From positions 164,388 to 228,387 of the forward strand of contig NZ_LNJZ01000007.1 of NCBI RefSeq assembly GCF_002866065.1: a DNA stretch of 64,000 nucleotides, written 5' to 3'. The notes under the pieces are model-generated. The model searched no databases. It was not told the DNA's origin and was given only the letters and a program-made list of their open reading frames with translations. The position numbers and the translations under genes are program-made. Positions 1 through 64,000 of this stretch are shown one piece after another. The DNA comes from Thiopseudomonas denitrificans. GTDB taxonomy: Bacteria; Pseudomonadota; Gammaproteobacteria; Pseudomonadales; Pseudomonadaceae. Position 1 is the stretch's first letter, and every line of letters begins with the position of its first letter.

Positions 1-529
1 CTTCAGGCACGCCGTTAAGCAGTTTCCTGCCCGTCATGCTGATCGGCAAATAATAAACGCTGTCCAGAACCGTCGTATACTTCTCGGCATCGGCATCTGT
101 CCAGCCGGCATAACGCATCATGCCCTCACCATCTTTCGCTATTTCGATACGCCCCTTCATCCAGTACTTTCTGCCATGAAAAAAGCCAAGGTTTTCGGCT
201 TCCTGTATCAAATCCTCACGCTCCTGAAAGAATGAATCGGCCAGAATCAGATTGAAATGACCTTCCAGTGTTCCATCTTCATTGATATGAAACGCTGCGG
301 AAGGATACGGAAACAAAAGGCTTATCCCTTCTTTCAGAGGTGACTGCATTGCCGCTGCCAGCGGGTCAGGGATGTCCAGTTCATAGCTTCGCTTGCTACC
401 GCCCGTAACCAGAAGCTTCTTGTAATCAGGAGAAACGTACACTTCTGACAAGGTTTCATCATAGTGGCGGTGCAACATGCAGCCTGTCAAAAAAACCAGG
501 CAGGCAATAAGCAGAATGATTGAGCGCAT
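1..529 (-). CDS. Putative lipoprotein, 3' end outside the window
   Basis: Reading leftward from an ATG at 529, an open frame of 176 codons runs off the window edge without a stop. The N-terminus is a lipoprotein signal: a short basic start, a hydrophobic run, and a lipobox LTGC with the lipidated Cys at residue 17. A strong ribosome site (AAGGAAG) precedes the ATG. The remainder is a soluble mixed-charge domain that I do not recognise. It is predicted to be anchored in the outer or inner membrane facing the periplasm. Base composition is more AT-rich than in the genes that follow, which may point to a different history. It is divergent from the stress cassette at 813. Existence as a gene is fairly sure; function is unknown. 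Confidence 0.7.
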   Translation of the reverse strand, partial: MRSIILLIACLVFLTGCMLHRHYDETLSEVYVSPDYKKLLVTGGSKRSYELDIPDPLAAAMQSPLKEGISLLFPYPSAAFHINEDGTLEGHFNLILADSFFQEREDLIQEAENLGFFHGRKYWMKGRIEIAKDGEGMMRYAGWTDADAEKYTTVLDSVYYLPISMTGRKLLNGVPE

Positions 530-812
530 TATTCTTCCTTAAACAATTCGATAAACAGACAGGGCTGACGCTACAAAGAGCCTGGAGAATACGGTCTCTC
601 CTGTTGGTTTGGCATTTAACCAAGGTAGCATCTGTACTTTCCGTGGTTTCAATTTCTTGCAGACGGCTGCCGACCGCTTTTCGCCGAAAATGAACCTTCA
701 CCCCGGGTTTTCAATCAAATATCCTGTTACTGCCCATGCATCAGGCAACATTTCATGTCATGCTGGCAATCACGAACTGATTCATCACAGGCACCCACCC
801 GAGGAATAAATC

Positions 813-1100
813 ATGGCAACTCAAACCAAATCAGACAAGGGTACCACGACCGAAGCGGTGGCCGAGGACACCATGGAACACCTGCAAGAGGCCAAAGAGC
901 ATCTGAAAGACGCTGCCAGTGCCGGCTGCAAGGCGGCAGCCGAAGCCCGCACCGCCGCTGGTGCCGAGATGGACGAGCTGCTCGACAAGGGGCGCGACAT
1001 GCTCTGCGAGGCACAGGGGCTGATCCGCAAGCACCCGGTTGCCGCGTTTGGCGTGGCATTTGCTGCCGGATGGGTACTGGCCCGGCTGACACGCCGCTGA
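813..1100 (+). CDS. YqjD/ElaB family (DUF883) membrane-anchored protein
   Basis: A 95-residue protein with a long charged, Ala-rich amphipathic helix followed by one C-terminal membrane segment (about residues 73-92) ending in Arg-Arg. This is the layout of the DUF883 family (E. coli YqjD, ElaB, YgaM). Those proteins tether ribosomes to the inner membrane in stationary phase. The start has a GAGGAAT ribosome site. The next two genes follow closely, as in the yqjDEK group of enterics, so this is probably the first gene of a small stress operon. The family call is secure. Ribosome binding here is carried over from E. coli. Confidence 0.88.
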   Translation: MATQTKSDKGTTTEAVAEDTMEHLQEAKEHLKDAASAGCKAAAEARTAAGAEMDELLDKGRDMLCEAQGLIRKHPVAAFGVAFAAGWVLARLTRR

Positions 1101-1106
1101 TACGAC

Positions 1107-1544
1107 ATGCACACCCCGGATAACGACCCGCAGCGCGCGGAGCCCTTGCCCCTCGACGAGGCAGCACGGCGCATACTCGACGAAGGAACCGGGCTGGGTC
1201 GCCAGCTGGCCGCCCTCTGGCAGGCACACAGCGAGCTGTTCCGCGCCGAGCTGGCGCTGTCCCGCAGCACCCTGCTGCGCCTGGGGTTGTACGCGCTGGT
1301 GACGCTGGCTCTGGCAGGCTCCGCCTGGCTGTGCCTGCTGGCCGCCCTGATTGGCGGGTTGCTTGCACTGGGCTGCCCCGGCTGGCTTGCAGCCTTGCTG
1401 ACGGCCTTGTTACTGCTCTCCGGCACCCTGATCTGCCTGCTGCTGGCACGGCGACTGCTGCCGGATCTGGGTTTTCGCCACAGTCGCGACGCCCTGCGCC
1501 AACTGGTGACAAAAGCCAACACCGAAACGGAGGCAAGGCAATGA
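1107..1544 (+). CDS. YqjE-like membrane protein (phage-holin superfamily fold)
   Basis: 145 residues: a polar N-terminal helix (about 1-50), two closely spaced hydrophobic segments (about 55-78 and 84-113) and a basic tail. This matches the YqjE/putative holin-like family that commonly follows DUF883 genes. It begins 6 bases after the preceding stop, and its own stop overlaps the next start (ATGA), so the three genes are very likely one transcript with coupled translation. The holin-like name reflects a profile resemblance only; nothing here suggests a lysis role. Function is unknown, possibly inner-membrane stress adaptation. Confidence 0.75.
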   Translation: MHTPDNDPQRAEPLPLDEAARRILDEGTGLGRQLAALWQAHSELFRAELALSRSTLLRLGLYALVTLALAGSAWLCLLAALIGGLLALGCPGWLAALLTALLLLSGTLICLLLARRLLPDLGFRHSRDALRQLVTKANTETEARQ

Positions 1545-1891
1545 GTCACGATGCCTGCCGGCAGCGCGTCATCCAGGCCAGGGCGCGGTTGGCCAGCCAG
1601 CTGGACAGCACACGGCAGCAGGCAGAGAATTTGCAGGAGACCGTCCGTCAGTCGACAAGCCCGATGCGAATATTGACAGCAGGTATCCTTGGCGGATTTA
1701 CCGCTGGTATACTCAAAGCCGGGCAGCTGCCACACGGCACCCTGCCCAATGCCAGAACCCTCGGCAACCTGCTTTCCATCCTGAACACGGTGTTGCCGGC
1801 ATGGCAACAGCTGCGGGCACCACAGGCATCCCCAACGCCGGCCCCTGCCACCCCGACAACCCGTGGCGAGCAACCACCCGCCGCACACTGA
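1541..1891 (+). CDS. Small uncharacterised protein in the yqjD-yqjE operon (YqjK-like position)
   Basis: A 116-residue protein whose ATG overlaps the preceding stop codon in an ATGA. It has an N-terminal amphipathic helix rich in Arg and Gln, a Gly-rich, weakly hydrophobic middle (about residues 45-60), and a Pro/Thr-rich tail. It occupies the position of yqjK in enterics, but I cannot show homology. The overlapping start, codon use and operon position support it as a real gene. A longer in-frame extension upstream lies wholly inside the previous gene and is rejected as a start. Confidence 0.6.
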   Translation: MSHDACRQRVIQARARLASQLDSTRQQAENLQETVRQSTSPMRILTAGILGGFTAGILKAGQLPHGTLPNARTLGNLLSILNTVLPAWQQLRAPQASPTPAPATPTTRGEQPPAAH

Positions 1892-1966
1892 GCGCCAGCG
1901 GCGCCCTGCTGCAAAATACGTATATACAGCACCGGATTCACCCTCGCCGTCATAACGGAGGCCACC

Positions 1967-2110
1967 ATGCTTTATTACGCAGCTTCGTTTCATCACTGTC
2001 ATACCCGGCGGCGTACCCGGCATAGCTGGAACCCTCATACCGCTCCGGCAAGCCCCTGCAACCCCCCTTTCTCGCCAAATTCGTATCGTTCCTGCCGACC
2101 GGACACACCC
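1967..2110 (+). pseudogene. Possible decayed DUF1328-type small membrane protein gene
   Basis: After an ideal ribosome site (GGAGG) an ATG opens with the residues MLYYA, the usual start of DUF1328 (YtjA-like) mini-proteins. The frame then turns into a His/Arg-rich sequence unlike any membrane protein. If one base near 1990 is dropped, the reading becomes FITVIPGGVPGIAGT, resembling the Gly-rich membrane helix of that family. Later bases drift again. I read this as a frameshifted remnant. The alternative is a chance match in the intergenic region between the yqj-like operon and the ferritin-like gene. The right end is arbitrary. Confidence 0.3.
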
Positions 2111-2148
2111 CGCCCGCGCCTGCAACCTGCCACCACCGGGAGATCATC

Positions 2149-2700
2149 ATGAGCCAGTCACACCACAACCCCGCCCCCCTGACCCTCGACGAAGCGGCGA
2201 TCCGCCGCGCTGCCGAAACCAGCCATCTCAAGGAAGGTGCCGTCACACCCGGCATCCTGCCCTACGCGAAAGAGATTTGCGCCCTGCTGAACGACGCCCT
2301 GGCAACCGAGTGGGTGTGCGTGCTGCGCTACAAGCGCCACTACTTCACCGCCAGCGGCCTGACCTCAACCCCGATTGCCGATGAATTCCTGGTGCATGCC
2401 AACGAAGAGATGAGCCATGCCGACCGGCTTGCTGCACGTATCGTCCAGCTTGGCGGCGAGCCCCTGCTTGATCCGGCCGGATTCCATGCCCGCAGTCATG
2501 CCGACTATGATGACTCCACCGACCTGGACAGCATGATCCGCGCCAACCTGGTGGCCGAACGGGTCGCGGTGGAGGTCTACAGGCAAATGATCCAGGTCAT
2601 CGGCGACAAGGACCCGACCACAACCCGGCTGCTGCAGGAAATCCTGACCGATGAAGAAGAGCACGCCGACGAACTGTCGGACTGGCTGGACCGTGCCTGA
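2149..2700 (+). CDS. Ferritin-like / bacterioferritin-type diiron protein
   Basis: A 183-residue four-helix protein with the spaced acidic and His ligands of a ferritin-type diiron site: Glu54, Glu87 with His90 (ExxH), Glu137, and Glu169 with His172 (ExxH). This group is annotated as bacterioferritin-like or Dps-like. It probably oxidises and stores iron or protects against peroxide in the cytoplasm. It starts after a GGGAG ribosome site. The DUF488 gene begins 4 bases after its stop, so they are likely co-transcribed. Whether it forms a cage cannot be told from sequence alone. Confidence 0.8.
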   Translation: MSQSHHNPAPLTLDEAAIRRAAETSHLKEGAVTPGILPYAKEICALLNDALATEWVCVLRYKRHYFTASGLTSTPIADEFLVHANEEMSHADRLAARIVQLGGEPLLDPAGFHARSHADYDDSTDLDSMIRANLVAERVAVEVYRQMIQVIGDKDPTTTRLLQEILTDEEEHADELSDWLDRA

Positions 2701-2704
2701 GCCC

Positions 2705-3283
2705 ATGACGACCGTTCCGCAGCAGGCCGAATCCGGCCCGAGTCCGCCGGGTTCGGTGTTTTATACGCTGGGGCATTCCACCCTGGCGCTGGATGCATTT
2801 CTGGCATTACTGCACGATGCTGCCATTGGCTGCGTGGCTGATGTACGCCGCTTGCCCGGCTCCACCCGCTATCCGCAGTTCAATCAGGAGCCGCTACGTC
2901 AGGCACTGGCGGCTGCCGGCATCGGCTACCGTCACCTGACCGGTCTCGCCGGCCGCCGTGGCCGGCAACCGGTTGACCCGGCCGTCAACGCCGGCTGGAT
3001 CAACCAGAGTTTTCACCACTATGCCGACTATAGCCTGCAGCCGGAGTTTGCCAGTGCCTTTGCCGGCTTGCTGGAACTTGGCCGGCAGCAGCGGGTGGCC
3101 ATCCTCTGTGCTGAAGCCGTCTGGTGGCGTTGTCACCGGCGCATCATCAGCGATCACCTGCTGGCCGCTGGTCAGACCGTGCTGCACATCGTGGGCAACA
3201 GGACAGAACAGGCGCAGCTGACAGCGTTTGCCCGCATCAGCCCGGACGGAAGCCTCACCTACCCGGCAAAAGTCAGCCATTAA
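2705..3283 (+). CDS. DUF488 domain protein
   Basis: 192 residues. The N-terminal part contains YTLGHST followed by DVRRLPGS, and near the C-terminus lies a CAE...CHRR motif; both are hallmarks of DUF488. I chose the ATG four bases after the ferritin-like stop, because the upstream in-frame ATG lies inside that gene. The biochemical role of the family is not established. A Cys-containing pocket suggests an enzyme or a redox or metal function. Here it travels with a ferritin-like gene, consistent with stress or iron handling by association only. Confidence 0.8.
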   Translation: MTTVPQQAESGPSPPGSVFYTLGHSTLALDAFLALLHDAAIGCVADVRRLPGSTRYPQFNQEPLRQALAAAGIGYRHLTGLAGRRGRQPVDPAVNAGWINQSFHHYADYSLQPEFASAFAGLLELGRQQRVAILCAEAVWWRCHRRIISDHLLAAGQTVLHIVGNRTEQAQLTAFARISPDGSLTYPAKVSH

Positions 3284-3305
3284 CGGTATGCTGGTCCCCT
3301 CCCGG

Positions 3306-3761
3306 ATGATGATGAAGCATACCATGCATGTACGTAACGTTTTTTCACTGCTGGCTCCACTGCTGCTGGCCACCTGGTTGCCTGGCTGTGGCAAGCAGGA
3401 CCCGGGCTCGGCACTGGAGGCCGCAGCCAGTGCTCTTGAACAGGGCATCTCACAGCGTCAGCCCAAGTCCGTGATGCAATTGCTGCATCAGGATTTCAGC
3501 ACCAGCCACGGACTGGACCGGCAATCGGCCCACCAGCAGATGCTGGCGCTGTTTCTGCGCTACAAGAATATCGGTGTGCTGGTCGTCAATCGTCAATGCG
3601 GGCTGGACAAGGGGTTTTATGATCGCGGGCACTGCAGCGCACAGGTCGGCATCAGTGGAGCCCAGGGACTGATTCCCGAGCGGGCCGAACTCTACCGTGT
3701 CAGCACCACCTGGCAGCTGGCCGGCAAGGACTGGAAATTGCTGGACATGAGCTGGGAATAA
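3306..3761 (+). CDS. Putative lipoprotein, NTF2-like fold suspected
   Basis: About 151 residues. The N-terminus is a lipoprotein signal with a hydrophobic run and lipobox LPGC (Cys at residue 28 from this start; an ATG six codons later is equally possible). The mature part has the pattern of a small NTF2/SnoaL-type alpha+beta domain: an N-terminal helix pair, then strands ending in a W-K-L-L-D-M motif. That fold call is a guess from pattern. There is no strong ribosome site. The next gene, the MATE exporter, starts 65 bases later on the same strand. Confidence 0.65.
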   Translation: MMMKHTMHVRNVFSLLAPLLLATWLPGCGKQDPGSALEAAASALEQGISQRQPKSVMQLLHQDFSTSHGLDRQSAHQQMLALFLRYKNIGVLVVNRQCGLDKGFYDRGHCSAQVGISGAQGLIPERAELYRVSTTWQLAGKDWKLLDMSWE

Positions 3762-3826
3762 ACCGCCCGGCCTGATTCGTCCACGGTGCTGGCTGACCGG
3801 CTTTCTGGCTTATCACCGGTTGATGG

Positions 3827-5182
3827 GTGACAATACCTGCCTTTTGCATGGACCCAATCTGGATGAACGCTGTAACTCCCGGTTTGAACCGCCGAATCTG
3901 GATGCTGGCCTGGCCACTGTTGCTATCCAACCTGACAGCCCCGCTGCTGAGCCTGGTCAATACCGCCGTGGTCGGTCACCTGGACTCGCCGCGCTATCTG
4001 GCGGCGGTGGCGATGGGCGGCAACTATTTCATGTTCCTGTACTTCTCTTTCAACTTCCTGCGCATGGGTACCACCGGCTTTGTCGCCCAGGCCCGCGGCG
4101 GTACGCAGTCAACCCTGATCGTCATCTGCCGAGCCCTGCTGCTGGCATTGGTACTGGGCAGCCTGCTGATTGCCGTAAACCCCTGGCTGCGTGACCTGGG
4201 GCTGCTGTTGCTCGGCGGCAGTGAAGAGGTGCAGACACTGGCGGCGCAGTACATCAATATCCGCATTCTCGGCGCGCCGGCAGCACTCGCCAACTTTGCC
4301 CTGATCGGCTTTGCCATTGGCGTACAGCAAACCCGCGTGCCGTTCAAGATGACCCTGCTGATGCACAGCTGCAATGCGGTACTCAGCTACAGCCTGGTCC
4401 ATATCTGGAATTTCGATGTGCGCGGTGTGGCCGCTGCCAGCGCCACTGCCGATTATCTGGGGCTGGTCGCCGCGCTGTACTGGCTGCGCGGCGAGTTCAG
4501 TCCGCAGGCCCGTCGTGAGGCGCTTGAGCTGGGGCTGCTGCGTCTGAAGCCCATGCTGCAGCTGGTGGCGGTCAACCGTGACCTGTTCATCCGCAGCTTG
4601 GCCTTGCTCAGCGTGTTCTTCTTTTTCACCGCGCAGGGCGCACGCTTCGGCGACACCACCCTGGCCGCCAATGCCGTGCTGATCGCCTTTCTACTAATCC
4701 TGAGCAATCTGCTTGACGGCTTTGCCAATGCCGCCGAAGCGCTGGTGGGCGAAGCGGTCGGCGCCAAAGACACCCCGGCACTGCACAGCTCGGTCAAGGC
4801 TACCGGCCTGTGGTCGATCTATATTGCACTGGGCGCTTTTGTCGGCTTCTTGCTGCTGGGCGCACCGCTGATCAACCTGTTGACCGACCTGGCAAGCGTC
4901 CGTCATGAAGCCCGCCACTACCTGCCCTGGATGCTGGCCCTGCCCTTTACCGCCAGCCTGGGCTTCTGGCTTGATGGCGTGTTTGTCGGCGCCACCCGGG
5001 CCCATGAGATGCGCAACACCATGCTGGTGGCGGTGGCGATGTTCTTTCTGGTCTGGTGGCTCAGCCTGCCATTGGGCAACCACGGTCTGTGGCTGGCGAT
5101 GAATGCCATGATGCTGACCCGCGGCCTGCTGATGGCGCTGGTCTGGCGCCATCACAGCCGGGCCACACAGCCCGGCTATTAA
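3827..5182 (+). CDS. dinF: MATE family exporter, DinF type
   Basis: 451 residues with twelve hydrophobic segments. The N-terminal half carries the DinF subgroup signature: VVGHLDSPRYLAAV in helix 1-2 and FLRMGTTGFVAQA in the second helix. DinF/MATE proteins extrude organic cations or protect against oxidative damage using Na+ or H+ gradients across the inner membrane. The start is uncertain: a GTG here, or an ATG seven codons later (3848), both without a convincing ribosome site. No lexA gene or clear LexA box was seen, unlike enteric dinF. Convergent with queE. Confidence 0.82.
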   Translation: MTIPAFCMDPIWMNAVTPGLNRRIWMLAWPLLLSNLTAPLLSLVNTAVVGHLDSPRYLAAVAMGGNYFMFLYFSFNFLRMGTTGFVAQARGGTQSTLIVICRALLLALVLGSLLIAVNPWLRDLGLLLLGGSEEVQTLAAQYINIRILGAPAALANFALIGFAIGVQQTRVPFKMTLLMHSCNAVLSYSLVHIWNFDVRGVAAASATADYLGLVAALYWLRGEFSPQARREALELGLLRLKPMLQLVAVNRDLFIRSLALLSVFFFFTAQGARFGDTTLAANAVLIAFLLILSNLLDGFANAAEALVGEAVGAKDTPALHSSVKATGLWSIYIALGAFVGFLLLGAPLINLLTDLASVRHEARHYLPWMLALPFTASLGFWLDGVFVGATRAHEMRNTMLVAVAMFFLVWWLSLPLGNHGLWLAMNAMMLTRGLLMALVWRHHSRATQPGY

Positions 5183-5216
5183 GGCGGTCTTTCACAACGG
5201 GCAGGCCGCCCCGGGC

Positions 5217-5239
5217 TTACCCACAACAGCTGTGGATAA
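5217..5239. other. Paired DnaA-box-like sites in an intergenic region
   Basis: TTACCCACA (one mismatch to the DnaA box) faces a perfect TGTGGATAA across five bases. A similar arrangement occurs at 23722-23756. It lies in the 275-base gap between the convergent dinF and queE genes. The same gap holds a perfect 8-bp palindrome (GTAACTCA-A-TGAGTTAC, 5334-5350) and AT-rich sequence. No gene is seen in the gap. Whether DnaA binds is unknown. Confidence 0.4.
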
Positions 5240-5457
5240 CTCTGTGCACGAGTTGCTGATAGATGGCGCCAGGGCACGGCTGCCTGCGGCTCTCCACGAA
5301 TTGTCCAAAAAACGATCAGATAAAAATTAGCAAGGTAACTCAATGAGTTACAAGCAATAAAGAAAGGCAGGCTCACTTGCTGAATATAATTATCAAGCCA
5401 CGCAAAGGCTTGACAGCGACTGTGCATAGATGCTTGTCAGCCATCAGCCCGGGCCGT

Positions 5458-6174
5458 TCAGACGCCACGCTCGTTGTTCCACACCAGCACGTGAAGTTGC
5501 GGCAGTATCCGGACGTCAAACCAGCGATCCTCGCTGATACGCTGCACCAGCCAGCGATAGCCGGCATTGAGCTGTTCCAGATCGGTCATGCGCTCCGGCT
5601 GCTGCGGGGTGGCAGCCTGCAGGTTACAGGGTTGCAGGCACAGTGGCAGCTGTGCAAAGTCCGCAGCCAGCTGCCTGGCCCATTGATAATCCTGCTCGTC
5701 GGCCACCACCAGTTTTAACTGCACTTGCGTGTCTTCGCCTGCCGCCTGTACGCACTCACGCAGGCGCCCGGCAGAGAAATGCATGCCGGACGAAGGCGGC
5801 TTGGGACTGAGCGTCAGATAATCCAGCTGAGCGAACCATGGCTGGACCTTGCTGGCCTGGGTCTCCATGGCAAAACGATAGCCCTGCTGTTTGCCCAGCT
5901 GCAACAGCGGAGCGAGCGGCTGCAGGGCCGGGTTGCCGCCCGACAGGGTGATCAGCAGCGGCACACCACCACTGAGCTGGTTAACCCGCTGCATGATGGC
6001 GGCGGCATCCATGGCCTGCCACTGCGTCTTGAATTGGGGTTCCACCGCGTACAAAGTGTCACACCAGTTGCAGCGGAAATCACAGCCGCCGGTGCGCACG
6101 AATACCGTCGGCATGCCGATCAGTGCACCCTCGCCCTGGACCGTGGGTCCGAAAATCTCGCTGATCAGGATCAT
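5458..6174 (-). CDS. queE: 7-carboxy-7-deazaguanine synthase QueE
   Basis: A radical SAM enzyme of 238 residues that converts 6-carboxytetrahydropterin to 7-carboxy-7-deazaguanine, the ring-contraction step of queuosine synthesis. The [4Fe-4S] motif CX3CX2C is at Cys31, Cys35 and Cys38, preceded by FGPTVQGEG, the typical QueE opening. The chosen ATG overlaps the stop of queD (ATGA), which rules out the longer upstream frame and implies translational coupling. It is the last gene of queC-queD-queE. Confidence 0.95.
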   Translation of the reverse strand: MILISEIFGPTVQGEGALIGMPTVFVRTGGCDFRCNWCDTLYAVEPQFKTQWQAMDAAAIMQRVNQLSGGVPLLITLSGGNPALQPLAPLLQLGKQQGYRFAMETQASKVQPWFAQLDYLTLSPKPPSSGMHFSAGRLRECVQAAGEDTQVQLKLVVADEQDYQWARQLAADFAQLPLCLQPCNLQAATPQQPERMTDLEQLNAGYRWLVQRISEDRWFDVRILPQLHVLVWNNERGV

Positions 6175-6527
6175 GGCTGGTAACGGGCCCAGGTTTTCGG
6201 CGTTTCCGACACAGCCACCGCACACACCTGCGGCCAGCGGGCTTTGGCCCAGTCATGCAGATGTCTGGCCAGCAACTCTGCCGTTGGCAGGTCGCTATCC
6301 AGTACCTCGTTGAGATGACGATGATCGAACGCATCGTCGATATAGTCCTTGAACGCTTTGAGTGCGGTGTAGTCCACAACAAAACCGTATTGGTCCAGCT
6401 CCTCGCTGGCCAGTTCCAGCCGCACCACATAGTTATGGCCATGCAGACGGGCACAGGGGTGTCCCGCCGGCATGTTCACCAGCTGGTGTGATGCGCTGAA
6501 ATGAAATTCCTTGCTGATCCGGTACAT
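6171..6527 (-). CDS. queD: 6-carboxytetrahydropterin synthase QueD
   Basis: 118 residues, a normal QueD length. It makes 6-carboxy-5,6,7,8-tetrahydropterin from dihydroneopterin triphosphate. Zinc ligands His14, His29 and His31 and the catalytic Cys25 are visible (SASH, then C-x3-HGH). A DHRHLNE block and a Glu near the C-terminus complete the 6-pyruvoyl-tetrahydropterin synthase pattern. It starts 2 bases after the queC stop and overlaps queE, so all three are one transcript. Confidence 0.95.
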   Translation of the reverse strand: MYRISKEFHFSASHQLVNMPAGHPCARLHGHNYVVRLELASEELDQYGFVVDYTALKAFKDYIDDAFDHRHLNEVLDSDLPTAELLARHLHDWAKARWPQVCAVAVSETPKTWARYQP

Positions 6528-6529
6528 GC

Positions 6530-7198
6530 TCAGCCCTCCCCGTGCGCATAGCGGGTCGGGTCGTTGACGCCGGCCAGCGCCAGCGCCTCGATCCGCTCAA
6601 GGCAGGTGGCGCAGCGGCCGCAGTGCAGCTCGCCGCCCTCATAACAGGACCAGGTATCGGCAATGGGCACGTCATAACGGGCGGCATCACGGGCGATCGC
6701 GGTCTTGTCCGCCTCGACATAAGGCGCCAGCAGGCTGACCTGGTGCTGGTCCGCCAGTGCCAGGCGCTGCATGCCGGCCATGGCATCAATGAACTCCGGG
6801 CGGCAGTCGGCATAGACGAAGTGGTCGCCACCATGCACGGCAATGGCCACCGCTTCCAGCTTGCGGGCAGCTGCCACGCCAAAGGCGATGGTCAGCATGA
6901 TGGCATTGCGATTCGGCACCACGGTCAGCTGCATGTTGTCCTGGCTATAAAACCCGTGGGGCACATCGACATCACCGGTCAGGGCCGAGCCAGACAGCTG
7001 CCGGCCGATGCTGCTGATATCAAGCAGAATAAAGGGTACATCAAGCCGCTGTGCGCACAGGCGGGCGGCGTCGATTTCTTTTTTATGGCGCTGGCCATAG
7101 TCGAAGCACAGCAATGCCGCCAACTGGCCGTGGGCATGCAGGCGATGGGCAAGCGTAACAGAGTCAAGTCCGCCGGAGCAGATCAGGAGGGTATTCAT
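6530..7198 (-). CDS. queC: 7-cyano-7-deazaguanine (preQ0) synthase QueC
   Basis: 222 residues. It turns 7-carboxy-7-deazaguanine into preQ0 with ATP and ammonia. The PP-loop SGGLDS is at residues 8-13. Four Cys (185, 193, 196, 199) near the C-terminus form the zinc site, and the central VVPNRNAIML motif is typical of the family. It is the first gene of the queuosine cluster; the upstream leader shows no recognisable preQ1 riboswitch. QueF, which would complete preQ1 synthesis, is not in the window. Confidence 0.95.
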   Translation of the reverse strand: MNTLLICSGGLDSVTLAHRLHAHGQLAALLCFDYGQRHKKEIDAARLCAQRLDVPFILLDISSIGRQLSGSALTGDVDVPHGFYSQDNMQLTVVPNRNAIMLTIAFGVAAARKLEAVAIAVHGGDHFVYADCRPEFIDAMAGMQRLALADQHQVSLLAPYVEADKTAIARDAARYDVPIADTWSCYEGGELHCGRCATCLERIEALALAGVNDPTRYAHGEG

Positions 7199-7373
7199 GC
7201 AGGAGTCCTTGTTTTGTTCGGGTAGGCTGCGACCGAGTAGGCGGCAATTTTAACGCCGAAGCAGCACAAACGCCAGAGCACGGGACCCTGCAAACACCGG
7301 CTCGCCGCCCTGTGCCGGCCCGTGGCTGATGCCAACAGGGCAGTCCAGCTGCCGGACGGCAATGCCGGAACAG

Positions 7374-7823
7374 TCAACAACGGAAAATCAGGTGATTTTC
7401 CCAGTCATCCTCCGGTACTTCTTCCTCGCTCAGCATACGGCCAAGCTGCGAAATTCCGGCGGCATGCACCGCGTTCTCGTCACCGCAGACCAGATGATGC
7501 CAGGGCGGTAACGGCTTGCCTTCGGCCAGCAGGCGGTAGGCACAGGTATGCGGCAACCAGGCGTAGGATGTGATGTCTCCCGGTTGCAGCTGAATACAGT
7601 CAGGCACGATTTTTTTGCGCTCGGGGTAATTGCTGCAACGCGCCGTGCCCAGGTCCAGCAGTTTGCAGGCAATCCGCGTGTAGTAGATGCTGTCCGGGTC
7701 TTCGGCATCTTCCAGCTTTTGCAGGCAGCACAGGCCACAGCTGTCACACAGGGACTCCCATTCATCCCGGCTCATCTGCTCCAGGGTTTTGCTTTCCCAG
7801 AAAGGTTTAACAATGGCCGCCAT
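7374..7823 (-). CDS. YcgN/UPF0260 cysteine-cluster protein
   Basis: 149 residues from an ATG with an AGAGG ribosome site; this length matches the family and an ATG ten codons upstream is less likely. Cys26, Cys29, Cys32 and Cys33 form the CxxCxxCC start of the zinc/iron-chelating domain, and further Cys (CSNYPER, PHTCAYR, the C-terminal Cys) complete it. The family is widespread in gammaproteobacteria and has no settled function. The upstream gene ends 2 bases before this start, suggesting co-transcription. Confidence 0.85.
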
Positions 7824-7825
7824 GC

Positions 7826-8155
7826 CTACCTCTTTCCCTTTGCCGGCTGACAACGCACATCGACCCGCATGCGGATCACCTGATGATTGAAACCTGCAGT
7901 GACATGGGATTTTTGGCCCGGCTCGATTCGCGCATTGCGACTGACCGGCACGCCCGGACCACTACGAAAACGCACATTGCACTGCGCCGCGTCTGAACCG
8001 TAGTTTTCCAGACTCACCGCTCCGGTATTATCCCCAAGATCCATGGTTTCGACCGCAATGTCCACACCCTTGATTTTTTCGGACACCTCAAACGGAAAAC
8101 TCCACGCCGGAGCGACCATCAACAGGCCCGCCAGCATAAAACAGGTTCGCATCAT
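7826..8155 (-). CDS. Small secreted protein of unknown function
   Basis: About 109 residues. It begins with Met-Met-Arg and a hydrophobic signal peptide ending around AWS-FPF, so the mature protein of roughly 90 residues is probably periplasmic. The mature part has alternating beta-strand patterns and two Cys that could pair. An alternative ATG four codons upstream (8167) is possible. It directly precedes the YcgN-type gene, a pairing I believe recurs in pseudomonads. I do not recognise a domain. Confidence 0.62.
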
Positions 8156-8277
8156 ACAAATAATCATCCACAACGATATGCCCGGCTTGCAGCCTCCCGG
8201 CAGCAAGCCTGAAAACAGGCATTCTAGCGCACTCTGCGGGATTTCTCCCTGATGCGGGCCAAAAGCGGCACCTGCGG

Positions 8278-9174
8278 CTACAGATCGAGATGTTCTTCCA
8301 GCTGCTCTTCGCTCAGGGCGTAGCGCTCGTCTACCCGCTCCATCTGGATGGTGACGCGCCGGTTGGCAGCGCGATTGGTCGCACTGTTGTTGGGCTTGGC
8401 CGGATAACGCTCACCGTGGAAACGTACGATAATCGCATCTTCGTCAAAACCGTTGGCGACCAGGTAATTCTTCACCACCAGCGCACGCCGGCGCGATACG
8501 TCCCGGTTAAGCAGGCGGTCACCGCTGCTGTCAGAGTAGCCGTCCAGCCGGATACGATTGACGCTTTTATCTTCACGCATGTAGTCGAGCAGGATATCCA
8601 GATGGGCAATGCTGCGTTCGTTCAGCTCGTAACCGCCCCCCTCAAAACGCACCTGGGTGAAATGAGCCTGATCAAAATTGACCGGCAGCAAGCCGGCTAC
8701 ACAATCAAGGTATTGCTGGTAAGCATCCCTGACGCTGACCGGTTGCAGGCGCACCTCAAGCTTGTCGCCGTATACGGTCCGGTGGCGCACCACCGGGGAG
8801 CGGCCCTCCAGCATACCGGTGAGCAGACGCCCGGCCTGGTCCTGGCTTGACTGGGCCGAGCGCTCGTTATTGGTAACCGGGATGCGGCCCAGCAGCATGT
8901 CACTGTCGCGGCTCTGCCAGTTGCTCGCTGCGGCATACAGCATTGCCTCACCACGCGCCAGCCAGGCCTCACGGGTGACGATGCGGAAGACCGGCTTCTC
9001 TCCCGCCCGGCGCACGAACTCGCCGTGGCCAAAGCCGGTCACGGGCTGAGTCAGGCGGCATTCGAAACGGTCACCCTCAACCGTCCATTTGACATCCTCG
9101 ATGCGCTCCTGGAAGGTCACGCCATGCGCCAGAACAGGACAAGCCATGGCGATGGTCAGTAACAAGCGGCGCAT
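8278..9174 (-). CDS. motY: MotY: flagellar stator-associated, OmpA-like peptidoglycan-binding protein
   Basis: 298 residues: a signal peptide (MRRLLLTIAMACPVLAHG), an N-terminal domain of about 130 residues that contacts the basal-body T ring, and a C-terminal OmpA domain (about 150-280) with the peptidoglycan-binding pattern LDGYSDSSGD...N..S..RA..V and a final RR-V. MotY anchors stators to the cell wall. I chose the ATG at 9174 because GGGAG lies 7 bases before it; the earlier ATG at 9180 is too close to that site. The motY/pyrC/rnt neighbourhood is that of Pseudomonas. A sigma-28 promoter lies upstream (9207-9233). Confidence 0.9.
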   Translation of the reverse strand: MRRLLLTIAMACPVLAHGVTFQERIEDVKWTVEGDRFECRLTQPVTGFGHGEFVRRAGEKPVFRIVTREAWLARGEAMLYAAASNWQSRDSDMLLGRIPVTNNERSAQSSQDQAGRLLTGMLEGRSPVVRHRTVYGDKLEVRLQPVSVRDAYQQYLDCVAGLLPVNFDQAHFTQVRFEGGGYELNERSIAHLDILLDYMREDKSVNRIRLDGYSDSSGDRLLNRDVSRRRALVVKNYLVANGFDEDAIIVRFHGERYPAKPNNSATNRAANRRVTIQMERVDERYALSEEQLEEHLDL

Positions 9175-9206
9175 GTGCATTCTCCCGACAAAACTGAGTA
9201 TCCGGC

Positions 9207-9233
9207 GTATCGGCAGCGCGCGGACAAACTTGA
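9207..9233 (-). promoter_or_regulatory. Sigma-28 (FliA) promoter of motY
   Basis: On the minus strand, TCAAGTTT is followed by exactly 11 bases and then GCCGATAC. The consensus is TAAAGTTT-N11-GCCGATAA, so each element differs by one base. It lies 33 bases before the motY start and points toward it. It also lies in the divergent region upstream of pyrC. Confidence 0.75.
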
Positions 9234-9308
9234 AGGCAGGATGATAAATCGGCGATTTTACGGTAGGATTCCGTGCCAACCCATAGACAAGCCACCGGAC
9301 CCCCGAAC

Positions 9309-10355
9309 ATGACCGATCGCCTGACCCTTCTTCGCCCCGACGACTGGCACATCCACTTGCGCGACGGCGCGGTACTGCAGCATACGGTTGCCGATGCCGC
9401 ACGCATGTTTGCCCGGGCCATCATCATGCCGAACCTGGTTCCGCCGGCACGCAATGTTGTCGAAGCCGGCGAGTATCGCCAGCGCATCCTTGATGCGGTG
9501 CCGGCCGGCCGCTCGTTCGAGCCGTTGATGACCCTGTACCTGACCGACCAGACCAGCGCCGAAGATATCCGTGCGGCCAAGGCCAGCGGCTTCGTGCACG
9601 CTGCCAAGCTCTACCCGGCTGGCGCTACCACCAACTCCGATTCCGGCGTCACCGCCCTCGAGCATATTTATCCGGCGCTGGCAGCCATGGCCGAAGCCGG
9701 CATGCCGCTGCTGGTACACGGCGAGGTCACCCACGACTCGGTGGACATCTTCGACCGTGAAAAGCGCTTCATCGATGATCAGCTGACCGGCCTGGTGCAG
9801 CGCTTCCCCACCCTCAAGGTGGTCATGGAACACATCACCACCGCCGACGCCGTGCAGTTTGTCGAATCTGCCGGCAGCAATGTGGCCGCAACCATCACGC
9901 CGCACCACCTTTTGTTCAACCGCAACCACATGCTGGTCGGCGGTATCAAGCCACACTTCTATTGCCTGCCGATCCTCAAGCGCAACGTCCACCAGCAAGC
10001 CCTGCTCAAGGCGGCTACCAGCGGCAACCCGAAGTTTTTCCTCGGCACCGACTCGGCACCACATGCACAGCACACCAAGGAAGCGGCCTGTGGCTGCGCC
10101 GGCTGTTATAGCGCCTTTGCCGCCATCGAGCTATATGCAGCGGCATTCGAGCAGGAAAACGCGCTGGACAAACTGGAAGCCTTTGCCAGCCATTTTGGTG
10201 CCGACTTCTACGGTCTGCCACGCAACACCGAAACGGTGACACTGGTACGCGAGCCATGGCAAGTGCCTGCCGTGCTGCCGTTTGGCGACAACCAGGTGGT
10301 TCCGCTCTGTGCCGGCGATACCTTGCAGTGGCGCCTGCTGGAGAACCCGGCATGA
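9309..10355 (+). CDS. pyrC: Dihydroorotase PyrC
   Basis: 348 residues, the same length as the E. coli class II enzyme. It catalyses the reversible cyclisation of carbamoyl-aspartate to dihydroorotate in pyrimidine synthesis. Zinc ligands His14 and His16 (HIHLRDG), the carbamylated Lys in [13 protein letters not shown], the LVHGE motif and the GTDSAPH block with the catalytic Asp are all present. I use the ATG that opens [14 protein letters not shown] rather than the in-frame ATG 12 codons upstream. Its stop overlaps the rnt start (ATGA). Confidence 0.96.
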
Positions 10356-11041
10356 CTCGTGACTTCAGCGAATACGATGACTACGCAGACGCCGAAACCG
10401 GCCAGGAAAAAGCCAAAAGCAAACCGGCCTCACCCATGGCGCAGCGGTTTCGCGGCTATCTGCCAGTCGTGGTTGATGTGGAAACCGGCGGCTTCAACAA
10501 CGCCACCGATGCCCTGCTGGAAATTGCCGCGGTGATTCCCGGCATGGACGATCGCGGCCTGCTGTATGCCGAGCACACCCTGTTCTTCCGCGTCGAGCCG
10601 TTCGAGGGTGCCAATATCGAACCGGCTGCACTGGAGTTCACCGGCATCAAACTGGATCACCCCTTGCGCATGGCGGTCAGTGAAGAACACGCACTGGGCG
10701 AGATTTTCAAGAGTGTGCGCAAGTCGATGAAAAGTGCCGGCTGCAAGCGGGCAATCCTGGTCGGACACAACAGCCATTTCGACCTGGGCTTTGTGCAGGC
10801 GGCGGCAGAGCGCTGCGGCATCAAACGCAACCCGTTTCATCCGTTTTCCAGCTTTGACACCGCAACCCTGGCCGGTCTGGCCTATGGTCAGACGGTACTG
10901 GCCAAGGCGTGCGAGGCCGCCGGCATCGAGTTCGACAACCGCGAGGCACACAACGCCCGTTACGATACCGAGAAAACTGCCGAGCTGTTCTTCGATATCG
11001 TCAACCGCTGGAAATCCATGGGCGGCTGGAACGACTTCTAA
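10352..11041 (+). CDS. rnt: Ribonuclease T
   Basis: 229 residues. A DEDDh 3'-5' exonuclease that trims the 3' CCA turnover of tRNA and matures 5S and other stable RNAs. Exo I is VDVETGG with Asp42 and Glu44, Exo II is [10 protein letters not shown], and Exo III is the [10 protein letters not shown] segment with catalytic His and Asp. The N-terminal 25 residues form an acidic extension beyond the usual E. coli start. It overlaps pyrC by 4 bases and is followed by a perfect palindrome terminator. Confidence 0.95.
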
Positions 11042-11060
11042 GCGTTTTCCGGATACAGGA

Positions 11061-11084
11061 ACGCCCGCAATTGCGGGCGTTTCC
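11061..11084. terminator. Shared terminator between rnt and ppsR
   Basis: A perfect 20-base palindrome, ACGCCCGCAA facing TTGCGGGCGT, followed by a short T run (TTTCC) on the plus strand. It sits between convergent genes and could serve both. Confidence 0.7.
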
Positions 11085-11099
11085 ATTACAACTTCGGCA

Positions 11100-11921
11100 T
11101 TATTTGAAACGCCGTTCGATACCCTTGTCCACCAGGATCTTGGCGGAAATCTCTTCCACCGAGAAATGCGTGGTGTTGATGAACTTGATGTTCTCCCGGG
11201 CAAACAGGTTTTCCACTTCGCGCACTTCGTACTCGCATTGCGCGTAGCTGGAATACCGGCTGTTGGGCTTGCGTTCGTTACGGATCGCCGCCAGGCGATC
11301 GACATCAATGGTCAGGCCGAACAGCTTGCCGCGATGCTCCTGCAGGGACTTCGGCAGTTGCAGCATGTTGTCCATGTCATCTTCGGTCAGCGGATAGTTG
11401 GCAGCGCGGATGCCGTACTGCATGGCCATGTACAGACAGGTCGGTGTCTTGCCGCAGCGCGATACGCCAATCAGGATGATGTCGGCACTGTCGTAGTGAC
11501 GGGTGCGACCGCCATCATCGTTGTCCAGCGCATAATGCACCGCATCGATACGCTCCATATAGTTGCGGCTGTGGGCAATGGAGTGGGACTTGCCGACAGA
11601 ATAGCTGGAACGGATGGCCAGTTCCTCTTCCAGCGGCCCCAGATAACTGGCAAAAATATCCACCCGGAATGCATTGGCTTCTTCCAGGATGTCACGAATG
11701 CGGGTATCGATGATGGTATCCACCACAATCGGGCGCCCCTCCTCGTTGCCGGCAATGATGTTGATTTCCTCAACCAGCGCCCGTGCCTTTTCTTCCGTAT
11801 CCACATAAGGGCGGGTCACATAGCGGAACTCCACACCGTCAAACTGTGCCAGCAGGCTTTGGCCCAGTGTCTCGGCCGTAATTCCGGTTCCATCTGAAAT
11901 GAAAAGAGCAGTACGTTTCAT
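11100..11921 (-). CDS. ppsR: Phosphoenolpyruvate synthase regulatory protein (bifunctional kinase/pyrophosphorylase)
   Basis: 273 residues of the DUF299/PpsR family, which inactivates and reactivates PEP synthase by ADP-dependent phosphorylation and Pi-dependent dephosphorylation of a Thr next to the catalytic His. The N-terminus [14 protein letters not shown] and the P-loop GVSRCGKTP (residues 152-160) are diagnostic. The ATG at 11921 gives the family length; an upstream in-frame extension is not supported. It is divergent from its target ppsA, the usual arrangement. Confidence 0.95.
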
Positions 11922-12069
11922 GACAATAAAAATCCTAAGTGATAATTCGGGCACCACGCACAAAGCCGGCAGCATAACACGACACCCGGCAATGGCTGAT
12001 CCGCAAGTGACAATAACTAGCCAAAATGCGACCGGCAACCGGCATTCCCGGTAAAACACACACTAGACC

Positions 12070-12098
12070 ATGACAATCATTCCTGTTTGTTCTAAAAT
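12070..12098 (+). promoter_or_regulatory. Sigma-70-type promoter of ppsA
   Basis: ATGACA at 12070-12075, a 17-base spacer, and TAAAAT at 12093-12098. The -10 element ends 47 bases before the ppsA start. The match is good for both elements. Confidence 0.55.
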
Positions 12099-12145
12099 CT
12101 GGCGCTGGCCAGAAGGCCCATGAACATAAACGTGGAGAGATCACC

Positions 12146-14512
12146 TTGGTTGAATACGTAGTTTCCCTCGACAAGCTCGGCAATCACGACGTCGAGCGGG
12201 TGGGTGGCAAGAACGCCTCCCTTGGCGAAATGATCAGCAATCTGGCCGGCGCAGGCGTTAGTGTCCCGGGTGGTTTTGCCACGACTTCGCAGGCCTATCG
12301 CGATTTCATTGATCACAACAACCTCAACGAGCGCATTCACACGCTGCTCGACACCCTTGATGTGGATGACGTCAATGCCCTGGCCAAAGCCGGTGCCCAG
12401 ATCCGTCAATGGGTGATGGAAGCCGATTTCCCTGCCCAGCTGGATGCAGACATCCGCAAGGCCTTTGCCGAAATGGCCCAGGGCAACGACAACATGGCGG
12501 TCGCGGTGCGCTCCTCCGCCACCGCCGAAGACCTGCCGGACGCCTCCTTTGCCGGCCAGCAGGAAACCTTCCTCAACATCCGTGGCGTGGACAACGTAAT
12601 CCGTGCCGCCAAGGAAGTGTTTGCTTCCCTCTTCAACGACCGCGCCATCGCCTATCGCGTACACCAGGGCTTCGACCACCGTCTGGTCGCCCTGTCTGCC
12701 GGCGTACAGCGCATGGTGCGTTCCGAAACCGCCGCTGCCGGCGTGATGTTCACCCTGGATACCGAATCCGGTTTCCGTGACGTGGTCTTCATCACCGGCT
12801 CCTACGGCCTGGGTGAAACCGTGGTCCAGGGGGCGGTCAACCCAGACGAATTCTATGTACACAAGCCGACTCTCGAAGCCGGCCGCCCTGCCGTGCTGCG
12901 CCGCAACCTGGGCAGCAAGGCGATCAAGATGATCTACGGTGCCGAAGCCACTGCCGGCAAGTCCGTCGAGACCGTCGATGTCGATCCGGCCGAGCGTCAG
13001 CGCTTTGCCCTGACTGACGCCGAAGTCACCGAGCTGGCCAAGCAGGCCATGATCATCGAGAAACACTATGGCTGCCCGATGGACATCGAGTGGGCCAAAG
13101 ACGGCGACGACGGCAAGCTGTACATCGTGCAGGCCCGCCCCGAAACCGTGAAAAGCCGTGCCAACGCCAACGTCATGGAGCGCTACCAGCTGCATGAAAA
13201 AGGCAAGGTGCTGGTTGAAGGCCGTGCCATCGGCCAGCGCATCGGCTCCGGCCCGGTGCGCGTGATCAACGACATCGCCCACATGGACAAGGTCCAGCCC
13301 GGTGACGTGCTGGTTTCCGACATGACCGACCCCGACTGGGAGCCGGTGATGAAGCGCGCCAGTGCCATTGTCACCAACCGTGGTGGCCGTACCTGTCACG
13401 CCGCCATCATCGCCCGCGAGCTGGGCATTCCTGCCGTGGTCGGTTGTGGTGATGCCACCGAAGCACTGGAAGACGGCCAGCTGGTCACTGTTTCCTGTGC
13501 TGAAGGCGATACCGGCTTCGTCTTTGACGGTGCCCTGAACTTCGATATCCGCACCAACGCCATCGACCAGATGCCCGAGCTGGACTTCAAGATCATGATG
13601 AACGTCGGCAACCCCGACCGTGCCTTCGATTTTGCCCAGCTGCCCAACGAGGGTATCGGTCTGGCCCGTCTGGAGTTCATCATCAACCGCATGGTTGGCG
13701 TGCACCCCAAGGCCCTGCTGAACTTCGAGCAAATGGCTCCCGACCTGAAAGACATCATCAGCAAGCGCATGGCCGGCTATGCCAGCCCGGTTGACTTCTA
13801 TGTCGACAAGATCGCCGAAGGCGTCAGCACCCTGGCCGCCGCATTCTGGCCGAAGAAGGTCATCGTGCGCATGTCCGACTTCAAGTCCAACGAATATGCC
13901 AACCTGATCGGCGGCAAGCTGTTCGAACCACACGAAGAAAACCCGATGATCGGTTTCCGTGGTGCATCCCGCTACATCAGCGACAGCTTCCGTGACTGCT
14001 TCGAACTGGAATGCCGTGCCATGAAAAAGGTACGCAACGAAATGGGCCTGACCAACGTCGAGCTGATGATTCCATTCGTGCGCACTCCGGGCGAAGCCGC
14101 TCAAGTGGTTGACCTGCTGGGCGAGTTCGGCCTCAAACGTGGCGAGAACGGCCTGCGCCTGATCATGATGTGCGAACTGCCGTCCAACGCCCTGCTGGCT
14201 GACGATTTCCTGCAGTACTTCGACGGTTTCTCCATCGGTTCCAACGACATGACCCAGCTGACCCTGGGCCTGGACCGCGATTCCGGCATCATCGCCCACC
14301 TGTTTGACGAGCGCGATCCGGCAGTCAAGAAGATGCTGTCGATGGCCATCCAGGCCTGCCGCAAGGCCGGCAAGTATGTCGGCATCTGTGGCCAGGGTCC
14401 GTCCGACCATCCGGATCTGGCCCGCTGGCTGATGGACGAGGGTATCGATACCGTATCGCTCAACCCCGACTCGGTACTGGATACCTGGTTCTTCCTCGCG
14501 GAAAACAACTGA
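12146..14512 (+). CDS. ppsA: Phosphoenolpyruvate synthase
   Basis: 788 residues. It converts pyruvate, ATP and water to PEP, AMP and phosphate, the gluconeogenic entry point. Domains in order: ATP-grasp nucleotide-binding (1-340; [29 protein letters not shown]), the swivelling phosphohistidine domain with GGRTCHAAI (catalytic His418, preceding Thr416 as the PpsR target), and the PEP-binding barrel with GSNDMTQL and a CGQ near the end. Translation begins at TTG, giving [12 protein letters not shown] as in Pseudomonas PpsA, with a GGAGAG ribosome site 9 bases ahead. A strong terminator follows. Confidence 0.97.
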
Positions 14513-14560
14513 GTCATGCATCACCGGCTGTTGCCGGTGGTGTAACAGCAGCAATGAAAG

Positions 14561-14586
14561 ACCCGGGCCTGTGCCCGGGTTTTTCA
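14561..14586 (+). terminator. Rho-independent terminator of ppsA
   Basis: ACCCGGGC, a 4-base loop, GCCCGGGT, then TTTTTC. A weaker hairpin (ACCGG...CCGGT, 14523-14538) precedes it. Confidence 0.9.
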
Positions 14587-14683
14587 TGTTTTCGTTATTC
14601 TTAATATATATAGAAAAGTTATTTTTAATTCCACGCAAGCTGTGTAAAAATGCCCCGCCTGATCCACAGCTGCCGAGGTTCCC

Positions 14684-15625
14684 ATGCTTTCATTCATACG
14701 TTTTCTGGCTGTCTCCCTGTTGCTGGCTAGCAGCAGCCTGCTCGCCCAGCCACTGCTGGAAGCACACCAGGCCGCCGCCCTGCTGGCCGATGGCGAGCTG
14801 CAAGCCGTGGACATCCGCAGCCCCGAGCTGTACCAGCAAGAGCATATTCCCGGTGCCATTTCCGCACCCTACGGCCGCTGGCGCGGCCCGGCCAGTAATC
14901 CCGGCCAATTGCTCAGTCCGCATGACTTCGAGCAACTGGTGCAGGAGCTGGGCCTGACACCAGAGCAACATATCCTGGTGTATTCGACCGGCGATGACGA
15001 AACCGACTTCGGTGCCGCCGCCCGCGTGTACTGGACCCTGAAATACCTGGGGTTTGAGCGCCTCAGCGTACTGAACGGCGGCTTCAAATACTGGCTGGCC
15101 GGACAGGCCGGCAGCACCGAGCAGGCCGCCCGGCAACTCCCGGCCAGCCTGACCCGCATCCAGCTGCAGCCACAACTGGCTGTCGGCACTGACGAGCTGT
15201 TCGACAAGATCAGCCGTCAGCAAGGCGACTTCCAGCTGCTCGACTCCCGTCCGCCGGCCTTCTTCGAGGGAACCGTCAAGGCACCTACCGCCACGGTTGG
15301 CGGGACCATTGCCGGTGCCCGCAACCTGCCCTTCCAGCAGTGGTTCAATACCAACGACACCCGCATCCGTCCTGCCGCAGAGATCCGCCAGCTGGTGCGC
15401 GAGCAACAACTGACCGAGGCCGGTGAAACCCTGTCATTCTGCAATACCGGCCACTGGGCGGCAACCAACTGGTTTGTCCTGTCCGAGCTGGCCGGGCTGG
15501 ACAATGTCCGCCTGTATCCCGGTTCCATGGCCGAGTGGACGCAAAACCCTGCTGCCCTGCCGATGGCCAACACTCCGGGCCGCTGGCAGCAGATCAAGGC
15601 CAAATTTCAACAACTGGTGCAATGA
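14684..15625 (+). CDS. Periplasmic tandem-rhodanese sulfurtransferase
   Basis: 313 residues with a Sec signal peptide (about 1-21). Two rhodanese domains follow: the first (about 25-145) has the motif DIRSPELYQQEHIPGA but Ser101 where a catalytic Cys would lie (VYSTGDDE); the second (about 160-300) keeps Cys253 in SFCNTGHWA. This is the classic inactive plus active tandem layout of thiosulfate or 3-mercaptopyruvate sulfurtransferases. It would move sulfane sulfur in the periplasm. The YeeE/YedE transporter starts 3 bases after the stop, so the two are surely co-transcribed and probably act on the same sulfur compound. Confidence 0.88.
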   Translation: MLSFIRFLAVSLLLASSSLLAQPLLEAHQAAALLADGELQAVDIRSPELYQQEHIPGAISAPYGRWRGPASNPGQLLSPHDFEQLVQELGLTPEQHILVYSTGDDETDFGAAARVYWTLKYLGFERLSVLNGGFKYWLAGQAGSTEQAARQLPASLTRIQLQPQLAVGTDELFDKISRQQGDFQLLDSRPPAFFEGTVKAPTATVGGTIAGARNLPFQQWFNTNDTRIRPAAEIRQLVREQQLTEAGETLSFCNTGHWAATNWFVLSELAGLDNVRLYPGSMAEWTQNPAALPMANTPGRWQQIKAKFQQLVQ

Positions 15626-15628
15626 TCC

Positions 15629-16723
15629 ATGCTTAAACAACGTAGCGGGCTGATACTGGCCCTGATTGTCTTCACCCTGTTCCTGCTCTGGTTTGTCTCG
15701 ATCCGCCAGAGCCTGCTGTTCGTGGTCGGCATTGGACTGGGACTGGTGCTGGCCGGCCTGCGCTTTGGTTTTACCACCGGCTGGCGCAACCTGATTGAAC
15801 AGCGCGACGCCAGCGGCGCCTATGCCCAACTGCTGTTGCTGGCCATCGCGGCGGCCATATCCCTGCCCCTGCTGGCCGCGTTTCCCGGTGAACTGAGTGC
15901 CGCACTGGGTGCGCCCGGCATCAGCCTGCTGGTCGGCGCACTGGTATTTGGTGCCGCCATGCAAATTGCTGACGGCTGCGGCTCCGGCACCCTGTACAAG
16001 GCCGGCCTGGGCATTCCGCTCAACATGGCGATCTTGCCGGTTTTTGCACTGGGCAGCTTTCTCGGCTCGGCCCATCTGGGCTGGTGGCTCGATCTGGGCG
16101 CCATGCAGCCGGTTAGCCTGCTCGACAGCGCCGGCCTGGGCGGTGCACTGGCGCTGACCTTCGGCGGCCTGGCCGTGGTTGCCGGCCTGTGCTTCTGGTG
16201 GAGCAAGGGCGCGACAACACCCCGCCCCGCCTTCAGCAAGGGCCTGCTGCTGGGCGCCGTGCTGCTGGCGGTACTGGCGGTGCTCAACCTGGTGATTGCC
16301 GGCCAGCCCTGGGGCATCGTCTACAGTTTCGGTCTCTGGGGCGCCAAGATCGCCCAGGCCACCAGCCTGTTCGATCCGACCGTCAACGCCTTCTGGAGCC
16401 AATCGAGTAACGCCACCGCGCTACAGCAATCGGTGTTTCTGGATGTCACCACCATCACCAGCCTCGGCATTCTGGCCGGAGCGCTGCTGGTATTTGCCGG
16501 CAAAAAGAACGACAGCCAGCCAAAGCTGAATGCCACCCAGTGGATCGTAGGCATTGTGGCCGGCTTCCTGCTCGGCTACAGCTCGCGCCTGGCGTTCGGT
16601 TGCAACGTAGGCGCCATGGTCAGCGGCATTTCCACCGGCAGCCTGCACGGCTGGATCTGGGTGGCACTGGCCTTCATCGGTTCACTGGCGGGTGTTCGCA
16701 TCCGCAAATATTACGGGTACTAA
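15629..16723 (+). CDS. YeeE/YedE family (TsuA-like) sulfur-compound transporter
   Basis: 364 residues with about nine to ten membrane segments. The two signature motifs of this family are present: DGCGSG (Cys117) and FGCNVGAM (Cys325), conserved Cys that line the thiosulfate path in the TsuA structure. Between the two halves is a short cytoplasmic or periplasmic loop after residue 190. Coupling to the preceding periplasmic sulfurtransferase suggests uptake of thiosulfate or a related sulfur species. The exact substrate is inferred. Confidence 0.88.
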   Translation: MLKQRSGLILALIVFTLFLLWFVSIRQSLLFVVGIGLGLVLAGLRFGFTTGWRNLIEQRDASGAYAQLLLLAIAAAISLPLLAAFPGELSAALGAPGISLLVGALVFGAAMQIADGCGSGTLYKAGLGIPLNMAILPVFALGSFLGSAHLGWWLDLGAMQPVSLLDSAGLGGALALTFGGLAVVAGLCFWWSKGATTPRPAFSKGLLLGAVLLAVLAVLNLVIAGQPWGIVYSFGLWGAKIAQATSLFDPTVNAFWSQSSNATALQQSVFLDVTTITSLGILAGALLVFAGKKNDSQPKLNATQWIVGIVAGFLLGYSSRLAFGCNVGAMVSGISTGSLHGWIWVALAFIGSLAGVRIRKYYGY

Positions 16724-16726
16724 ACC

Positions 16727-16900
16727 ATGGCACAACTGAAAACCACACGCATCCTGGCTTTCTGGCTGGTGCTCTGCAGTTTTTTTGTCTGGGACTGGCT
16801 GCATTCGGCACCGGTCAACCTGCGCCTCGAGTCGGCGATCTTTGCCCTGGGCTCTGGCCAGGCGCCATCCGGCGGGCACTGCGCGTCTTTTGGAAAATGA
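16727..16900 (+). CDS. Small single-span membrane ORF after the YeeE/YedE gene
   Basis: A 57-codon frame starting 3 bases after the transporter stop, with no clear ribosome site. Residues 8-25 are hydrophobic and Trp/Phe-rich (ILAFWLVLCSFFVWDWLH), then a polar tail ends in Gly-His-Cys-Ala-Ser-Phe-Gly-Lys. Its stop lies directly against a terminator hairpin, so the operon ends here. It might be a real subunit or the truncated start of a longer protein; the abrupt end at the hairpin favours either a genuine mini-protein or a deletion. I do not recognise it. Confidence 0.5.
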   Translation: MAQLKTTRILAFWLVLCSFFVWDWLHSAPVNLRLESAIFALGSGQAPSGGHCASFGK

Positions 16901-16903
16901 ACA

Positions 16904-16927
16904 AAGCCCCTCTTCGGAGGGGTTTTC
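16904..16927 (+). terminator. Terminator of the sulfurtransferase operon
   Basis: CCCCTC, TTCG tetraloop, GAGGGG, then TTTTC. It begins within 10 bases of the small ORF stop. Confidence 0.9.
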
Positions 16928-16950
16928 ATTGAGCATCACCGTGTAAAGAC

Positions 16951-16987
16951 TAAAGTTGCATTTGGCTACCTGGCGGCCGGCCGATAA
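16951..16987 (+). promoter_or_regulatory. Sigma-28-like elements with abnormal spacing before a chemoreceptor gene
   Basis: TAAAGTTG at 16951-16958 and a perfect GCCGATAA at 16980-16987, the two elements of a FliA promoter. They are 21 bases apart rather than 11. The -10 element ends 41 bases before the chemoreceptor ATG. With normal spacing the -35 region would be TTTGGCTA, a poor match. Confidence 0.45.
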
Positions 16988-17028
16988 TGACCTCATATCC
17001 CGTAACCCGCTGACTTGCAAGGCCTGCC

Positions 17029-18582
17029 ATGACAACCAGACGCGTTCTCCTTCTATCTGCCACCATCCTCGCACTAGGTCTGCTTTTGCTGCTGGCATGG
17101 CAGGCAACATCGCCCTGGCTCTCGCCTCTGGTTTTGCTGCCTGTCCTGATCACCATACTCTGGCCGGAACACCGCAGCACAAGCTACCACCCCGACAATA
17201 GCCAGGCCACAGCCAACACCACCACCCGCCTGGCGCAAGAGCTGTCCCACGCCACCAGCCAGAATGCCATCACCGCCGCCGGCGTCAGTCATGCCGCCAT
17301 CCAGCTCGGCAGCAAACTCGACTCCCTGGTAGCCGCCGCAACCCAGATTGAAAGCGGCGCCGAACAGATGATCGTGACTGAAGAGGAAACCGCCCGCCTG
17401 AGCGAAAGCGGCCTGGGCAGTGCCAGTGAGATGCGCGCCAACAGCGAATCCGGCCTCAACGGGCTAAACCAGACCATTGCCTGCATTCAGCGACTGGGCC
17501 GGCAGGCGACCAGCAACGGCGAGCTGGTGCAAAGCCTGAGCAAGCGCAGTGAAGAAATCCAGCAGGTCACCGCCGTGATCCAGAACATTGCCAGCCAGAC
17601 CAACCTGCTGGCACTCAACGCTGCCATTGAAGCCGCCCGTGCCGGCGAAGCCGGTCGCGGCTTTGCCGTGGTCGCCGACGAGGTACGCGCGCTGGCCAGC
17701 CGCACCGCCAGCGCCACCGAAGAAGTGGAAGCCATGGTCAATGACATTCGCCTGCACACCAGTGAAGTCGCCAGCCAGCTGCAACAGCTGATGCTCGAGC
17801 TGACCGACAGCGTCGGGCTGGCTGAGCACGCCGGTGAGCAGCTGACCACCATCACCGGGCTGGCAACCAGTGTCGAACAGCAAATGGGGCAGATCGCCGC
17901 CGGCACACAAAGCAACCGCCAGCGTCTGGACGAACTCTTTCATGCCGTTGCCCAGATGCGCCAGGACCTGTCGGTCAGTGACAACCAGACCCAGCAACTG
18001 AGCCTGGCCGCCAGCGCGCTAGAAAGCCAGACCGAAAGCATTAGCGAGCGGTTGTCGGAAGTCAGCCTGTCCGATTACCACCAGGCGGTTTACGAACTGG
18101 CCCGCAACGCAGCCCAGGCCATCGGCGAGCGTTTCACTGCCGATATCGCCAAGGGAACCCTGCGCGAGCAGGAGCTGTTCGACCGCAAACTGACCCCCAT
18201 TGCCGGGACCCATCCGCAAAAATACAGCAGCAGCTTCGACCGCTATACCGATACCGTCCTGCCCGAATACCAGGAGCCGGTCCTGCAGCATCCCGGGGTA
18301 GTGTTCGCCATCAGCATCACGCCGGAAGGCTACATCCCTACCCACAACACGCCTTACAGCCAGCCGCTGACCGGCAACGCCGAACAGGATTACCTGAACA
18401 ACCGGACCAAGCGCCTGTTCAACGACAAGGTCGGCAGCCGTTGCGGCAGCCATGAAAAGCCCATGCTGCTGCAGACCTACATCCGCGAGACCGGCGAGCA
18501 CATGCACGACCTGTCAGTACCCATTTATGTCAACGGCAAGCACTGGGGCGGTTTCCGTATCGGCTACCACCCGGAACACTAG
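17029..18582 (+). CDS. Methyl-accepting chemotaxis protein with C-terminal sensory domain
   Basis: 517 residues. Two adjacent N-terminal membrane segments (about 5-24 and 30-45) leave essentially no periplasmic domain. The cytoplasmic MCP signalling module follows (about 70-330), with the hairpin tip [20 protein letters not shown] and [10 protein letters not shown]. After it comes a C-terminal domain of about 130 residues with [23 protein letters not shown] and [14 protein letters not shown], a Cache-like module found in other cytoplasmic-sensing receptors. It therefore probably senses an intracellular cue. No C-terminal CheR-binding pentapeptide is seen. Confidence 0.9.
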
Positions 18583-18595
18583 GTAACCGGACATG

Positions 18596-18635
18596 AAAAA
18601 GCCCGTGGACACTCACATGCACACGGGCTTTTTTT
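18596..18635. terminator. Bidirectional terminator between the chemoreceptor and lyase genes
   Basis: AAAAAGCCCGTG and CACGGGCTTTTTTT enclose a 14-base loop; both strands end in T runs. Confidence 0.9.
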
Positions 18636-18647
18636 GCTGCGGCAGAA

Positions 18648-20096
18648 TCAGAGGCTGTCGCCAAAATCCTTGCGGAACTGAGCCAGCAGCTTCTGCTGCC
18701 AGTCGGAAACCGGCGCCAGGCGGCCATAGAAGAAGCGCAGGATCTCCGGCTCCTCGGTGAACTCCAGCCCGCCAATCAGGTGACGGTTGGCATACAGCCA
18801 GATGACCCGGTCAATCACATACTTGACCTGCGACAGGGTGAACACCCGGCGCGGCATGGCCAGGCGCACCAGTTCCATGTTGGCAAAGGTTTCGCTGCCG
18901 TCCGGCTCGCGCTGCTCGGAAATGGTGCCACGCTCCATACCCCGTGCCCCGCTGACCAGATATAGCGCAGACGCCAGCGCACCAGCCGGGTATTGCGATT
19001 GCGGAATGTGGTCGACAAACTGCATGGCGTTGATGTGGCAACCCAGACCGCCGGGCGGCGTAATCACCGGCACGCCGGCCTTGGCCAGCTCGTTGACCAT
19101 GTACTCAATAAACAGCGGGCCCTGGCTGATCACGTCCTCGTCCATGGTCTCTTCCAGCCCCACGGTCATCGCCTCCATTTCGCGTACCGACATGCCGCCA
19201 TAGGTCAGGAAGCCTTCATACAGCGGAATCAGGCCGCGCATCTTGTCGTACAGCTCCTTGCTGCGAATGCACATGCCGCCGCCACGAGCGCTGCCCAGCT
19301 TGCGTGCAGAAAAATACAGCACGTCACAGAGGTCGGCGATACGCCTGGTGATCTCGCGGATGCTCAGGTCCTTGCAGGTGGCTTCACGGGTCTTGTTGAA
19401 GTGCAGGTTGTCCTGCAGCAGGCTGGCATCCAGCACCAGCATCAGGTCGTGCTCGTCACAGACCTTGCGGATCTCTTCCAGGTTGGCCACCGAGATCGGC
19501 TGGCCGCCAATCAGGTTGGTACCGGCTTCCATGCGTACAAAAGCGATACGATCGGCACCGTACTCGTCAATGCACTGGCGCAGCTTGTCGATGTCCATGT
19601 CGCCCTTGAACGGCATGTCGCTGGTCACTTCCAGGCCGGCGTCGGCCACCAGCTCTTCCACGATACCGCCATTGAGCACGATGTGCGCCTTGGTGGTGGT
19701 GAAGTGGTAGTTCATCGGCACCACTGCACCTTCGGCGACCAGCACCTGACCGAGAATGTTCTCGCAGGCACGGCCCTGGTGTGCCGGCAGGAAATACGGC
19801 ATGCCGAAAATCTCTTTCAGCTTGTTCTCCAGACGGGTATAGGTGGCGCTGCCGGCATAGCTGTCATCGGCGATCATCATCGCCGCCAGCTGCTGGTCGC
19901 TCATGGCGTTGACACCACTGTCAGTGAGCATGTCCATGAAGACATCCTCATTGCGCAACAGGAACGTGTTGTTGCCGGCCTCGGTAATGGCCTCCAGACG
20001 ACGTTCGATCGGGGGCAGATTGAGCTTCTGTACGATGCGCACCTTGTGCATTTCCAGCGGAACCGGCTCTCCGCCAAAGAACTTCACGTTGGCCAT
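18648..20096 (-). CDS. Tyrosine phenol-lyase/tryptophanase family PLP beta-eliminating lyase, divergent
   Basis: 482 residues. By recalled alignment with Citrobacter tyrosine phenol-lyase, conserved positions include Tyr80 (SYAGS), the HQGR motif, Thr134, Asn194 (TNLIGGQP), Asp223 under the PLP ring, the Schiff-base Lys266 (SARK), Arg389 (GMERG, Arg in phenol-lyases, Ile in tryptophanases), Arg416 (MPRR) and Phe455-Phe456. Differences are Leu226 for the PLP-contacting Arg, a LGSARGGG loop after the Lys, and GGLG in place of GGHA. The C-terminus extends about 20 residues past the family end. The ATG with AGGAG is used; an upstream in-frame extension is unlikely. It may act on Tyr, Trp, Cys or another beta-substituted amino acid. 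The gene diverges from cysT. Confidence 0.82.
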   Translation of the reverse strand: MANVKFFGGEPVPLEMHKVRIVQKLNLPPIERRLEAITEAGNNTFLLRNEDVFMDMLTDSGVNAMSDQQLAAMMIADDSYAGSATYTRLENKLKEIFGMPYFLPAHQGRACENILGQVLVAEGAVVPMNYHFTTTKAHIVLNGGIVEELVADAGLEVTSDMPFKGDMDIDKLRQCIDEYGADRIAFVRMEAGTNLIGGQPISVANLEEIRKVCDEHDLMLVLDASLLQDNLHFNKTREATCKDLSIREITRRIADLCDVLYFSARKLGSARGGGMCIRSKELYDKMRGLIPLYEGFLTYGGMSVREMEAMTVGLEETMDEDVISQGPLFIEYMVNELAKAGVPVITPPGGLGCHINAMQFVDHIPQSQYPAGALASALYLVSGARGMERGTISEQREPDGSETFANMELVRLAMPRRVFTLSQVKYVIDRVIWLYANRHLIGGLEFTEEPEILRFFYGRLAPVSDWQQKLLAQFRKDFGDSL

Positions 20097-20319
20097 GACG
20101 GCACTTCTCCTGTGTGGGAACAAAGTCAATTCGCCGGATGCTATCACAGGATATAGAGTGACAAAGTGATCTGGACCAAGGTTTGTCAAAACAGAAGCCG
20201 GTGCGCAAGCATTGAAAGGATTCCGGCCATGTGCGCTCATGCCATTTGCCTCACATCAAACTGACAAAACAGAATAAGCAGATTACCAATTAGTCTTTTT
20301 AAGAATATGTATTTTTGTC

Positions 20320-20325
20320 TAGAAT
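20320..20325 (+). promoter_or_regulatory. Candidate -10 element of the cysTW(A) promoter
   Basis: TAGAAT lies 34 bases before the cysT start in a markedly AT-rich stretch (about 20268-20320). There is no good -35 hexamer at 17 bases, which is common for CysB-activated promoters. No CysB site can be asserted from sequence. Confidence 0.35.
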
Positions 20326-20359
20326 CTGCGCCATTCATGCACCAAGACAAGGCAAGACC

Positions 20360-21178
20360 ATGGCGTTACGTCCTTCTCCCGTCATCCCCGGTTTCAACCT
20401 GACCCTCGGCTACACCCTGGTATACCTGAGCTTGATCGTGCTGTTGCCGCTGGCCGGCATGCTGGTGTACGCAAGCAAGCTGAGCTGGCCGGAGTTCTAT
20501 GCCATTGTCAGTCACGACCGGGTGCTGGCCGCTCTCAAGCTGAGTTTTGGTGCCGCGCTGGCCGCCGCCCTGCTCAACGGCCTGGTCGGCACCCTGCTGG
20601 CCTGGGTGCTGGTGCGTTACCGCTTTCCCGGCCGCAAGATCATCGATGCCCTGATCGACCTGCCCTTTGCCCTGCCAACGGCAGTGGCCGGCATTGCCCT
20701 GACCGCCCTGTATGCACCGCGTGGCTGGGTCGGCCAGTGGGCCAACGAGATCGCCCTGAAAATCGCCTACACCCCGCTGGGGATCATTCTGGCGCTGACC
20801 TTCGTCACCCTGCCCTTTGTCGTGCGCACCGTGCAGCCTGTGCTGGAAGACATTCCCCGCGAGCTGGAAGAAGCGGCCAGCTGCCTGGGTGCCAACAAGT
20901 TCCAGGTGCTACGTCACGTACTGATCCCGGCGCTGCTGCCGGCCTGGCTGACCGGTTTTACCCTGGCCTTTGCCCGTGCCGTTGGCGAGTACGGTTCGGT
21001 GATCTTCATTGCCGGCAACATGCCCGGCAAGACCGAAATCCTGCCCCTGCTGATCATGGTCAAGCTGGACCAGTACGATTACCTCGGGGCCACCGCCATT
21101 GGTGTGATGATGCTGGCTGTGTCCTTTGTCTTCCTGCTGCTGATCAACCTGCTGCAACGCCGGATCAGTCGCGGCTGA
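20360..21178 (+). CDS. cysT: Sulfate/thiosulfate ABC transporter permease CysT (CysU)
   Basis: 272 residues with six membrane spans. The permease EAA loop is visible as [23 protein letters not shown], and [15 protein letters not shown] is typical of CysT. It pairs with CysW in the inner membrane to import sulfate or thiosulfate. The chosen ATG has an AAGG ribosome site; the upstream in-frame codons lie in the promoter region. In Pseudomonas a binding-protein gene (sbp) precedes cysT; here the upstream gene is the divergent lyase instead. Confidence 0.95.
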
Positions 21179-21260
21179 CAACATTGTCCGGACAACCCGC
21201 ATCCACATTGCAAGACCCTGCACAAACGGATTTTCACGTACCCGAACTGGAAAACGAAGC

Positions 21261-22100
21261 ATGAGTACATTAGCCATCACCACCACCGGACTGGCCCGCG
21301 AGCGGCGCTGGGGCGCGATCAGCCTGATTGCCGCTGCCTGGCTGGCCTTCCTGTTTTTCCTGGTGCTACCGCTGGGCGTGGTATTGAGCGAAGCGCTGAA
21401 ACAGGGCTACGCCAGCTTCTTCACCGCCGTCCTGGAGCCTGACGCCATTGCCGCGCTCAAGCTGACCTTGCTCGCTGTTGGTATTTCCGTGCCGCTGAAC
21501 CTGGTGTTCGGCCTCGCAGCCGCCTGGTGCGTGAGCAAGTACGAGTTTCGCGGCAAGAGTCTGCTGGTCACCCTGATCGACCTGCCCTTTTCGGTATCGC
21601 CCATCGTCGCCGGCCTGATCTATGTATTGCTGTTCGGCGCCCAGGGCTTCTTTGGCGACTGGCTGGCCGAACACGACATCCAGATCATCTTTGCCGTACC
21701 CGGTATTGTGCTGGCTACATTGTTTGTCACAGTACCCTTTGTTGCCCGCGAGCTGATTCCGCTGATGCAGCAGCAGGGCACCCAGGAAGAGGAAGCCGCC
21801 CGCCTGCTCGGTGCTTCCGGCTGGCAGATGTTCTGGCATGTCACCCTGCCCAACATCCGCTGGGGCCTGATGTATGGCGTGGTGCTTTGCACCGCGCGGG
21901 CGCTGGGCGAATTTGGTGCGGTATCGGTGGTGTCCGGTCACATTCGCGGTTTTACCAACACACTGCCGCTGCATGTCGAGATTTTGTACAACGAATATAA
22001 CCATGTCGCTGCGTTCAGCGTGGCAACGCTGCTGTTGCTGATGGCGCTGGTGATGTTGCTGGTCAAACAGTGGGTGCAGGAAAAGAAAGGGATGATTTGA
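21261..22100 (+). CDS. cysW: Sulfate/thiosulfate ABC transporter permease CysW
   Basis: 279 residues, six membrane spans, with the EAA motif as [22 protein letters not shown] and [15 protein letters not shown], matching CysW. It forms the second half of the permease channel with CysT. It starts 82 bases after the cysT stop and is followed by 500 bases of repeat-bearing DNA before cysA, an unusually loose join for this operon. Confidence 0.95.
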
Positions 22101-22160
22101 GGCTGGGTTTTGTTTTTGGTGGTTACTGTTTGTGGTTTGGATTTGTGTGGGCGTCAGCGA

Positions 22161-22248
22161 GGTGCAGGTTACGCAGGGTCGCTGCAAGTACGTCCATGTA
22201 AGCTCCCTGTCGCCATCCATGGCGACAAAGCCCTGCTCCACCTGCACC
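22161..22248 (-). repeat. Nested-hairpin repeat, copy A (core on minus strand)
   Basis: Outer stem GGTGCAGG/CCTGCACC (22161-22168, 22241-22248), inner stem GCAGGG/CCCTGC (22173-22178, 22231-22236), and a tip hairpin GTCGCCAT-CC-ATGGCGAC (22209-22226). Between tip and inner stem, on the minus strand, lies the conserved core AGCTTACATGGACGTACT. Same architecture as the copies at 22428 and 56406. Confidence 0.75.
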
Positions 22249-22427
22249 CCACTGCCGCAAACACAGCCTGTGCATTTGTCACAAACAGCACTGAAATTTA
22301 GTGCAAGCCGCCTCAAATCGTGGAAGGGAAAGAAAAGTGAAAAGACAACCTCCCTCGATAATGGCTGCTTTATGAAGGTTTGTTGATTGCAGCTACAGCG
22401 CCTCCTGCCGGTTGCACGGATTTGGCA

Positions 22428-22535
22428 GTAGCGCCGGGGGATGGGTGGAGCAAACCCTCAACGCCATGGATGGCGTTGTGGAGCCTACATGGATGTACTT
22501 GCGGCGTGTTTGCGGAATCCATTCACCGGCGCTAC
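22428..22535 (+). repeat. Nested-hairpin repeat, copy B
   Basis: Outer stem GTAGCGCCGG/CCGGCGCTAC (10 bp, perfect), inner stem GCAAAC/GTTTGC, tip hairpin AACGCCAT-GG-ATGGCGTT (22460-22477), then the core AGCCTACATGGATGTACT. The stems differ in sequence from copies A and C yet pair perfectly. Confidence 0.75.
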
Positions 22536-22600
22536 AGACACCAAGACACCAAGACACCAGTTTTACGACACAACAGAATTCAAGTTACGGGAACAGAAAA

Positions 22601-23569
22601 ATGAGCATCGAAGTCCAGCAAGTGAACAAGGCATTCGGCAATTTCAAGGCGCTGAACGAGATCAATCTGTCGATCCAGTCCGGTGAGCTGGTGGCGCTGC
22701 TGGGGCCGTCCGGCTGTGGCAAGACCACATTGCTGCGCATCATCGCCGGGCTGGAAAAGCCCGATAGCGGCCACATCATCTTCAATGGCGCCGACGTGTC
22801 GCGCCGTGACGTGCGCAAGCGCAATGTAGGCTTCGTGTTTCAGCACTATGCCCTGTTCCGCCACATGACCGTATTCGACAACGTCGCCTTCGGCCTGCGC
22901 ATGAAGCCGCGCCGCCAGCGCCCGTCGGAAAGCGTCATTCACGACAAGGTGCTGGAGCTGCTGCGCATGGTGCAGCTGGACTGGCTGGCCGACCGTTATC
23001 CGGAGCAGCTGTCCGGCGGCCAGCGTCAGCGCATCGCCCTGGCCCGCGCCCTGGCGGTGGAGCCGGAAATCCTGCTGCTGGACGAGCCCTTTGGTGCGCT
23101 GGACGCCAAGGTGCGCAAGGAATTGCGCCGCTGGCTGGCCAACCTGCACGAAGAAATCAACCTGACCTCGGTGTTCGTCACCCACGACCAGGAAGAAGCC
23201 ATGGAAGTGGCCGACCGCATCGTGGTGATGAACAAGGGCGTGATCGAGCAGATCGGTACTCCGGCCGAGGTCTATGAAAACCCGGCCAACGAGTTTGTCT
23301 ACCACTTCCTTGGCGACTCCAACCAGCTGCAGCTGGACGACCAGCAGATCCAGTTCCGCCCGCACGAGGTGTTGTTGTCACGCCGGGCCGAACCCGAACA
23401 CCGTGCCGGTGTCGTGCGTGATATCCGGCCGCTGGGTGCCATCACCCGCGTCACGCTGAAGGTCGAGGGCCAGGAGCTGCCAATCGAAGCCGAAGTGGTG
23501 CGTGATGATGCCAGCCTGAACGGTCTGCAGCGCGGCGAAACCCTGTATTTCAAACCCAAGGCCAGTTGA
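22601..23569 (+). CDS. cysA: Sulfate/thiosulfate ABC transporter ATPase CysA
   Basis: 322 residues. Walker [10 protein letters not shown] (35-43), Q-loop [14 protein letters not shown], signature [15 protein letters not shown], Walker [12 protein letters not shown] and the H-loop THDQEEA are intact; a C-terminal regulatory domain of about 90 residues follows. FRHMTV after the Q-loop and VRKELRRWL are typical of CysA. I take the ATG that gives [10 protein letters not shown]; the in-frame extension upstream runs through repeat DNA. It energises CysTW. Confidence 0.95.
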
Positions 23570-23581
23570 CCGGTCTCTCTC

Positions 23582-23606
23582 GCGGCCAGGGATGGCCGCA
23601 CCTTTT
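23582..23606 (+). terminator. Weak terminator-like hairpin after cysA
   Basis: GCGGCC, a 6-base loop and GGCCGC, followed by ACCTTTTCC. The short, interrupted T run makes it a modest candidate. Confidence 0.5.
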
Positions 23607-23938
23607 CCCCGTATTCTGAATGCACTGTCAACCTTGTTGCCACTCATCACCATCGCGGCATGGCAACGGCTTCAGCTACGCCAATACCGCTTATTCCACA
23701 ACTGCGCAGGCTTGCCCAAGACATCCACAAACCCTGTGGATATCTTTGTGCATAACCTGGAGGAAACATCGGCAATCGCGCATGGTGCAAGGGGCATGCT
23801 CAGTTTGTACAAAATTCAAACAATACAGCAAAAGTATTTATTTTCAATGACTTGCAAGTGAATACAAAGAAAAATATCAGGTTTTTCAACTAATTCAACC
23901 TATCCTGCACAAGCAGGGTGACGATGTGCACAACTGTA
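23607..23938. other. Non-coding stretch between cysA and ehuA
   Basis: I see no gene. The left part carries DnaA-box-like sites: ACATCCACA facing TGTGGATAT, then TGTGCATAA (23721-23756), echoing the group at 5217. The right part (about 23780-23935) is AT-rich without clear structure. Confidence 0.5.
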
Positions 23939-23970
23939 AAAGTCAAGGAATTTTCACCCTTGACTTTGCC
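23939..23970 (-). terminator. Terminator of the ehu-like operon
   Basis: A perfect 10-bp stem, AAAGTCAAGG/CCTTGACTTT, with a 9-base loop; on the minus strand it ends in TTTTA. It lies 15 bases after the ATPase stop. Confidence 0.7.
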
Positions 23971-23981
23971 AGCATAATCTC

Positions 23982-24773
23982 TTAGTGGTCGCCCAAAAAA
24001 CTGCTGAGAAAAGCCTTGGTGCGCTCTTCCCTGGGCTCAGTGAAGATTTCTTCCGGCCGGCCTTCCTCGACAAACTTGCCCTGATCGAAGAAACACACCC
24101 GGTCAGAAATCTGCCGGGCAAACTGCATCTCGTGGGTTACCAGCAAAATGGTCAGATCATGCTGGCTCGCCAGGTGTTCGATGACCTGCAGCACCTCCCC
24201 CACCAGCTCAGGGTCCAGTGCCGAAGTCGGCTCGTCAAACAACAGGATATTCGGATGCATTGCCAGTGCGCGGGCAATGCCAACCCGTTGTTGCTGTCCG
24301 CCGGACAGCTGACTGGGGAATTTGTCGGCATGTTCGGTCATGCCAACCAGATCCAGATATTTGAGCGCACGTTTTTTGGCCTTGTCCCGGCTCAAGCCAA
24401 GCACCTGCCTTGGAGCTTCAGTTACATTGCGCATCACCGTCATGTGCGGAAACAGGTTGAACTGCTGGAATACCATGCCCATTTCCTTGCGCATCATGCG
24501 CAAGTGGGCTTCCGACGCAGGCATCAGCTGGCCGTTTTTCTCTTCATGCCAGAGCGGTTTTCCGGCCACATGGATGACGCCGTCCTGAATGTCTTCCAGC
24601 GTCATAAGAATACGCAGCACTGTGGATTTTCCCGAACCGGACGGCCCGATAATGGTTACTTTTTCACCACGGCGCACACTGAAGTCCAGAGCATCCAGCA
24701 CCACATGGTCCCCATAGCTCTTGGTAACGTTTTGAAACTCGATGATTTTGTCTGACTGGTTTGACTCACTCAT
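23982..24773 (-). CDS. ehuA: Polar amino-acid/ectoine-type ABC transporter ATPase (EhuA-like)
   Basis: 263 residues. Walker [10 protein letters not shown] (43-51), [42 protein letters not shown] and VTHEMQFAR, the pattern of the polar amino-acid uptake subfamily. The insert [16 protein letters not shown] after the first strand is characteristic of the ectoine/hydroxyectoine transporter EhuA. Its start overlaps the ehuD stop by 4 bases. Substrate is inferred from resemblance of the four-gene set; glutamine- or lysine-type amino acids cannot be excluded. Confidence 0.85.
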
Positions 24774-25462
24774 TGCAAATGTATTCCTTCTTTGGGCAAG
24801 CGCTCGTCCAGCTTGCGCACGGCCCAGGCCGCTACCAGGGTCATCAGCAGATAAATCAGCCCGACCATGGAGAGCGGAATCATGTAATTGAAACTGCGGT
24901 CGCCAATGATTCTGGCCACATTGAGCACCTCAAGCACCGCTACCACCGACAAGATGGGCACATCTTTCATGATCGAAACCAGATAGTTGCCCAGCGCCGG
25001 AATGATGCGCGGTATCGCCTGTGGCAGGACAATGGCGAAAAAGGTACGTCCCGGCGTCAGGTCCAGCGCCCGTGCGGCTTCCAGTTGACCGGCCGGAACC
25101 GACTGAATGCCGGCCCGGTACACCTCCGATGTATAGGCACTGTACTGCAGGCCCAGCGCCAGGGCTCCGGTCATGAAGGCGGGCAAAACCAGCCCATAAT
25201 CCGGCAGCACGTAGTACAGAAAAAACAGCTGCACCAGCAGGGGCGTATCACGCAAAAACTCGCTAAAGAAGCGGGCTGGCCAGGCAACCAGCCGGCTGCG
25301 CATGCCTTTCAGGCCAGCCAGCACCAGGCCAAACCCGGCCGCCAGCAAAAAACCGACAACGGTGGCCTGCAGTGTGACTAACAGGCCCTTGCCTAGAATC
25401 GGCAGGATGGATACGGCAAACGCCCAGTGACTGCTGGTATCCCATTCAATTCCAAACAGCAT
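24770..25462 (-). CDS. ehuD: ABC transporter permease (EhuD-like)
   Basis: 230 residues, five or so membrane spans, with the HisM/GlnP-type permease motif [25 protein letters not shown]. It forms a heteromeric channel with the preceding permease. The start codon shares one base with the ehuC stop (TGATG), so translation is coupled. The assignment to ectoine transport rests on order ehuB-C-D-A and family resemblance. Confidence 0.83.
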
Positions 25463-26136
25463 CAGACACTGCCTCCCGCACGCCAGCGGCAGGCGTAGCG
25501 CTCTGCCAGTTTCATCAGCCCGGCCACCACCAGTGCCATGCCGAAATACATCAGCAGCAACAGGCTGTAAATGGTCGTACTGTCCTGGGTAAAGTTGCGC
25601 AGCTGTTCGGCCTTGTAGGCCAGATCAGCCAGGCTGATCAGCGACACCAGCGCGGTATCCTTGAGGTTCTGGATCGCCAGGTTGCCCAGGCTTGGCATCA
25701 TTTCCGGCACTGCCTGCGGCACGATGATGCGCCACATGGTCTGTCTCGGGCTGAAATCCAGTGCCTTGGCCGCCTCATACTGTTCAGGGGCCACCGCCTG
25801 GATCGCACCACGCACCACCTCTGCCGCATAGGCACCTATGTTCAGCGCCAGCGCCAAGGTGCCCACCAGCATCGGCGGAAAGCGCCAGTCATAGCCAAGC
25901 GTCTGACCAATCATCGGCAGGGCGAAATACAGCCAGAACAACTGCACCAGCAGTGAGGTGCCACGAAAAAACTCGATAATGCCCGCACTCAGGCCATGCA
26001 CAAAAGGGTTGTCTGAAACCCTCCCGACACCGAGTACAAAAGCAAAAAACAACCCCAGCACACTGGAGTAGAGAGTCAGTTGTACGGTAATCCAGGCACC
26101 GGAAAGCAAATGACCGCTATAGGTTAGAATATCCAT
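25462..26136 (-). CDS. ehuC: ABC transporter permease (EhuC-like)
   Basis: 224 residues, about five membrane spans, with the EAA-type motif EQYEAAKALDFSPRQTMWRIIVPQA and a FFRGTSLLVQLFWLYF segment typical of His/Glu/Gln/Arg-type permeases. I start at MDILTYSG because the upstream in-frame part is Pro/Gln-rich and lies in the gap after ehuB. It is 154 bases downstream of ehuB; this gap may hold a hairpin that lowers permease expression relative to the binding protein, but I find no perfect one. Confidence 0.83.
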   Translation of the reverse strand: MDILTYSGHLLSGAWITVQLTLYSSVLGLFFAFVLGVGRVSDNPFVHGLSAGIIEFFRGTSLLVQLFWLYFALPMIGQTLGYDWRFPPMLVGTLALALNIGAYAAEVVRGAIQAVAPEQYEAAKALDFSPRQTMWRIIVPQAVPEMMPSLGNLAIQNLKDTALVSLISLADLAYKAEQLRNFTQDSTTIYSLLLLMYFGMALVVAGLMKLAERYACRWRAGGSV

Positions 26137-26290
26137 GATCAAGATTGGCAACAGTTCGCTAGAAGGCCCGGGGCGGGCCTGCTGTTGTGTAGAGCCGGCG
26201 TACCGGCCGGTCTTCATGCAGACCGGCCTCTGCTGTCACTACGCTTGCGCTGTAAACGGGGCGGCCAAAAAAGGCTGTTGCCCCGACCTG

Positions 26291-27148
26291 TTAGCCGTCA
26301 CACAGCTCCTGTGTGGTTTTCTTGAATGACTCCTCGCGGTCATGGGCAACAAAGCCGTTGCGTTCCATGATTTCTTCCCACTCGGGAGTCTGCTTGAAAC
26401 GGGCCAGCTCTTCGCTGATGGCATCGCGCAGCGCATCCGAGCCCTGGGCAAAAGTAAAGCCGCCCCAACTGCGTACGGTTTCACCGTTGATCACGGGATC
26501 GGTAAAGTCTTCTACCACTTCAACCTTGTTGCTTTGTGCTGCCAGTCCGGCAGCCGTCTGGCCGGTCGCCGCATAGGCATCGGCCCGACCGGTAGCCACA
26601 GTGGAAATGGCATCCGAATTGGTGGCGATGGTGACCATGCGTGATTCATCCATGCCCAGCGCCTGCATCATTTCCAGCTGGTCGGCACCGGCCATGATCG
26701 CCAGCTTGTAGCTGCCCTCGACAAAGTCATCGTAACCTTTCAGGCCTTTCGGGTTGCCGGCTGGCACCAGCAGGCCCTCACCGTAGGAGCTGTTGGGCTC
26801 GGAAAACAATACGGTTGTGCAGCGCTGGGGCAAAATGGCCATTTCCGCTGCCACCATGTCAAAACGATCGGCTTTCAATCCCGGAATCAATGAGCTGAAG
26901 TTGGTTACCTGCCATTCGATCTTGTCGATGCCGATATTTTTCAATACCTGTGCAGCCACTTCAGGCCCGGCCCCTTTCACATCGCCATTGAGGTCGGCAT
27001 AGCCGTAAGGAATTTCATTGGCCACAGCGACTCGGATTACACCCTTGTCTTTCAGCTGGGCCAGGTCTGCCGCAAACAGGTTCGCACTGGTTATTGTTAG
27101 CGCTGCCGTAACAGCTGTGAGCACCATGGTTTTGCGTAGGTTTTTCAT
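26291..27148 (-). CDS. ehuB: ABC transporter substrate-binding protein (EhuB-like)
   Basis: 285 residues with a Sec signal peptide (about 1-26, ending LFAADL). The mature protein is a type II solute-binding fold: GVIRVAVANEIPYGY near the start, DMVAAEMAILPQR, then GRADAYAATG. The Met-Ala-Ala-Glu and Tyr-rich early segment resembles EhuB, which binds ectoine in an aromatic cage. An AAGGA ribosome site precedes the ATG. First gene of the operon; the doe-type ectoine degradation genes are not in the window. Confidence 0.83.
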   Translation of the reverse strand: MKNLRKTMVLTAVTAALTITSANLFAADLAQLKDKGVIRVAVANEIPYGYADLNGDVKGAGPEVAAQVLKNIGIDKIEWQVTNFSSLIPGLKADRFDMVAAEMAILPQRCTTVLFSEPNSSYGEGLLVPAGNPKGLKGYDDFVEGSYKLAIMAGADQLEMMQALGMDESRMVTIATNSDAISTVATGRADAYAATGQTAAGLAAQSNKVEVVEDFTDPVINGETVRSWGGFTFAQGSDALRDAISEELARFKQTPEWEEIMERNGFVAHDREESFKKTTQELCDG

Positions 27149-27487
27149 GTCAGTCCTTTTTAGTTTTCTAATCAGGACGAGCCATGCTACAGCAGGAAAA
27201 AAAACAGTTACAAATTTATTTTCGGCTTTACCGGACACTGCAGGCCCTTGCCCGGCAGTCGCAAGCACCTGTAGATAACACGAAAAAACCACCCAGAAAC
27301 AGGCGCTTGAAAGAGCCTCAGCATCAGGCCAAAAGGCTTGGGCAACACCGGAAAATATTTTTCAGGCTGTACAAAAAACAACCACAGCGATAGTTGAAAT
27401 CTACCGGGAAAACCTTTGTCCGGGCAAGCACCCCAGTAAAATCCCATGGTTTCCTTCGTCAGAAAGCCACAACTGACTGGAACTTTT
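27149..27487. other. 339-base intergenic region upstream of ehuB
   Basis: No gene is seen. On the minus strand a plausible ehuB promoter is TTGTAA, 18 bases, TAGCAT (about 27184-27213), with a long T run between. The rest is unremarkable; no clear terminator for the methyltransferase gene was found. Confidence 0.4.
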
Positions 27488-28243
27488 TCAGGATGAAATA
27501 CGGCGAAGATTGTCGCAAATGACTGCAGTGGCCACAGCTACATTCAGGGATTCGGCACCACCGAAAGAAGGAATGGTGATTCTTCTGGTCACAAAGGGTT
27601 CAAGGCCAGCATCAACACCGTGAGCTTCGCTACCCATCAGCAAGACACCGCCCCGCAGGCTACCCGGCAACTGGTGCACCGAATTACCGTTCAGATAGGC
27701 ACCCAGCACCTCTGTTTCTGCAGGCAGCCGGGCAAGCCAGTCATGCAAATCAAGGTAAGTTACAGCAATACGCAGAAAAGACCCCATGCTGGCATTGATC
27801 ACCTTGGGGTTGTACAGATCCACGGTGTCGGTCGTGCAGACCAGCTGGCGGATGCCGTACCAGTCGGCAATGCGCAGCAGGGTGCCGAGATTGCCCGGAT
27901 CATTGACGCGGTCCAGCGCCAGTACCCATTGCCCGGGAGAAATTTCCGGTACGGTGCTGCCCGGCATGCGGACAATGGCAATTGCATCACGGTTGCTGAC
28001 CAGGGTTCCAGCGGCCGCCAGCTCGTCGCTACTGCAGTACGTTACCGGCACGCCGCTGCCGGCCAGTGCCACTGCTTGTGCAGCAGCAAAGTCGTCGCTG
28101 ACATACAGACTGTGCAACGGCCAGCCGGATTCCAGCAACTCGCTGACGATCTTGCCGCCCTCGACCAGAAACAGGCCTTGCTCCTGGCGATTTTTCTTGC
28201 GCTGCAGGCTGCGCAGCAATTTGCTCTGGTTTTTCGACAGCAT
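27488..28243 (-). CDS. TrmH/SpoU-family RNA 2'-O-methyltransferase
   Basis: 251 residues. An N-terminal substrate-binding domain (about 1-90; Lys/Arg-rich start, then FLVEGGKIVSELL) precedes a SPOUT knot with the three SpoU motifs: DRVNDPGNLGTLLRIADW, LLMGSEAHGV and IPSFGGAESLNVAVA. These enzymes methylate a ribose in 23S rRNA or tRNA with S-adenosylmethionine. The target is not determinable here. It lies 24 bases after recR and likely shares the dnaX-ybaB-recR transcript. Confidence 0.88.
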   Translation of the reverse strand: MLSKNQSKLLRSLQRKKNRQEQGLFLVEGGKIVSELLESGWPLHSLYVSDDFAAAQAVALAGSGVPVTYCSSDELAAAGTLVSNRDAIAIVRMPGSTVPEISPGQWVLALDRVNDPGNLGTLLRIADWYGIRQLVCTTDTVDLYNPKVINASMGSFLRIAVTYLDLHDWLARLPAETEVLGAYLNGNSVHQLPGSLRGGVLLMGSEAHGVDAGLEPFVTRRITIPSFGGAESLNVAVATAVICDNLRRISS

Positions 28244-28267
28244 CAGGTGTTCCTGACAGGAAAGCGA

Positions 28268-28867
28268 TTAGAGTTCCATGGCCTTGCGCCCGGCCAGCGC
28301 ATGGGTCAGAGTACCGCCATCGACCGTATCCAGCTCGCCGCCCAGCGGCATGCCATGGGCCAGACGGGACACCAGAATGCCATTGTCCTGCAGGCTCTGG
28401 GCAATGTAATGGGCGGTGGCCTCGCCTTCCACGGTCGGGTTGGTGGCCAGGATCACCTCGGCAAAGCCTTCATCGGCGATGCGCTGCAGCAATTGCGGAA
28501 TACCGATACTCTCCGGTCCCAGTCCGTCCAGCGGCGACAGCAGGCCACGCAGGACAAAATAACGGCCGCGATAACCGGTCTGCTCGATGGCGAAAATATC
28601 CTGCGGCCCCTGCACCACGCACAGCTGGCTGTTGTCCCGACGTTCATCAAGGCAAAGTGCACAGATCTCGTCCTCGCTCAGGGCGCGGCAACGCTGGCAG
28701 TGCCCGACGCGGTCAAGCGCGCTCTGGATCGCCTGCGCCATGCGCTGGCCACCGACGCGGTTACGCTCGAGCAAGTGCAGCGCCATGCGCTGGGCACTCT
28801 TCTGGCCGACACCGGGCAGTACGCGCAGAGCGTCCATCAGCTCACGCATCAGCGGACTGAACGCCAT
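28268..28867 (-). CDS. recR: Recombination mediator RecR
   Basis: 199 residues, standard length. It works with RecF/RecO to load RecA on gapped DNA. Order: helix-hairpin-helix ([13 protein letters not shown]), four-Cys zinc motif (Cys57, 60, 69, 72), and a TOPRIM domain starting [12 protein letters not shown] with [16 protein letters not shown]. It begins 2 bases after the ybaB stop, in the conserved dnaX-ybaB-recR order. Confidence 0.97.
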
Positions 28868-28869
28868 GC

Positions 28870-29193
28870 TTAAAACGGCATCTTGAAGCCGGGGGGCAAC
28901 TGCAGGCCGGCAGTCATGCTGGCCATGTTGTCCTGGCTGTTTTTTTCGATCTTGCGCACGGCATCATTCACCGCTGCGGCAATCAGGTCTTCGAGGATTT
29001 CCTTGTCTTCCTGCATCAGGCTGTCGTCGATGCTGACACGGCGCACATCGTGACGGCCGGTCATCACCACACTGACCATGCCGGCGCCGGATTCACCGGT
29101 CACCTCGGCGTTGGCCAGTTCTTCCTGCATTTTCTGCATTTTTTCCTGCATCATCTGTGCCTGTTTCATCAGGCCTGCCATGCCACCTTTCAT
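28870..29193 (-). CDS. ybaB: YbaB/EbfC nucleoid-associated protein
   Basis: 107 residues. A small DNA-binding dimer ('tweezers'). The N-terminal Met-rich amphipathic helix ([20 protein letters not shown]) and the [15 protein letters not shown] strand segment are typical. Located 23 bases after dnaX and directly before recR. Confidence 0.95.
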
Positions 29194-29216
29194 TGGGTAA
29201 GTCCTCTGTTATCTAT

Positions 29217-31343
29217 TTAAACGGGATTGAGCGGACGAATGCTGTCAGGCAGCACCCGGGCATCCAGCTCCTTGATCAGGCTCTGCACCAGCGGATCCTG
29301 TTCGATCGAGACTACCGCGTCAGCCTGTTGCCGCGCACGGCGGCGGGCAAGTGCCAGCGCCGGGGTTTCCGCCTGCGGCGTCCTGATCTCGATGTGCAGC
29401 TCGATGCTGCGCTCCAGTATCTGATTGATGCTGTCGTTAATGCGCTTTTGCTGGTTGGCGTTAAACAGCGCGCTATGCTGCGGGTCCAGGTGCAACAACC
29501 AGCTGTCACCATCATCGGCCACCAATGTGGTCTGGCGGACGATATTCCCGGTCATGCCGGTCAGGGCCATCCGCTCGCACAGCTCGATCCAGCGTGCCGC
29601 CGGCCCGCTGGCGGCAGGGATGTCCGGTTTCAGGTCGACGTCGCCGTCCTCCTGCTCCTGCTGCAGTTCGTGCAGCTCATCGGCGGCGGGTTGCCAGCTG
29701 GCATAGGCTGCCATCTGGTCCTGCAAGTCGGCCAGCTCCTCGTCATCGTCATCATCGTCATCCCCTGCCTGTTCCGGCACAACGGGTGCAGCCACGGCAC
29801 TGGCCGAAACCGGCTCTACCGGCTGTGCGTCAGGTGCCGCAACAAGCGTCTCTGCGGCTGTTCCCGTCTCCGTAACACCGCTTTGTACAGCGCCGGTTGC
29901 TGCGGGCAGAACCTGCTCTTCACCTGTAGCCGTCGGCTCTTTCTCGCTCACCACGGGCCCTGTTGCCGGAGCCGCAGATGCCGGCTGAGGCACAGGCTGC
30001 GGATCAACCGGCGGCAGTCCGGCAGCCGGTGTTGCCACTTTGGTTTCAACCGCCTCTTCCCACGGCGCGGGCTCGTCTGCTGCAGGTTCTGCGGCAGACC
30101 CGGATGCCGACGGTGACGGTGACTGTTGTTGTTCAGCCCCGGCCACAGGTGGCAGGGTGGAGGCCGGCGACACAGCAGCCCTGGCAGGTTGTTCTTCGGT
30201 TGCATCTCCACGTGCCGGAGTTGCAAAGCTCACAGGTGCGCGCGGCGCACCCGGCAGGCTGGCCGGACGAAAGGCCAGCATGCGCAGCATGACCATCTCG
30301 AAGCCGTCACGGGCATCCGGTGCCAGCGGCAAATCGCGCCGGCCCAGCAGCGCCACCTGGTAATAGAACTGGACATCTTCCGGCGGCAGGGCCCCGGCCA
30401 GCTGCAGAATCTGCTCCCGGTCACCCTGGGAGTTGTCCACCGCATCGGGCAGCATCTGTGCCACCGTGGTGCGGTGCAGTACACCCAGCACCTCGCCCAG
30501 CACCCCCATCCAGTCCGGACCATGGTCGGCCAGCTGGCGGATGGCCTGCAGCATGGCGGCAGCATCGGCAGCCACCAATGCCTGCAATACACCAAACACC
30601 TGGCCCTGATCCAGCGTACCCAGCATCGCACGCACATCTTCGGCCAGCACCTTGCCTTCGCCAAAGGCCACCGCCTGATCGGTCAGGCTCATGGCATCAC
30701 GCATCGAGCCATCGGCAGCGCGGCCAAGCAGCCAGAGCGCCTGTTCCTCAAAAGGAATGTTTTCACTGCCCAGTACATGGGACAGATGCCCCACCACAGA
30801 CTCGGGCGGCATGTTCTTCAAAGAAAATTGCAAGCAGCGCGACAGCACGGTTGCCGGCAACTTTTGCGGGTCGGTAGTGGCCAGCAGGAACTTGACGTGC
30901 TCCGGCGGCTCCTCCAGCGTCTTCAACAAGGCATTGAACGAACTGGTCGACAGCATGTGCACTTCGTCAATCAGGTAGACCTTGTAACGCCCACGACTGG
31001 GCATGTATTGCACATTGTCGAGCAGCTCGCGGGTGTCTTCCACCTTGGTCTTGCTGGCGGCATCCACCTCGATCAGGTCGACGAAGCGCCCCTCATCAAT
31101 CTCGCGACATACGGAGCACTCGCCACAGGGCGTCGATGTGATGCCCTGCTCACAGTTCAGGCATTTGGCCATGATCCGGGCGATGGTGGTCTTGCCGACC
31201 CCCCGGGTGCCGGTAAACAGATAGGCATGGTGCAGGCGGCCGGTATCCAGTGCACTGATCAGGGCTTTGAGCACATGGGTCTGACCCACCATCTCGCGAA
31301 ACGAGCGGGGCCGCCATTTGCGTGCCAGTACTTGATAACTCAT
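29217..31343 (-). CDS. dnaX: DNA polymerase III subunits gamma and tau
   Basis: 708 residues, the clamp-loader ATPase. Walker A GTRGVGKTT (45-53), a zinc module with Cys64, 73, 76 and 79, Walker B LIDEVHMLS and sensor 1 (LATTDPQKLP). After the collar domain comes a long Pro/Ala/acidic linker (about 370-560, including a poly-Asp run) and a C-terminal tau domain that would bind the polymerase and helicase. I see no A-rich slippery sequence for making gamma by frameshifting. Confidence 0.97.
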   Translation of the reverse strand: MSYQVLARKWRPRSFREMVGQTHVLKALISALDTGRLHHAYLFTGTRGVGKTTIARIMAKCLNCEQGITSTPCGECSVCREIDEGRFVDLIEVDAASKTKVEDTRELLDNVQYMPSRGRYKVYLIDEVHMLSTSSFNALLKTLEEPPEHVKFLLATTDPQKLPATVLSRCLQFSLKNMPPESVVGHLSHVLGSENIPFEEQALWLLGRAADGSMRDAMSLTDQAVAFGEGKVLAEDVRAMLGTLDQGQVFGVLQALVAADAAAMLQAIRQLADHGPDWMGVLGEVLGVLHRTTVAQMLPDAVDNSQGDREQILQLAGALPPEDVQFYYQVALLGRRDLPLAPDARDGFEMVMLRMLAFRPASLPGAPRAPVSFATPARGDATEEQPARAAVSPASTLPPVAGAEQQQSPSPSASGSAAEPAADEPAPWEEAVETKVATPAAGLPPVDPQPVPQPASAAPATGPVVSEKEPTATGEEQVLPAATGAVQSGVTETGTAAETLVAAPDAQPVEPVSASAVAAPVVPEQAGDDDDDDDEELADLQDQMAAYASWQPAADELHELQQEQEDGDVDLKPDIPAASGPAARWIELCERMALTGMTGNIVRQTTLVADDGDSWLLHLDPQHSALFNANQQKRINDSINQILERSIELHIEIRTPQAETPALALARRRARQQADAVVSIEQDPLVQSLIKELDARVLPDSIRPLNPV

Positions 31344-31460
31344 CAGGATCCCATGCCGGTAATTCAGAAGGGCTACATGCTAAGGAAAAGACGCCTGCTT
31401 GTCCATGGAACGAGCCACGACACAGCAGCAGATGAGGCAATTTTGCCAGGCAGAAATGGA

Positions 31461-31570
31461 GGCGGCCCTGCCAGCCACACCCCGGCACACAATGTCACCG
31501 CTGCGGCTGCTCCCTTCCGGGCCTGACCGGGTTCACGGTTAATCGTTGCGAGGGGACCAACAGAGCCGCC
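31461..31570 (-). ncRNA. ffs: 4.5S signal recognition particle RNA
   Basis: The 110-base minus-strand sequence begins GGCGGCTCTGTTGG and ends with CAGGGCCGCC, which pair to close the long hairpin. The apical part carries the Ffh-binding signature: GGTCAGGCCCGGAAGGGAGCAGCC, split as GGTCAGG, the GGAA tetraloop and AGCAGCC. It forms the SRP with Ffh for co-translational membrane targeting. It lies 118 bases upstream of dnaX on the same strand, as in other pseudomonads. A promoter about 34 bases upstream implies a 5' leader to be removed by RNase P. Confidence 0.96.
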
Positions 31571-31603
31571 ATCGAGAACCGTCCGGAACCGGACGTGGCG
31601 GCC

Positions 31604-31631
31604 ATTATACGGATTTCCCGGCTGATTGCAA
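31604..31631 (-). promoter_or_regulatory. Promoter of the 4.5S RNA gene
   Basis: On the minus strand TTGCAA (31626-31631), a 16-base spacer, and a perfect TATAAT (31604-31609). Transcription would start about 27 bases before the mature RNA 5' end, comparable with the leader of the E. coli precursor. Confidence 0.75.
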
Positions 31632-31654
31632 GTCAAACGCCACGGCACCATAAA

Positions 31655-31695
31655 AAACAAACCCCGTACAGCCGGTAAACCGTACGGGGTTTTGC
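31655..31695. terminator. Terminator of the ccm operon
   Basis: ACCCCGTAC and GTACGGGGT pair across a 12-base loop. On the minus strand it is followed by TTTGTTTTTT, directly after ccmI; the plus strand also ends in a short T run. Confidence 0.85.
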
Positions 31696-31723
31696 ATTCA
31701 CGGGATGGCGACCGCCCGAAAAA

Positions 31724-33040
31724 TCAGCGTGCTCCCCGGGCGGGACGGTCAATGACCAGCTCCAGTGCCTTGCCGCTTTCCACCTCGGCAGCCAGGCTTG
31801 CGCTGACCCATTCAGGCTCGCTGGCATTGCCATCACTGGAAATGCTGGCCTGAACCTCAACACTGCCGGCTTTTGACAGCTGCAATTCGGTCATTACCGC
31901 ATCAGCATCACTCAGCTCAATGGTTGCCGGCAAGCCGGCCACACTCAGACGCTGTGCGGCAATCGGAATCTGGCCAGACTCGGGCGAGCGGGCAAACACG
32001 AACACCGTGGCCGCCGGATCAACACTGGCCGCCAGCTCGTCGCTCAGGCTGATTTCCAGCAGAACACGGCCGGACTGGCTCAGGGCGCTCGGTTCGGGCA
32101 GCGGCGGCAATACCGGGCCGCGCACTGCCTGCGGGTTGTTCTCGCCAAATTCTTCAATCGCCTTTTCCGCACGCTCGACACCGGTCAGGACCGCCTGGGC
32201 GGAAGGGTCACGCGGATCCATGAAACCGAGCAGGCGGTTCCAGGAATCTCGCGCCACATTGAAGTTTCCGGTCTCGAAGCCGGCAATGCCGATCAGTCCC
32301 AGCGTAGTGGCATCCTGCGGATCGGCTTCAAGCACTTCCTCGACTGCCTGTTGCAACTCATCATTCCATTGGCTGTCATTGGCAAAGAACTGTGCCTGTA
32401 CCCACTGCGCCAGAATTTCCGGCTGGCGGCCGGCGGCATCCATGGCGCGCGAATAGGCATGTGCGGCATCCGCCACACGCTGGTCATTCATGTAGCTGCG
32501 GCCGAGGAAGAACCAGACATCAGCGGCCTCAGGTTGCATGCGCACGATGTTTTCCAGGCGGGCAATCAGCTCGGACATGGCTTGTTCACGGGCCTGTGGT
32601 TCCTGAATGGCCGGAATGCGCGACATCAGTGCATCAACCGCCTGCTGCTCCTGCATCAAGGGGACCTGCTCCAGGGTCATGGCGACCTGGTCACCAGCCC
32701 CCCAGACCATGTACAGCCCGGCGCCGGCTACCGGCAGCAGCAAAGTTGCGATCAGCGGCAATGCAATGCCCAGCCGGGCCTTCTGTTGCGGCGCGCCCTG
32801 GGCGGTATCTTCCAGCAATTCGCGTTCGGCCTCCAGACGGCCCTCTTCGAACAGCTCCTTGCTCAGGGTGCCCTGGTCGAACTGTCCTTGCAGTTCGTTC
32901 AGGCGTTCCTGATACAGGGCCACGTTGAGTGCGGTGCGGTCTTCTTCAGCCTGGAGCTTGCGTACATTAAGCACCGGCCACAACATCAGCAGCATGGCGC
33001 TGACCAGCAGTACCAGGGCCAGTAACCAGAAAGTAATCAT
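31724..33040 (-). CDS. ccmI: Cytochrome c maturation protein CcmI
   Basis: 438 residues: two N-terminal membrane helices (about 4-23 and 95-113) flanking a cytoplasmic coiled segment, then a periplasmic TPR-containing domain (about 130-300) and a C-terminal beta domain. CcmI chaperones apocytochrome c toward the CcmF/CcmH ligase. The start overlaps the ccmH stop by 4 bases. It is the last gene of the operon. Confidence 0.93.
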   Translation of the reverse strand: MITFWLLALVLLVSAMLLMLWPVLNVRKLQAEEDRTALNVALYQERLNELQGQFDQGTLSKELFEEGRLEAERELLEDTAQGAPQQKARLGIALPLIATLLLPVAGAGLYMVWGAGDQVAMTLEQVPLMQEQQAVDALMSRIPAIQEPQAREQAMSELIARLENIVRMQPEAADVWFFLGRSYMNDQRVADAAHAYSRAMDAAGRQPEILAQWVQAQFFANDSQWNDELQQAVEEVLEADPQDATTLGLIGIAGFETGNFNVARDSWNRLLGFMDPRDPSAQAVLTGVERAEKAIEEFGENNPQAVRGPVLPPLPEPSALSQSGRVLLEISLSDELAASVDPAATVFVFARSPESGQIPIAAQRLSVAGLPATIELSDADAVMTELQLSKAGSVEVQASISSDGNASEPEWVSASLAAEVESGKALELVIDRPARGAR

Positions 33041-33528
33041 TTGTCTGCAGATTCCCGTGTTTGATTCAATAATTCGTTCAGGCGCTGCTGCTCATCGCCA
33101 GACAGCTGCTGACCGGCAGCATCGCTGTCACCACCCTTGCGACGGCGCACAATGATCAGCGCCAGCATCAGCATGCCCAGCCCCAGCAGGGTGAAAGGGC
33201 CATACCAGAGCACCAGGGTGCGCTTGTCCACCGGTGGTTTGTAGCGAACAAAATCGCCATAACGCTCGACCAGAAACTCGACAATCTGATCATCGCTCAG
33301 ACCCTCTTCCGTCATCAGGCGATAGGTTTCCTCGCGCAAATCCAGCGAAATCGGCGCATCGGAGTCGGCAATGTTCTGGTTCTGGCACTTCGGGCAGCGC
33401 AGTTCTTCCGTCAGCTTGCGATAACGGTCACGCTCGGCCTGGGTATCAAACTCGTGAGTATCAATGGCAGCCAAAGCCGGAGCAGCCAGCCACAGGCCGC
33501 ATACCAATGTCAGCAATGCTTTTTTCAT
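33037..33528 (-). CDS. ccmH: Cytochrome c maturation thioreductase CcmH
   Basis: 163 residues with a signal peptide (1-20), a periplasmic helix bundle carrying the LRCPKC motif (Cys45, Cys48), and one membrane helix (about 107-126). It reduces or binds the apocytochrome CXXCH motif before heme ligation. Length matches the short CcmH/CycL type, with CcmI encoded separately. It overlaps both neighbours by 4 bases. Confidence 0.95.
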   Translation of the reverse strand: MKKALLTLVCGLWLAAPALAAIDTHEFDTQAERDRYRKLTEELRCPKCQNQNIADSDAPISLDLREETYRLMTEEGLSDDQIVEFLVERYGDFVRYKPPVDKRTLVLWYGPFTLLGLGMLMLALIIVRRRKGGDSDAAGQQLSGDEQQRLNELLNQTRESADK

Positions 33529-34064
33529 GGTTTCAGCAACCCTTCATACACCGGAGCCATTTTTTCCTTCCATACCCAGTCGTCCACCGCCCCCACATAC
33601 TTGAAGCGGATCACACCCTCGCTGTCGATAATGAACGTCTCGGGTGCGCCATAGACACCCAGATTCATGCCCAGTGCACCACGTGGATCACTAATATTGA
33701 GCACATAGGGATCTTTCAGGTCGTGCAGCCATTTTTTTGCCTTGGCTTCATCATCCTTGTAGTTGATGCCGTAAATCGGCACCCCGCTCGCGGCCAGCTT
33801 GTTGAAGTAGGCATGCTCGGCACGACACGTCGGGCACCAGGTAGCCCAGACGTTGACCAGTGCCGGCTTGCCAAGCAGATCCTTGCGGGTCAGCAATCGC
33901 TCAGGCTCGCCCAGCATCGGCTGCGAGAACTCCGGGAACGGCTTGTCAAGCAATGCTGAAGGCAGTTCGCGCGGGTCATTGTGCAAGCCGTAAATCGACA
34001 TCCAGGCAAAACCGGCAACACCGGCCAGCACCGCCAGCACCGCCAGCAAGCGTCCTTTAGCCAT
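33525..34064 (-). CDS. ccmG: Thiol:disulfide interchange protein CcmG (DsbE)
   Basis: 179 residues: an N-terminal membrane anchor (about 5-25) and a periplasmic thioredoxin fold with WATWCPTC (Cys77, Cys80) and the family GVYGAPETFIID segment containing the cis-Pro region. It keeps apocytochrome thiols reduced using electrons from CcdA/DsbD. Overlaps ccmF by 8 bases and ccmH by 4. Confidence 0.96.
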   Translation of the reverse strand: MAKGRLLAVLAVLAGVAGFAWMSIYGLHNDPRELPSALLDKPFPEFSQPMLGEPERLLTRKDLLGKPALVNVWATWCPTCRAEHAYFNKLAASGVPIYGINYKDDEAKAKKWLHDLKDPYVLNISDPRGALGMNLGVYGAPETFIIDSEGVIRFKYVGAVDDWVWKEKMAPVYEGLLKP

Positions 34065-36051
34065 TGTTTTTCTCCTGTCCGGTAGTCAGGGTGTCACGCA
34101 CTTTTTGCCGGACACGGGAGCGGTAACGCGGATCCCATGCCGACAGGCAGGCACCCAGCGCCATCATCAGACCACCCAGCCAGATCCAGCGAACAAAAGG
34201 TTTGACCTGCAAGCGTACCGCCCAGGCGCCGTTTTCCAGCGGTTCACCCAGAGCCACATACAGGTCGCGGGTAAAGCCCGGATCGATGCCGGCCTCGGTC
34301 ATGGGCATCTGCTGTACCACATACAGGCGTTTTTCAGGGTGCAATACACTAATTTCACGGCCGTTTTTCAGCGCACGTATCGTGCCCCGGTCTGAAATGT
34401 AGTTGGGCCCTTCGTGGTGTTCCGCACCTTCAAACACAAAGCTGTAAGCACCCAGCTGAACACTGTCGCCAATATTCATTTTCAGGTCTCGCTCGACGCT
34501 GTAATGGCTCGACAGCACCACGCCGATGGCACAGACCACCAGCCCCAGATGTCCCATCTGCATGCCCCAGTAGCTGCGCGTCATCATGCGCAAGCCACGG
34601 AAAAAGCCGCGATGACGGGTCTTGTCCAGCAAGTCACGCAAGCTGGACAGTACTACCCAGAAACTGAGGAAATACACCACCAGTACCGCACCGTTGAACT
34701 CGTCGGCCAGGAAGGTCAGCGCCAGACTGATTGCCGCACTGGCCAGCAGTACCGGCCCGACCATCTTCAGCAGCCAGTTGCCCGGCGTACTCTTCCAGCG
34801 CAGTACCACACCCACACCCAGTGCCAGCATCAGGGCACCAATCAGCGGGTTGAACAGGGCGTTGAAGTAAGGCGGGCCCACCGACAGTTTGGAGCCGGTC
34901 AGCGAATCGAGGATCAGCGGATACAGGGTGCCGATCAGGATCATCGCGGTCACCACCACCAGCACGATGTTGTTGATCAGCAGCAGGGTTTCCCGCGACC
35001 AGAAGCCGAAGCCGACCTTGCTCTTGACCGAAGGCGCACGCAGCACGAACAGTGTCAGCGAGGCACCCACAGTGACCAGCAGGAAGGCGAGGATGAACAG
35101 CCCGCGATCAGGATCGGAAGCAAAGGCATGCACCGAAGTCAGCACGCCGGAACGTACCAGGAAGGTACCCAGCAGACTGAGCGAGAAGGCGGCAATCGCC
35201 AGCAGTACGGTCCAGTTCTTGAACAGGCCGCGCTTTTCAGTAACGGCCAGCGAGTGGATCAGTGCGGTACCGACCAGCCACGGCATGAAAGAGGCGTTTT
35301 CGACCGGGTCCCAAAACCACCAGCCACCCCAGCCCAGCTCGTAATAGGCCCACCAGGAGCCGAGGGTGATGCCCACGCCGAGAAAGGCCCAGGCCACCAG
35401 CGTCCAGGGGCGTGACCAGCGGGCCCAGGCAGCATCCATCTTGCCGCCCAGCAAGGCGGCAATGGCAAAGGCAAAGGCCACGGAAAAGCCGACATAGCCC
35501 ATGTACAACATGGGCGGATGCACCACCAGGCCAAAGTCCTGCAACAGCGGGTTGAGGTCACGGCCGTCGGCAGGAATGTTCGGCAGCATGCGCTCGAACG
35601 GGTTGGAAGTGACGATCAGGAACAGCAGAAAGCCGATGCTGACCATGCCCATCACCGACAGGACGCGAGCCAGCATTTCTTCCGGCAACTGGCGGGAGAA
35701 AATTGCCACGGCAAAAGACCAGCCTGCCAGGGTCAGCGCCCACAGCAGCAGGGAGCCCTCGTGGGCACCCCACACCGCGCTGATCTTGTAGTACCAGGGC
35801 AGCATGCTGTTGGAGTTGTTGGCGGCATAGGCCACGCTGAAGTCATCGATGACAAACGACCAAGTCAGGGCCAGAAACGAAAGCAGCAAGAAGACGAACT
35901 GCCCCCAGGCCGCCGGCTGGCCGAGGCTCATCCAGTGATGATCACCCTTCCAGGCACCCACCATGGGAAAAAACGCCTGCACGACGGCAAAGCACAAAGC
36001 CAGGATCATGGCCAGATGCCCGAGCTCGGGCATAAACAGGATCAAACTCAT
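34057..36051 (-). CDS. ccmF: Heme lyase subunit CcmF
   Basis: 664 residues, about fifteen membrane spans. The heme-handling motif [20 protein letters not shown] is intact, with conserved periplasmic His-containing loops ([22 protein letters not shown]). CcmF with CcmH/I attaches heme to apocytochromes c. Overlap with ccmE is 4 bases. Confidence 0.97.
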
Positions 36052-36512
36052 TTCTTGCTTTCCTGTGTCGCTTCGTAGTGCTTGAGCATGCCGGTTTTTT
36101 CCAGCGCATCACTCACTTCGGGCGGCATGTAGTTTTCATCGTGCTTGGCCAGAACCTCGTCCGACACCAGCACACCCTGCGCGTTGAGGCGGCCCAGTGC
36201 AACGATGCCCTGCCCTTCGCGGAACAGGTCGGGCAGGATGCCCCGGTACTCGATGGTGACATCGGCATCGCCGTCAGTGACGACAAAACGCACGGTCAGG
36301 GCGTCTTCGTTGCGTTGCACCGAGCCTTCCTTGACCAGACCACCAGCACGGATGCGGGCGTCGGCCGGAACCTTGCCGGCGGCAATCTCGGTGGGCGTAT
36401 AGAACAGGTTGATGTTCTCGCTCAGGGCAAACACCGCCAACCCTACGGTAGCGGCCATCCCTGACAGAATCGCCAAGATGATTATCAGGCGTTTTTTACG
36501 AACCGGATTCAT
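36048..36512 (-). CDS. ccmE: Heme chaperone CcmE
   Basis: 154 residues: N-terminal membrane anchor (about 8-30) and a periplasmic OB-fold. The heme-attachment motif AKHDENYMP contains His124, which binds heme covalently, and Tyr128, its axial ligand. It overlaps ccmD by 17 bases and ccmF by 4. Confidence 0.97.
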
Positions 36513-36699
36513 TTTGTGCCTCCCAACGCAAACGTCGAATTTCCTGGTTTAGATATTTTTTCCGCGCCAGCCATGGCAGGGCCACATTCAGGAGCATGAT
36601 CGCCAGAGTCACGCCAAAGCACAGCCAGACATAGAAGCCGTGCTTGCCCATGGCCAGAAACTCGGCAAACGAATTGAATGCAAAGATCGAGTCGGTCAT
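36496..36699 (-). CDS. ccmD: Cytochrome c maturation protein CcmD
   Basis: 67 residues: one membrane helix (about 24-44) with a Phe/Ala-rich N-terminus ([15 protein letters not shown]) and a basic cytoplasmic tail. CcmD helps release holo-CcmE from the CcmABC complex. The start overlaps the ccmC stop by 4 bases. Confidence 0.92.
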
Positions 36700-37451
36700 T
36701 TTTTCCTGCCTGTCAGTCGCGTCACTTCGGCCCGTACCCAGCTGGTACGCGATTCACGACGCAGAATTTCCAAACGCATGCGCATCAGCAGCACAACCGT
36801 GTAAAAACAGTAGAAGCCCAGCACCATCAGCAGCAACGGCACCCACATCGAGGCCGGCATTGCCGGTTTTTCGGTCAGGGTGAAGCTGGCCGGCTGGTGC
36901 AGCGTGTTCCACCACTCTACCGAATACTTAATGATTGGAATATTAATGACACCCACAACCGCCAATACGGCACAGGCGCGTGCCGCGCTGTCACGGTTGC
37001 TGATCGCCTGTCCCAGCGCAATCACGCCAAAATACAGGAACAGCAGAATCAGCATCGCGGTGAGGCGGGCATCCCACACCCAGTACGCGCCCCAGGTCGG
37101 CTTGCCCCAGATCGCGCCGGTCAGCAGGGAGACAAAGGCCATCCAGGCACCAATGGGTGCCGACTGCTGCAGTGCCACATCGGCGATCTTCATTTTCCAC
37201 ACCAGCCCGACCACACCACAGATGGCCATCGAGATGTAGATCGACTGCGCCAGGAACGAGGCCGGCACATGGATGTACATGATGCGGAAGCTGTTGCCCT
37301 GCTGGTAATCCGCCGGCGCAATCGCCAGGCCCCAGACCAAGCCCGCGCAGACCAGCAGCACAGTGGCTGCGATCAGCAACGGCAGCCAGCGTCCGCTAAT
37401 GCCATAAAACCATTTGGGCGAGCCCAGACGGTGAAACCATGTCCAGTTCAT
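36696..37451 (-). CDS. ccmC: Heme-handling protein CcmC
   Basis: 251 residues, six membrane spans, with the tryptophan-rich motif [12 protein letters not shown] and flanking His residues that present heme to CcmE. It lies 36 bases after ccmB, the only real gap in this operon. Confidence 0.96.
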
Positions 37452-37487
37452 GCAGTTATCCGCTTCTTGTCAAACACAATCCGATAC

Positions 37488-38159
37488 CTACTCGCCAACA
37501 CTGATCTTGATGCCGGCGGCAATGGCCAGCGGCGTCAGGGTGATGGCCAGTGTCAGCATGCTGCCCATCCACAACAGGTAGCCTGCTGTCGGCAGCCCCT
37601 GCAATGCAGCCTGCAGCACCCCGCTGCCCAAAATGAGCACGGGAATATATAGAGGTAAAATGAGCAAAGTCAACAAAATGCCACCACGCTTGAGCCCGAC
37701 GGTCAGTGCCGCACCCACCGCGCCCAGCAGGCTGAGAATGGGTGTACCCAGCAGCAATGAAGCCAGCAGTACCGGAATGCGGTCGGCCGGCAACCCCAGC
37801 ATCAGCGCCAGCACCGGCGACAACAGCACCAGCGGCAAGCCGGAGAACAGCCAGTGTGCCAGCACCTTGGCCAGAACCAGTACACCCAGCGGGTGCGGCG
37901 AAACGACCCACTGCTCCAGCGAACCGTCCTCAAAATCGCTGCGAAACAGTCCGTCCAGCGACAGCAGCACCGCCAGCAGTGCGGCAACCCACACCAGACC
38001 CGGCGACAGCGTGCGCAGCAGCTGGGTTTCCGGACCAACCGCCAGCGGAAACAGGCAAATCACGATGGCAAAAAACACCAGCGGATTGACCAGTTCGCCG
38101 GGACGCCGGAACATCAGGCGGGCTTCACGCACCAGCAACAAGAAAAACACCCGGTTCAT
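37488..38159 (-). CDS. ccmB: CcmB, membrane subunit of the CcmABCD heme exporter/release complex
   Basis: 223 residues with six membrane spans; the N-terminal [19 protein letters not shown] and the [11 protein letters not shown] segment are typical CcmB. I use the ATG that overlaps the ccmA stop (ATGA); the longer upstream frame lies inside ccmA. Confidence 0.95.
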
Positions 38160-38794
38160 GCGCTTTGCTGCCCCAGTTCCAGTTCGAAGAAATTGGCCGG
38201 ACGCTGTTGCAGCTCGTGGTGAGTGGTAAAGATCACCATGCCGCCCCGCTCGCAATGTGCGGCCAGATGCCCTTCCAGCTGGGCAACGGCTTTCTTGTCC
38301 AGCGCGGTGAAGGGTTCGTCGAGAATCCACAGGGCGGGTGCCTGCGGCAGATGCAAACGGGCCAGTCCGACCCGGCGCTGCTGTCCCGCCGACAGGGTGT
38401 GACAGGGAACATCTTCAAAACCCTTCAGCCCCACCGCTTCCAGCGCTTGCGCGATGGCATCGGTCGAAGCGCCATATTGCAGCGCAGTCAGCCAGGCAAG
38501 GTTTTCTTCGGGTGTCAGCAAACCCTTGATACCGGCGGCATGGCCGATCCACAGGCTGTGCCGTGCCAGCTCGTGCCGCTGGCGACCCAGTGGAGTACCC
38601 TGATAGAGAATTTCGCCTTCGGTCGGCTGCATCAGGCCGGCCAGCAGTCGCAGCAGGCTGGTCTTGCCGCTGCCGTTGGGGCCGGATACCTGCAGCATCT
38701 GCCCGCGGCGCAGCTGCAAATCCAGTTCGCTAAACAGCACACGCCAGTCTCGTTCGCAGGTCAGCCCGCGGGTTTGCAAAAAAACATCGGTCAC
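38156..38794 (-). CDS. ccmA: CcmA, ATPase of the cytochrome c maturation complex
   Basis: 212 residues. Walker [10 protein letters not shown], signature [14 protein letters not shown], Walker [13 protein letters not shown] and the H-loop TTHH are all present. ATP hydrolysis drives holo-CcmE release. It is the first gene of ccmABCDEFGHI, all transcribed leftward. Confidence 0.96.
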
Positions 38795-38862
38795 ACAGTG
38801 GCCTTATTCAGTAAAACCCGGCGTAACCGGCCAGCAGCCGATCACACTTGAAATATGTGTCG

Positions 38863-38868
38863 ATTATA
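38863..38868 (-). promoter_or_regulatory. Candidate -10 element of the ccm operon
   Basis: A perfect TATAAT on the minus strand, 68 bases before ccmA, without a good -35 hexamer at 17 bases. No Anr/FNR-type palindrome is visible beside it. Confidence 0.45.
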
Positions 38869-39012
38869 CACAGACAACAGCAGACTGAGGAAACCCGTCG
38901 CACAAACAGGCTGCTCAAATCAAGAAAATACCAGCACCACGGACTTATCGGCAATTGTGTGTTCTGGATCAATACTGCACTCAAACACGCCCGGCTCTCG
39001 GCAGCGCGACCC

Positions 39013-40995
39013 TCAAGCCCCCTGAGCATCTCTCGCACAGGACTCGATGGCCTCGCGCAGCCCGCTGTGACGCTCCACCTGCCGGCCAATGGCCTGTTCC
39101 AGCACACCGGTCACCGGCGTCAGCAACGACAACTGCCGGCGTGCCCGGGTAATGCCGGTATACAGCAGCTCCTTGGTCAGGACCGGACTGAAGGCGTCCG
39201 GCAGCACCAGCGCGCAATGATCAAACTCAGAGCCCTGGGACTTGTGCACCGTCATCGCAAACACGGTTTCCACCGCCGTCAGCCGGCTGGGCAGCACCAG
39301 TCGCACGCCGCCACTGCCGTCATTGCGCGGAAATACCACCCGTAACACCGTCTCATCGGCCTCGATGACCTGCACGGCAATACCGATATCGCCGTTCATC
39401 AGCCCCAGCGCATAGTCGTTGCGCGTGACCATCACCGGCCGTCCCGGATACCAGGGGCTGTCGGCAGGCACATTCAGCACATCTGCCAGGTTCTGCGCAG
39501 CCAGCCGGTTCAGACCCTCGACACCCCAGTCGCCCCGGCGCAGGGCACACAGCAGGCGAAAGCCGTCAAACGCCTGCAACAGTGCTCCCGCCCATGCCAT
39601 GAAACCCTCATCCGTGGCCACGCAGCCGGGTTGCCGGCCCAGCAGCTCAAGATAGGGGGCAAAACCGTTGCGGATCAGCTCCGGCAGCACGCCGCGCACG
39701 GCTCTGGGCCAGTGTACATCCGGCAGCGGCTGACTCAGCAGCGCCAGCGTACCGGCGACATCCATGGCATTGACTGCCGCCGCCAGCCGTCCAACCCCCG
39801 AATCTCCGGCAAAGCGGCGGGAATGGCGCAACATGACGGTACGCTGCTCCAGCGGGTTTGCCTGCACGCCCCCCTGTTGCAGTCCGGTCAGGTCTGCCGG
39901 GGCAGCGCCCGCCTGTTCCAGGCGTGCCAGCGTTTCCGGCGCATAATGGCCGCCAGCCGCTTGCAGGCACAGCTCGCCCAGCACCGAACCGGCCTCCACT
40001 GAAGCCAGCTGGTCCTTGTCACCCAACAGAATCAGACGGGCATGGGCCGGCAGCGCCTGCAACAGGTTATCCATCATTTCCAGATCGATCATTGAGGCCT
40101 CATCCACCACCAGCACGTCAAGCAGCAGCGGATTGCCGGCGTGGTGACGGAAACGGCGGGTATCCGGCAGGCTGCCCAGCAGCCGGTGCAGCGTACCGAC
40201 CTGCTCGGGAATCTGCTTGCGCACCGCCTCACCGACCGGTAGCGCGGCAATCTGGCCGGCAATCGACTCGCTCAATCGCGCCGCCGCCTTGCCGGTCGGG
40301 GCTGCCAGCCGGATATGCAGCGGTGCCCGCCCCTGCTCCAGCGCCTGCTGCTGTAACAATGCCAGCAAGCGCACCACTGTAGTGGTCTTGCCTGTACCGG
40401 GGCCGCCGGTAATCAGGGTGAAACCGCCCAGTGCCGCCATGGCGCAAGCGATCTTCTGCCAGTCATTGCCGGCGCCCTGCGCCGGAAACAGCTGTTGCAG
40501 CTGTTCGGCAAAGCCCGCATCCGGTTGCATGTCCTGCCGCAAGCGCCCGGCCACCTGCTGCGCCACTCCCGCCTCGTGTTGCCACATGCGGTACAGATAC
40601 AGCCGCCGGTTCTGCAGCACCAGCGGGGCCTTTTGGGTGTACGGAGACAGCGTAACCAGCGGGCTGTGCTGCAGCAGCTCCAGCCACTGCGCCAGTGAAC
40701 GCCGCACCCACCAATCCACCGGCCCGGGCTGCCCATGCGATTCGCCAAGCATGGTCAGCTCGTGGCGCAGCAGCTCCAGCCGCAGGCATACATGCCCGTC
40801 CTGCAGCTGGCGACTGAGCAGAGCCGCCAGGGTAGCGACAGCATGCTCGCCGGGTGCCAGCTGCAGGCAGAAATCCGCCAGTGCATAATCCAGCGGCCGG
40901 ATCAGGCCTGCCTGCAGCCAGGCCTGCACAGCATCCGGGCCATCGACGTCGGCCACAGCCGGACGCTCCAGTTCAGTCCAGAAATCCAGTTGCAT
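39013..40995 (-). CDS. recD: Exodeoxyribonuclease V alpha subunit RecD
   Basis: 660 residues of the RecBCD-type RecD helicase. The N-terminal domain of about 150 residues is followed by Walker A GGPGTGKTT (197-205), DEASMIDLEM, the GDKDQLASVEAGSVL motif, and the C-terminal TVHKSQGSEF and TGITRARRQL motifs of 5'-3' superfamily 1B helicases. Normal length with no truncation. recB and recC, which normally sit directly upstream, are absent: the upstream gene is a luciferase-like oxidoreductase. It must rely on RecBC encoded elsewhere, if present. Confidence 0.93.
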   Translation of the reverse strand: MQLDFWTELERPAVADVDGPDAVQAWLQAGLIRPLDYALADFCLQLAPGEHAVATLAALLSRQLQDGHVCLRLELLRHELTMLGESHGQPGPVDWWVRRSLAQWLELLQHSPLVTLSPYTQKAPLVLQNRRLYLYRMWQHEAGVAQQVAGRLRQDMQPDAGFAEQLQQLFPAQGAGNDWQKIACAMAALGGFTLITGGPGTGKTTTVVRLLALLQQQALEQGRAPLHIRLAAPTGKAAARLSESIAGQIAALPVGEAVRKQIPEQVGTLHRLLGSLPDTRRFRHHAGNPLLLDVLVVDEASMIDLEMMDNLLQALPAHARLILLGDKDQLASVEAGSVLGELCLQAAGGHYAPETLARLEQAGAAPADLTGLQQGGVQANPLEQRTVMLRHSRRFAGDSGVGRLAAAVNAMDVAGTLALLSQPLPDVHWPRAVRGVLPELIRNGFAPYLELLGRQPGCVATDEGFMAWAGALLQAFDGFRLLCALRRGDWGVEGLNRLAAQNLADVLNVPADSPWYPGRPVMVTRNDYALGLMNGDIGIAVQVIEADETVLRVVFPRNDGSGGVRLVLPSRLTAVETVFAMTVHKSQGSEFDHCALVLPDAFSPVLTKELLYTGITRARRQLSLLTPVTGVLEQAIGRQVERHSGLREAIESCARDAQGA

Positions 40996-41133
40996 CGCCT
41001 GTGCTCCCTTTTGTTGACCCGATATTCATTGAGTGTCACCTGTTCGTGCCGGCAAGAAATTTCCACCCGCCACGTCGCACAGCTCCGGTATAGCGCAAAA
41101 TTCCTGTTCTGCAGATGCGGGGACAATGCCCGG

Positions 41134-42138
41134 CTAGCCCGCTTTAAGCTCGGCCAGCAAACTCAACGCCCGCAGCCTGTGCTCAAGCTCGTACAGATCA
41201 CAGGTGAAGATCAGCTCGTCAGCCCCGGTATGTTCCAGCAATACCTGTAAGCGCTGACGGGCCGTTTCCGGGCTGCCAATCACCGCCATCGACAGGAAGT
41301 CCAACACACCCCGTTCCTCGCTGGCACTCCACAATCCGTCCATGGACCTGACTGGCGGCCGCATCAGCATGCTGTGTCCACGAAACAGGGCGAGAATGCG
41401 CTGGTAGGTGGTCGTGGCAAGATAGCCCGCCTCCTCATCGGTCGGCGCCAGCACCAGCGGTACACCGAGCATCACGCAAGGCTGGTCGAGCCGGGCTGAA
41501 GGCTTGAAGTGACTGCGATACAGCTCGATCGCCGGCATCATCATGCGCGGCGCAAAGTGTGAGGCAAACGAGTACGGCAAGCCCAGTTCGGCGGCCAGCT
41601 GCGCACTGAACAGGCTGGAGCCGAGCAGCCAGACGGGCACATTGCTGTCCATGCCCGGCATGGCGACAATCGTCTGCCCCGGCGTGCGTGGCCCCAGCAG
41701 TCGCTGCAACTCCCGTACGTCATCCGGAAAGCTGTCAGCATTGATGTCCAGGTTACGGCGCAGCGCCCGCATGGTGGCCTGATCGCTGCCCGGCGCCCGC
41801 CCCAACCCAAGGTCAATACGCCCTGGATACAGGCTGGCCAACGTACCGATCTGCTCGGCCACTACCAGTGGTGCATGGTTTGGCAGCATGATGCCGCCCG
41901 AACCGATCCGGATACGCGACGTACCACCAGCCAGATAGCCCATCAGGACACTGGTGGCCGAGCTGGCAATGGCATCCATGTTGTGATGCTCTGCCACCCA
42001 GAAACGGGTAAAGCCCAGCGCCTCGACGTGCCGTGCGGTGTCCAGGGCGCGTTCCAGTGCGGCAGCCGGTCCCGCATCAACATCCCTCATGGATGCCAGC
42101 TCCAGCATGGAAAAATCGACACCATCAAACTGACTCAT
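41134..42138 (-). CDS. Luciferase-like (LLM) flavin-dependent oxidoreductase, MsnO8 type
   Basis: 334 residues, a TIM-barrel of the bacterial luciferase family. [32 protein letters not shown] and [17 protein letters not shown] followed by [10 protein letters not shown] are the signature of the MsnO8-like group, which uses reduced FMN. Substrate unknown. GGAGG precedes tandem ATGs at 42141 and 42138; the second has better spacing. It is divergent from the MATE gene at 42377. Confidence 0.87.
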
Positions 42139-42376
42139 CATGCTCCTCCAGAAAATCAGCAAGCCTGCAACATGGCTAACCCTTGTCATTTAATACAGGA
42201 AGCAGCCTGTCTGGCAAATCGGCAACACCCCCACTCTTGAATCCTTTTTGGCAAACAGGGAATATTTTCTTCTGCATCAGGGTATTAGGCATACAAAAAC
42301 CCTCCCGCCCCCCGGTTCACTGCTCCCGCCTCCGGTTGTGTTAGGATTGCCAGCTTTCACAGCTGACATTTGCCAC

Positions 42377-43735
42377 ATGCCGAACCCCGCTTCCGTTTCC
42401 AGTACCCGGTCTGATGGCATCAGCCTGGGTCGCCGCCTGTTTTCCATGACCTGGCCCATGCTGGCCGGCGTCGTCGCCCTGATGAGTTTTCAGCTGGCCG
42501 ACAGCGTATTCATCGGCATGCTGGGTACCGCCCCACTGGCGGCGATGGGCTTCACCATGCCGGTCAACCAGCTGATGATCGGGGTCCAGATCGGTACCGG
42601 CATTGCCGCCACAGCGCTGATTTCCCGCTCGATCGGTGCGGGCAATACCGATTATGCCCGGCGGCTGTCAACACTGGTGCTGATGACGGGTAGCGGCCTT
42701 ATGGGTGTGCTGGCGCTGGCCGTGTTTTTTCTCAAGCAGCCAATCCTGCAGGCCCTGGGTGCCAGCGCAGAGTTGTTTCCCCATACCGACAGCTACTGGC
42801 TGCCATGGCTGATCAGCTCGTGGAGCCATGCCTTCCTGTACTTCGGCAACAGCCTGTGCCGCGCTCACGGCAACACGCGCCTGCCCGGGCTGGTCATGGT
42901 CGCTACCAGCCTGCTCAATATCGTTCTTGATCCTCTGTTCATCTTCATCCTTGGCTGGGGTTTGCCCGGCGCTGCGCTGGCGACCACTGTCTCCTGCGCC
43001 ATCGGCAGTGCCATCATTTTTTCACGCGTCTTCAGGCATCGCTGGCTGGCCTTTGATCTTCGCCAGCTTGAAATCCGGCGGGCACTGGCCAGTGTGGCCA
43101 CCATCAGCTTGCCAGCAATGCTCAGCCAGCTGATGCCGGGCATGGCCGCCCTGCTGGCAACCCGTATCGTGGCCTCTTTCGGTGCCACGGCCATTGCCGC
43201 CTGGGCGCTGGGCACCCGGCTGGAAACCTTTTCCATCGTGATCATCCTGGCCCTGACCATGTCCATGCCGCCAATGCTGGGCCGGATGCTGGGCGCCCGC
43301 GACCTGACCCAGGTCCATAAGCTGATCTGGCTGGCGGTGCGTTTCATTCTGGTGCTGCAAGCGGTTATCGCCCTGTTCTGGCTGCTGATACGCCCCCTGA
43401 TGGTCGGTCTGGTCGCACCTGAGGCAGCCACGGCAAGCTATCTGAGCAGCTACATGCTGATTGTACCCATCAGTTACAGCATGCTCGGGGTGTGCATCCT
43501 GCTGGTTTCCAGCTGCAATGCGCTCGGTATGCCGCTACGGGCGGTAATGATTTCGATGATCCGGCTGTTTGCCTGCTACCTGCCCTGTGTCGCTACCGGT
43601 GCTTGGCTGGGCGGCATGACAGGGCTGTATCTGGGTGTGCTGTGTGGCAACAGCATCGCCGGCCTGCTGGCCTGGTTGCTGTATCGGCGCGGCTTCGCCA
43701 GGCTGAAACGGGACTTCGCTGCCGCCGCACAATGA
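42377..43735 (+). CDS. MATE family multidrug/cation exporter
   Basis: 452 residues, twelve membrane spans in two halves; TWPMLAGVVALMSFQLADSVFIGMLGTAPLAAMGF is the standard first-helix pattern and the second half starts near SLPAMLSQLMPGMAAL. It is a separate subgroup from the DinF-type gene at 3827. I start at MPNPASVS, since the frame upstream lies in the divergent promoter region. It likely exports organic cations with Na+ or H+. Confidence 0.87.
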   Translation: MPNPASVSSTRSDGISLGRRLFSMTWPMLAGVVALMSFQLADSVFIGMLGTAPLAAMGFTMPVNQLMIGVQIGTGIAATALISRSIGAGNTDYARRLSTLVLMTGSGLMGVLALAVFFLKQPILQALGASAELFPHTDSYWLPWLISSWSHAFLYFGNSLCRAHGNTRLPGLVMVATSLLNIVLDPLFIFILGWGLPGAALATTVSCAIGSAIIFSRVFRHRWLAFDLRQLEIRRALASVATISLPAMLSQLMPGMAALLATRIVASFGATAIAAWALGTRLETFSIVIILALTMSMPPMLGRMLGARDLTQVHKLIWLAVRFILVLQAVIALFWLLIRPLMVGLVAPEAATASYLSSYMLIVPISYSMLGVCILLVSSCNALGMPLRAVMISMIRLFACYLPCVATGAWLGGMTGLYLGVLCGNSIAGLLAWLLYRRGFARLKRDFAAAAQ

Positions 43736-43763
43736 TGACAGTTGTGAACCAACCTGCTGGCAC

Positions 43764-43798
43764 AAAAAAGCCCTGCAGCTCAGACTGCAGGGCTTTTT
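43764..43798. terminator. Bidirectional terminator between the MATE gene and thrS
   Basis: AAAAAAGCCCTGCAG and CTGCAGGGCTTTTT around a 6-base loop, with T runs on both strands. It ends thrS transcription, so infC does not follow. Confidence 0.93.
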
Positions 43799-43810
43799 CC
43801 CGGGGCGCTA

Positions 43811-45727
43811 TCAGTCCAGCCGGCCGCGCCTGGCAATGGCCGCATCCAGCGTCGCCACAAACTCGTCCAGGCTGATGGAGCCAAGATCCTGGCCGCAGCG
43901 GGTACGTACCGCCACCTTGTTGTTTTCCACTTCCTTGTCGCCCACCACCAGCAGGTAGGGAACTTTCTGCAGGGTATGCTCGCGGATCTTGAAGCCGATC
44001 TTCTCGTTGCGCAAGTCGGTCTTGACCCGGTAACCGCGCTCTTGCAGGGTCTTCTGCACGTCACGCACGAAATCGCTCTGCTTTTCGCTGATGTTCATCA
44101 CCACCGCCTGTACCGGTGCCAGCCAGGCGGGGAATGCACCCTCGTAGTGCTCGATCAAGATGCCGATGAAGCGCTCGAACGAGCCCAGAATGGCGCGGTG
44201 CAGCATCACCGGATGGGCACGGCTGTTGTCTTCGGTCACAAACTCGGCACCCAGACGCACCGGCAGGTTGAAGTCCAGCTGCAATGTACCACACTGCCAG
44301 ACCCGGCCCAGGCTGTCACGCAGCGAGAACTCGATCTTCGGACCATAGAAGGCGCCCTCACCCGGCTGCAGTTCATAGGCCAGGCCGGCTTCTTTCAGGG
44401 CTTCTTCCAGCGCCTTTTCCGCACGATCCCACTGGTCATCAGAACCAATGCGCTGTTCCGGGCGGGTGGACAGCTTCAGCTCGATGTCATCAAAGCCGAA
44501 GTCACGGTACACCTGCCGGGTCAGCCTGATGAAAGCCGCCGATTCAGCCTGCATCTGCTCTTCGGTACAGAAGATATGAGCATCATCCTGGGTAAAGCCA
44601 CGCACCCGCATGATGCCGTGTAGCGCTCCGGACGGCTCGTTGCGGTGGCAGGAGCCGAACTCGGCCAGACGCAATGGCAGCTCGCGGTAACTCTTCAGGC
44701 CCTGGTTGTACACCTGCACGTGGCACGGGCAGTTCATCGGCTTGATCGCGTAGTCACGGGCCTCGGATTCGGTGACGAACATGTTGTCCGCATAGTTGGT
44801 CCAGTGACCGGACTTTTCCCACAGGATACGGTCGACGATCTGCGGCGTACGAATTTCCTGGTAGCCGTTGTCGTTCTGCACCTTGCGCATGTACTGCTCC
44901 AGCACCTGATACAGGGTCCAGCCCTTCGGATGCCAGAACACCATGCCGGCGGCCTCTTCCTGGGTGTGGAACAGGTCCAGACGCTTGCCCAGCTTGCGGT
45001 GGTCACGCTTCTCGGCTTCCTCGATGCGCTTGATGTATTCGGCCAGCTGCTTCTTGTCAGCCCAGGCGGTACCGTAGATGCGCTGCAGCTGCTCATTCTT
45101 GGAGTCGCCACGCCAGTAGGCACCGGAGAAACGGGTCAGCTTGAAATGCTTGAGAAAACGGGTGTTGGGCACGTGCGGACCACGGCACATGTCCACATAT
45201 TCCTGGTGATAGTACAGGCCCATTTCGGTTTCTTCGGGCATGTCGTCGATCAGGCGCAGCTTGTAGTCCTCGCCACGCTCGGTGAAGGTCTTGATCACCT
45301 CGGCACGCGGAGTCAGCTTCTTGATGACGTCGTAATCCTGGGCAATCAGCTCGCGCATGCGCTTGTCGATGGCTTCCAGGTCTTCCGGGGTGAAGGGGCG
45401 TTCACTGTAGACGTCGTAATAGAAGCCTTCCTCGATCACCGGACCGATCACCATCTTGGTATCAGGATACAGCTGCTTGATGGCATGGCCGATCAGGTGC
45501 GCACAGGAGTGGCGAATGATTTCCAGTCCTTCCTGATCCTTGGGGGTAATGATCTGCAGTTCGGCATCATCGGTGATCAGGTCACAGGCATCCAGCAAGC
45601 GGCCATTGACGCGACCGGCAACCGTGGCCTTGGCCAGACCGGCACCGATCGACTCGGCAACCTGCATGATGGATACGGGATGATCGAAACTGCGCTGACT
45701 TCCGTCAGGAAGGGTAATAACGGGCAT
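43811..45727 (-). CDS. thrS: Threonyl-tRNA synthetase
   Basis: 638 residues (E. coli 642). Domains: TGS (1-62), editing/SAD domain with [11 protein letters not shown] (about 73-225; zinc-like HxxxH and later CRGPHVPNT), class II catalytic core with [12 protein letters not shown] and [19 protein letters not shown], and a C-terminal anticodon-binding domain. It charges tRNA-Thr. In many relatives infC, rpmI and rplT follow; here a terminator and a convergent MATE gene follow. Confidence 0.97.
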
Positions 45728-46068
45728 TGGCGCCTCCTCTCCTAGTGGTGACCCCTACCAAAGGTCACATGGGTTGGGATGAGCCAGCAAGATCGGCCTG
45801 CGGGTCACCTGCCTTACAGTGGCAGACGGGACCAGCCCTGACGTGACAGGCCGGAGTTACTGGAATGCAGCACGGCAACGGCTGCAAAGACAAATCAAAA
45901 AGGCCGCGCGGTGCGGCCTGACAGGGATTATCCGTTTTCTGCACCCATTGTCAAGAAAAACAACAGCCTGGCAAGCAGGTACAACTTTACGCCAGAACTT
46001 TGACATAGCCACTCCAGCAGACAACAGCAATCATCTGCCGGCGTCTGCTGACGGATATTTCAGGACAA
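45728..46068. other. 341-base region between the SPOR gene and thrS
   Basis: No gene is seen. It holds a minus-strand terminator (45896-45919) and, to its left, about 170 bases that must contain the thrS leader. Short inverted segments occur in the leader (for example GTGACC/GGTCAC near 45750-45770), but I cannot assign a known regulatory RNA. This is where cvpA and purF would be expected in Pseudomonas. Confidence 0.5.
45896..45919 (-). terminator. Terminator after the SPOR gene (or thrS leader attenuator)
   Basis: On the minus strand AGGCCGC, 5-base loop, GCGGCCT, then TTTTGA. It lies 150 bases past the SPOR stop and 169 bases before the thrS start; ending the accD-folC-SPOR transcript is the simpler reading. 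Confidence 0.8.
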
Positions 46069-46776
46069 TCAGGGTTGATAGCGCACCACGAAGCAATCCT
46101 GCTTGTCGCGGGACTTGAGCTGTTTGCACATGGCAACCGCCTCGGCTTCACGAATTAGCGGACCGATCAGCACCTTGTGCATGCCATCGGCGCTGCGCAC
46201 ATAGGCGGTGTAGTGCTTGGCGCGATAGGCATCACGCAATCTCTCGGCGTTTTCCAGGCTGCCCAGGCTCGCCAGCTGGATCGACCAGGAAACCGGCAGA
46301 TTATTACGGTCGATGCCCGGCGCCGCGACCGGCTTGCGTGCGGGTGTCTCTGCCGGCTTCGGTGGTGTGGTCGTCTGCGCGGGCTTGGCCGGCTGAGCCG
46401 GTGGCGACACCGGTTTGTCAACCGGCGGCGGTGTCACTGGCTGTACTTCTGCCACCGGTGGCTGCGGCTGCTCCGGGGCCGGTTGTACCGGCGGCGTGTC
46501 CGGCGTGGTTTCAATCAATACAAACTCCGGCTCGGCTTCGACCACAGGCTCATACACAGCATCCTGTTCCGGCTCGGGTTCAGGGAGCCGGACCGGCTGG
46601 ACCTGAACATCCGGCACAGGAGGAATGGCCGGCGGCGGCGGGGTATGCACTTCAACCCGGGGCAACGGGTGTTCATCCTTGCTGGAAAACAGCATCGGCA
46701 GAAAAATGATCGCCAGCGCAACCAGCACCAGCGCACCAACGATGCGTTGCTTGAATTTATTGTCAGTTTCACTCAT
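46069..46776 (-). CDS. SPOR-domain inner-membrane protein (DedD-like)
   Basis: 235 residues: short cytoplasmic N-terminus, one membrane helix (about 12-30), a long Pro/Gln/Val-rich periplasmic linker (about 40-150), and a C-terminal SPOR domain (about 155-235; SWSIQLASLGSLENAERLRDAYR and VLIGPLIREAEA). SPOR domains bind denuded septal peptidoglycan, as in DedD. The gene directly follows folC (20 bases), the usual place for this family in Pseudomonas. The ATG at 46776 is chosen over one two codons earlier for ribosome-site spacing. Confidence 0.9.
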   Translation of the reverse strand: MSETDNKFKQRIVGALVLVALAIIFLPMLFSSKDEHPLPRVEVHTPPPPAIPPVPDVQVQPVRLPEPEPEQDAVYEPVVEAEPEFVLIETTPDTPPVQPAPEQPQPPVAEVQPVTPPPVDKPVSPPAQPAKPAQTTTPPKPAETPARKPVAAPGIDRNNLPVSWSIQLASLGSLENAERLRDAYRAKHYTAYVRSADGMHKVLIGPLIREAEAVAMCKQLKSRDKQDCFVVRYQP

Positions 46777-46796
46777 TTGCATTTACCTGAATGGGA

Positions 46797-48128
46797 TCAA
46801 TCACGATAGCTGCCGCCCCGGCGGCATCCCCGGGATGCGCCGAGTCCAGACCAGACCGGCACTTGCAGCAGTTCAAGCACCCGGGCAACAGTGAAGAAAG
46901 AACCGAACACAAGAATTTCGTCATCCGCTGTGCTTTGTTCAAGACAGCCCTGCAGGGCATCAGCGATATCATCATGGGTTACGAAGTCGGCTCCGGCCTG
47001 TTGCAAATGCTGCTGCAAATCGGCCAGGGAAAAACTGCGTGGCGTCGGCAATGCGGCAATATGCCAGCGGTCAAACACGCCCTGCATGGCCGCCAGCACG
47101 CCATCCACATCCTTGTCGGCCAGTGCTCCGAATACCGCAAGCCGTCGCCCGCCAAGCGGGCGCTGACGCAAACGGCCGGCAACATAGGCGGCAGCCTGCG
47201 GGTTATGTGCAACATCCAGGATCAGGGTGCGTTCACCATCAACCTGCGGCAGTTTTATCACCTGTAGCCTGCCTGTCAGTTGTGTGTCCTGCAGCACGAC
47301 CCCAGTCTCTTCTGCCGTCAGAGGCAGCTCCAGCAAGGCGCACACCTGCAAGGCTACTGCCGCATTTTCGACAGGCAGGGACGGCTGCGGCATGGCATCA
47401 AGAACCAGGGAAGAGCCCTGCCCGCTTTTGCCTTGCCAGCACCAGCTGTTGCCGGTTATCGCCAGGTCAAAGTCCCGGCCACGCAGATAAAGCGGAGTAC
47501 CAAGGATGGTGGCCTGATCGAGCAAGCTCTGCGGCGGATCAAGGTCTCCACACACCGCCGGAATGCCGGCGCGGAAAATGCCGGCCTTCTCCCGGGCAAC
47601 CTCTTCACGGGTATTGCCCAGCCAGTCACCATGATCCAGTGCAATGCCGGTCACCACGGCCACGTCCGGATCGACAATATTCACCGCATCAAGACGGCCG
47701 CCCAGCCCCACTTCGAGAATGGCCACGTCCAGCCCGGAGCGGGCAAAGATCCACAACGCCGCAAGAGTGCCCATTTCAAAATAGGTCAGGCTGATCTCTC
47801 CCCGCACCTGTTCGATGGCACTGAAGGCCTGACAGATCAGCTCGTCGCTGACCGCTTCGCCTGCTATCTGGATGCGTTCGTTGTAGCGCAAAAAGTGCGG
47901 CGAGCTGTATACCCCGGTACGCAAACCCTGCGCCTGGCATATCGCCGCAACAAACGCGCAGGTCGAGCCCTTGCCATTGGTACCGGTGACCGTCACTACA
48001 CGCTGTGCCGGCCGGGACAGCCCCAGCCGGTCGGCAACATCACGAATGCGTTGCAAGCCAAGCTCGATTTCGCTGGGATGCAGCTGCTCCAGCCAGCTCA
48101 GCCACTGCCCGAGACTGCGCTCAGTCAT
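46797..48128 (-). CDS. folC: Bifunctional dihydrofolate/folylpolyglutamate synthase
   Basis: 443 residues. The ATP loop TGTNGKGST (48-56), the omega-loop and DVAHNPQAA motif near the start of the C-terminal domain, and the [22 protein letters not shown] block are diagnostic. It adds Glu to dihydropteroate and to folates. The start overlaps the accD stop by 4 bases. Confidence 0.96.
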
Positions 48129-49039
48129 TCGGCAGGCTGCTCCTGCTGCTCGGGAACCTCACGCAGGATCGGACGCACCTGCATGGGTGCCTTGGCCAGC
48201 TTGCGCAAAATGGCACCGATACGCGGGCGCAGCTCGGGACGCGGGATGATCATGTCGATGGCACCATGCTCCAGCAGGAATTCGCTGCGCTGGAAGCCTT
48301 CGGGCAGTTTTTCACGCACGGTCTGCTCGATCACGCGCGGGCCGGCAAAGCCGATCAGCGCCTTGGGCTCGCCAATGATGATGTCACCGAGCATTGCCAG
48401 GCTGGCTGATACACCGCCATACACCGGGTCGGTCAGCACAGAGACGAAAGGAATGCCTTCTTCGCGCAGACGCGCAATCACTGCCGAGGTTTTTGCCATC
48501 TGCATCAGTGACAACAGGGCTTCCTGCATGCGAGCACCACCTGAGGCGGAGAAGCAGATCATCGGGCAGCGTTTTTCCAGCGCCACATTGGCTGCCTGCA
48601 CGAAACGCTCACCGACCACCGCACCCATGGAGCCACCCATGAAGGAAAATTCGAACGCCGCCGCCACTACCGGCATGCCCTCCAGGGTACCGCTCATGGC
48701 GATCAGGGCGTCATTTTCGCCAGTCTGCTTTTGCGCCGCTTTCAGGCGGTCACTGTAACGTTTGCTGTCGCGGAACTTGAGACGATCCACCGGCTCCAGG
48801 TCTTCGGCGATTTCCTCGCGCCCGTCTTCGTCCAGAAAAATGTCCAGCCGCGTGCGGGCATCAATGCGCATGTGGTGCTCGCACTTGGTGCACACATCCA
48901 GCGCCTTTTCCAGCTCGGGCTTGTACAGTACGGCATCACAGGCAGGGCACTTGTGCCACAGGCCTTCCGGAATATTACTTTTCTTGACCTCGGAACGCAT
49001 AATCGAGGGAATAAATTTGTCAACCAGCCAGTTACTCAT
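48125..49039 (-). CDS. accD: Acetyl-CoA carboxylase carboxyltransferase subunit beta
   Basis: 304 residues, with the zinc finger Cys31, 34, 50, 53 and a crotonase-type core containing [24 protein letters not shown] and [19 protein letters not shown]. It forms malonyl-CoA with AccA. I start at MSNWLVDKF as in Pseudomonas; the longer frame upstream is in the trpF-accD gap. Confidence 0.97.
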
Positions 49040-49176
49040 CCGTTCAATACTCCTCGTATCACCCTGCACGCCTTTTGCATGCCGGTGTCGTCCTGCCGGA
49101 ATCCGGGCAGGATTTCTCTTGTTTGAAAAACACAATATGAGACGGCCGCTGACAGAGTACCGTCACACCTGAATTA

Positions 49177-49803
49177 TCAGCCGTTGCTCCTGTCGCGCAC
49201 CCGCTGCATGAAGGTACGCACTTTCTCGGCATCCTTGATGCCCCGCCCTGCTTCCACACCGCCACTTACATCGACAGCCCAGGGCCGCACTTGTTCGATT
49301 GCCAGACGGACATTATCTACATCCAGCCCGCCGGCGAGTATCAGCGGTTTGGCTAAGGTGGCGGGAATCGCTTCCCAGTCGAATACCTGGCCGGTACCGC
49401 CGGGCACTCCGGCCACATAGGCGTCGAGCAGAATGCCGCGAGCATCCGCATGGGCAGCCGCCTGACCGGCTATATCCAGCCCTGGCTGCATGCGCAGGGC
49501 CTTGATGTAGGGACGGCCAAAGGATGCGCAATACTCGGGGGATTCGTCTCCGTGAAACTGCAGCAAATCCAGCGCAACCTGGTCCAGAACCTCGCGCACA
49601 AGCGACTCGGGCGCATTGACGAACAACCCGGTGCTGGTCACAAAAGCCGGCAGCTGTCGAATGATGTCAGCTGCCCGTGCCGGCTCCACATTGCGCGGAC
49701 TGGGCGGGTAAAACACGAAGCCCAAAGCGTCGGCGCCCGCCGCCGCAGCCACCAGCGCATCCTCAAGGCGGGTGATACCGCAAATCTTGACCCGGGTATT
49801 CAT
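49177..49803 (-). CDS. trpF: Phosphoribosylanthranilate isomerase
   Basis: 208 residues, a TIM barrel. [27 protein letters not shown] has the catalytic Cys in KICG, LQFHGDE and the phosphate-binding VDVSGGVE are conserved. Third-to-fourth step of tryptophan synthesis. Overlaps truA by 4 bases; trpB and trpA are not here. Confidence 0.97.
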
Positions 49804-50672
49804 GCATCCTCCGCAAACACATCCGGCATCGCCGACAGGAACAATGGCCCCAGCGGTTGCCGCGGTAGCTCGAATTCTTCAGGGTATTCGACCTGCACCA
49901 GATACAGGCCATAGGGTGGCGCAGTGACGCCTGCCACTTCGCGCCTTCTCGCCTGCAACACCTGCCGCATCCATTCGACCGGCTTGTCGCCGGCTCCGAT
50001 CCTCATCAGGGTTCCGGCTATATTACGCACCATGTGATGCAGAAATGCCGAGGCACGGATATCCAGCACAATGAAGCGCCCATATTGCGTCAGGCGGATG
50101 CCGTCCAGCGTCTTGACCGGAGATTTTGCCTGGCAGTCACTGTCGCGGAACGAACTGAAATCATGGGTGCCCAGCAAAAACCGCGCCGCCTGGTTCATCT
50201 TGCACACATCCAGCTGCTTGTGTGTCCAGGTCACGCCATCACGCAGCAGGGCCGGCCGTACCGGATCGGAATGAATGACATAGCGGTAGCGGCGACGCTT
50301 GGCACTGAAGCGGGCGTGGAACTGCTCCGGTACCTGTTTGACCCAGACCACGCTGATATCCCTTGGCAGATAGCGGTTGCTGCCAAACAGCCAGGCTGCC
50401 GGCTTACGCACCACAGGGGTGTCAAAATGCAGAACCTGCTCGCAGGCATGCACACCGGCATCAGTCCGCCCGGCACAGACCAGCCGTACCGGCTCGCCAC
50501 CGGCCACCGTGGTCAATGCCCGCTCAAGTTCGCCCTGCAACGTTGGCAGATCATTGTTCTGCAACTGGAAGCCGTAATAAGCCGTGCCGTTGTACTCAAC
50601 ACCCAGGGCTATCCTGGAAACGGCTGCGGCAGTCATATCGACTGCCGCAGTAGGGTCATGCATGAAACTCAT
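49800..50672 (-). CDS. truA: tRNA pseudouridine(38-40) synthase
   Basis: 290 residues. The catalytic Asp71 is in [16 protein letters not shown] and [14 protein letters not shown] are the usual later motifs. It isomerises U38-U40 in the anticodon arm. It has about 20 extra N-terminal residues compared with E. coli; ATG codons at 50663 and 50636 are alternatives. It follows fimV by 3 bases. Confidence 0.95.
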
Positions 50673-50675
50673 GGA

Positions 50676-53591
50676 CTATCCGAGCCTGGCCAGCAACTCG
50701 CGTGCCTGCTCCCGGTGCTCGGGGGCACCTTCACGGATGACTTCATCCAGAATGTCACGGGCACCCTCAATGTCTCCCATGTCGGTCAGAGCGCTGGCCA
50801 GGTCAAGCTTGGTTTTATCTTCATCATCCCCTTGCAGGAAGCTGAAGTCATCATCAAGCTCTTCGGCCAGCTCTGCCAGTACTTCATCACCGGCAGAAGC
50901 ACCTTCTGCAAGTTCCGGTGTGGCCAGATCAAAGCCGCCAGCAAGCTCCACTTCCGGCTCGATTGCCAGGGCTGGCTCCTGCAGCGGGTCATCATTGCCC
51001 TGCAGGACGGCATGCACCTCATTCTGCAGTTCGTCAAAGCCTGTTTCCAGGGTTTCCAGACCAGCTTCGAGAGCCCCCGTTTCCAGTTCTGTCAGTCCCT
51101 GTTCTGTCGCGTCTTCAAGCGGAAAGGACAGATCGAGATCCAGATCAAAATCCATTGCCGATGCATCGGCAGGCTGCTCCGCTCCGATGCCGTCACGAGC
51201 TTCAAAATCCTCGAACTGCAAATCTTCCAGCTTCAGATCATCAGTCAGTGACAGACTGTCCGGTTCCTCGATGGAAGGCAGGTCCAGATCGTCCAGTTTA
51301 ATGTCTTCGAGATCAGGCAGCTCGAAATCCTCTGCCACACTTCCGGCAGCATCGGCCACGGCATCCGCTGCAGGTGACACAGGCGCAAAGTCGATCCCCA
51401 TGTCTGCATCAAGCTCTGTACCGACCGCATCCAGCAAACTGGACAGCTCATCCTGCTCGTCACCAGAGTCTTCAGCAACATCTGACACGGCCAGCAGGTC
51501 GTCCAGTCCCGGAATGTCATCCGCCAGAATGTCGCTGTCACCTGCAGGGCTTGAAGCAGCGTCGCCGGTCAGGTCTGGCAAATCAAGCATGATGTCATCC
51601 AGCGACAAGCCACCTTCGTCCTCGCCCATCAGATGCGGGAAACGCTGACGCAGCTCATCCAGCTTGACCTGGGACACGCCCATGGCATTCAGCTCGTCAA
51701 CCTGCTGCAAAAATGCGTTGCGGTCCTCGAGATCGGCATAGACCTCCAGCAGTTTGAAACGCAGTTCCTCCCGCTGCGGATCCGCATCGATCGCTTTCAG
51801 CAGCACATCGACCGCCTGGTTGAAACGGCCAAATGAAATATAGTTCTCTGCCTCGGTTACCGGATCAGAAACCGCTGACTCCGCGGTCGCAGGAACATCG
51901 ATAAATTCTGTCGGCTCTTCAAGCTCACCGGCAAGATCATCCAGCACGCCATCAAGGACGTCAAGGTCCTCATCCAGCTCTTGGTGACCGGCAAAGGCTG
52001 TTCCCGGTCCCTGTTCATCAAACTGATCAGCCGCCAGCTCCTCCTGTTTTGCCTTGTTGCGGCGCGAAACCAGCAACAGCAACAACAAAAGGGCGACACC
52101 TGCTCCGGCTCCGGGCAGGAACAGCGGGTTTTCCATCAGTTCGTCGACAAAACCCTTCGGCTCGGGCGGCGGCTCAAAGGCCACTGATGCAGGCTTGGGT
52201 GCCGCAGGAGCGGTCACAGGCTCGGCCGGCCGGGCCGGCTCTTCAACAACAGCCTGCACGGCAACCGCTGTTTCCTCTGCGGTTTCCGCAACTGAGGCCA
52301 CCTCACCGGCAGCTTCCTGTGTTGTTTCAGGCTCTACAGCTTCCTGCTGGTCTTCAGCAGCACCTGCTTCTACCTGCTCAGGCAAAGCGACAGCATCCTG
52401 CCCGGCTACTTCTTCCGTCACCGTTTCAACAGCTTCGCCTGCAGTTTCTTCAGAAGCGGCAACGGCAGCATCCAGCTCCTCGTCGGTCATGTTCTGTAGA
52501 TTGGCCAGCTGGGTGTTTTTCAACTCCAGCAGACGCTGCAATTTTTCAACCTGGCTATTCAGCTCTTCCACACGGCTGCTCAGATCTTCATTCTGCAGCA
52601 GGGCCGAATCCAGTTGCTCCCTGGTTTGCGCCAACTGGTCATTGACCGCTTTTCCGCTTACACCGCTATCGCTACCAGTGCTGGCCTCGCCGGTCTCGGC
52701 GGCCACCAATCGCAGGCTATCGCCCTGCTCTGCCCTAGCTGGCGCTGCAGCAGCCGTTTCACGACGGCGGGCGTCCAGCTGGCGCTCAACCGGACCACCG
52801 GATCGCCATGCATCCACCTGCCCCTGGAATTCCGTAGCAGCCTGGCTGCGGCTACGCCGGGTAATTTGCCCGGCATCAGGCAGCTTCAGCACCTGGCCGG
52901 TTTTCAACCTGTTGATATTGCCGTCAATGAAGGCATCCGGATTAAGGTCCTGGATGGCCAGCATGACCTGATGCACCGAACCACCGCCACGGTTGGCACG
53001 CAAGGCAATTTCCCACAGGGTATCGTTTTGTTGTACACGATACTGGTCACCCTGCAAGGCTGGCGCGGCAGTGGCCGCAGCTACCGGTTGACGACGCGCC
53101 GGTGCAACCGCACTGGCCGGACGCACCGGCGCCTGGCTGGCAACAGGTGCCGTAACCGGCGCACTGCGGTATACCAACTCTTGCGGTGTGTACATGGGCG
53201 GGTCAAGCAGCAGGGTGTATTCCTTCAATACCCGTCCGGCCGGCCAGTACACTTCAAGCAAGAAATTCAAAAAAGGTTCGCGAACCGCCTGGTTGCTGGT
53301 CACCCGGACAAAGCTCTTGCCATTACTGCCGACCACCGGAGTGAACTTCAGGTTGTTCAGGAAAAACTGCCGGTCCACACCCGCACGACTGAAATCCTCA
53401 GGAGAAGCCAGCCTGGACCTGATGTCTTCAGCACTCAAGCCCCTAGCATCAAGCAGTTCGATTTCAGCCACCAATGGCTCATTCAGTGCCGACTTGACGG
53501 AAACCTCACCCAGTCCGAGCGCATGCGCCATTCCCGAAGCCATCGAAGTAGCAGCGGCTACTGCCAATACCAGTTTGCGAACCTGAAGCAT
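50676..53591 (-). CDS. fimV: FimV: peptidoglycan-binding polarity/type IV pilus assembly protein
   Basis: 971 residues. Signal peptide (1-24), an N-terminal beta domain (about 25-130; LGEVSVKSALNEPLVAEIELLD), a LysM motif (about 190-240; YRVQQNDTLWEIA), a coiled coil (about 325-355), one membrane helix (about 490-510), then a very acidic cytoplasmic region of about 350 residues with TPR-like segments and the terminal FimV domain (LASALTDMGDIEGARDILDEV). FimV localises pilus and polar proteins. It is in the Pseudomonas position before truA. Confidence 0.95.
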   Translation of the reverse strand: MLQVRKLVLAVAAATSMASGMAHALGLGEVSVKSALNEPLVAEIELLDARGLSAEDIRSRLASPEDFSRAGVDRQFFLNNLKFTPVVGSNGKSFVRVTSNQAVREPFLNFLLEVYWPAGRVLKEYTLLLDPPMYTPQELVYRSAPVTAPVASQAPVRPASAVAPARRQPVAAATAAPALQGDQYRVQQNDTLWEIALRANRGGGSVHQVMLAIQDLNPDAFIDGNINRLKTGQVLKLPDAGQITRRSRSQAATEFQGQVDAWRSGGPVERQLDARRRETAAAAPARAEQGDSLRLVAAETGEASTGSDSGVSGKAVNDQLAQTREQLDSALLQNEDLSSRVEELNSQVEKLQRLLELKNTQLANLQNMTDEELDAAVAASEETAGEAVETVTEEVAGQDAVALPEQVEAGAAEDQQEAVEPETTQEAAGEVASVAETAEETAVAVQAVVEEPARPAEPVTAPAAPKPASVAFEPPPEPKGFVDELMENPLFLPGAGAGVALLLLLLLVSRRNKAKQEELAADQFDEQGPGTAFAGHQELDEDLDVLDGVLDDLAGELEEPTEFIDVPATAESAVSDPVTEAENYISFGRFNQAVDVLLKAIDADPQREELRFKLLEVYADLEDRNAFLQQVDELNAMGVSQVKLDELRQRFPHLMGEDEGGLSLDDIMLDLPDLTGDAASSPAGDSDILADDIPGLDDLLAVSDVAEDSGDEQDELSSLLDAVGTELDADMGIDFAPVSPAADAVADAAGSVAEDFELPDLEDIKLDDLDLPSIEEPDSLSLTDDLKLEDLQFEDFEARDGIGAEQPADASAMDFDLDLDLSFPLEDATEQGLTELETGALEAGLETLETGFDELQNEVHAVLQGNDDPLQEPALAIEPEVELAGGFDLATPELAEGASAGDEVLAELAEELDDDFSFLQGDDEDKTKLDLASALTDMGDIEGARDILDEVIREGAPEHREQARELLARLG

Positions 53592-53858
53592 ATAGCATTT
53601 CCCTTATTTTCTCGGAGACTCCAGCCCTGCTCGCACCATCAAGAATGGTGGAGCCGGATATTGCTTTGGGTGCCTGTCGCCCGGCGCAACCCATGGCCAA
53701 CTAGAATCATCCTTCAATTGACAGCGTAAGTATCTTTGACCGTTCGGCTTTTAGCAACTGAAAAACCGGATTATTCGACTTAAGGGCTGCACGCATTGCC
53801 CCGTTTTTGACCTGGAGCACAGTTCGGGCTCCATCATGCCGGGAGCAGGCCACAAACA
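53592..53858. other. Intergenic region upstream of fimV
   Basis: About 270 bases between the asd terminator and fimV. I find no gene; an open frame on the minus strand (53707-53979) overlaps the terminator and lacks a ribosome site. The fimV promoter must lie here but I cannot place it. A semialdehyde-dehydrogenase-like gene found here in Pseudomonas is absent. Confidence 0.5.
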
Positions 53859-53892
53859 AAAAGGCTGCCATGCAAGCGGCAGCCTTTTCTTT
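53859..53892 (-). terminator. Terminator of asd
   Basis: AAAAGGCTGCC and GGCAGCCTTTT with an 8-base loop; on the minus strand the hairpin is followed by TTTTTGTTTG. It starts 9 bases after the asd stop. Confidence 0.88.
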
Positions 53893-53896
53893 GCTT

Positions 53897-55009
53897 CTAG
53901 CGTTCCAGCAGGATGCGCAGCATGCGCCGCAGCGGCTCCGCCGCACCCCACAACAGCTGGTCGCCAACGGTGAAGGCACCCAGATAATGAGAACCCATGT
54001 TCAGCTTGCGCAACCGGCCGACCGGAATGTTCAGGGTACCGGTCACCGCCGTCGGTGTCAGCTCCTGCACGGTCTGCTCACGGCTGTTGGGTACCAGTTT
54101 GACCCAGGGATTGTGCTGGCTGATCAGGTTTTCGATATCGGTTAGCGGCACATCCTTGTTCAGCTTGATGGTCAGCGCCTGGCTGTGGCAGCGCATGGCA
54201 CCGACACGCACACAGATACCGTCAATGTGGATCGGGTTCTTGAAGCGACCGAGGATCTTGTTGGTTTCGGCCTGTGCTTTCCACTCTTCACGGCTCTGGC
54301 CATTGGGCAGCGCGCTGTCGATCCACGGAATCAGGCTGCCGGCCAATGGCACGCCAAAGTGTTCCGCTGGAATCTCGTCGCTACGCTGGGCGGCAGCGAC
54401 CTTGCGGTCGATATCCAGAATGGCGGACGCCGGATCGGCCAGTTCGCCAGCCACCGCATCGCGCAGATAGCCCATCTGATTGAGCAATTCGCGCATGTTT
54501 TGCGCACCCGAACCACTGGCTGCCTGATAGGTCATGGCACTCATCCACTCGACCAGGCCAGCCTCGAACAGCCCGCCCAGCCCCATCAGCATCAGGCTGA
54601 CGGTGCAGTTGCCGCCGACGTAGATCTTCACGCCGCTGTCCAGCCCCTGATCGACCACCTTGCGGTTGACCGGGTCCAGCACGATGATCGCGTCATCCTG
54701 CATGCGCAGGCCTGAGGCCGCGTCAATCCAGTAACCATCCCAGCCGGCTTCACGCAGTTTGGGGAAAACCTCGTTGGTGTAGTCGCTGCCCTGACAGGTC
54801 AGGATCACGTCCAGCCCTTTCAGGGTGTTGATGTCGTAGGCATCCTTGAGCGCGGGCGTATCCTTGCCGATCGCCGGACCCTGGCCACCCACATTGGAGG
54901 TGGTAAAAAAGACCGGCTCAATCAGTTCGAAATCCCGCTCTTCCAGCATGCGCTGCATCAGCACGGAACCAACCATGCCGCGCCAGCCTACAAATCCAAC
55001 TCGTTTCAT
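53897..55009 (-). CDS. asd: Aspartate-semialdehyde dehydrogenase
   Basis: 370 residues. NADPH-binding [10 protein letters not shown] at the N-terminus, catalytic Cys135 in [10 protein letters not shown], and the substrate-binding [11 protein letters not shown] segment. It makes aspartate semialdehyde for Lys, Met, Thr and diaminopimelate. It follows leuB by 65 bases on the same strand. Confidence 0.97.
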
Positions 55010-55074
55010 CTAACTACACCTTTATTAATGATGGTTTGCACGACAACAGGTCGTGCAAACCGGGTCAATATCCC

Positions 55075-56157
55075 TTACAGCTGTTGCAGGGCGGCAACAA
55101 CGGCATCGCCCATCTCGGCAGTGCCCACTTTGCGCATGCCCTCGGACATGATGTCGCCAGTACGCAACCCCTGGTCGAGAACGTCGCTCACCGCCTGCTC
55201 GATGGCATCGGCAGCACCAGCCTGGCTGAAGCTGTAACGCAGCATCATCGATACGGACAGAATGGTTGCCAACGGGTTGGCCAGCCCCTTGCCTGCGATG
55301 TCCGGAGCGGAACCGTGGCAGGGCTCGTACATGCCCTTGTTGTTGGAATCCAGGGATGCGGAAGGCAACATACCGATTGAGCCCGTCAGCATGGACGCTT
55401 CGTCCGACAGGATATCACCAAACATGTTGTCGGTGACAACCACATCAAACTGTTTTGGCGCACGCACCAGTTGCATGGCGGCATTGTCCACATACATGTG
55501 GCTCAGCTCCACTTCAGGGTAGTCTTTGGCCACCTCTTCCACAACCTCGCGCCACAGCTGGCTGGAAGCCAGGACGTTGGCCTTGTCCACGGAGCACAGT
55601 TTTTTATTGCGCACCATGGCCATATCGAAGCCGACCCGGGCAATGCGGCGGATCTCGCTTTCGGAGTACGGCAGAGTATCAAATGCCTTGCGCTCGCCGT
55701 TCTCCAGCACCACCTGGTCACGCGGGGTGCCGAAGTAGATGCCGCCGGTCAGCTCGCGCACGATCAGGATGTCCAGACCGGACACCACTTCGGGCTTGAG
55801 ACTGGAGGCATCAGCCAGCTGCGGATACAGGATGGCAGGACGCAGGTTGGCAAACAGGCCCAATTCGGAGCGTATCTTCAGCAGGCCACGTTCGGGACGG
55901 ATGCTCTTCTCGATGGTGTCCCACTTGGGGCCACCTACTGCACCCAGCAGGACGGCATCCACCTCACGCGCCAGCGCCAGGGTGGAGTCAGCCAGTGGCA
56001 CGCCATGCTTGTCGATGGCCGCACCACCCAGTTCGCCCTCGACCAGCTCAAGGTCAAGGTTGTATTTTTCATTGGCCAGATTCAGCACCTTGACCGCTTC
56101 GGCAATGATTTCCGGACCGATACCGTCGCCGGGAAGAACAAGAACTTTTTTACTCAT
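55075..56157 (-). CDS. leuB: 3-isopropylmalate dehydrogenase
   Basis: 360 residues. PGDGIGPEI at the start, [18 protein letters not shown], and the catalytic Tyr/Lys and Asp sets in [10 protein letters not shown] and [14 protein letters not shown], then [14 protein letters not shown] for NAD. It oxidises 3-isopropylmalate in leucine synthesis. The ATG for [10 protein letters not shown] is used; the upstream frame runs through repeats. It is separated from leuD by 374 bases of repeats instead of the methyltransferase gene seen in Pseudomonas. Confidence 0.97.
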
Positions 56158-56243
56158 GGCTTTTCTCTTTTTAATTGCAAATGTTTTATTGCATGAAAGG
56201 GGCTTCTGAATCTGTGTCTGCATCGGCGGGAGGGGCGAAGGGG

Positions 56244-56264
56244 TAGGTGCGAATTCATTCGCAC
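56244..56264 (+). repeat. REP-like palindrome 1
   Basis: TAG followed by GTGCGAAT-TC-ATTCGCAC (8-bp perfect stem) and ATT. Its partner lies inverted at 56301. Confidence 0.65.
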
Positions 56265-56300
56265 ATTCCCACCCTGCGACCCAGCACCGAAACTGCGAAT

Positions 56301-56323
56301 GTCCGAATAAATTCGGACCTACA
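56301..56323 (-). repeat. REP-like palindrome 2, inverted
   Basis: GTCCGAAT-AA-ATTCGGAC on the plus strand, followed by CTACA; on the minus strand it reads TGTAG then the stem then ATTCGC, the same flanks as copy 1. One stem pair is changed on both sides (G-C to C-G). Confidence 0.65.
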
Positions 56324-56359
56324 GTCAATGCACAATCCCAACCAAGACGGGCGACAGCA

Positions 56360-56376
56360 GGCGGGCAACGCCCGCC
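56360..56376. repeat. GC hairpin
   Basis: GGCGGGC-AAC-GCCCGCC, 7-bp perfect stem without a T run. It could slow or stabilise the leuCD transcript end. Confidence 0.45.
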
Positions 56377-56405
56377 CTCTCTCTCACCGTTTGCACGGAG
56401 TTTGA

Positions 56406-56510
56406 GGCTGGTGTTTGCATGGTGGGCAAAGTGTGGGCAGCAAGGATGCTGCCCTCAAGCCTACATGGACGTATTCACAGCGTCTTTGCAGCACCATGAA
56501 AACACCAGCC
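56406..56510 (+). repeat. Nested-hairpin repeat, copy C
   Basis: Outer stem GGCTGGTGTTT/AAACACCAGCC (11 bp perfect), middle stem CATGGTG/CACCATG, inner stem GCAAAG/CTTTGC, tip GGGCAGCA-AGGA-TGCTGCCC, then the core AGCCTACATGGACGTATT. The core is on the strand opposite to the leu genes. Confidence 0.78.
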
Positions 56511-56531
56511 CACGCAGCTGCAAACAAAAAA

Positions 56532-57182
56532 TCAACCTGTTAATGCCCCAAACAACCACGGATACTTCTGCTTGTACCCGGCCTCAAACGAGCGAATCAC
56601 ATCCTCGTCCTGCAGGGTCAGGCCGATATCGTCTAGGCCATTGAGCAGGCAGTGCTTGCGGAAGGCATCCACCTCGAAGTCGTAGCTGACGCCATCAGCG
56701 CGGATTACCTTCTGCTGCGCCAGGTCAACGGTCAGCTGATAGCCTTCGTTATCCACGGTCAGCTTCATCAGCTCGTCCACCGCAGCCTGCGGCAGGATGA
56801 TCGGCAGCAGGCCGTTCTTGAAGCTGTTGTTGTAGAAGATGTCGGCAAAGCTCGGCGCGATGATGGCGCGGAAACCGTATTCGTCCAGCGCCCAGGGCGC
56901 GTGCTCACGGCTGGAGCCGCAACCAAAGTTTTCCTGCGCCAGCAGGATGCTGGCACCCTGATAACGCGGCTGGTTGAGTACGAACTCGGTATTCACCGGA
57001 CGCTTGCTGTTGTCCTGACCAGGCTGGCCCTCGTCCAGATAACGCCACTCGTCAAACAGGTTCTCGCCAAAGCCGGTACGCTTGATCGACTTCAGAAACT
57101 GCTTGGGGATGATCTGGTCGGTGTCGACGTTGGCACGATCCAGCGGAGCCACCAGACCCTGATGTTGTGTAAAGGCTTTCAT
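56532..57182 (-). CDS. leuD: 3-isopropylmalate dehydratase small subunit
   Basis: 216 residues. [21 protein letters not shown] near the start and [16 protein letters not shown] in the middle are the aconitase swivel-domain signatures. With LeuC it isomerises 2- to 3-isopropylmalate. The leuC stop abuts its start without any gap. Confidence 0.97.
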
Positions 57183-58616
<1,434 letters not shown>

Positions 58617-59010
58617 TGGAGTTCCTCATCAGGTTGGGGAAACGCCGGGGCAAATACCCTGCCCGCAGGGATGCCGTACGGAGTTACCCGGTAATCTTCT
58701 TTATTAATATAGTGCTGCCACGCCTGCCACCGGTCAGGAACGCTTATACTGCATTGCACTGGCAGCCGGAACTGGCACGACGGTCATGCAGGCATGGTAG
58801 ATATTTCGCCAATATAACTCAAATTGAATTTTATCATATTCTGCATTACCGAAAGGAATGAGCTTATTGTGTTGCAATTGGCCAACCTGCTGTAGGCTAT
58901 CCACAACACGCGCTTTTCTACAAAATCAATGACGGAAATCAAGTCCTGGCAAGCCGATTGCAACACTTGCCGCGTTCACGTCAGTATCCGGTCCCTCATT
59001 GAGGTATGCC
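58617..59010. other. 394-base divergent region between leuC and the Aer-like gene
   Basis: No gene is seen. On the minus strand TATATTAATA near 58695-58708 may be the leuC -10 region. The centre (58795-58870) is AT-rich. A single DnaA-box-like CTATCCACA lies at 58898-58906. GCCGATTG at 58953-58960 resembles a sigma-28 -10 element but lacks a -35 partner. I see no leucine-codon-rich leader peptide. Confidence 0.45.
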
Positions 59011-60582
59011 ATGAGCAAACGCATTCCATTACCGGTTATCGACCAGGAAGTCCTCTACGACGAGCACGAGCAACTGGTCTCAACCACAGACCTGAAAGGC
59101 AAGATTACCTACTCCAACCCTGTGTTCTGCCAGGTTGCCGGCTATACACTGGAGGAAATGCTTGGCAAGCCGCACAATCTGGTGCGCCATCCGGACATGC
59201 CCAAAGCAGCCTTTCATGAGCTCTGGAGCCATATCCGGGCCGGGAAATCCTGGCGCGGCGCGGTCAAGAACCGCTGCAGCGACGGCCGCTACTACTGGGT
59301 GGATGCCTATGTCACACCCATTCTCAAAGACGGAAAAATTACCGGCTTCCAGTCGGTCCGTACCCGGCTGGCTCCCGGGGACAGAAAGCGGGCCGAGAAG
59401 CTCTACCGCAAGCTCAAGCAGCAAGAACGGTCAGCCGGCTCCCGCAAAAACACTTCGGGCCGCTTCCGTCCGGCAACCGCCCCGCCCCGGCTGGCCCTGT
59501 TGCCGATAGCCTTTCTGCCACTTGCAGCAGCATTGTTCAGCGGATGGCAGGCCGCCTTGTGGAGCGGCGGAATGCTTGCTGTGTGCTCCCTGCTTTTCGC
59601 CCCTGCCCTGCTCGACAGCCTTCGCTACTTCAGCCGCCTGAGCAAGGACTATGACAGCATTTCACGACTGGTTTACTCAGGCAGCGCTCCGCACTCGGTT
59701 GCCGACTTCCACATGGGACTGCAACACTCACGTATCCGCACCATCCTCGGGCGCGTGACCGATGCATCCTCAAGCCTGACAAGTACCGCCCTTCATTTAC
59801 AAACCATCATGGGCCATGCCCGGGAAGGTATCCGGACCCAGAATATCGACAGCGAAAACATCACTCTGGCCATTGCCAGCCTGTCGGAACAGGCCCGCGA
59901 AATCAGTGAGCGAACGTGTACCGCCGCCCACAACACCACCACGGCAAGAGAACATTGCCTGTTTACCCACGAGCAGCTGGGCAAGACGGCGCACCATGTG
60001 CAGAACCTGTCCGAAGATGCCCAGAAGGCGGTCAGTGCAACACGGCAGGTCTCTGCTGAAACCGACAACGTCATACGCTGGCTGGCAGAAATCCAGGGTA
60101 TAGCCGAACAAACCAACCTGCTGGCCCTCAATGCATCCATTGAAGCGGCACGCGCCGGCGAGCATGGCCGGGGCTTTGCAGTGGTCGCCGGCGAAGTACG
60201 CAGCCTGTCGATGCGCACCCACGAAATCAGCAGCAATATCCAGGCCTGCACCAACAGCATTCACAGCGCCATGACCAACCTTCACCACCTGATGGACAAC
60301 AATCTCGCGCAGAGCCGTCATTGCGTGGAGGAGGCGCGCAGCGGTCAGGAAATACTGTCTGCCGTTATCGAAGAGGTCAGCCAGGTTGCGGCCACCACGG
60401 CGGCCATTTCCGAATCTGCCCAACAACAGGAACTGCTGGTCGGTGATATCGGCAACAGCCTGCAGCAGATACGCACGACGTGTGCCGACAATATGGAAAT
60501 CATTCTGGATGCCGACAACACCAGCCAGGCCCTGCTGAACAATGCAAGCGCCATGAACGACATGACACGCACCTTTGCCTGA
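59011..60582 (+). CDS. Aer-like aerotaxis/redox chemoreceptor with PAS domain
   Basis: 523 residues: N-terminal PAS domain (about 20-130; [40 protein letters not shown] and FQSVRTRL), two closely placed membrane segments (about 165-205), and an MCP signalling domain (about 260-510) with [33 protein letters not shown] at the tip. This is the Aer/BdlA-type layout that senses cell redox state through PAS-bound FAD. The ATG preceded by GAGG is used; a TTG four codons earlier is possible. Confidence 0.9.
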
Positions 60583-60627
60583 GCCATCGGCCGCAGCACT
60601 CAACCATAACGCACAGACACGACAACC

Positions 60628-61512
60628 ATGGACTTAGCCAACCTGCAAACCTTCATCGCCATCGCCGAGCATGGCAGCTTTTCGCTGGCTGGCGAGACGC
60701 TGCACATTACCCAGCCAGCGGTCAGCAAACGTCTGGCCGCTCTGGAAGAGCAGCTTGGAGCACGCCTGTTTGACCGGCTCGGCCGGGAAACTCGCCTGAC
60801 CCAGGCAGGTGAGGCCCTGTTGCCGCGCGCCTACCGTATCGTCAACGAACTGGAAGACAGCAAGCGCGTCCTGCAAAACCTTGAGCGAACCGTCAGTGGG
60901 CGTCTGCGCCTAGCTACCAGCCATCATATCGGCCTGCACCGCTTGCCGCCGGTGCTGCGCCACTACACCCGGGCATTCCCCGAAGTGGTGCTGGACATCC
61001 GCTTTCTGGACTCCGAGGTAGCATACAACGACGTGGTGCACGGACGTTGCGAACTGGCACTGATCACCCTGTCTCCACAGGAGATGTCATCCATCCTCAG
61101 CGTACCGGTCTGGCATGATGAGCTGGTGTTCGTTGCCGCTCCCGAGCATCCGCTCAGCCGGCAGAAGTCGATGCAACTGCAAGACCTGTGCAACTGGCCG
61201 GCGGTCTTTCCCGGCAGTCAGACCTTTACCAGCAGAATCATCCTGGAACTGTTCAGCCAGGCCGCACTGACACCCAACATCCACATGCATACCAACTATC
61301 TGGAAACCATCAAGATGATGGTTTCCATCGGTCTTGCCTGGAGCGTGCTGCCACGCAGCATGGTTGATCACGAGGTGGTCGAACTACAGGTCCCCGGCGT
61401 GAAACTCGGCCGTGACCTGGGTTACATCCTGCACCCGGAGCGCACCCTGTCCAATGCCGCACAGGCTTTCATCAACACACTCGGAAATGCGGCTTCTGCC
61501 GGCAAATCCTGA
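60628..61512 (+). CDS. LysR family transcriptional regulator
   Basis: 294 residues: N-terminal winged helix-turn-helix (1-60; FIAIAEHGSFSLAGETLHITQPAVSKRLAALEEQLGARLFDR), then the two-lobed effector domain (about 90-290). In Pseudomonas the LysR gene next to leuC has this position, so it may sense a leucine-pathway intermediate or an unrelated signal. It follows the chemoreceptor by 45 bases on the same strand. The effector is unknown. Confidence 0.88.
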   Translation: MDLANLQTFIAIAEHGSFSLAGETLHITQPAVSKRLAALEEQLGARLFDRLGRETRLTQAGEALLPRAYRIVNELEDSKRVLQNLERTVSGRLRLATSHHIGLHRLPPVLRHYTRAFPEVVLDIRFLDSEVAYNDVVHGRCELALITLSPQEMSSILSVPVWHDELVFVAAPEHPLSRQKSMQLQDLCNWPAVFPGSQTFTSRIILELFSQAALTPNIHMHTNYLETIKMMVSIGLAWSVLPRSMVDHEVVELQVPGVKLGRDLGYILHPERTLSNAAQAFINTLGNAASAGKS

Positions 61513-61675
61513 ACCGCCGGCCATGCCTGCTTGCAGGCAGGCAGCCTGACGGGAATCACCCATGCAATCCGGCCTGCATTCAAACAGATACAGGGATAAC
61601 AGAGAAAACGTCAGTTATCCGACACAAAAACGTCACGAATAACAACCATCACCCCACAACAGACATAACCCGTTG

Positions 61676-61694
61676 TTTATATTGTAAATATAAA
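61676..61694. repeat. AT-only palindrome upstream of the GGDEF gene
   Basis: TTTATATT-GTA-AATATAAA, an 8-bp perfect inverted repeat, ending 4 bases before a possible sigma-54 element. It could be an operator. Confidence 0.4.
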
Positions 61695-61697
61695 TAA

Positions 61698-61713
61698 TGG
61701 CACGATTATCGCT
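61698..61713 (+). promoter_or_regulatory. Candidate sigma-54 promoter of the GGDEF gene
   Basis: TGGCACG-N4-TCGCT, with the required GG-N10-GC spacing but TCGC for the consensus TTGC. The gene starts 38 bases further on. Confidence 0.35.
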
Positions 61714-61751
61714 TTACTGTACCTGCAAGATACATCACCAGGTACATAGCC

Positions 61752-62681
61752 ATGAATTCCAGCCAAGCTTCCAATCTTCTCGCCTTCCCCGGTTTCCACT
61801 CCGGGAAAAGCCAGCTTTTATCTCACGAAGCCCTGGAGCAGCTCCGCCCGTCCCACTCGGAAGTCGGCCAGCAGCTGCGCAACCAGCTACAGACATCCCT
61901 GGAGATCAACGAACTGCTGCACATGTTCTTTGCCGCCAGCCAGCGCCTGCTGGACTTCCAGGGGCTGTCATTTCGCAACGCGGCACAGCGCATCAACCTG
62001 TCGCTGGGCGAGAATAACGGTGCCTTTCGTATCGACTATCAGCTTGAACTGGAAGGTGAGCTGCTCGGTGTACTGAGCGCACATAACGCTGATGCACTCG
62101 ACGAGCAGGCCCTGTCCAGCCTGGAAAGCCTGACTTCCGCCCTGGTGTTTCCACTGCGCAACGCCCTAAAGTATCACGCGGTGCTGCACGCTTCCCTGCA
62201 TGATCCGCTGACTGGTGTACGCAACCGTGCCGGCATGGCCGAGTTGCTGGAGCGTGACCTGCAGTCGGCTCGCCGTACCGGCACCCCATTGTCCGTACTG
62301 ATGGTTGATATCGACCACTTCAAAATGGTCAATGACCAGTATGGCCACGCCGGTGGCGATGCCGCCCTGATTGCCGTGGCACAGCAACTGGAAGAGAATC
62401 TGCGCACTGTCGATGCCGTGTTCCGCTTTGGCGGCGAAGAATTCATGGTGGTCCTGCCCAACACTGACATGCCCTACCTGCTGCAGGTTGCCGAGCGTTT
62501 GCGCAAATCCGTGGAGGATATGGTGGTCGTACATGAAGGCCAGCGTATCAAACTGAGCCTGAGCTTCGGTGCCGCCATCGTCAGAAAAGACGAAAGCCAG
62601 CATCAGCTGCTGCAGCGTGCCGACGCAGCGCTGTACATGGCCAAGGAAAATGGCCGTAACCGTGTTTGCCTGGCCGACTAA
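61752..62681 (+). CDS. Diguanylate cyclase (GGDEF domain)
   Basis: 309 residues. An N-terminal GAF-like domain (about 25-135) is followed by a complete GGDEF domain: DIDHFKMVNDQYGHAGGD for substrate and metal, RFGGEEF at the active site (GGEEF 227-231), and the inhibitory I-site RxxD (Arg218-Asp221) five residues before it. It should synthesise cyclic di-GMP with feedback inhibition. No membrane span, so it is cytoplasmic. The input signal is unknown. Confidence 0.92.
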   Translation: MNSSQASNLLAFPGFHSGKSQLLSHEALEQLRPSHSEVGQQLRNQLQTSLEINELLHMFFAASQRLLDFQGLSFRNAAQRINLSLGENNGAFRIDYQLELEGELLGVLSAHNADALDEQALSSLESLTSALVFPLRNALKYHAVLHASLHDPLTGVRNRAGMAELLERDLQSARRTGTPLSVLMVDIDHFKMVNDQYGHAGGDAALIAVAQQLEENLRTVDAVFRFGGEEFMVVLPNTDMPYLLQVAERLRKSVEDMVVVHEGQRIKLSLSFGAAIVRKDESQHQLLQRADAALYMAKENGRNRVCLAD

Positions 62682-62698
62682 GCCTTATTGTCCTGTTC

Positions 62699-62738
62699 AA
62701 AAAAAGAGCCTGTCGAATTGACAGGCTCTTCGGTTTAC
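62699..62738. terminator. Bidirectional terminator between the GGDEF gene and rluB
   Basis: AAAAAAGAGCCTGTC and GACAGGCTCTT around GAATT. The minus strand ends in TTTTTT, the plus strand in TTCGGTTT. Confidence 0.88.
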
Positions 62739-62748
62739 AGCTGAAAGA

Positions 62749-63675
62749 TCAACGCTTGCCGCGCGGCTTGTCGGCCCCGGGCTTGCGCTGCGGCCTGCGT
62801 GGCGCGGCACCCGGCTTGCTCAGGCGTCTTTCCTGGCGATCGATCTTCTCTTTGGTCTTGGGCTTGATATCCGGCAAAGCCACCGGCTCCAGGCCACACT
62901 CCTTGCTCAGAATATTCACTTCCGCCTGGTTCAGTTCGCGCCAGCGGCCCACGCTCAGTGCCGAGGTCAGAAACACCGGCCCGAAACGCACGCGCTTCAA
63001 GCGGCTGACTACCAGCCCCTGGGACTCCCACAAGCGGCGCACCTCACGGTTGCGACCTTCCATCACCACGCAGTGATACCAGCGGTTGAAACCGTCACCC
63101 TCCGGCGCAGCCTGGATGTCGGTGAATTTGGCCGGGCCATCTTCCAGCACCACACCGTTTTTCAGGTTCTCGATCATTTCCTCGGTGACTTCACCGCGCA
63201 CGCGCACGGCATATTCCCGGTCCATGTTGTAGGACGGGTGCATCATGCGGTTGGCCAGCTCGCCATCGGTGGTGAAAATCAGCAGCCCGGTGGTATTGAT
63301 GTCCAGCCGGCCAATGTTGATCCAGCGACCGCTTTTCAGTCGTGGCAGACGCTCGAATACCGTCGGGCGGCCTTCCGGGTCGCGGCGGGTGCAGACTTCG
63401 CCTTCCGGCTTGTTATACAGGATCACCCGGCGCAGCGTTGCGGCTTCCTTGTCCTGTTTGACCGTTTCACCATCGACACTGATAGTGTCACGCGGTGTCA
63501 CACGCATGCCCAGATTGGCCACCAGGCCATTGACCTTGATGCGGCCATCCTTGATCCACTGTTCGGAATCACGGCGTGAGGCCACACCCAGACGCGCCAG
63601 TACCTTTTGCAGCTTTTCGCCAGCTGGCGGGGTGTTTTCTTCGGTTGTTTGTTGCTCATCGATTGTAGTGTTCAT
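62749..63675 (-). CDS. rluB: 23S rRNA pseudouridine(2605) synthase RluB
   Basis: 308 residues. An S4 RNA-binding domain (about 18-75; KLQKVLARLGVASRRDSEQWI), then the RsuA-type catalytic domain with the Asp in GRLDINTTGLLIFT and EGRNREVRRLWES. A basic Arg/Pro/Lys tail of about 45 residues is typical of RluB in pseudomonads. It would modify U2605 of 23S rRNA. Confidence 0.93.
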   Translation of the reverse strand: MNTTIDEQQTTEENTPPAGEKLQKVLARLGVASRRDSEQWIKDGRIKVNGLVANLGMRVTPRDTISVDGETVKQDKEAATLRRVILYNKPEGEVCTRRDPEGRPTVFERLPRLKSGRWINIGRLDINTTGLLIFTTDGELANRMMHPSYNMDREYAVRVRGEVTEEMIENLKNGVVLEDGPAKFTDIQAAPEGDGFNRWYHCVVMEGRNREVRRLWESQGLVVSRLKRVRFGPVFLTSALSVGRWRELNQAEVNILSKECGLEPVALPDIKPKTKEKIDRQERRLSKPGAAPRRPQRKPGADKPRGKR

Positions 63676-63737
63676 GTCACCTCCCGGCGGGATAAAAATA
63701 GGCGCCTAGTATAGCCTGCCCGTTACAGGGCTGCTCG

Positions 63738-64000
63738 TTAAAACAACTCCGGCAAACTATCGAAAATGGTTAAAACCTGCATGAAGTCGTCACCAGGCGG
63801 GCATTGCAGCTGTAACCGTTCACCCGTCACCGGATGATCAAACGCCAGCATCGTGGCCGCCAGCATCAGCCGTGATAAGCCGAAGCGTTCGGCAAAGTAC
63901 TGGTTGTGTCTGGTGCGGCCATAGCTGGTATCGCCAATGATCGGATGCGCAATGTGCTGCATGTGGCGGCGCAGCTGGTGCTTGCGACCGGTGAGCGGGT
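63738..64000 (-). CDS. truC: tRNA pseudouridine synthase C, 3' end only
   Basis: The last 87 codons of a gene that starts beyond the window. The visible part begins with GRKHQLRRHMQHIAHPIIGDTSYGR, the RluA-family motif following the catalytic domain, and has the TruC-like ending LQCPPGDDFMQVL. TruC modifies U65 in tRNA. The catalytic Asp lies outside the window. RluC or RluD is excluded by the short C-terminal segment, though not rigorously. Confidence 0.85.
   Translation of the reverse strand, partial: PLTGRKHQLRRHMQHIAHPIIGDTSYGRTRHNQYFAERFGLSRLMLAATMLAFDHPVTGERLQLQCPPGDDFMQVLTIFDSLPELF

Follow-up and report, generated by a model that had tools for sequence, protein, structure and literature searches.

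A distinct subfamily beside tyrosine phenol-lyase and tryptophanase whose most likely role is tyrosine supply

A gene in the window (the whole stretch of 64,000 nucleotides that was analysed) encodes a PLP-dependent lyase. It belongs to a branch of the tyrosine phenol-lyase (TPL)/tryptophanase enzymes that is widespread and apparently has no name. On sequence comparison, its odd active site is that of a distinct subfamily beside TPL and tryptophanase. The job of this enzyme is most likely the supply of L-tyrosine, probably through TPL-type chemistry run towards synthesis, a reading to which we assign a probability of about 0.45. Where the regulation of the subfamily can be read, it tracks tyrosine starvation. 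The sole annotated member that we noted, from Rhodobacter sp. CZR27, is named 'tryptophanase', and the NCBI family model that scores best on the window protein agrees; such a label implies indole production, and the subfamily is without the indole site. If these enzymes make tyrosine, they represent a route that bypasses prephenate. If they do not, then a substrate has still to be found for a mostly stand-alone PLP enzyme placed under a tyrosine riboswitch. In full-text literature searches, which were not aimed at T-boxes, no title or abstract opening singled out the subfamily.

A subfamily with an altered PLP site

The lyase gene (18648..20096, minus strand) was identified by open reading frame calling and profile models and is genuine, with an ATG start at 20096 and a product of 482 amino acids. 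Its base composition (GC 60%, GC3 0.80) is similar to that of neighbouring genes. The protein passes the NCBIfam model for the PRK13238 'tryptophanase' subfamily (NF009709; 607.6 bits against a cut-off of 285) and Pfam Beta_elim_lyase (167.7 against 27), and falls below the cut-offs of the equivalog models for TPL (TIGR02618; 426.3 against 720.7 bits) and TnaA (TIGR02617, 357.2 against 825.8; NF053783, 375.3 against 750). Its top PDB matches are TPLs at approximately 38-39% identity. A search of the window's own genome found no second copy of the lyase, the only other match being short and weak (34% over 67 residues).

A species-wide scan that took a single genome per species (84,980 species) returned at least 590 pattern matches, 573 of which encode relatives. 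The best 80 of these 573 share 69-91% identity with the window protein over nearly its whole length and derive from Thauera, Azonexus, purple non-sulfur bacteria, Clostridia, Bacillaceae and single MAGs of other phyla. The closest orthologue among the matches listed is from Thiopseudomonas (91% identity; loci L003 and L010 are the same). Identities of full-length matches are bimodal (subfamily at 50% or above, other family members at 43% or below), and prevalence could therefore be counted from listed identities. A member occurs in 3 of 144 genomes around the window's, its own included, and in 1 of 398 Pseudomonadota, its own only, which bears out the suspicion that such an enzyme is rare in this group. 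The corresponding figures are 10 of 150 for relatives of a Thauera, 19 of 197 for relatives of Pseudobacteroides (three partial), and at least 45 of 398 for relatives of a Tepidanaerobacter (two being fragments). On a 'Phycisphaerales' MAG contig (L011), the lyase and its flanking genes nearly match a Thauera locus (L013); this is probably a binning error, and it gives no ground for listing the Planctomycetota among the carrier phyla. Genes of the wider TPL/tryptophanase family, at about 35% identity, were also seen in phage records (MG065691.1 and MG065686.1 from Campylobacter; MT836576.1, faecal).

In a midpoint-rooted tree of 61 rows, 38 subfamily rows lie on one side of a branch of length 1.95 with support of 100/100, and TPL, tryptophanase and 18 other rows lie on the opposite side. 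The window protein is placed outside the clade of characterised TPLs. The phylogeny proposed as a check on the original prediction thus yields a subfamily standing beside TPL and tryptophanase, with no clustering inside the characterised enzymes. An AlphaFold model of the window protein, built from a 43-row alignment (pLDDT 86.7), has TPL as its nearest fold (best match 7tcs, Z 51.7, rmsd 1.8, 452 residues aligned), followed by tryptophanases and then by an SH domain (Z 35.9).

We compared the active site residues of 83 subfamily sequences with those of 20 others (TPLs, tryptophanases and further PRK13238 members), leaving L099 and L100, both distant relatives, out of the count. Alignment with C. 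freundii TPL equates Lys266, the PLP Schiff-base lysine (codon 19299..19301; this and all codons below are on the minus strand), with TPL Lys257, and likewise Asp223, Arg389 and Phe455 with TPL Asp214, Arg381 and Phe448, all as originally assigned. Two assignments need correction: TPL Thr124 aligns with Thr133 instead of Thr134, and the carboxylate-binding TPL Arg404 aligns with Arg411 instead of Arg416, the latter being equivalent to TPL Arg409. The catalytic frame of Tyr80, Asn194, Asp223, Lys266 and Arg411 is retained in the alignment. So too are most phenol-site residues of TPL, with Thr133, Met387, Arg389 (codon 18930..18932), Ser393 and Phe455 present in 83 of 83 members and Phe456, the equivalent of TPL Phe449, also conserved. 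Passages of PMC11301627 give Lys266 as the catalytic base and Tyr72 as the acid, have Asn194 binding both PLP O3' and the carboxylate and Arg414 (Arg411 in the window protein) binding the carboxylate, and describe how Thr124 and Arg381 of TPL hold the hydroxyl group of the bent phenol, which is the role we assign to the TPL-type Arg389.

Six other positions are invariant across the subfamily and different in all 20 comparison sequences, namely Leu226 (Arg in the others), Asp78 (Glu), Asp229 (Glu), Leu231 (Ala), Arg265 (Lys) and Leu351 (His). Leu226 (codon 19419..19421) occupies the place of the PLP-site Arg217 of TPL, confirming that a PLP-contacting Arg has been replaced. Leu351 (codon 19044..19046) occupies that of His343, and this is the change of GGHA to GGLG that had been noticed in the sequence; Arg265 and Asp78 stand at TPL Lys256 and Glu69. 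Leu267 is found in 82 of 83 members (Asp in 20 of 20 others) and Arg271 in 82 of 83 (Asn in 19 of the 20 others, Pro once), while Arg188, Gly192 and His354, the last equivalent to TPL Phe346, are present in 83 of 83 members and 0 of 20 others. The glycine-rich loop following Lys266 is real, and reads LGSARGGG in the window protein in place of DCLVNIGG in TPL. At the position of TPL Met288 the window protein has Phe296, as in tryptophanase. This signature holds with few departures in a second set of 14 sequences of 56-81% identity, which overlaps the 83 by two (L004 and a copy of L076), and it is mostly kept in five members at 50-53% identity (L209-L213), which have Thr192, Ser267 and, in two cases, Val351.

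The predicted 20-residue C-terminal extension (residues 463-482; 18651..18710, minus strand) is also present. Alignment identifies W466, L470, F474, D477 and L482 as subfamily-specific within it, the AlphaFold model predicts a helix at 466-478, and W466, L470 and F474 are unchanged in 83 of 83 sequences. Given these invariant positions, the extension and the loop after Lys266 are traits of the subfamily and neither chance features nor sequencing errors. The central claim of the original prediction, that the gene encodes a lyase of the TPL/tryptophanase family and that its active site is unusual, is thus supported.

Arg217 and His343 are important for TPL catalysis, and with both lost and Phe in place of Met288 the chemistry could differ from that of TPL. 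In TPL, Glu69 and Asn262 serve as cation ligands. Both positions are altered in the window protein (to Asp and Arg, respectively), and our guess is that the Arg at the Asn position might replace potassium. The Arg that matches TPL Arg217, by way of an inferred numbering offset, is described in part of PMC3870968 as contacting the carboxylate of the intermediate.

Regulation of the gene and its relatives

A T-box switches a gene on when the cognate tRNA is uncharged. Rfam scans of subfamily loci revealed T-box leaders directly upstream of the lyase and on the same strand. We reduced 111 Bacillota-side loci to 90 distinct proteins. Loci counted as Bacillota-side if their title said Bacillota or if they came from relatives of two Bacillota genomes; L198, from the second group, is the same as L057, whose title gives Fusobacteria. 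Thirty-five of the 90 have a same-strand T-box within 700 nt upstream, 34 of them with the Tyr specifier UAC and one with UGC; 55 are without, including four with less than 400 nt of upstream sequence, one of which has none. The Rfam gathering score is reached by 30 of the 35 (L076 via its copy L136), three lie below the threshold of 93 bits (L086 at 90, L147 at 83 and L063 at 74; E <1e-13) and two (L219 and L220) were recognised by motif only. UAC was read in 15 of 15 loci of the first set (L147 by eye) and in both of the tandem leaders of L041 (again by eye), and the picture was unchanged in a hold-out set of loci from the Tepidanaerobacter relatives. The single leader with another specifier (L194, 2997-3217, minus strand) reads UGC (Cys) in the same register and keeps UGGU, a poor fit to the usual Cys discriminator. 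As a check on the register, we read CAC before genes that look like hisZ/hisG and AUC before a gene for a branched-chain amino-acid binding protein, all named by eye. According to a table in TBDB, UAC makes up 0.99 of Tyr specifiers, and T-boxes serve to infer the functions of unknown genes (PMC7778990).

The T-box motif is missing in front of all 23 paralogues scanned in Bacillota-side genomes, of which the pocket residues class 18 as TPL-type and 5 as tryptophanase-type. Including four from Pseudomonadota-side genomes, where T-boxes are unexpected, the same pattern scan gave 0 of 27. The comparison of 35 of 90 with 0 of 23 gives a Fisher p value of 8e-5, uncorrected for relatedness and with controls scanned by pattern rather than Rfam, 20 of the 27 having been hand-picked from the list of Tepidanaerobacter relatives. 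On a tree of all 35 T-box members and 50 of the 55 others, the T-box label is clustered and changes seven times (three forced by supported branches), which fits neither a single event nor random scatter. The window protein and four other Pseudomonadota members lie amid T-box carriers in this tree, without local support. No T-box motif was found in the available upstream sequence of the deeper tier (L209-L213).

No T-box was found in the Pseudomonadota members, nor by Rfam in the window, where the lyase gene is thus without a Tyr leader of its own. The only match in the window at an Rfam gathering threshold is a small SRP RNA (31466-31562, minus strand), and no tRNA genes were found there. The window gene is preceded, at 83 nt from its start codon, by a weak FNR/ANR-like site, TTGGTCCAGATCAC (20166..20179, minus strand), which matches 8 of 10 consensus letters and has no counterpart upstream of the congener orthologue (L010/L003). 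Among 33 upstream regions from the Pseudomonadota side, 13 contain a site of this quality, compared with 38 of 406 control starts, and between -92 and -74 the figures are 7 of 33 and 7 of 406; the p values of these comparisons are too small, since the 33 regions include an exact duplicate (L003 and L010) and near relatives (L011 resembles L013) and are non-independent. In Bacillota the frequency (10 of 43) is that of shuffled sequences (mean 8.8). FNR-type anaerobic control may operate in part of the Pseudomonadota members. The R. capsulatus gene rcc00516 ('tpl') is listed as RegA-dependent in an aerobic-culture table (PMC5359404). However, strain SP108 has two family members, and rcc00516 could therefore not be assigned to the subfamily. 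L119 and L120 are second family members found in Rhodobacter genomes that also carry a subfamily member; both have Ile where TPL has Arg381, together with an Asp/His pair of the indole type.

Probable tyrosine supply and competing explanations

A TPL-type phenol site in an enzyme produced under tyrosine shortage is most simply read as a tyrosine-supply enzyme, and suggests that the lyase helps to provide tyrosine rather than to break it down. In the Bacillota-side relatives, shortage of tyrosine would leave tRNA-Tyr uncharged and turn on the T-box, whereupon the lyase would be made; it is this induction by uncharged tRNA that makes a supply role probable. Phenol would then be joined to aminoacrylate, formed either from serine or from pyruvate and ammonia, to yield L-tyrosine, assuming a source of free phenol. 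The TPL reaction is reversible. Together with the reported ability of TPL to make DOPA from pyruvate and a phenol (PMC7508748), this renders tyrosine synthesis from phenol chemically reasonable. The link to tyrosine is carried from the Bacillota to the window gene by the shared invariant site. We infer that the window enzyme would have the same function as its T-box relatives, a phenolic substrate and a physiological direction towards synthesis.

Against a supply role, 55 of the 90 Bacillota-side members are without a T-box and that of L194 reads UGC. The genome of the window encodes a prephenate dehydrogenase (TyrA) domain, as do 29 of 35 carriers overall, so that most carriers need no second route to tyrosine and the enzyme would be auxiliary in them. 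We considered whether the lyase replaces TyrA and rejected the idea. The TyrA domain PF02153 is missing from 6 of 15 T-box genomes, which are mostly MAGs of uncertain completeness, and is present in 20 of 20 others. Other losses accompany it, with four of the six lacking both PF00800 and PF01264, one lacking PF00800 and one lacking PF01264, and the loss is therefore not specific to TyrA; incompleteness or aromatic auxotrophy may lie behind it. In a bolder form, which we regard as tentative, the subfamily might constitute a 'tyrosine synthase' family that forms tyrosine from phenol and a three-carbon amino donor independently of prephenate. Uncharged tRNA-Tyr would induce it in Bacillota, anoxia might do so in Pseudomonadota, and its PLP site would have been remodelled for synthesis and might not need K+.

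The original prediction raised a sulfur amino acid as a possible substrate because the gene diverges from sulfate-uptake genes. The arrangement itself is as described, with the lyase on the minus strand and cysT (20360-21178), cysW (21261-22100) and cysA (22604-23569), identified by profile models, on the plus strand (20360..23569 in all). Adjacency is not conserved, however: 10 kb of sequence upstream of the lyase in the congener L010 gave no match to cysT, cysW or cysA, and the gene next upstream there is another, which by eye resembles a lipoprotein gene. We therefore rejected sulfate-uptake adjacency as a guide at the level of the genus, on the evidence of this one congener, and the sulfur idea is left with little support. 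Beyond these genes, the window contains ABC transporter genes (23982-27154) whose ATPase and binding protein exceed the cut-offs for the ectoine/hydroxyectoine proteins EhuA and EhuB. Downstream of the lyase (14684-18582) are genes for a rhodanese-domain protein, a YeeE/YedE-like sulfur transporter and a chemoreceptor (MCP), which follow the same order in L010, the one congener examined.

Conserved gene neighbourhood was likewise rejected as a guide to substrate, there being no recurrent specific family in 81 loci (the 80 best matches and L009) or in 12 further stretches, which contributed no additional shared neighbour. Within the 81 loci, the only neighbour families to stand out are large generic superfamilies (ABC ATPases in 29 loci; two-component proteins and chemoreceptors in 6-7); the ORFs came from a custom caller, and the first family tally still contained antisense artefacts. 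Among 111 nearest neighbours, a subset of the 150 listed, no Pfam family occurs more than three times, and an NCBIfam comparison gave a similar result. Small groups, such as DUF554 and a gene that we take to be TraX-like, look like local synteny. A same-strand gene lies within 100 nt upstream in 0 of the 81 loci and within 100 nt downstream in 13, three loci having no upstream ORF and three no downstream ORF.

Four other explanations deserve consideration. The best placed of them, although unlikely, is that the enzyme breaks down a toxic analogue of tyrosine, or a phenolic amino acid of non-protein type, which would block tyrosyl-tRNA charging, turn on the T-box and be removed by beta-elimination. 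This would account at once for the TPL-type pocket and for induction by uncharged tRNA-Tyr, and would suit a mostly stand-alone gene of patchy distribution. On the other hand, no export or resistance family is found in more than 3 of the 111 nearest neighbours, and T-boxes typically control synthetase, biosynthesis and transport genes, as set out in parts of PMC2494555. It is also improbable, and ranks just behind, that the loss of the Arg/His pair and the gain of Arg188, Arg265, Arg271 and His354 signal some other PLP chemistry (an aldol reaction, a decarboxylation or another reaction yielding tyrosine). All or nearly all members have these newly gained charged residues, and fold-type-I reaction classes differ in the residue three after the PLP Asp, but the beta-elimination apparatus of Tyr80, Lys266, Arg411 and Asn194 is retained.

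A drifted but otherwise ordinary catabolic TPL, which under anaerobic conditions would split tyrosine into phenol, pyruvate and ammonia, would explain why most phenol-site residues persist, why TPL is the closest fold and why FNR-like sites occur in part of the Pseudomonadota. We nevertheless consider it distinctly improbable, because induction by starvation is the wrong logic for catabolism, 0 of the 18 TPL-type paralogues scanned share the T-box, Arg217 and His343 are replaced, and the protein scores far under the TPL cut-off and is placed outside the TPL clade. Least probable of all is a beta-lyase for cysteine, S-alkylcysteine or a persulfide. The divergent sulfate-uptake genes, the YeeE-like transporter and rhodanese retained in L010 and the UGC specifier of L194 are all in keeping with it, as are the reaction of tryptophan indole-lyase with S-ethyl-cysteine (mentioned in PMC11301627) and the thiocysteine lyase activity attributed to a related PKS SH domain (9cen). 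Yet the cys genes are unmatched beside the same-genus orthologue, no sulfur-related neighbour family is prominent, 34 of 35 T-boxes read Tyr and the TPL-type phenol site is largely intact, and so we do not retain the sulfur substrate that was first proposed. Tyrosine supply remains our preferred reading.

Comparison with known systems

The closest well-characterised enzyme is TPL (EC 4.1.99.2; C. freundii 2ez1, E. herbicola 1c7g), with which the window protein shares its fold (Z up to 51.7), the Schiff-base Lys, general acid Tyr and carboxylate Arg, and equivalents of Thr124, Met379, Arg381, Ser385, Phe448 and Phe449. It differs from TPL in overall sequence (38-39% identity) and in the replacement of Arg217 and His343 by Leu, Lys256 by Arg, Asp258 by Leu, Asn262 by Arg, Glu69 by Asp and Met288 by Phe. 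The subfamily as a whole has the C-terminal extension, sits outside the TPL clade and has a Tyr T-box in many members, compared with 0 of 18 TPL-type controls. Tryptophanase (EC 4.1.99.1; 1ax4, 2oqx) has the fold, the framework of the PLP site and Phe at the Met288 position in common with the window protein, which is nevertheless without the indole-specific Asp133 and His458 (it has Thr133 and Phe455) and has Arg389 instead of Ile.

More remote is the SH (thiocysteine lyase) domain of the guangnanmycin PKS (9cen), which belongs to the same fold family (Z 35.9, 21% identity). In the PKS-embedded SH domains covered in part of PMC3870968, the Arg381 equivalent is missing and, in the one modelled, Tyr71 is replaced, whereas the window enzyme keeps both, as Arg389 and Tyr80. 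A TPL-like PLP domain (L100) was also observed inside a 7013-residue open frame, presumably a PKS, in a genome of the window's class; this relative retains the Arg217 equivalent, which the window enzyme has lost.

For the proposed regulation, the nearest precedent is in the B. cereus group, where T-boxes govern both the tyrosine operon and phenylalanine hydroxylase, which converts Phe to Tyr (PMC2494555, in the main text of which words beginning phenol, lyase or tryptophanase do not occur). The enzyme family differs, and in our case the T-box precedes relatives and not the window gene. What the two would share is T-box control of a tyrosine-making enzyme that lies outside the main pathway.
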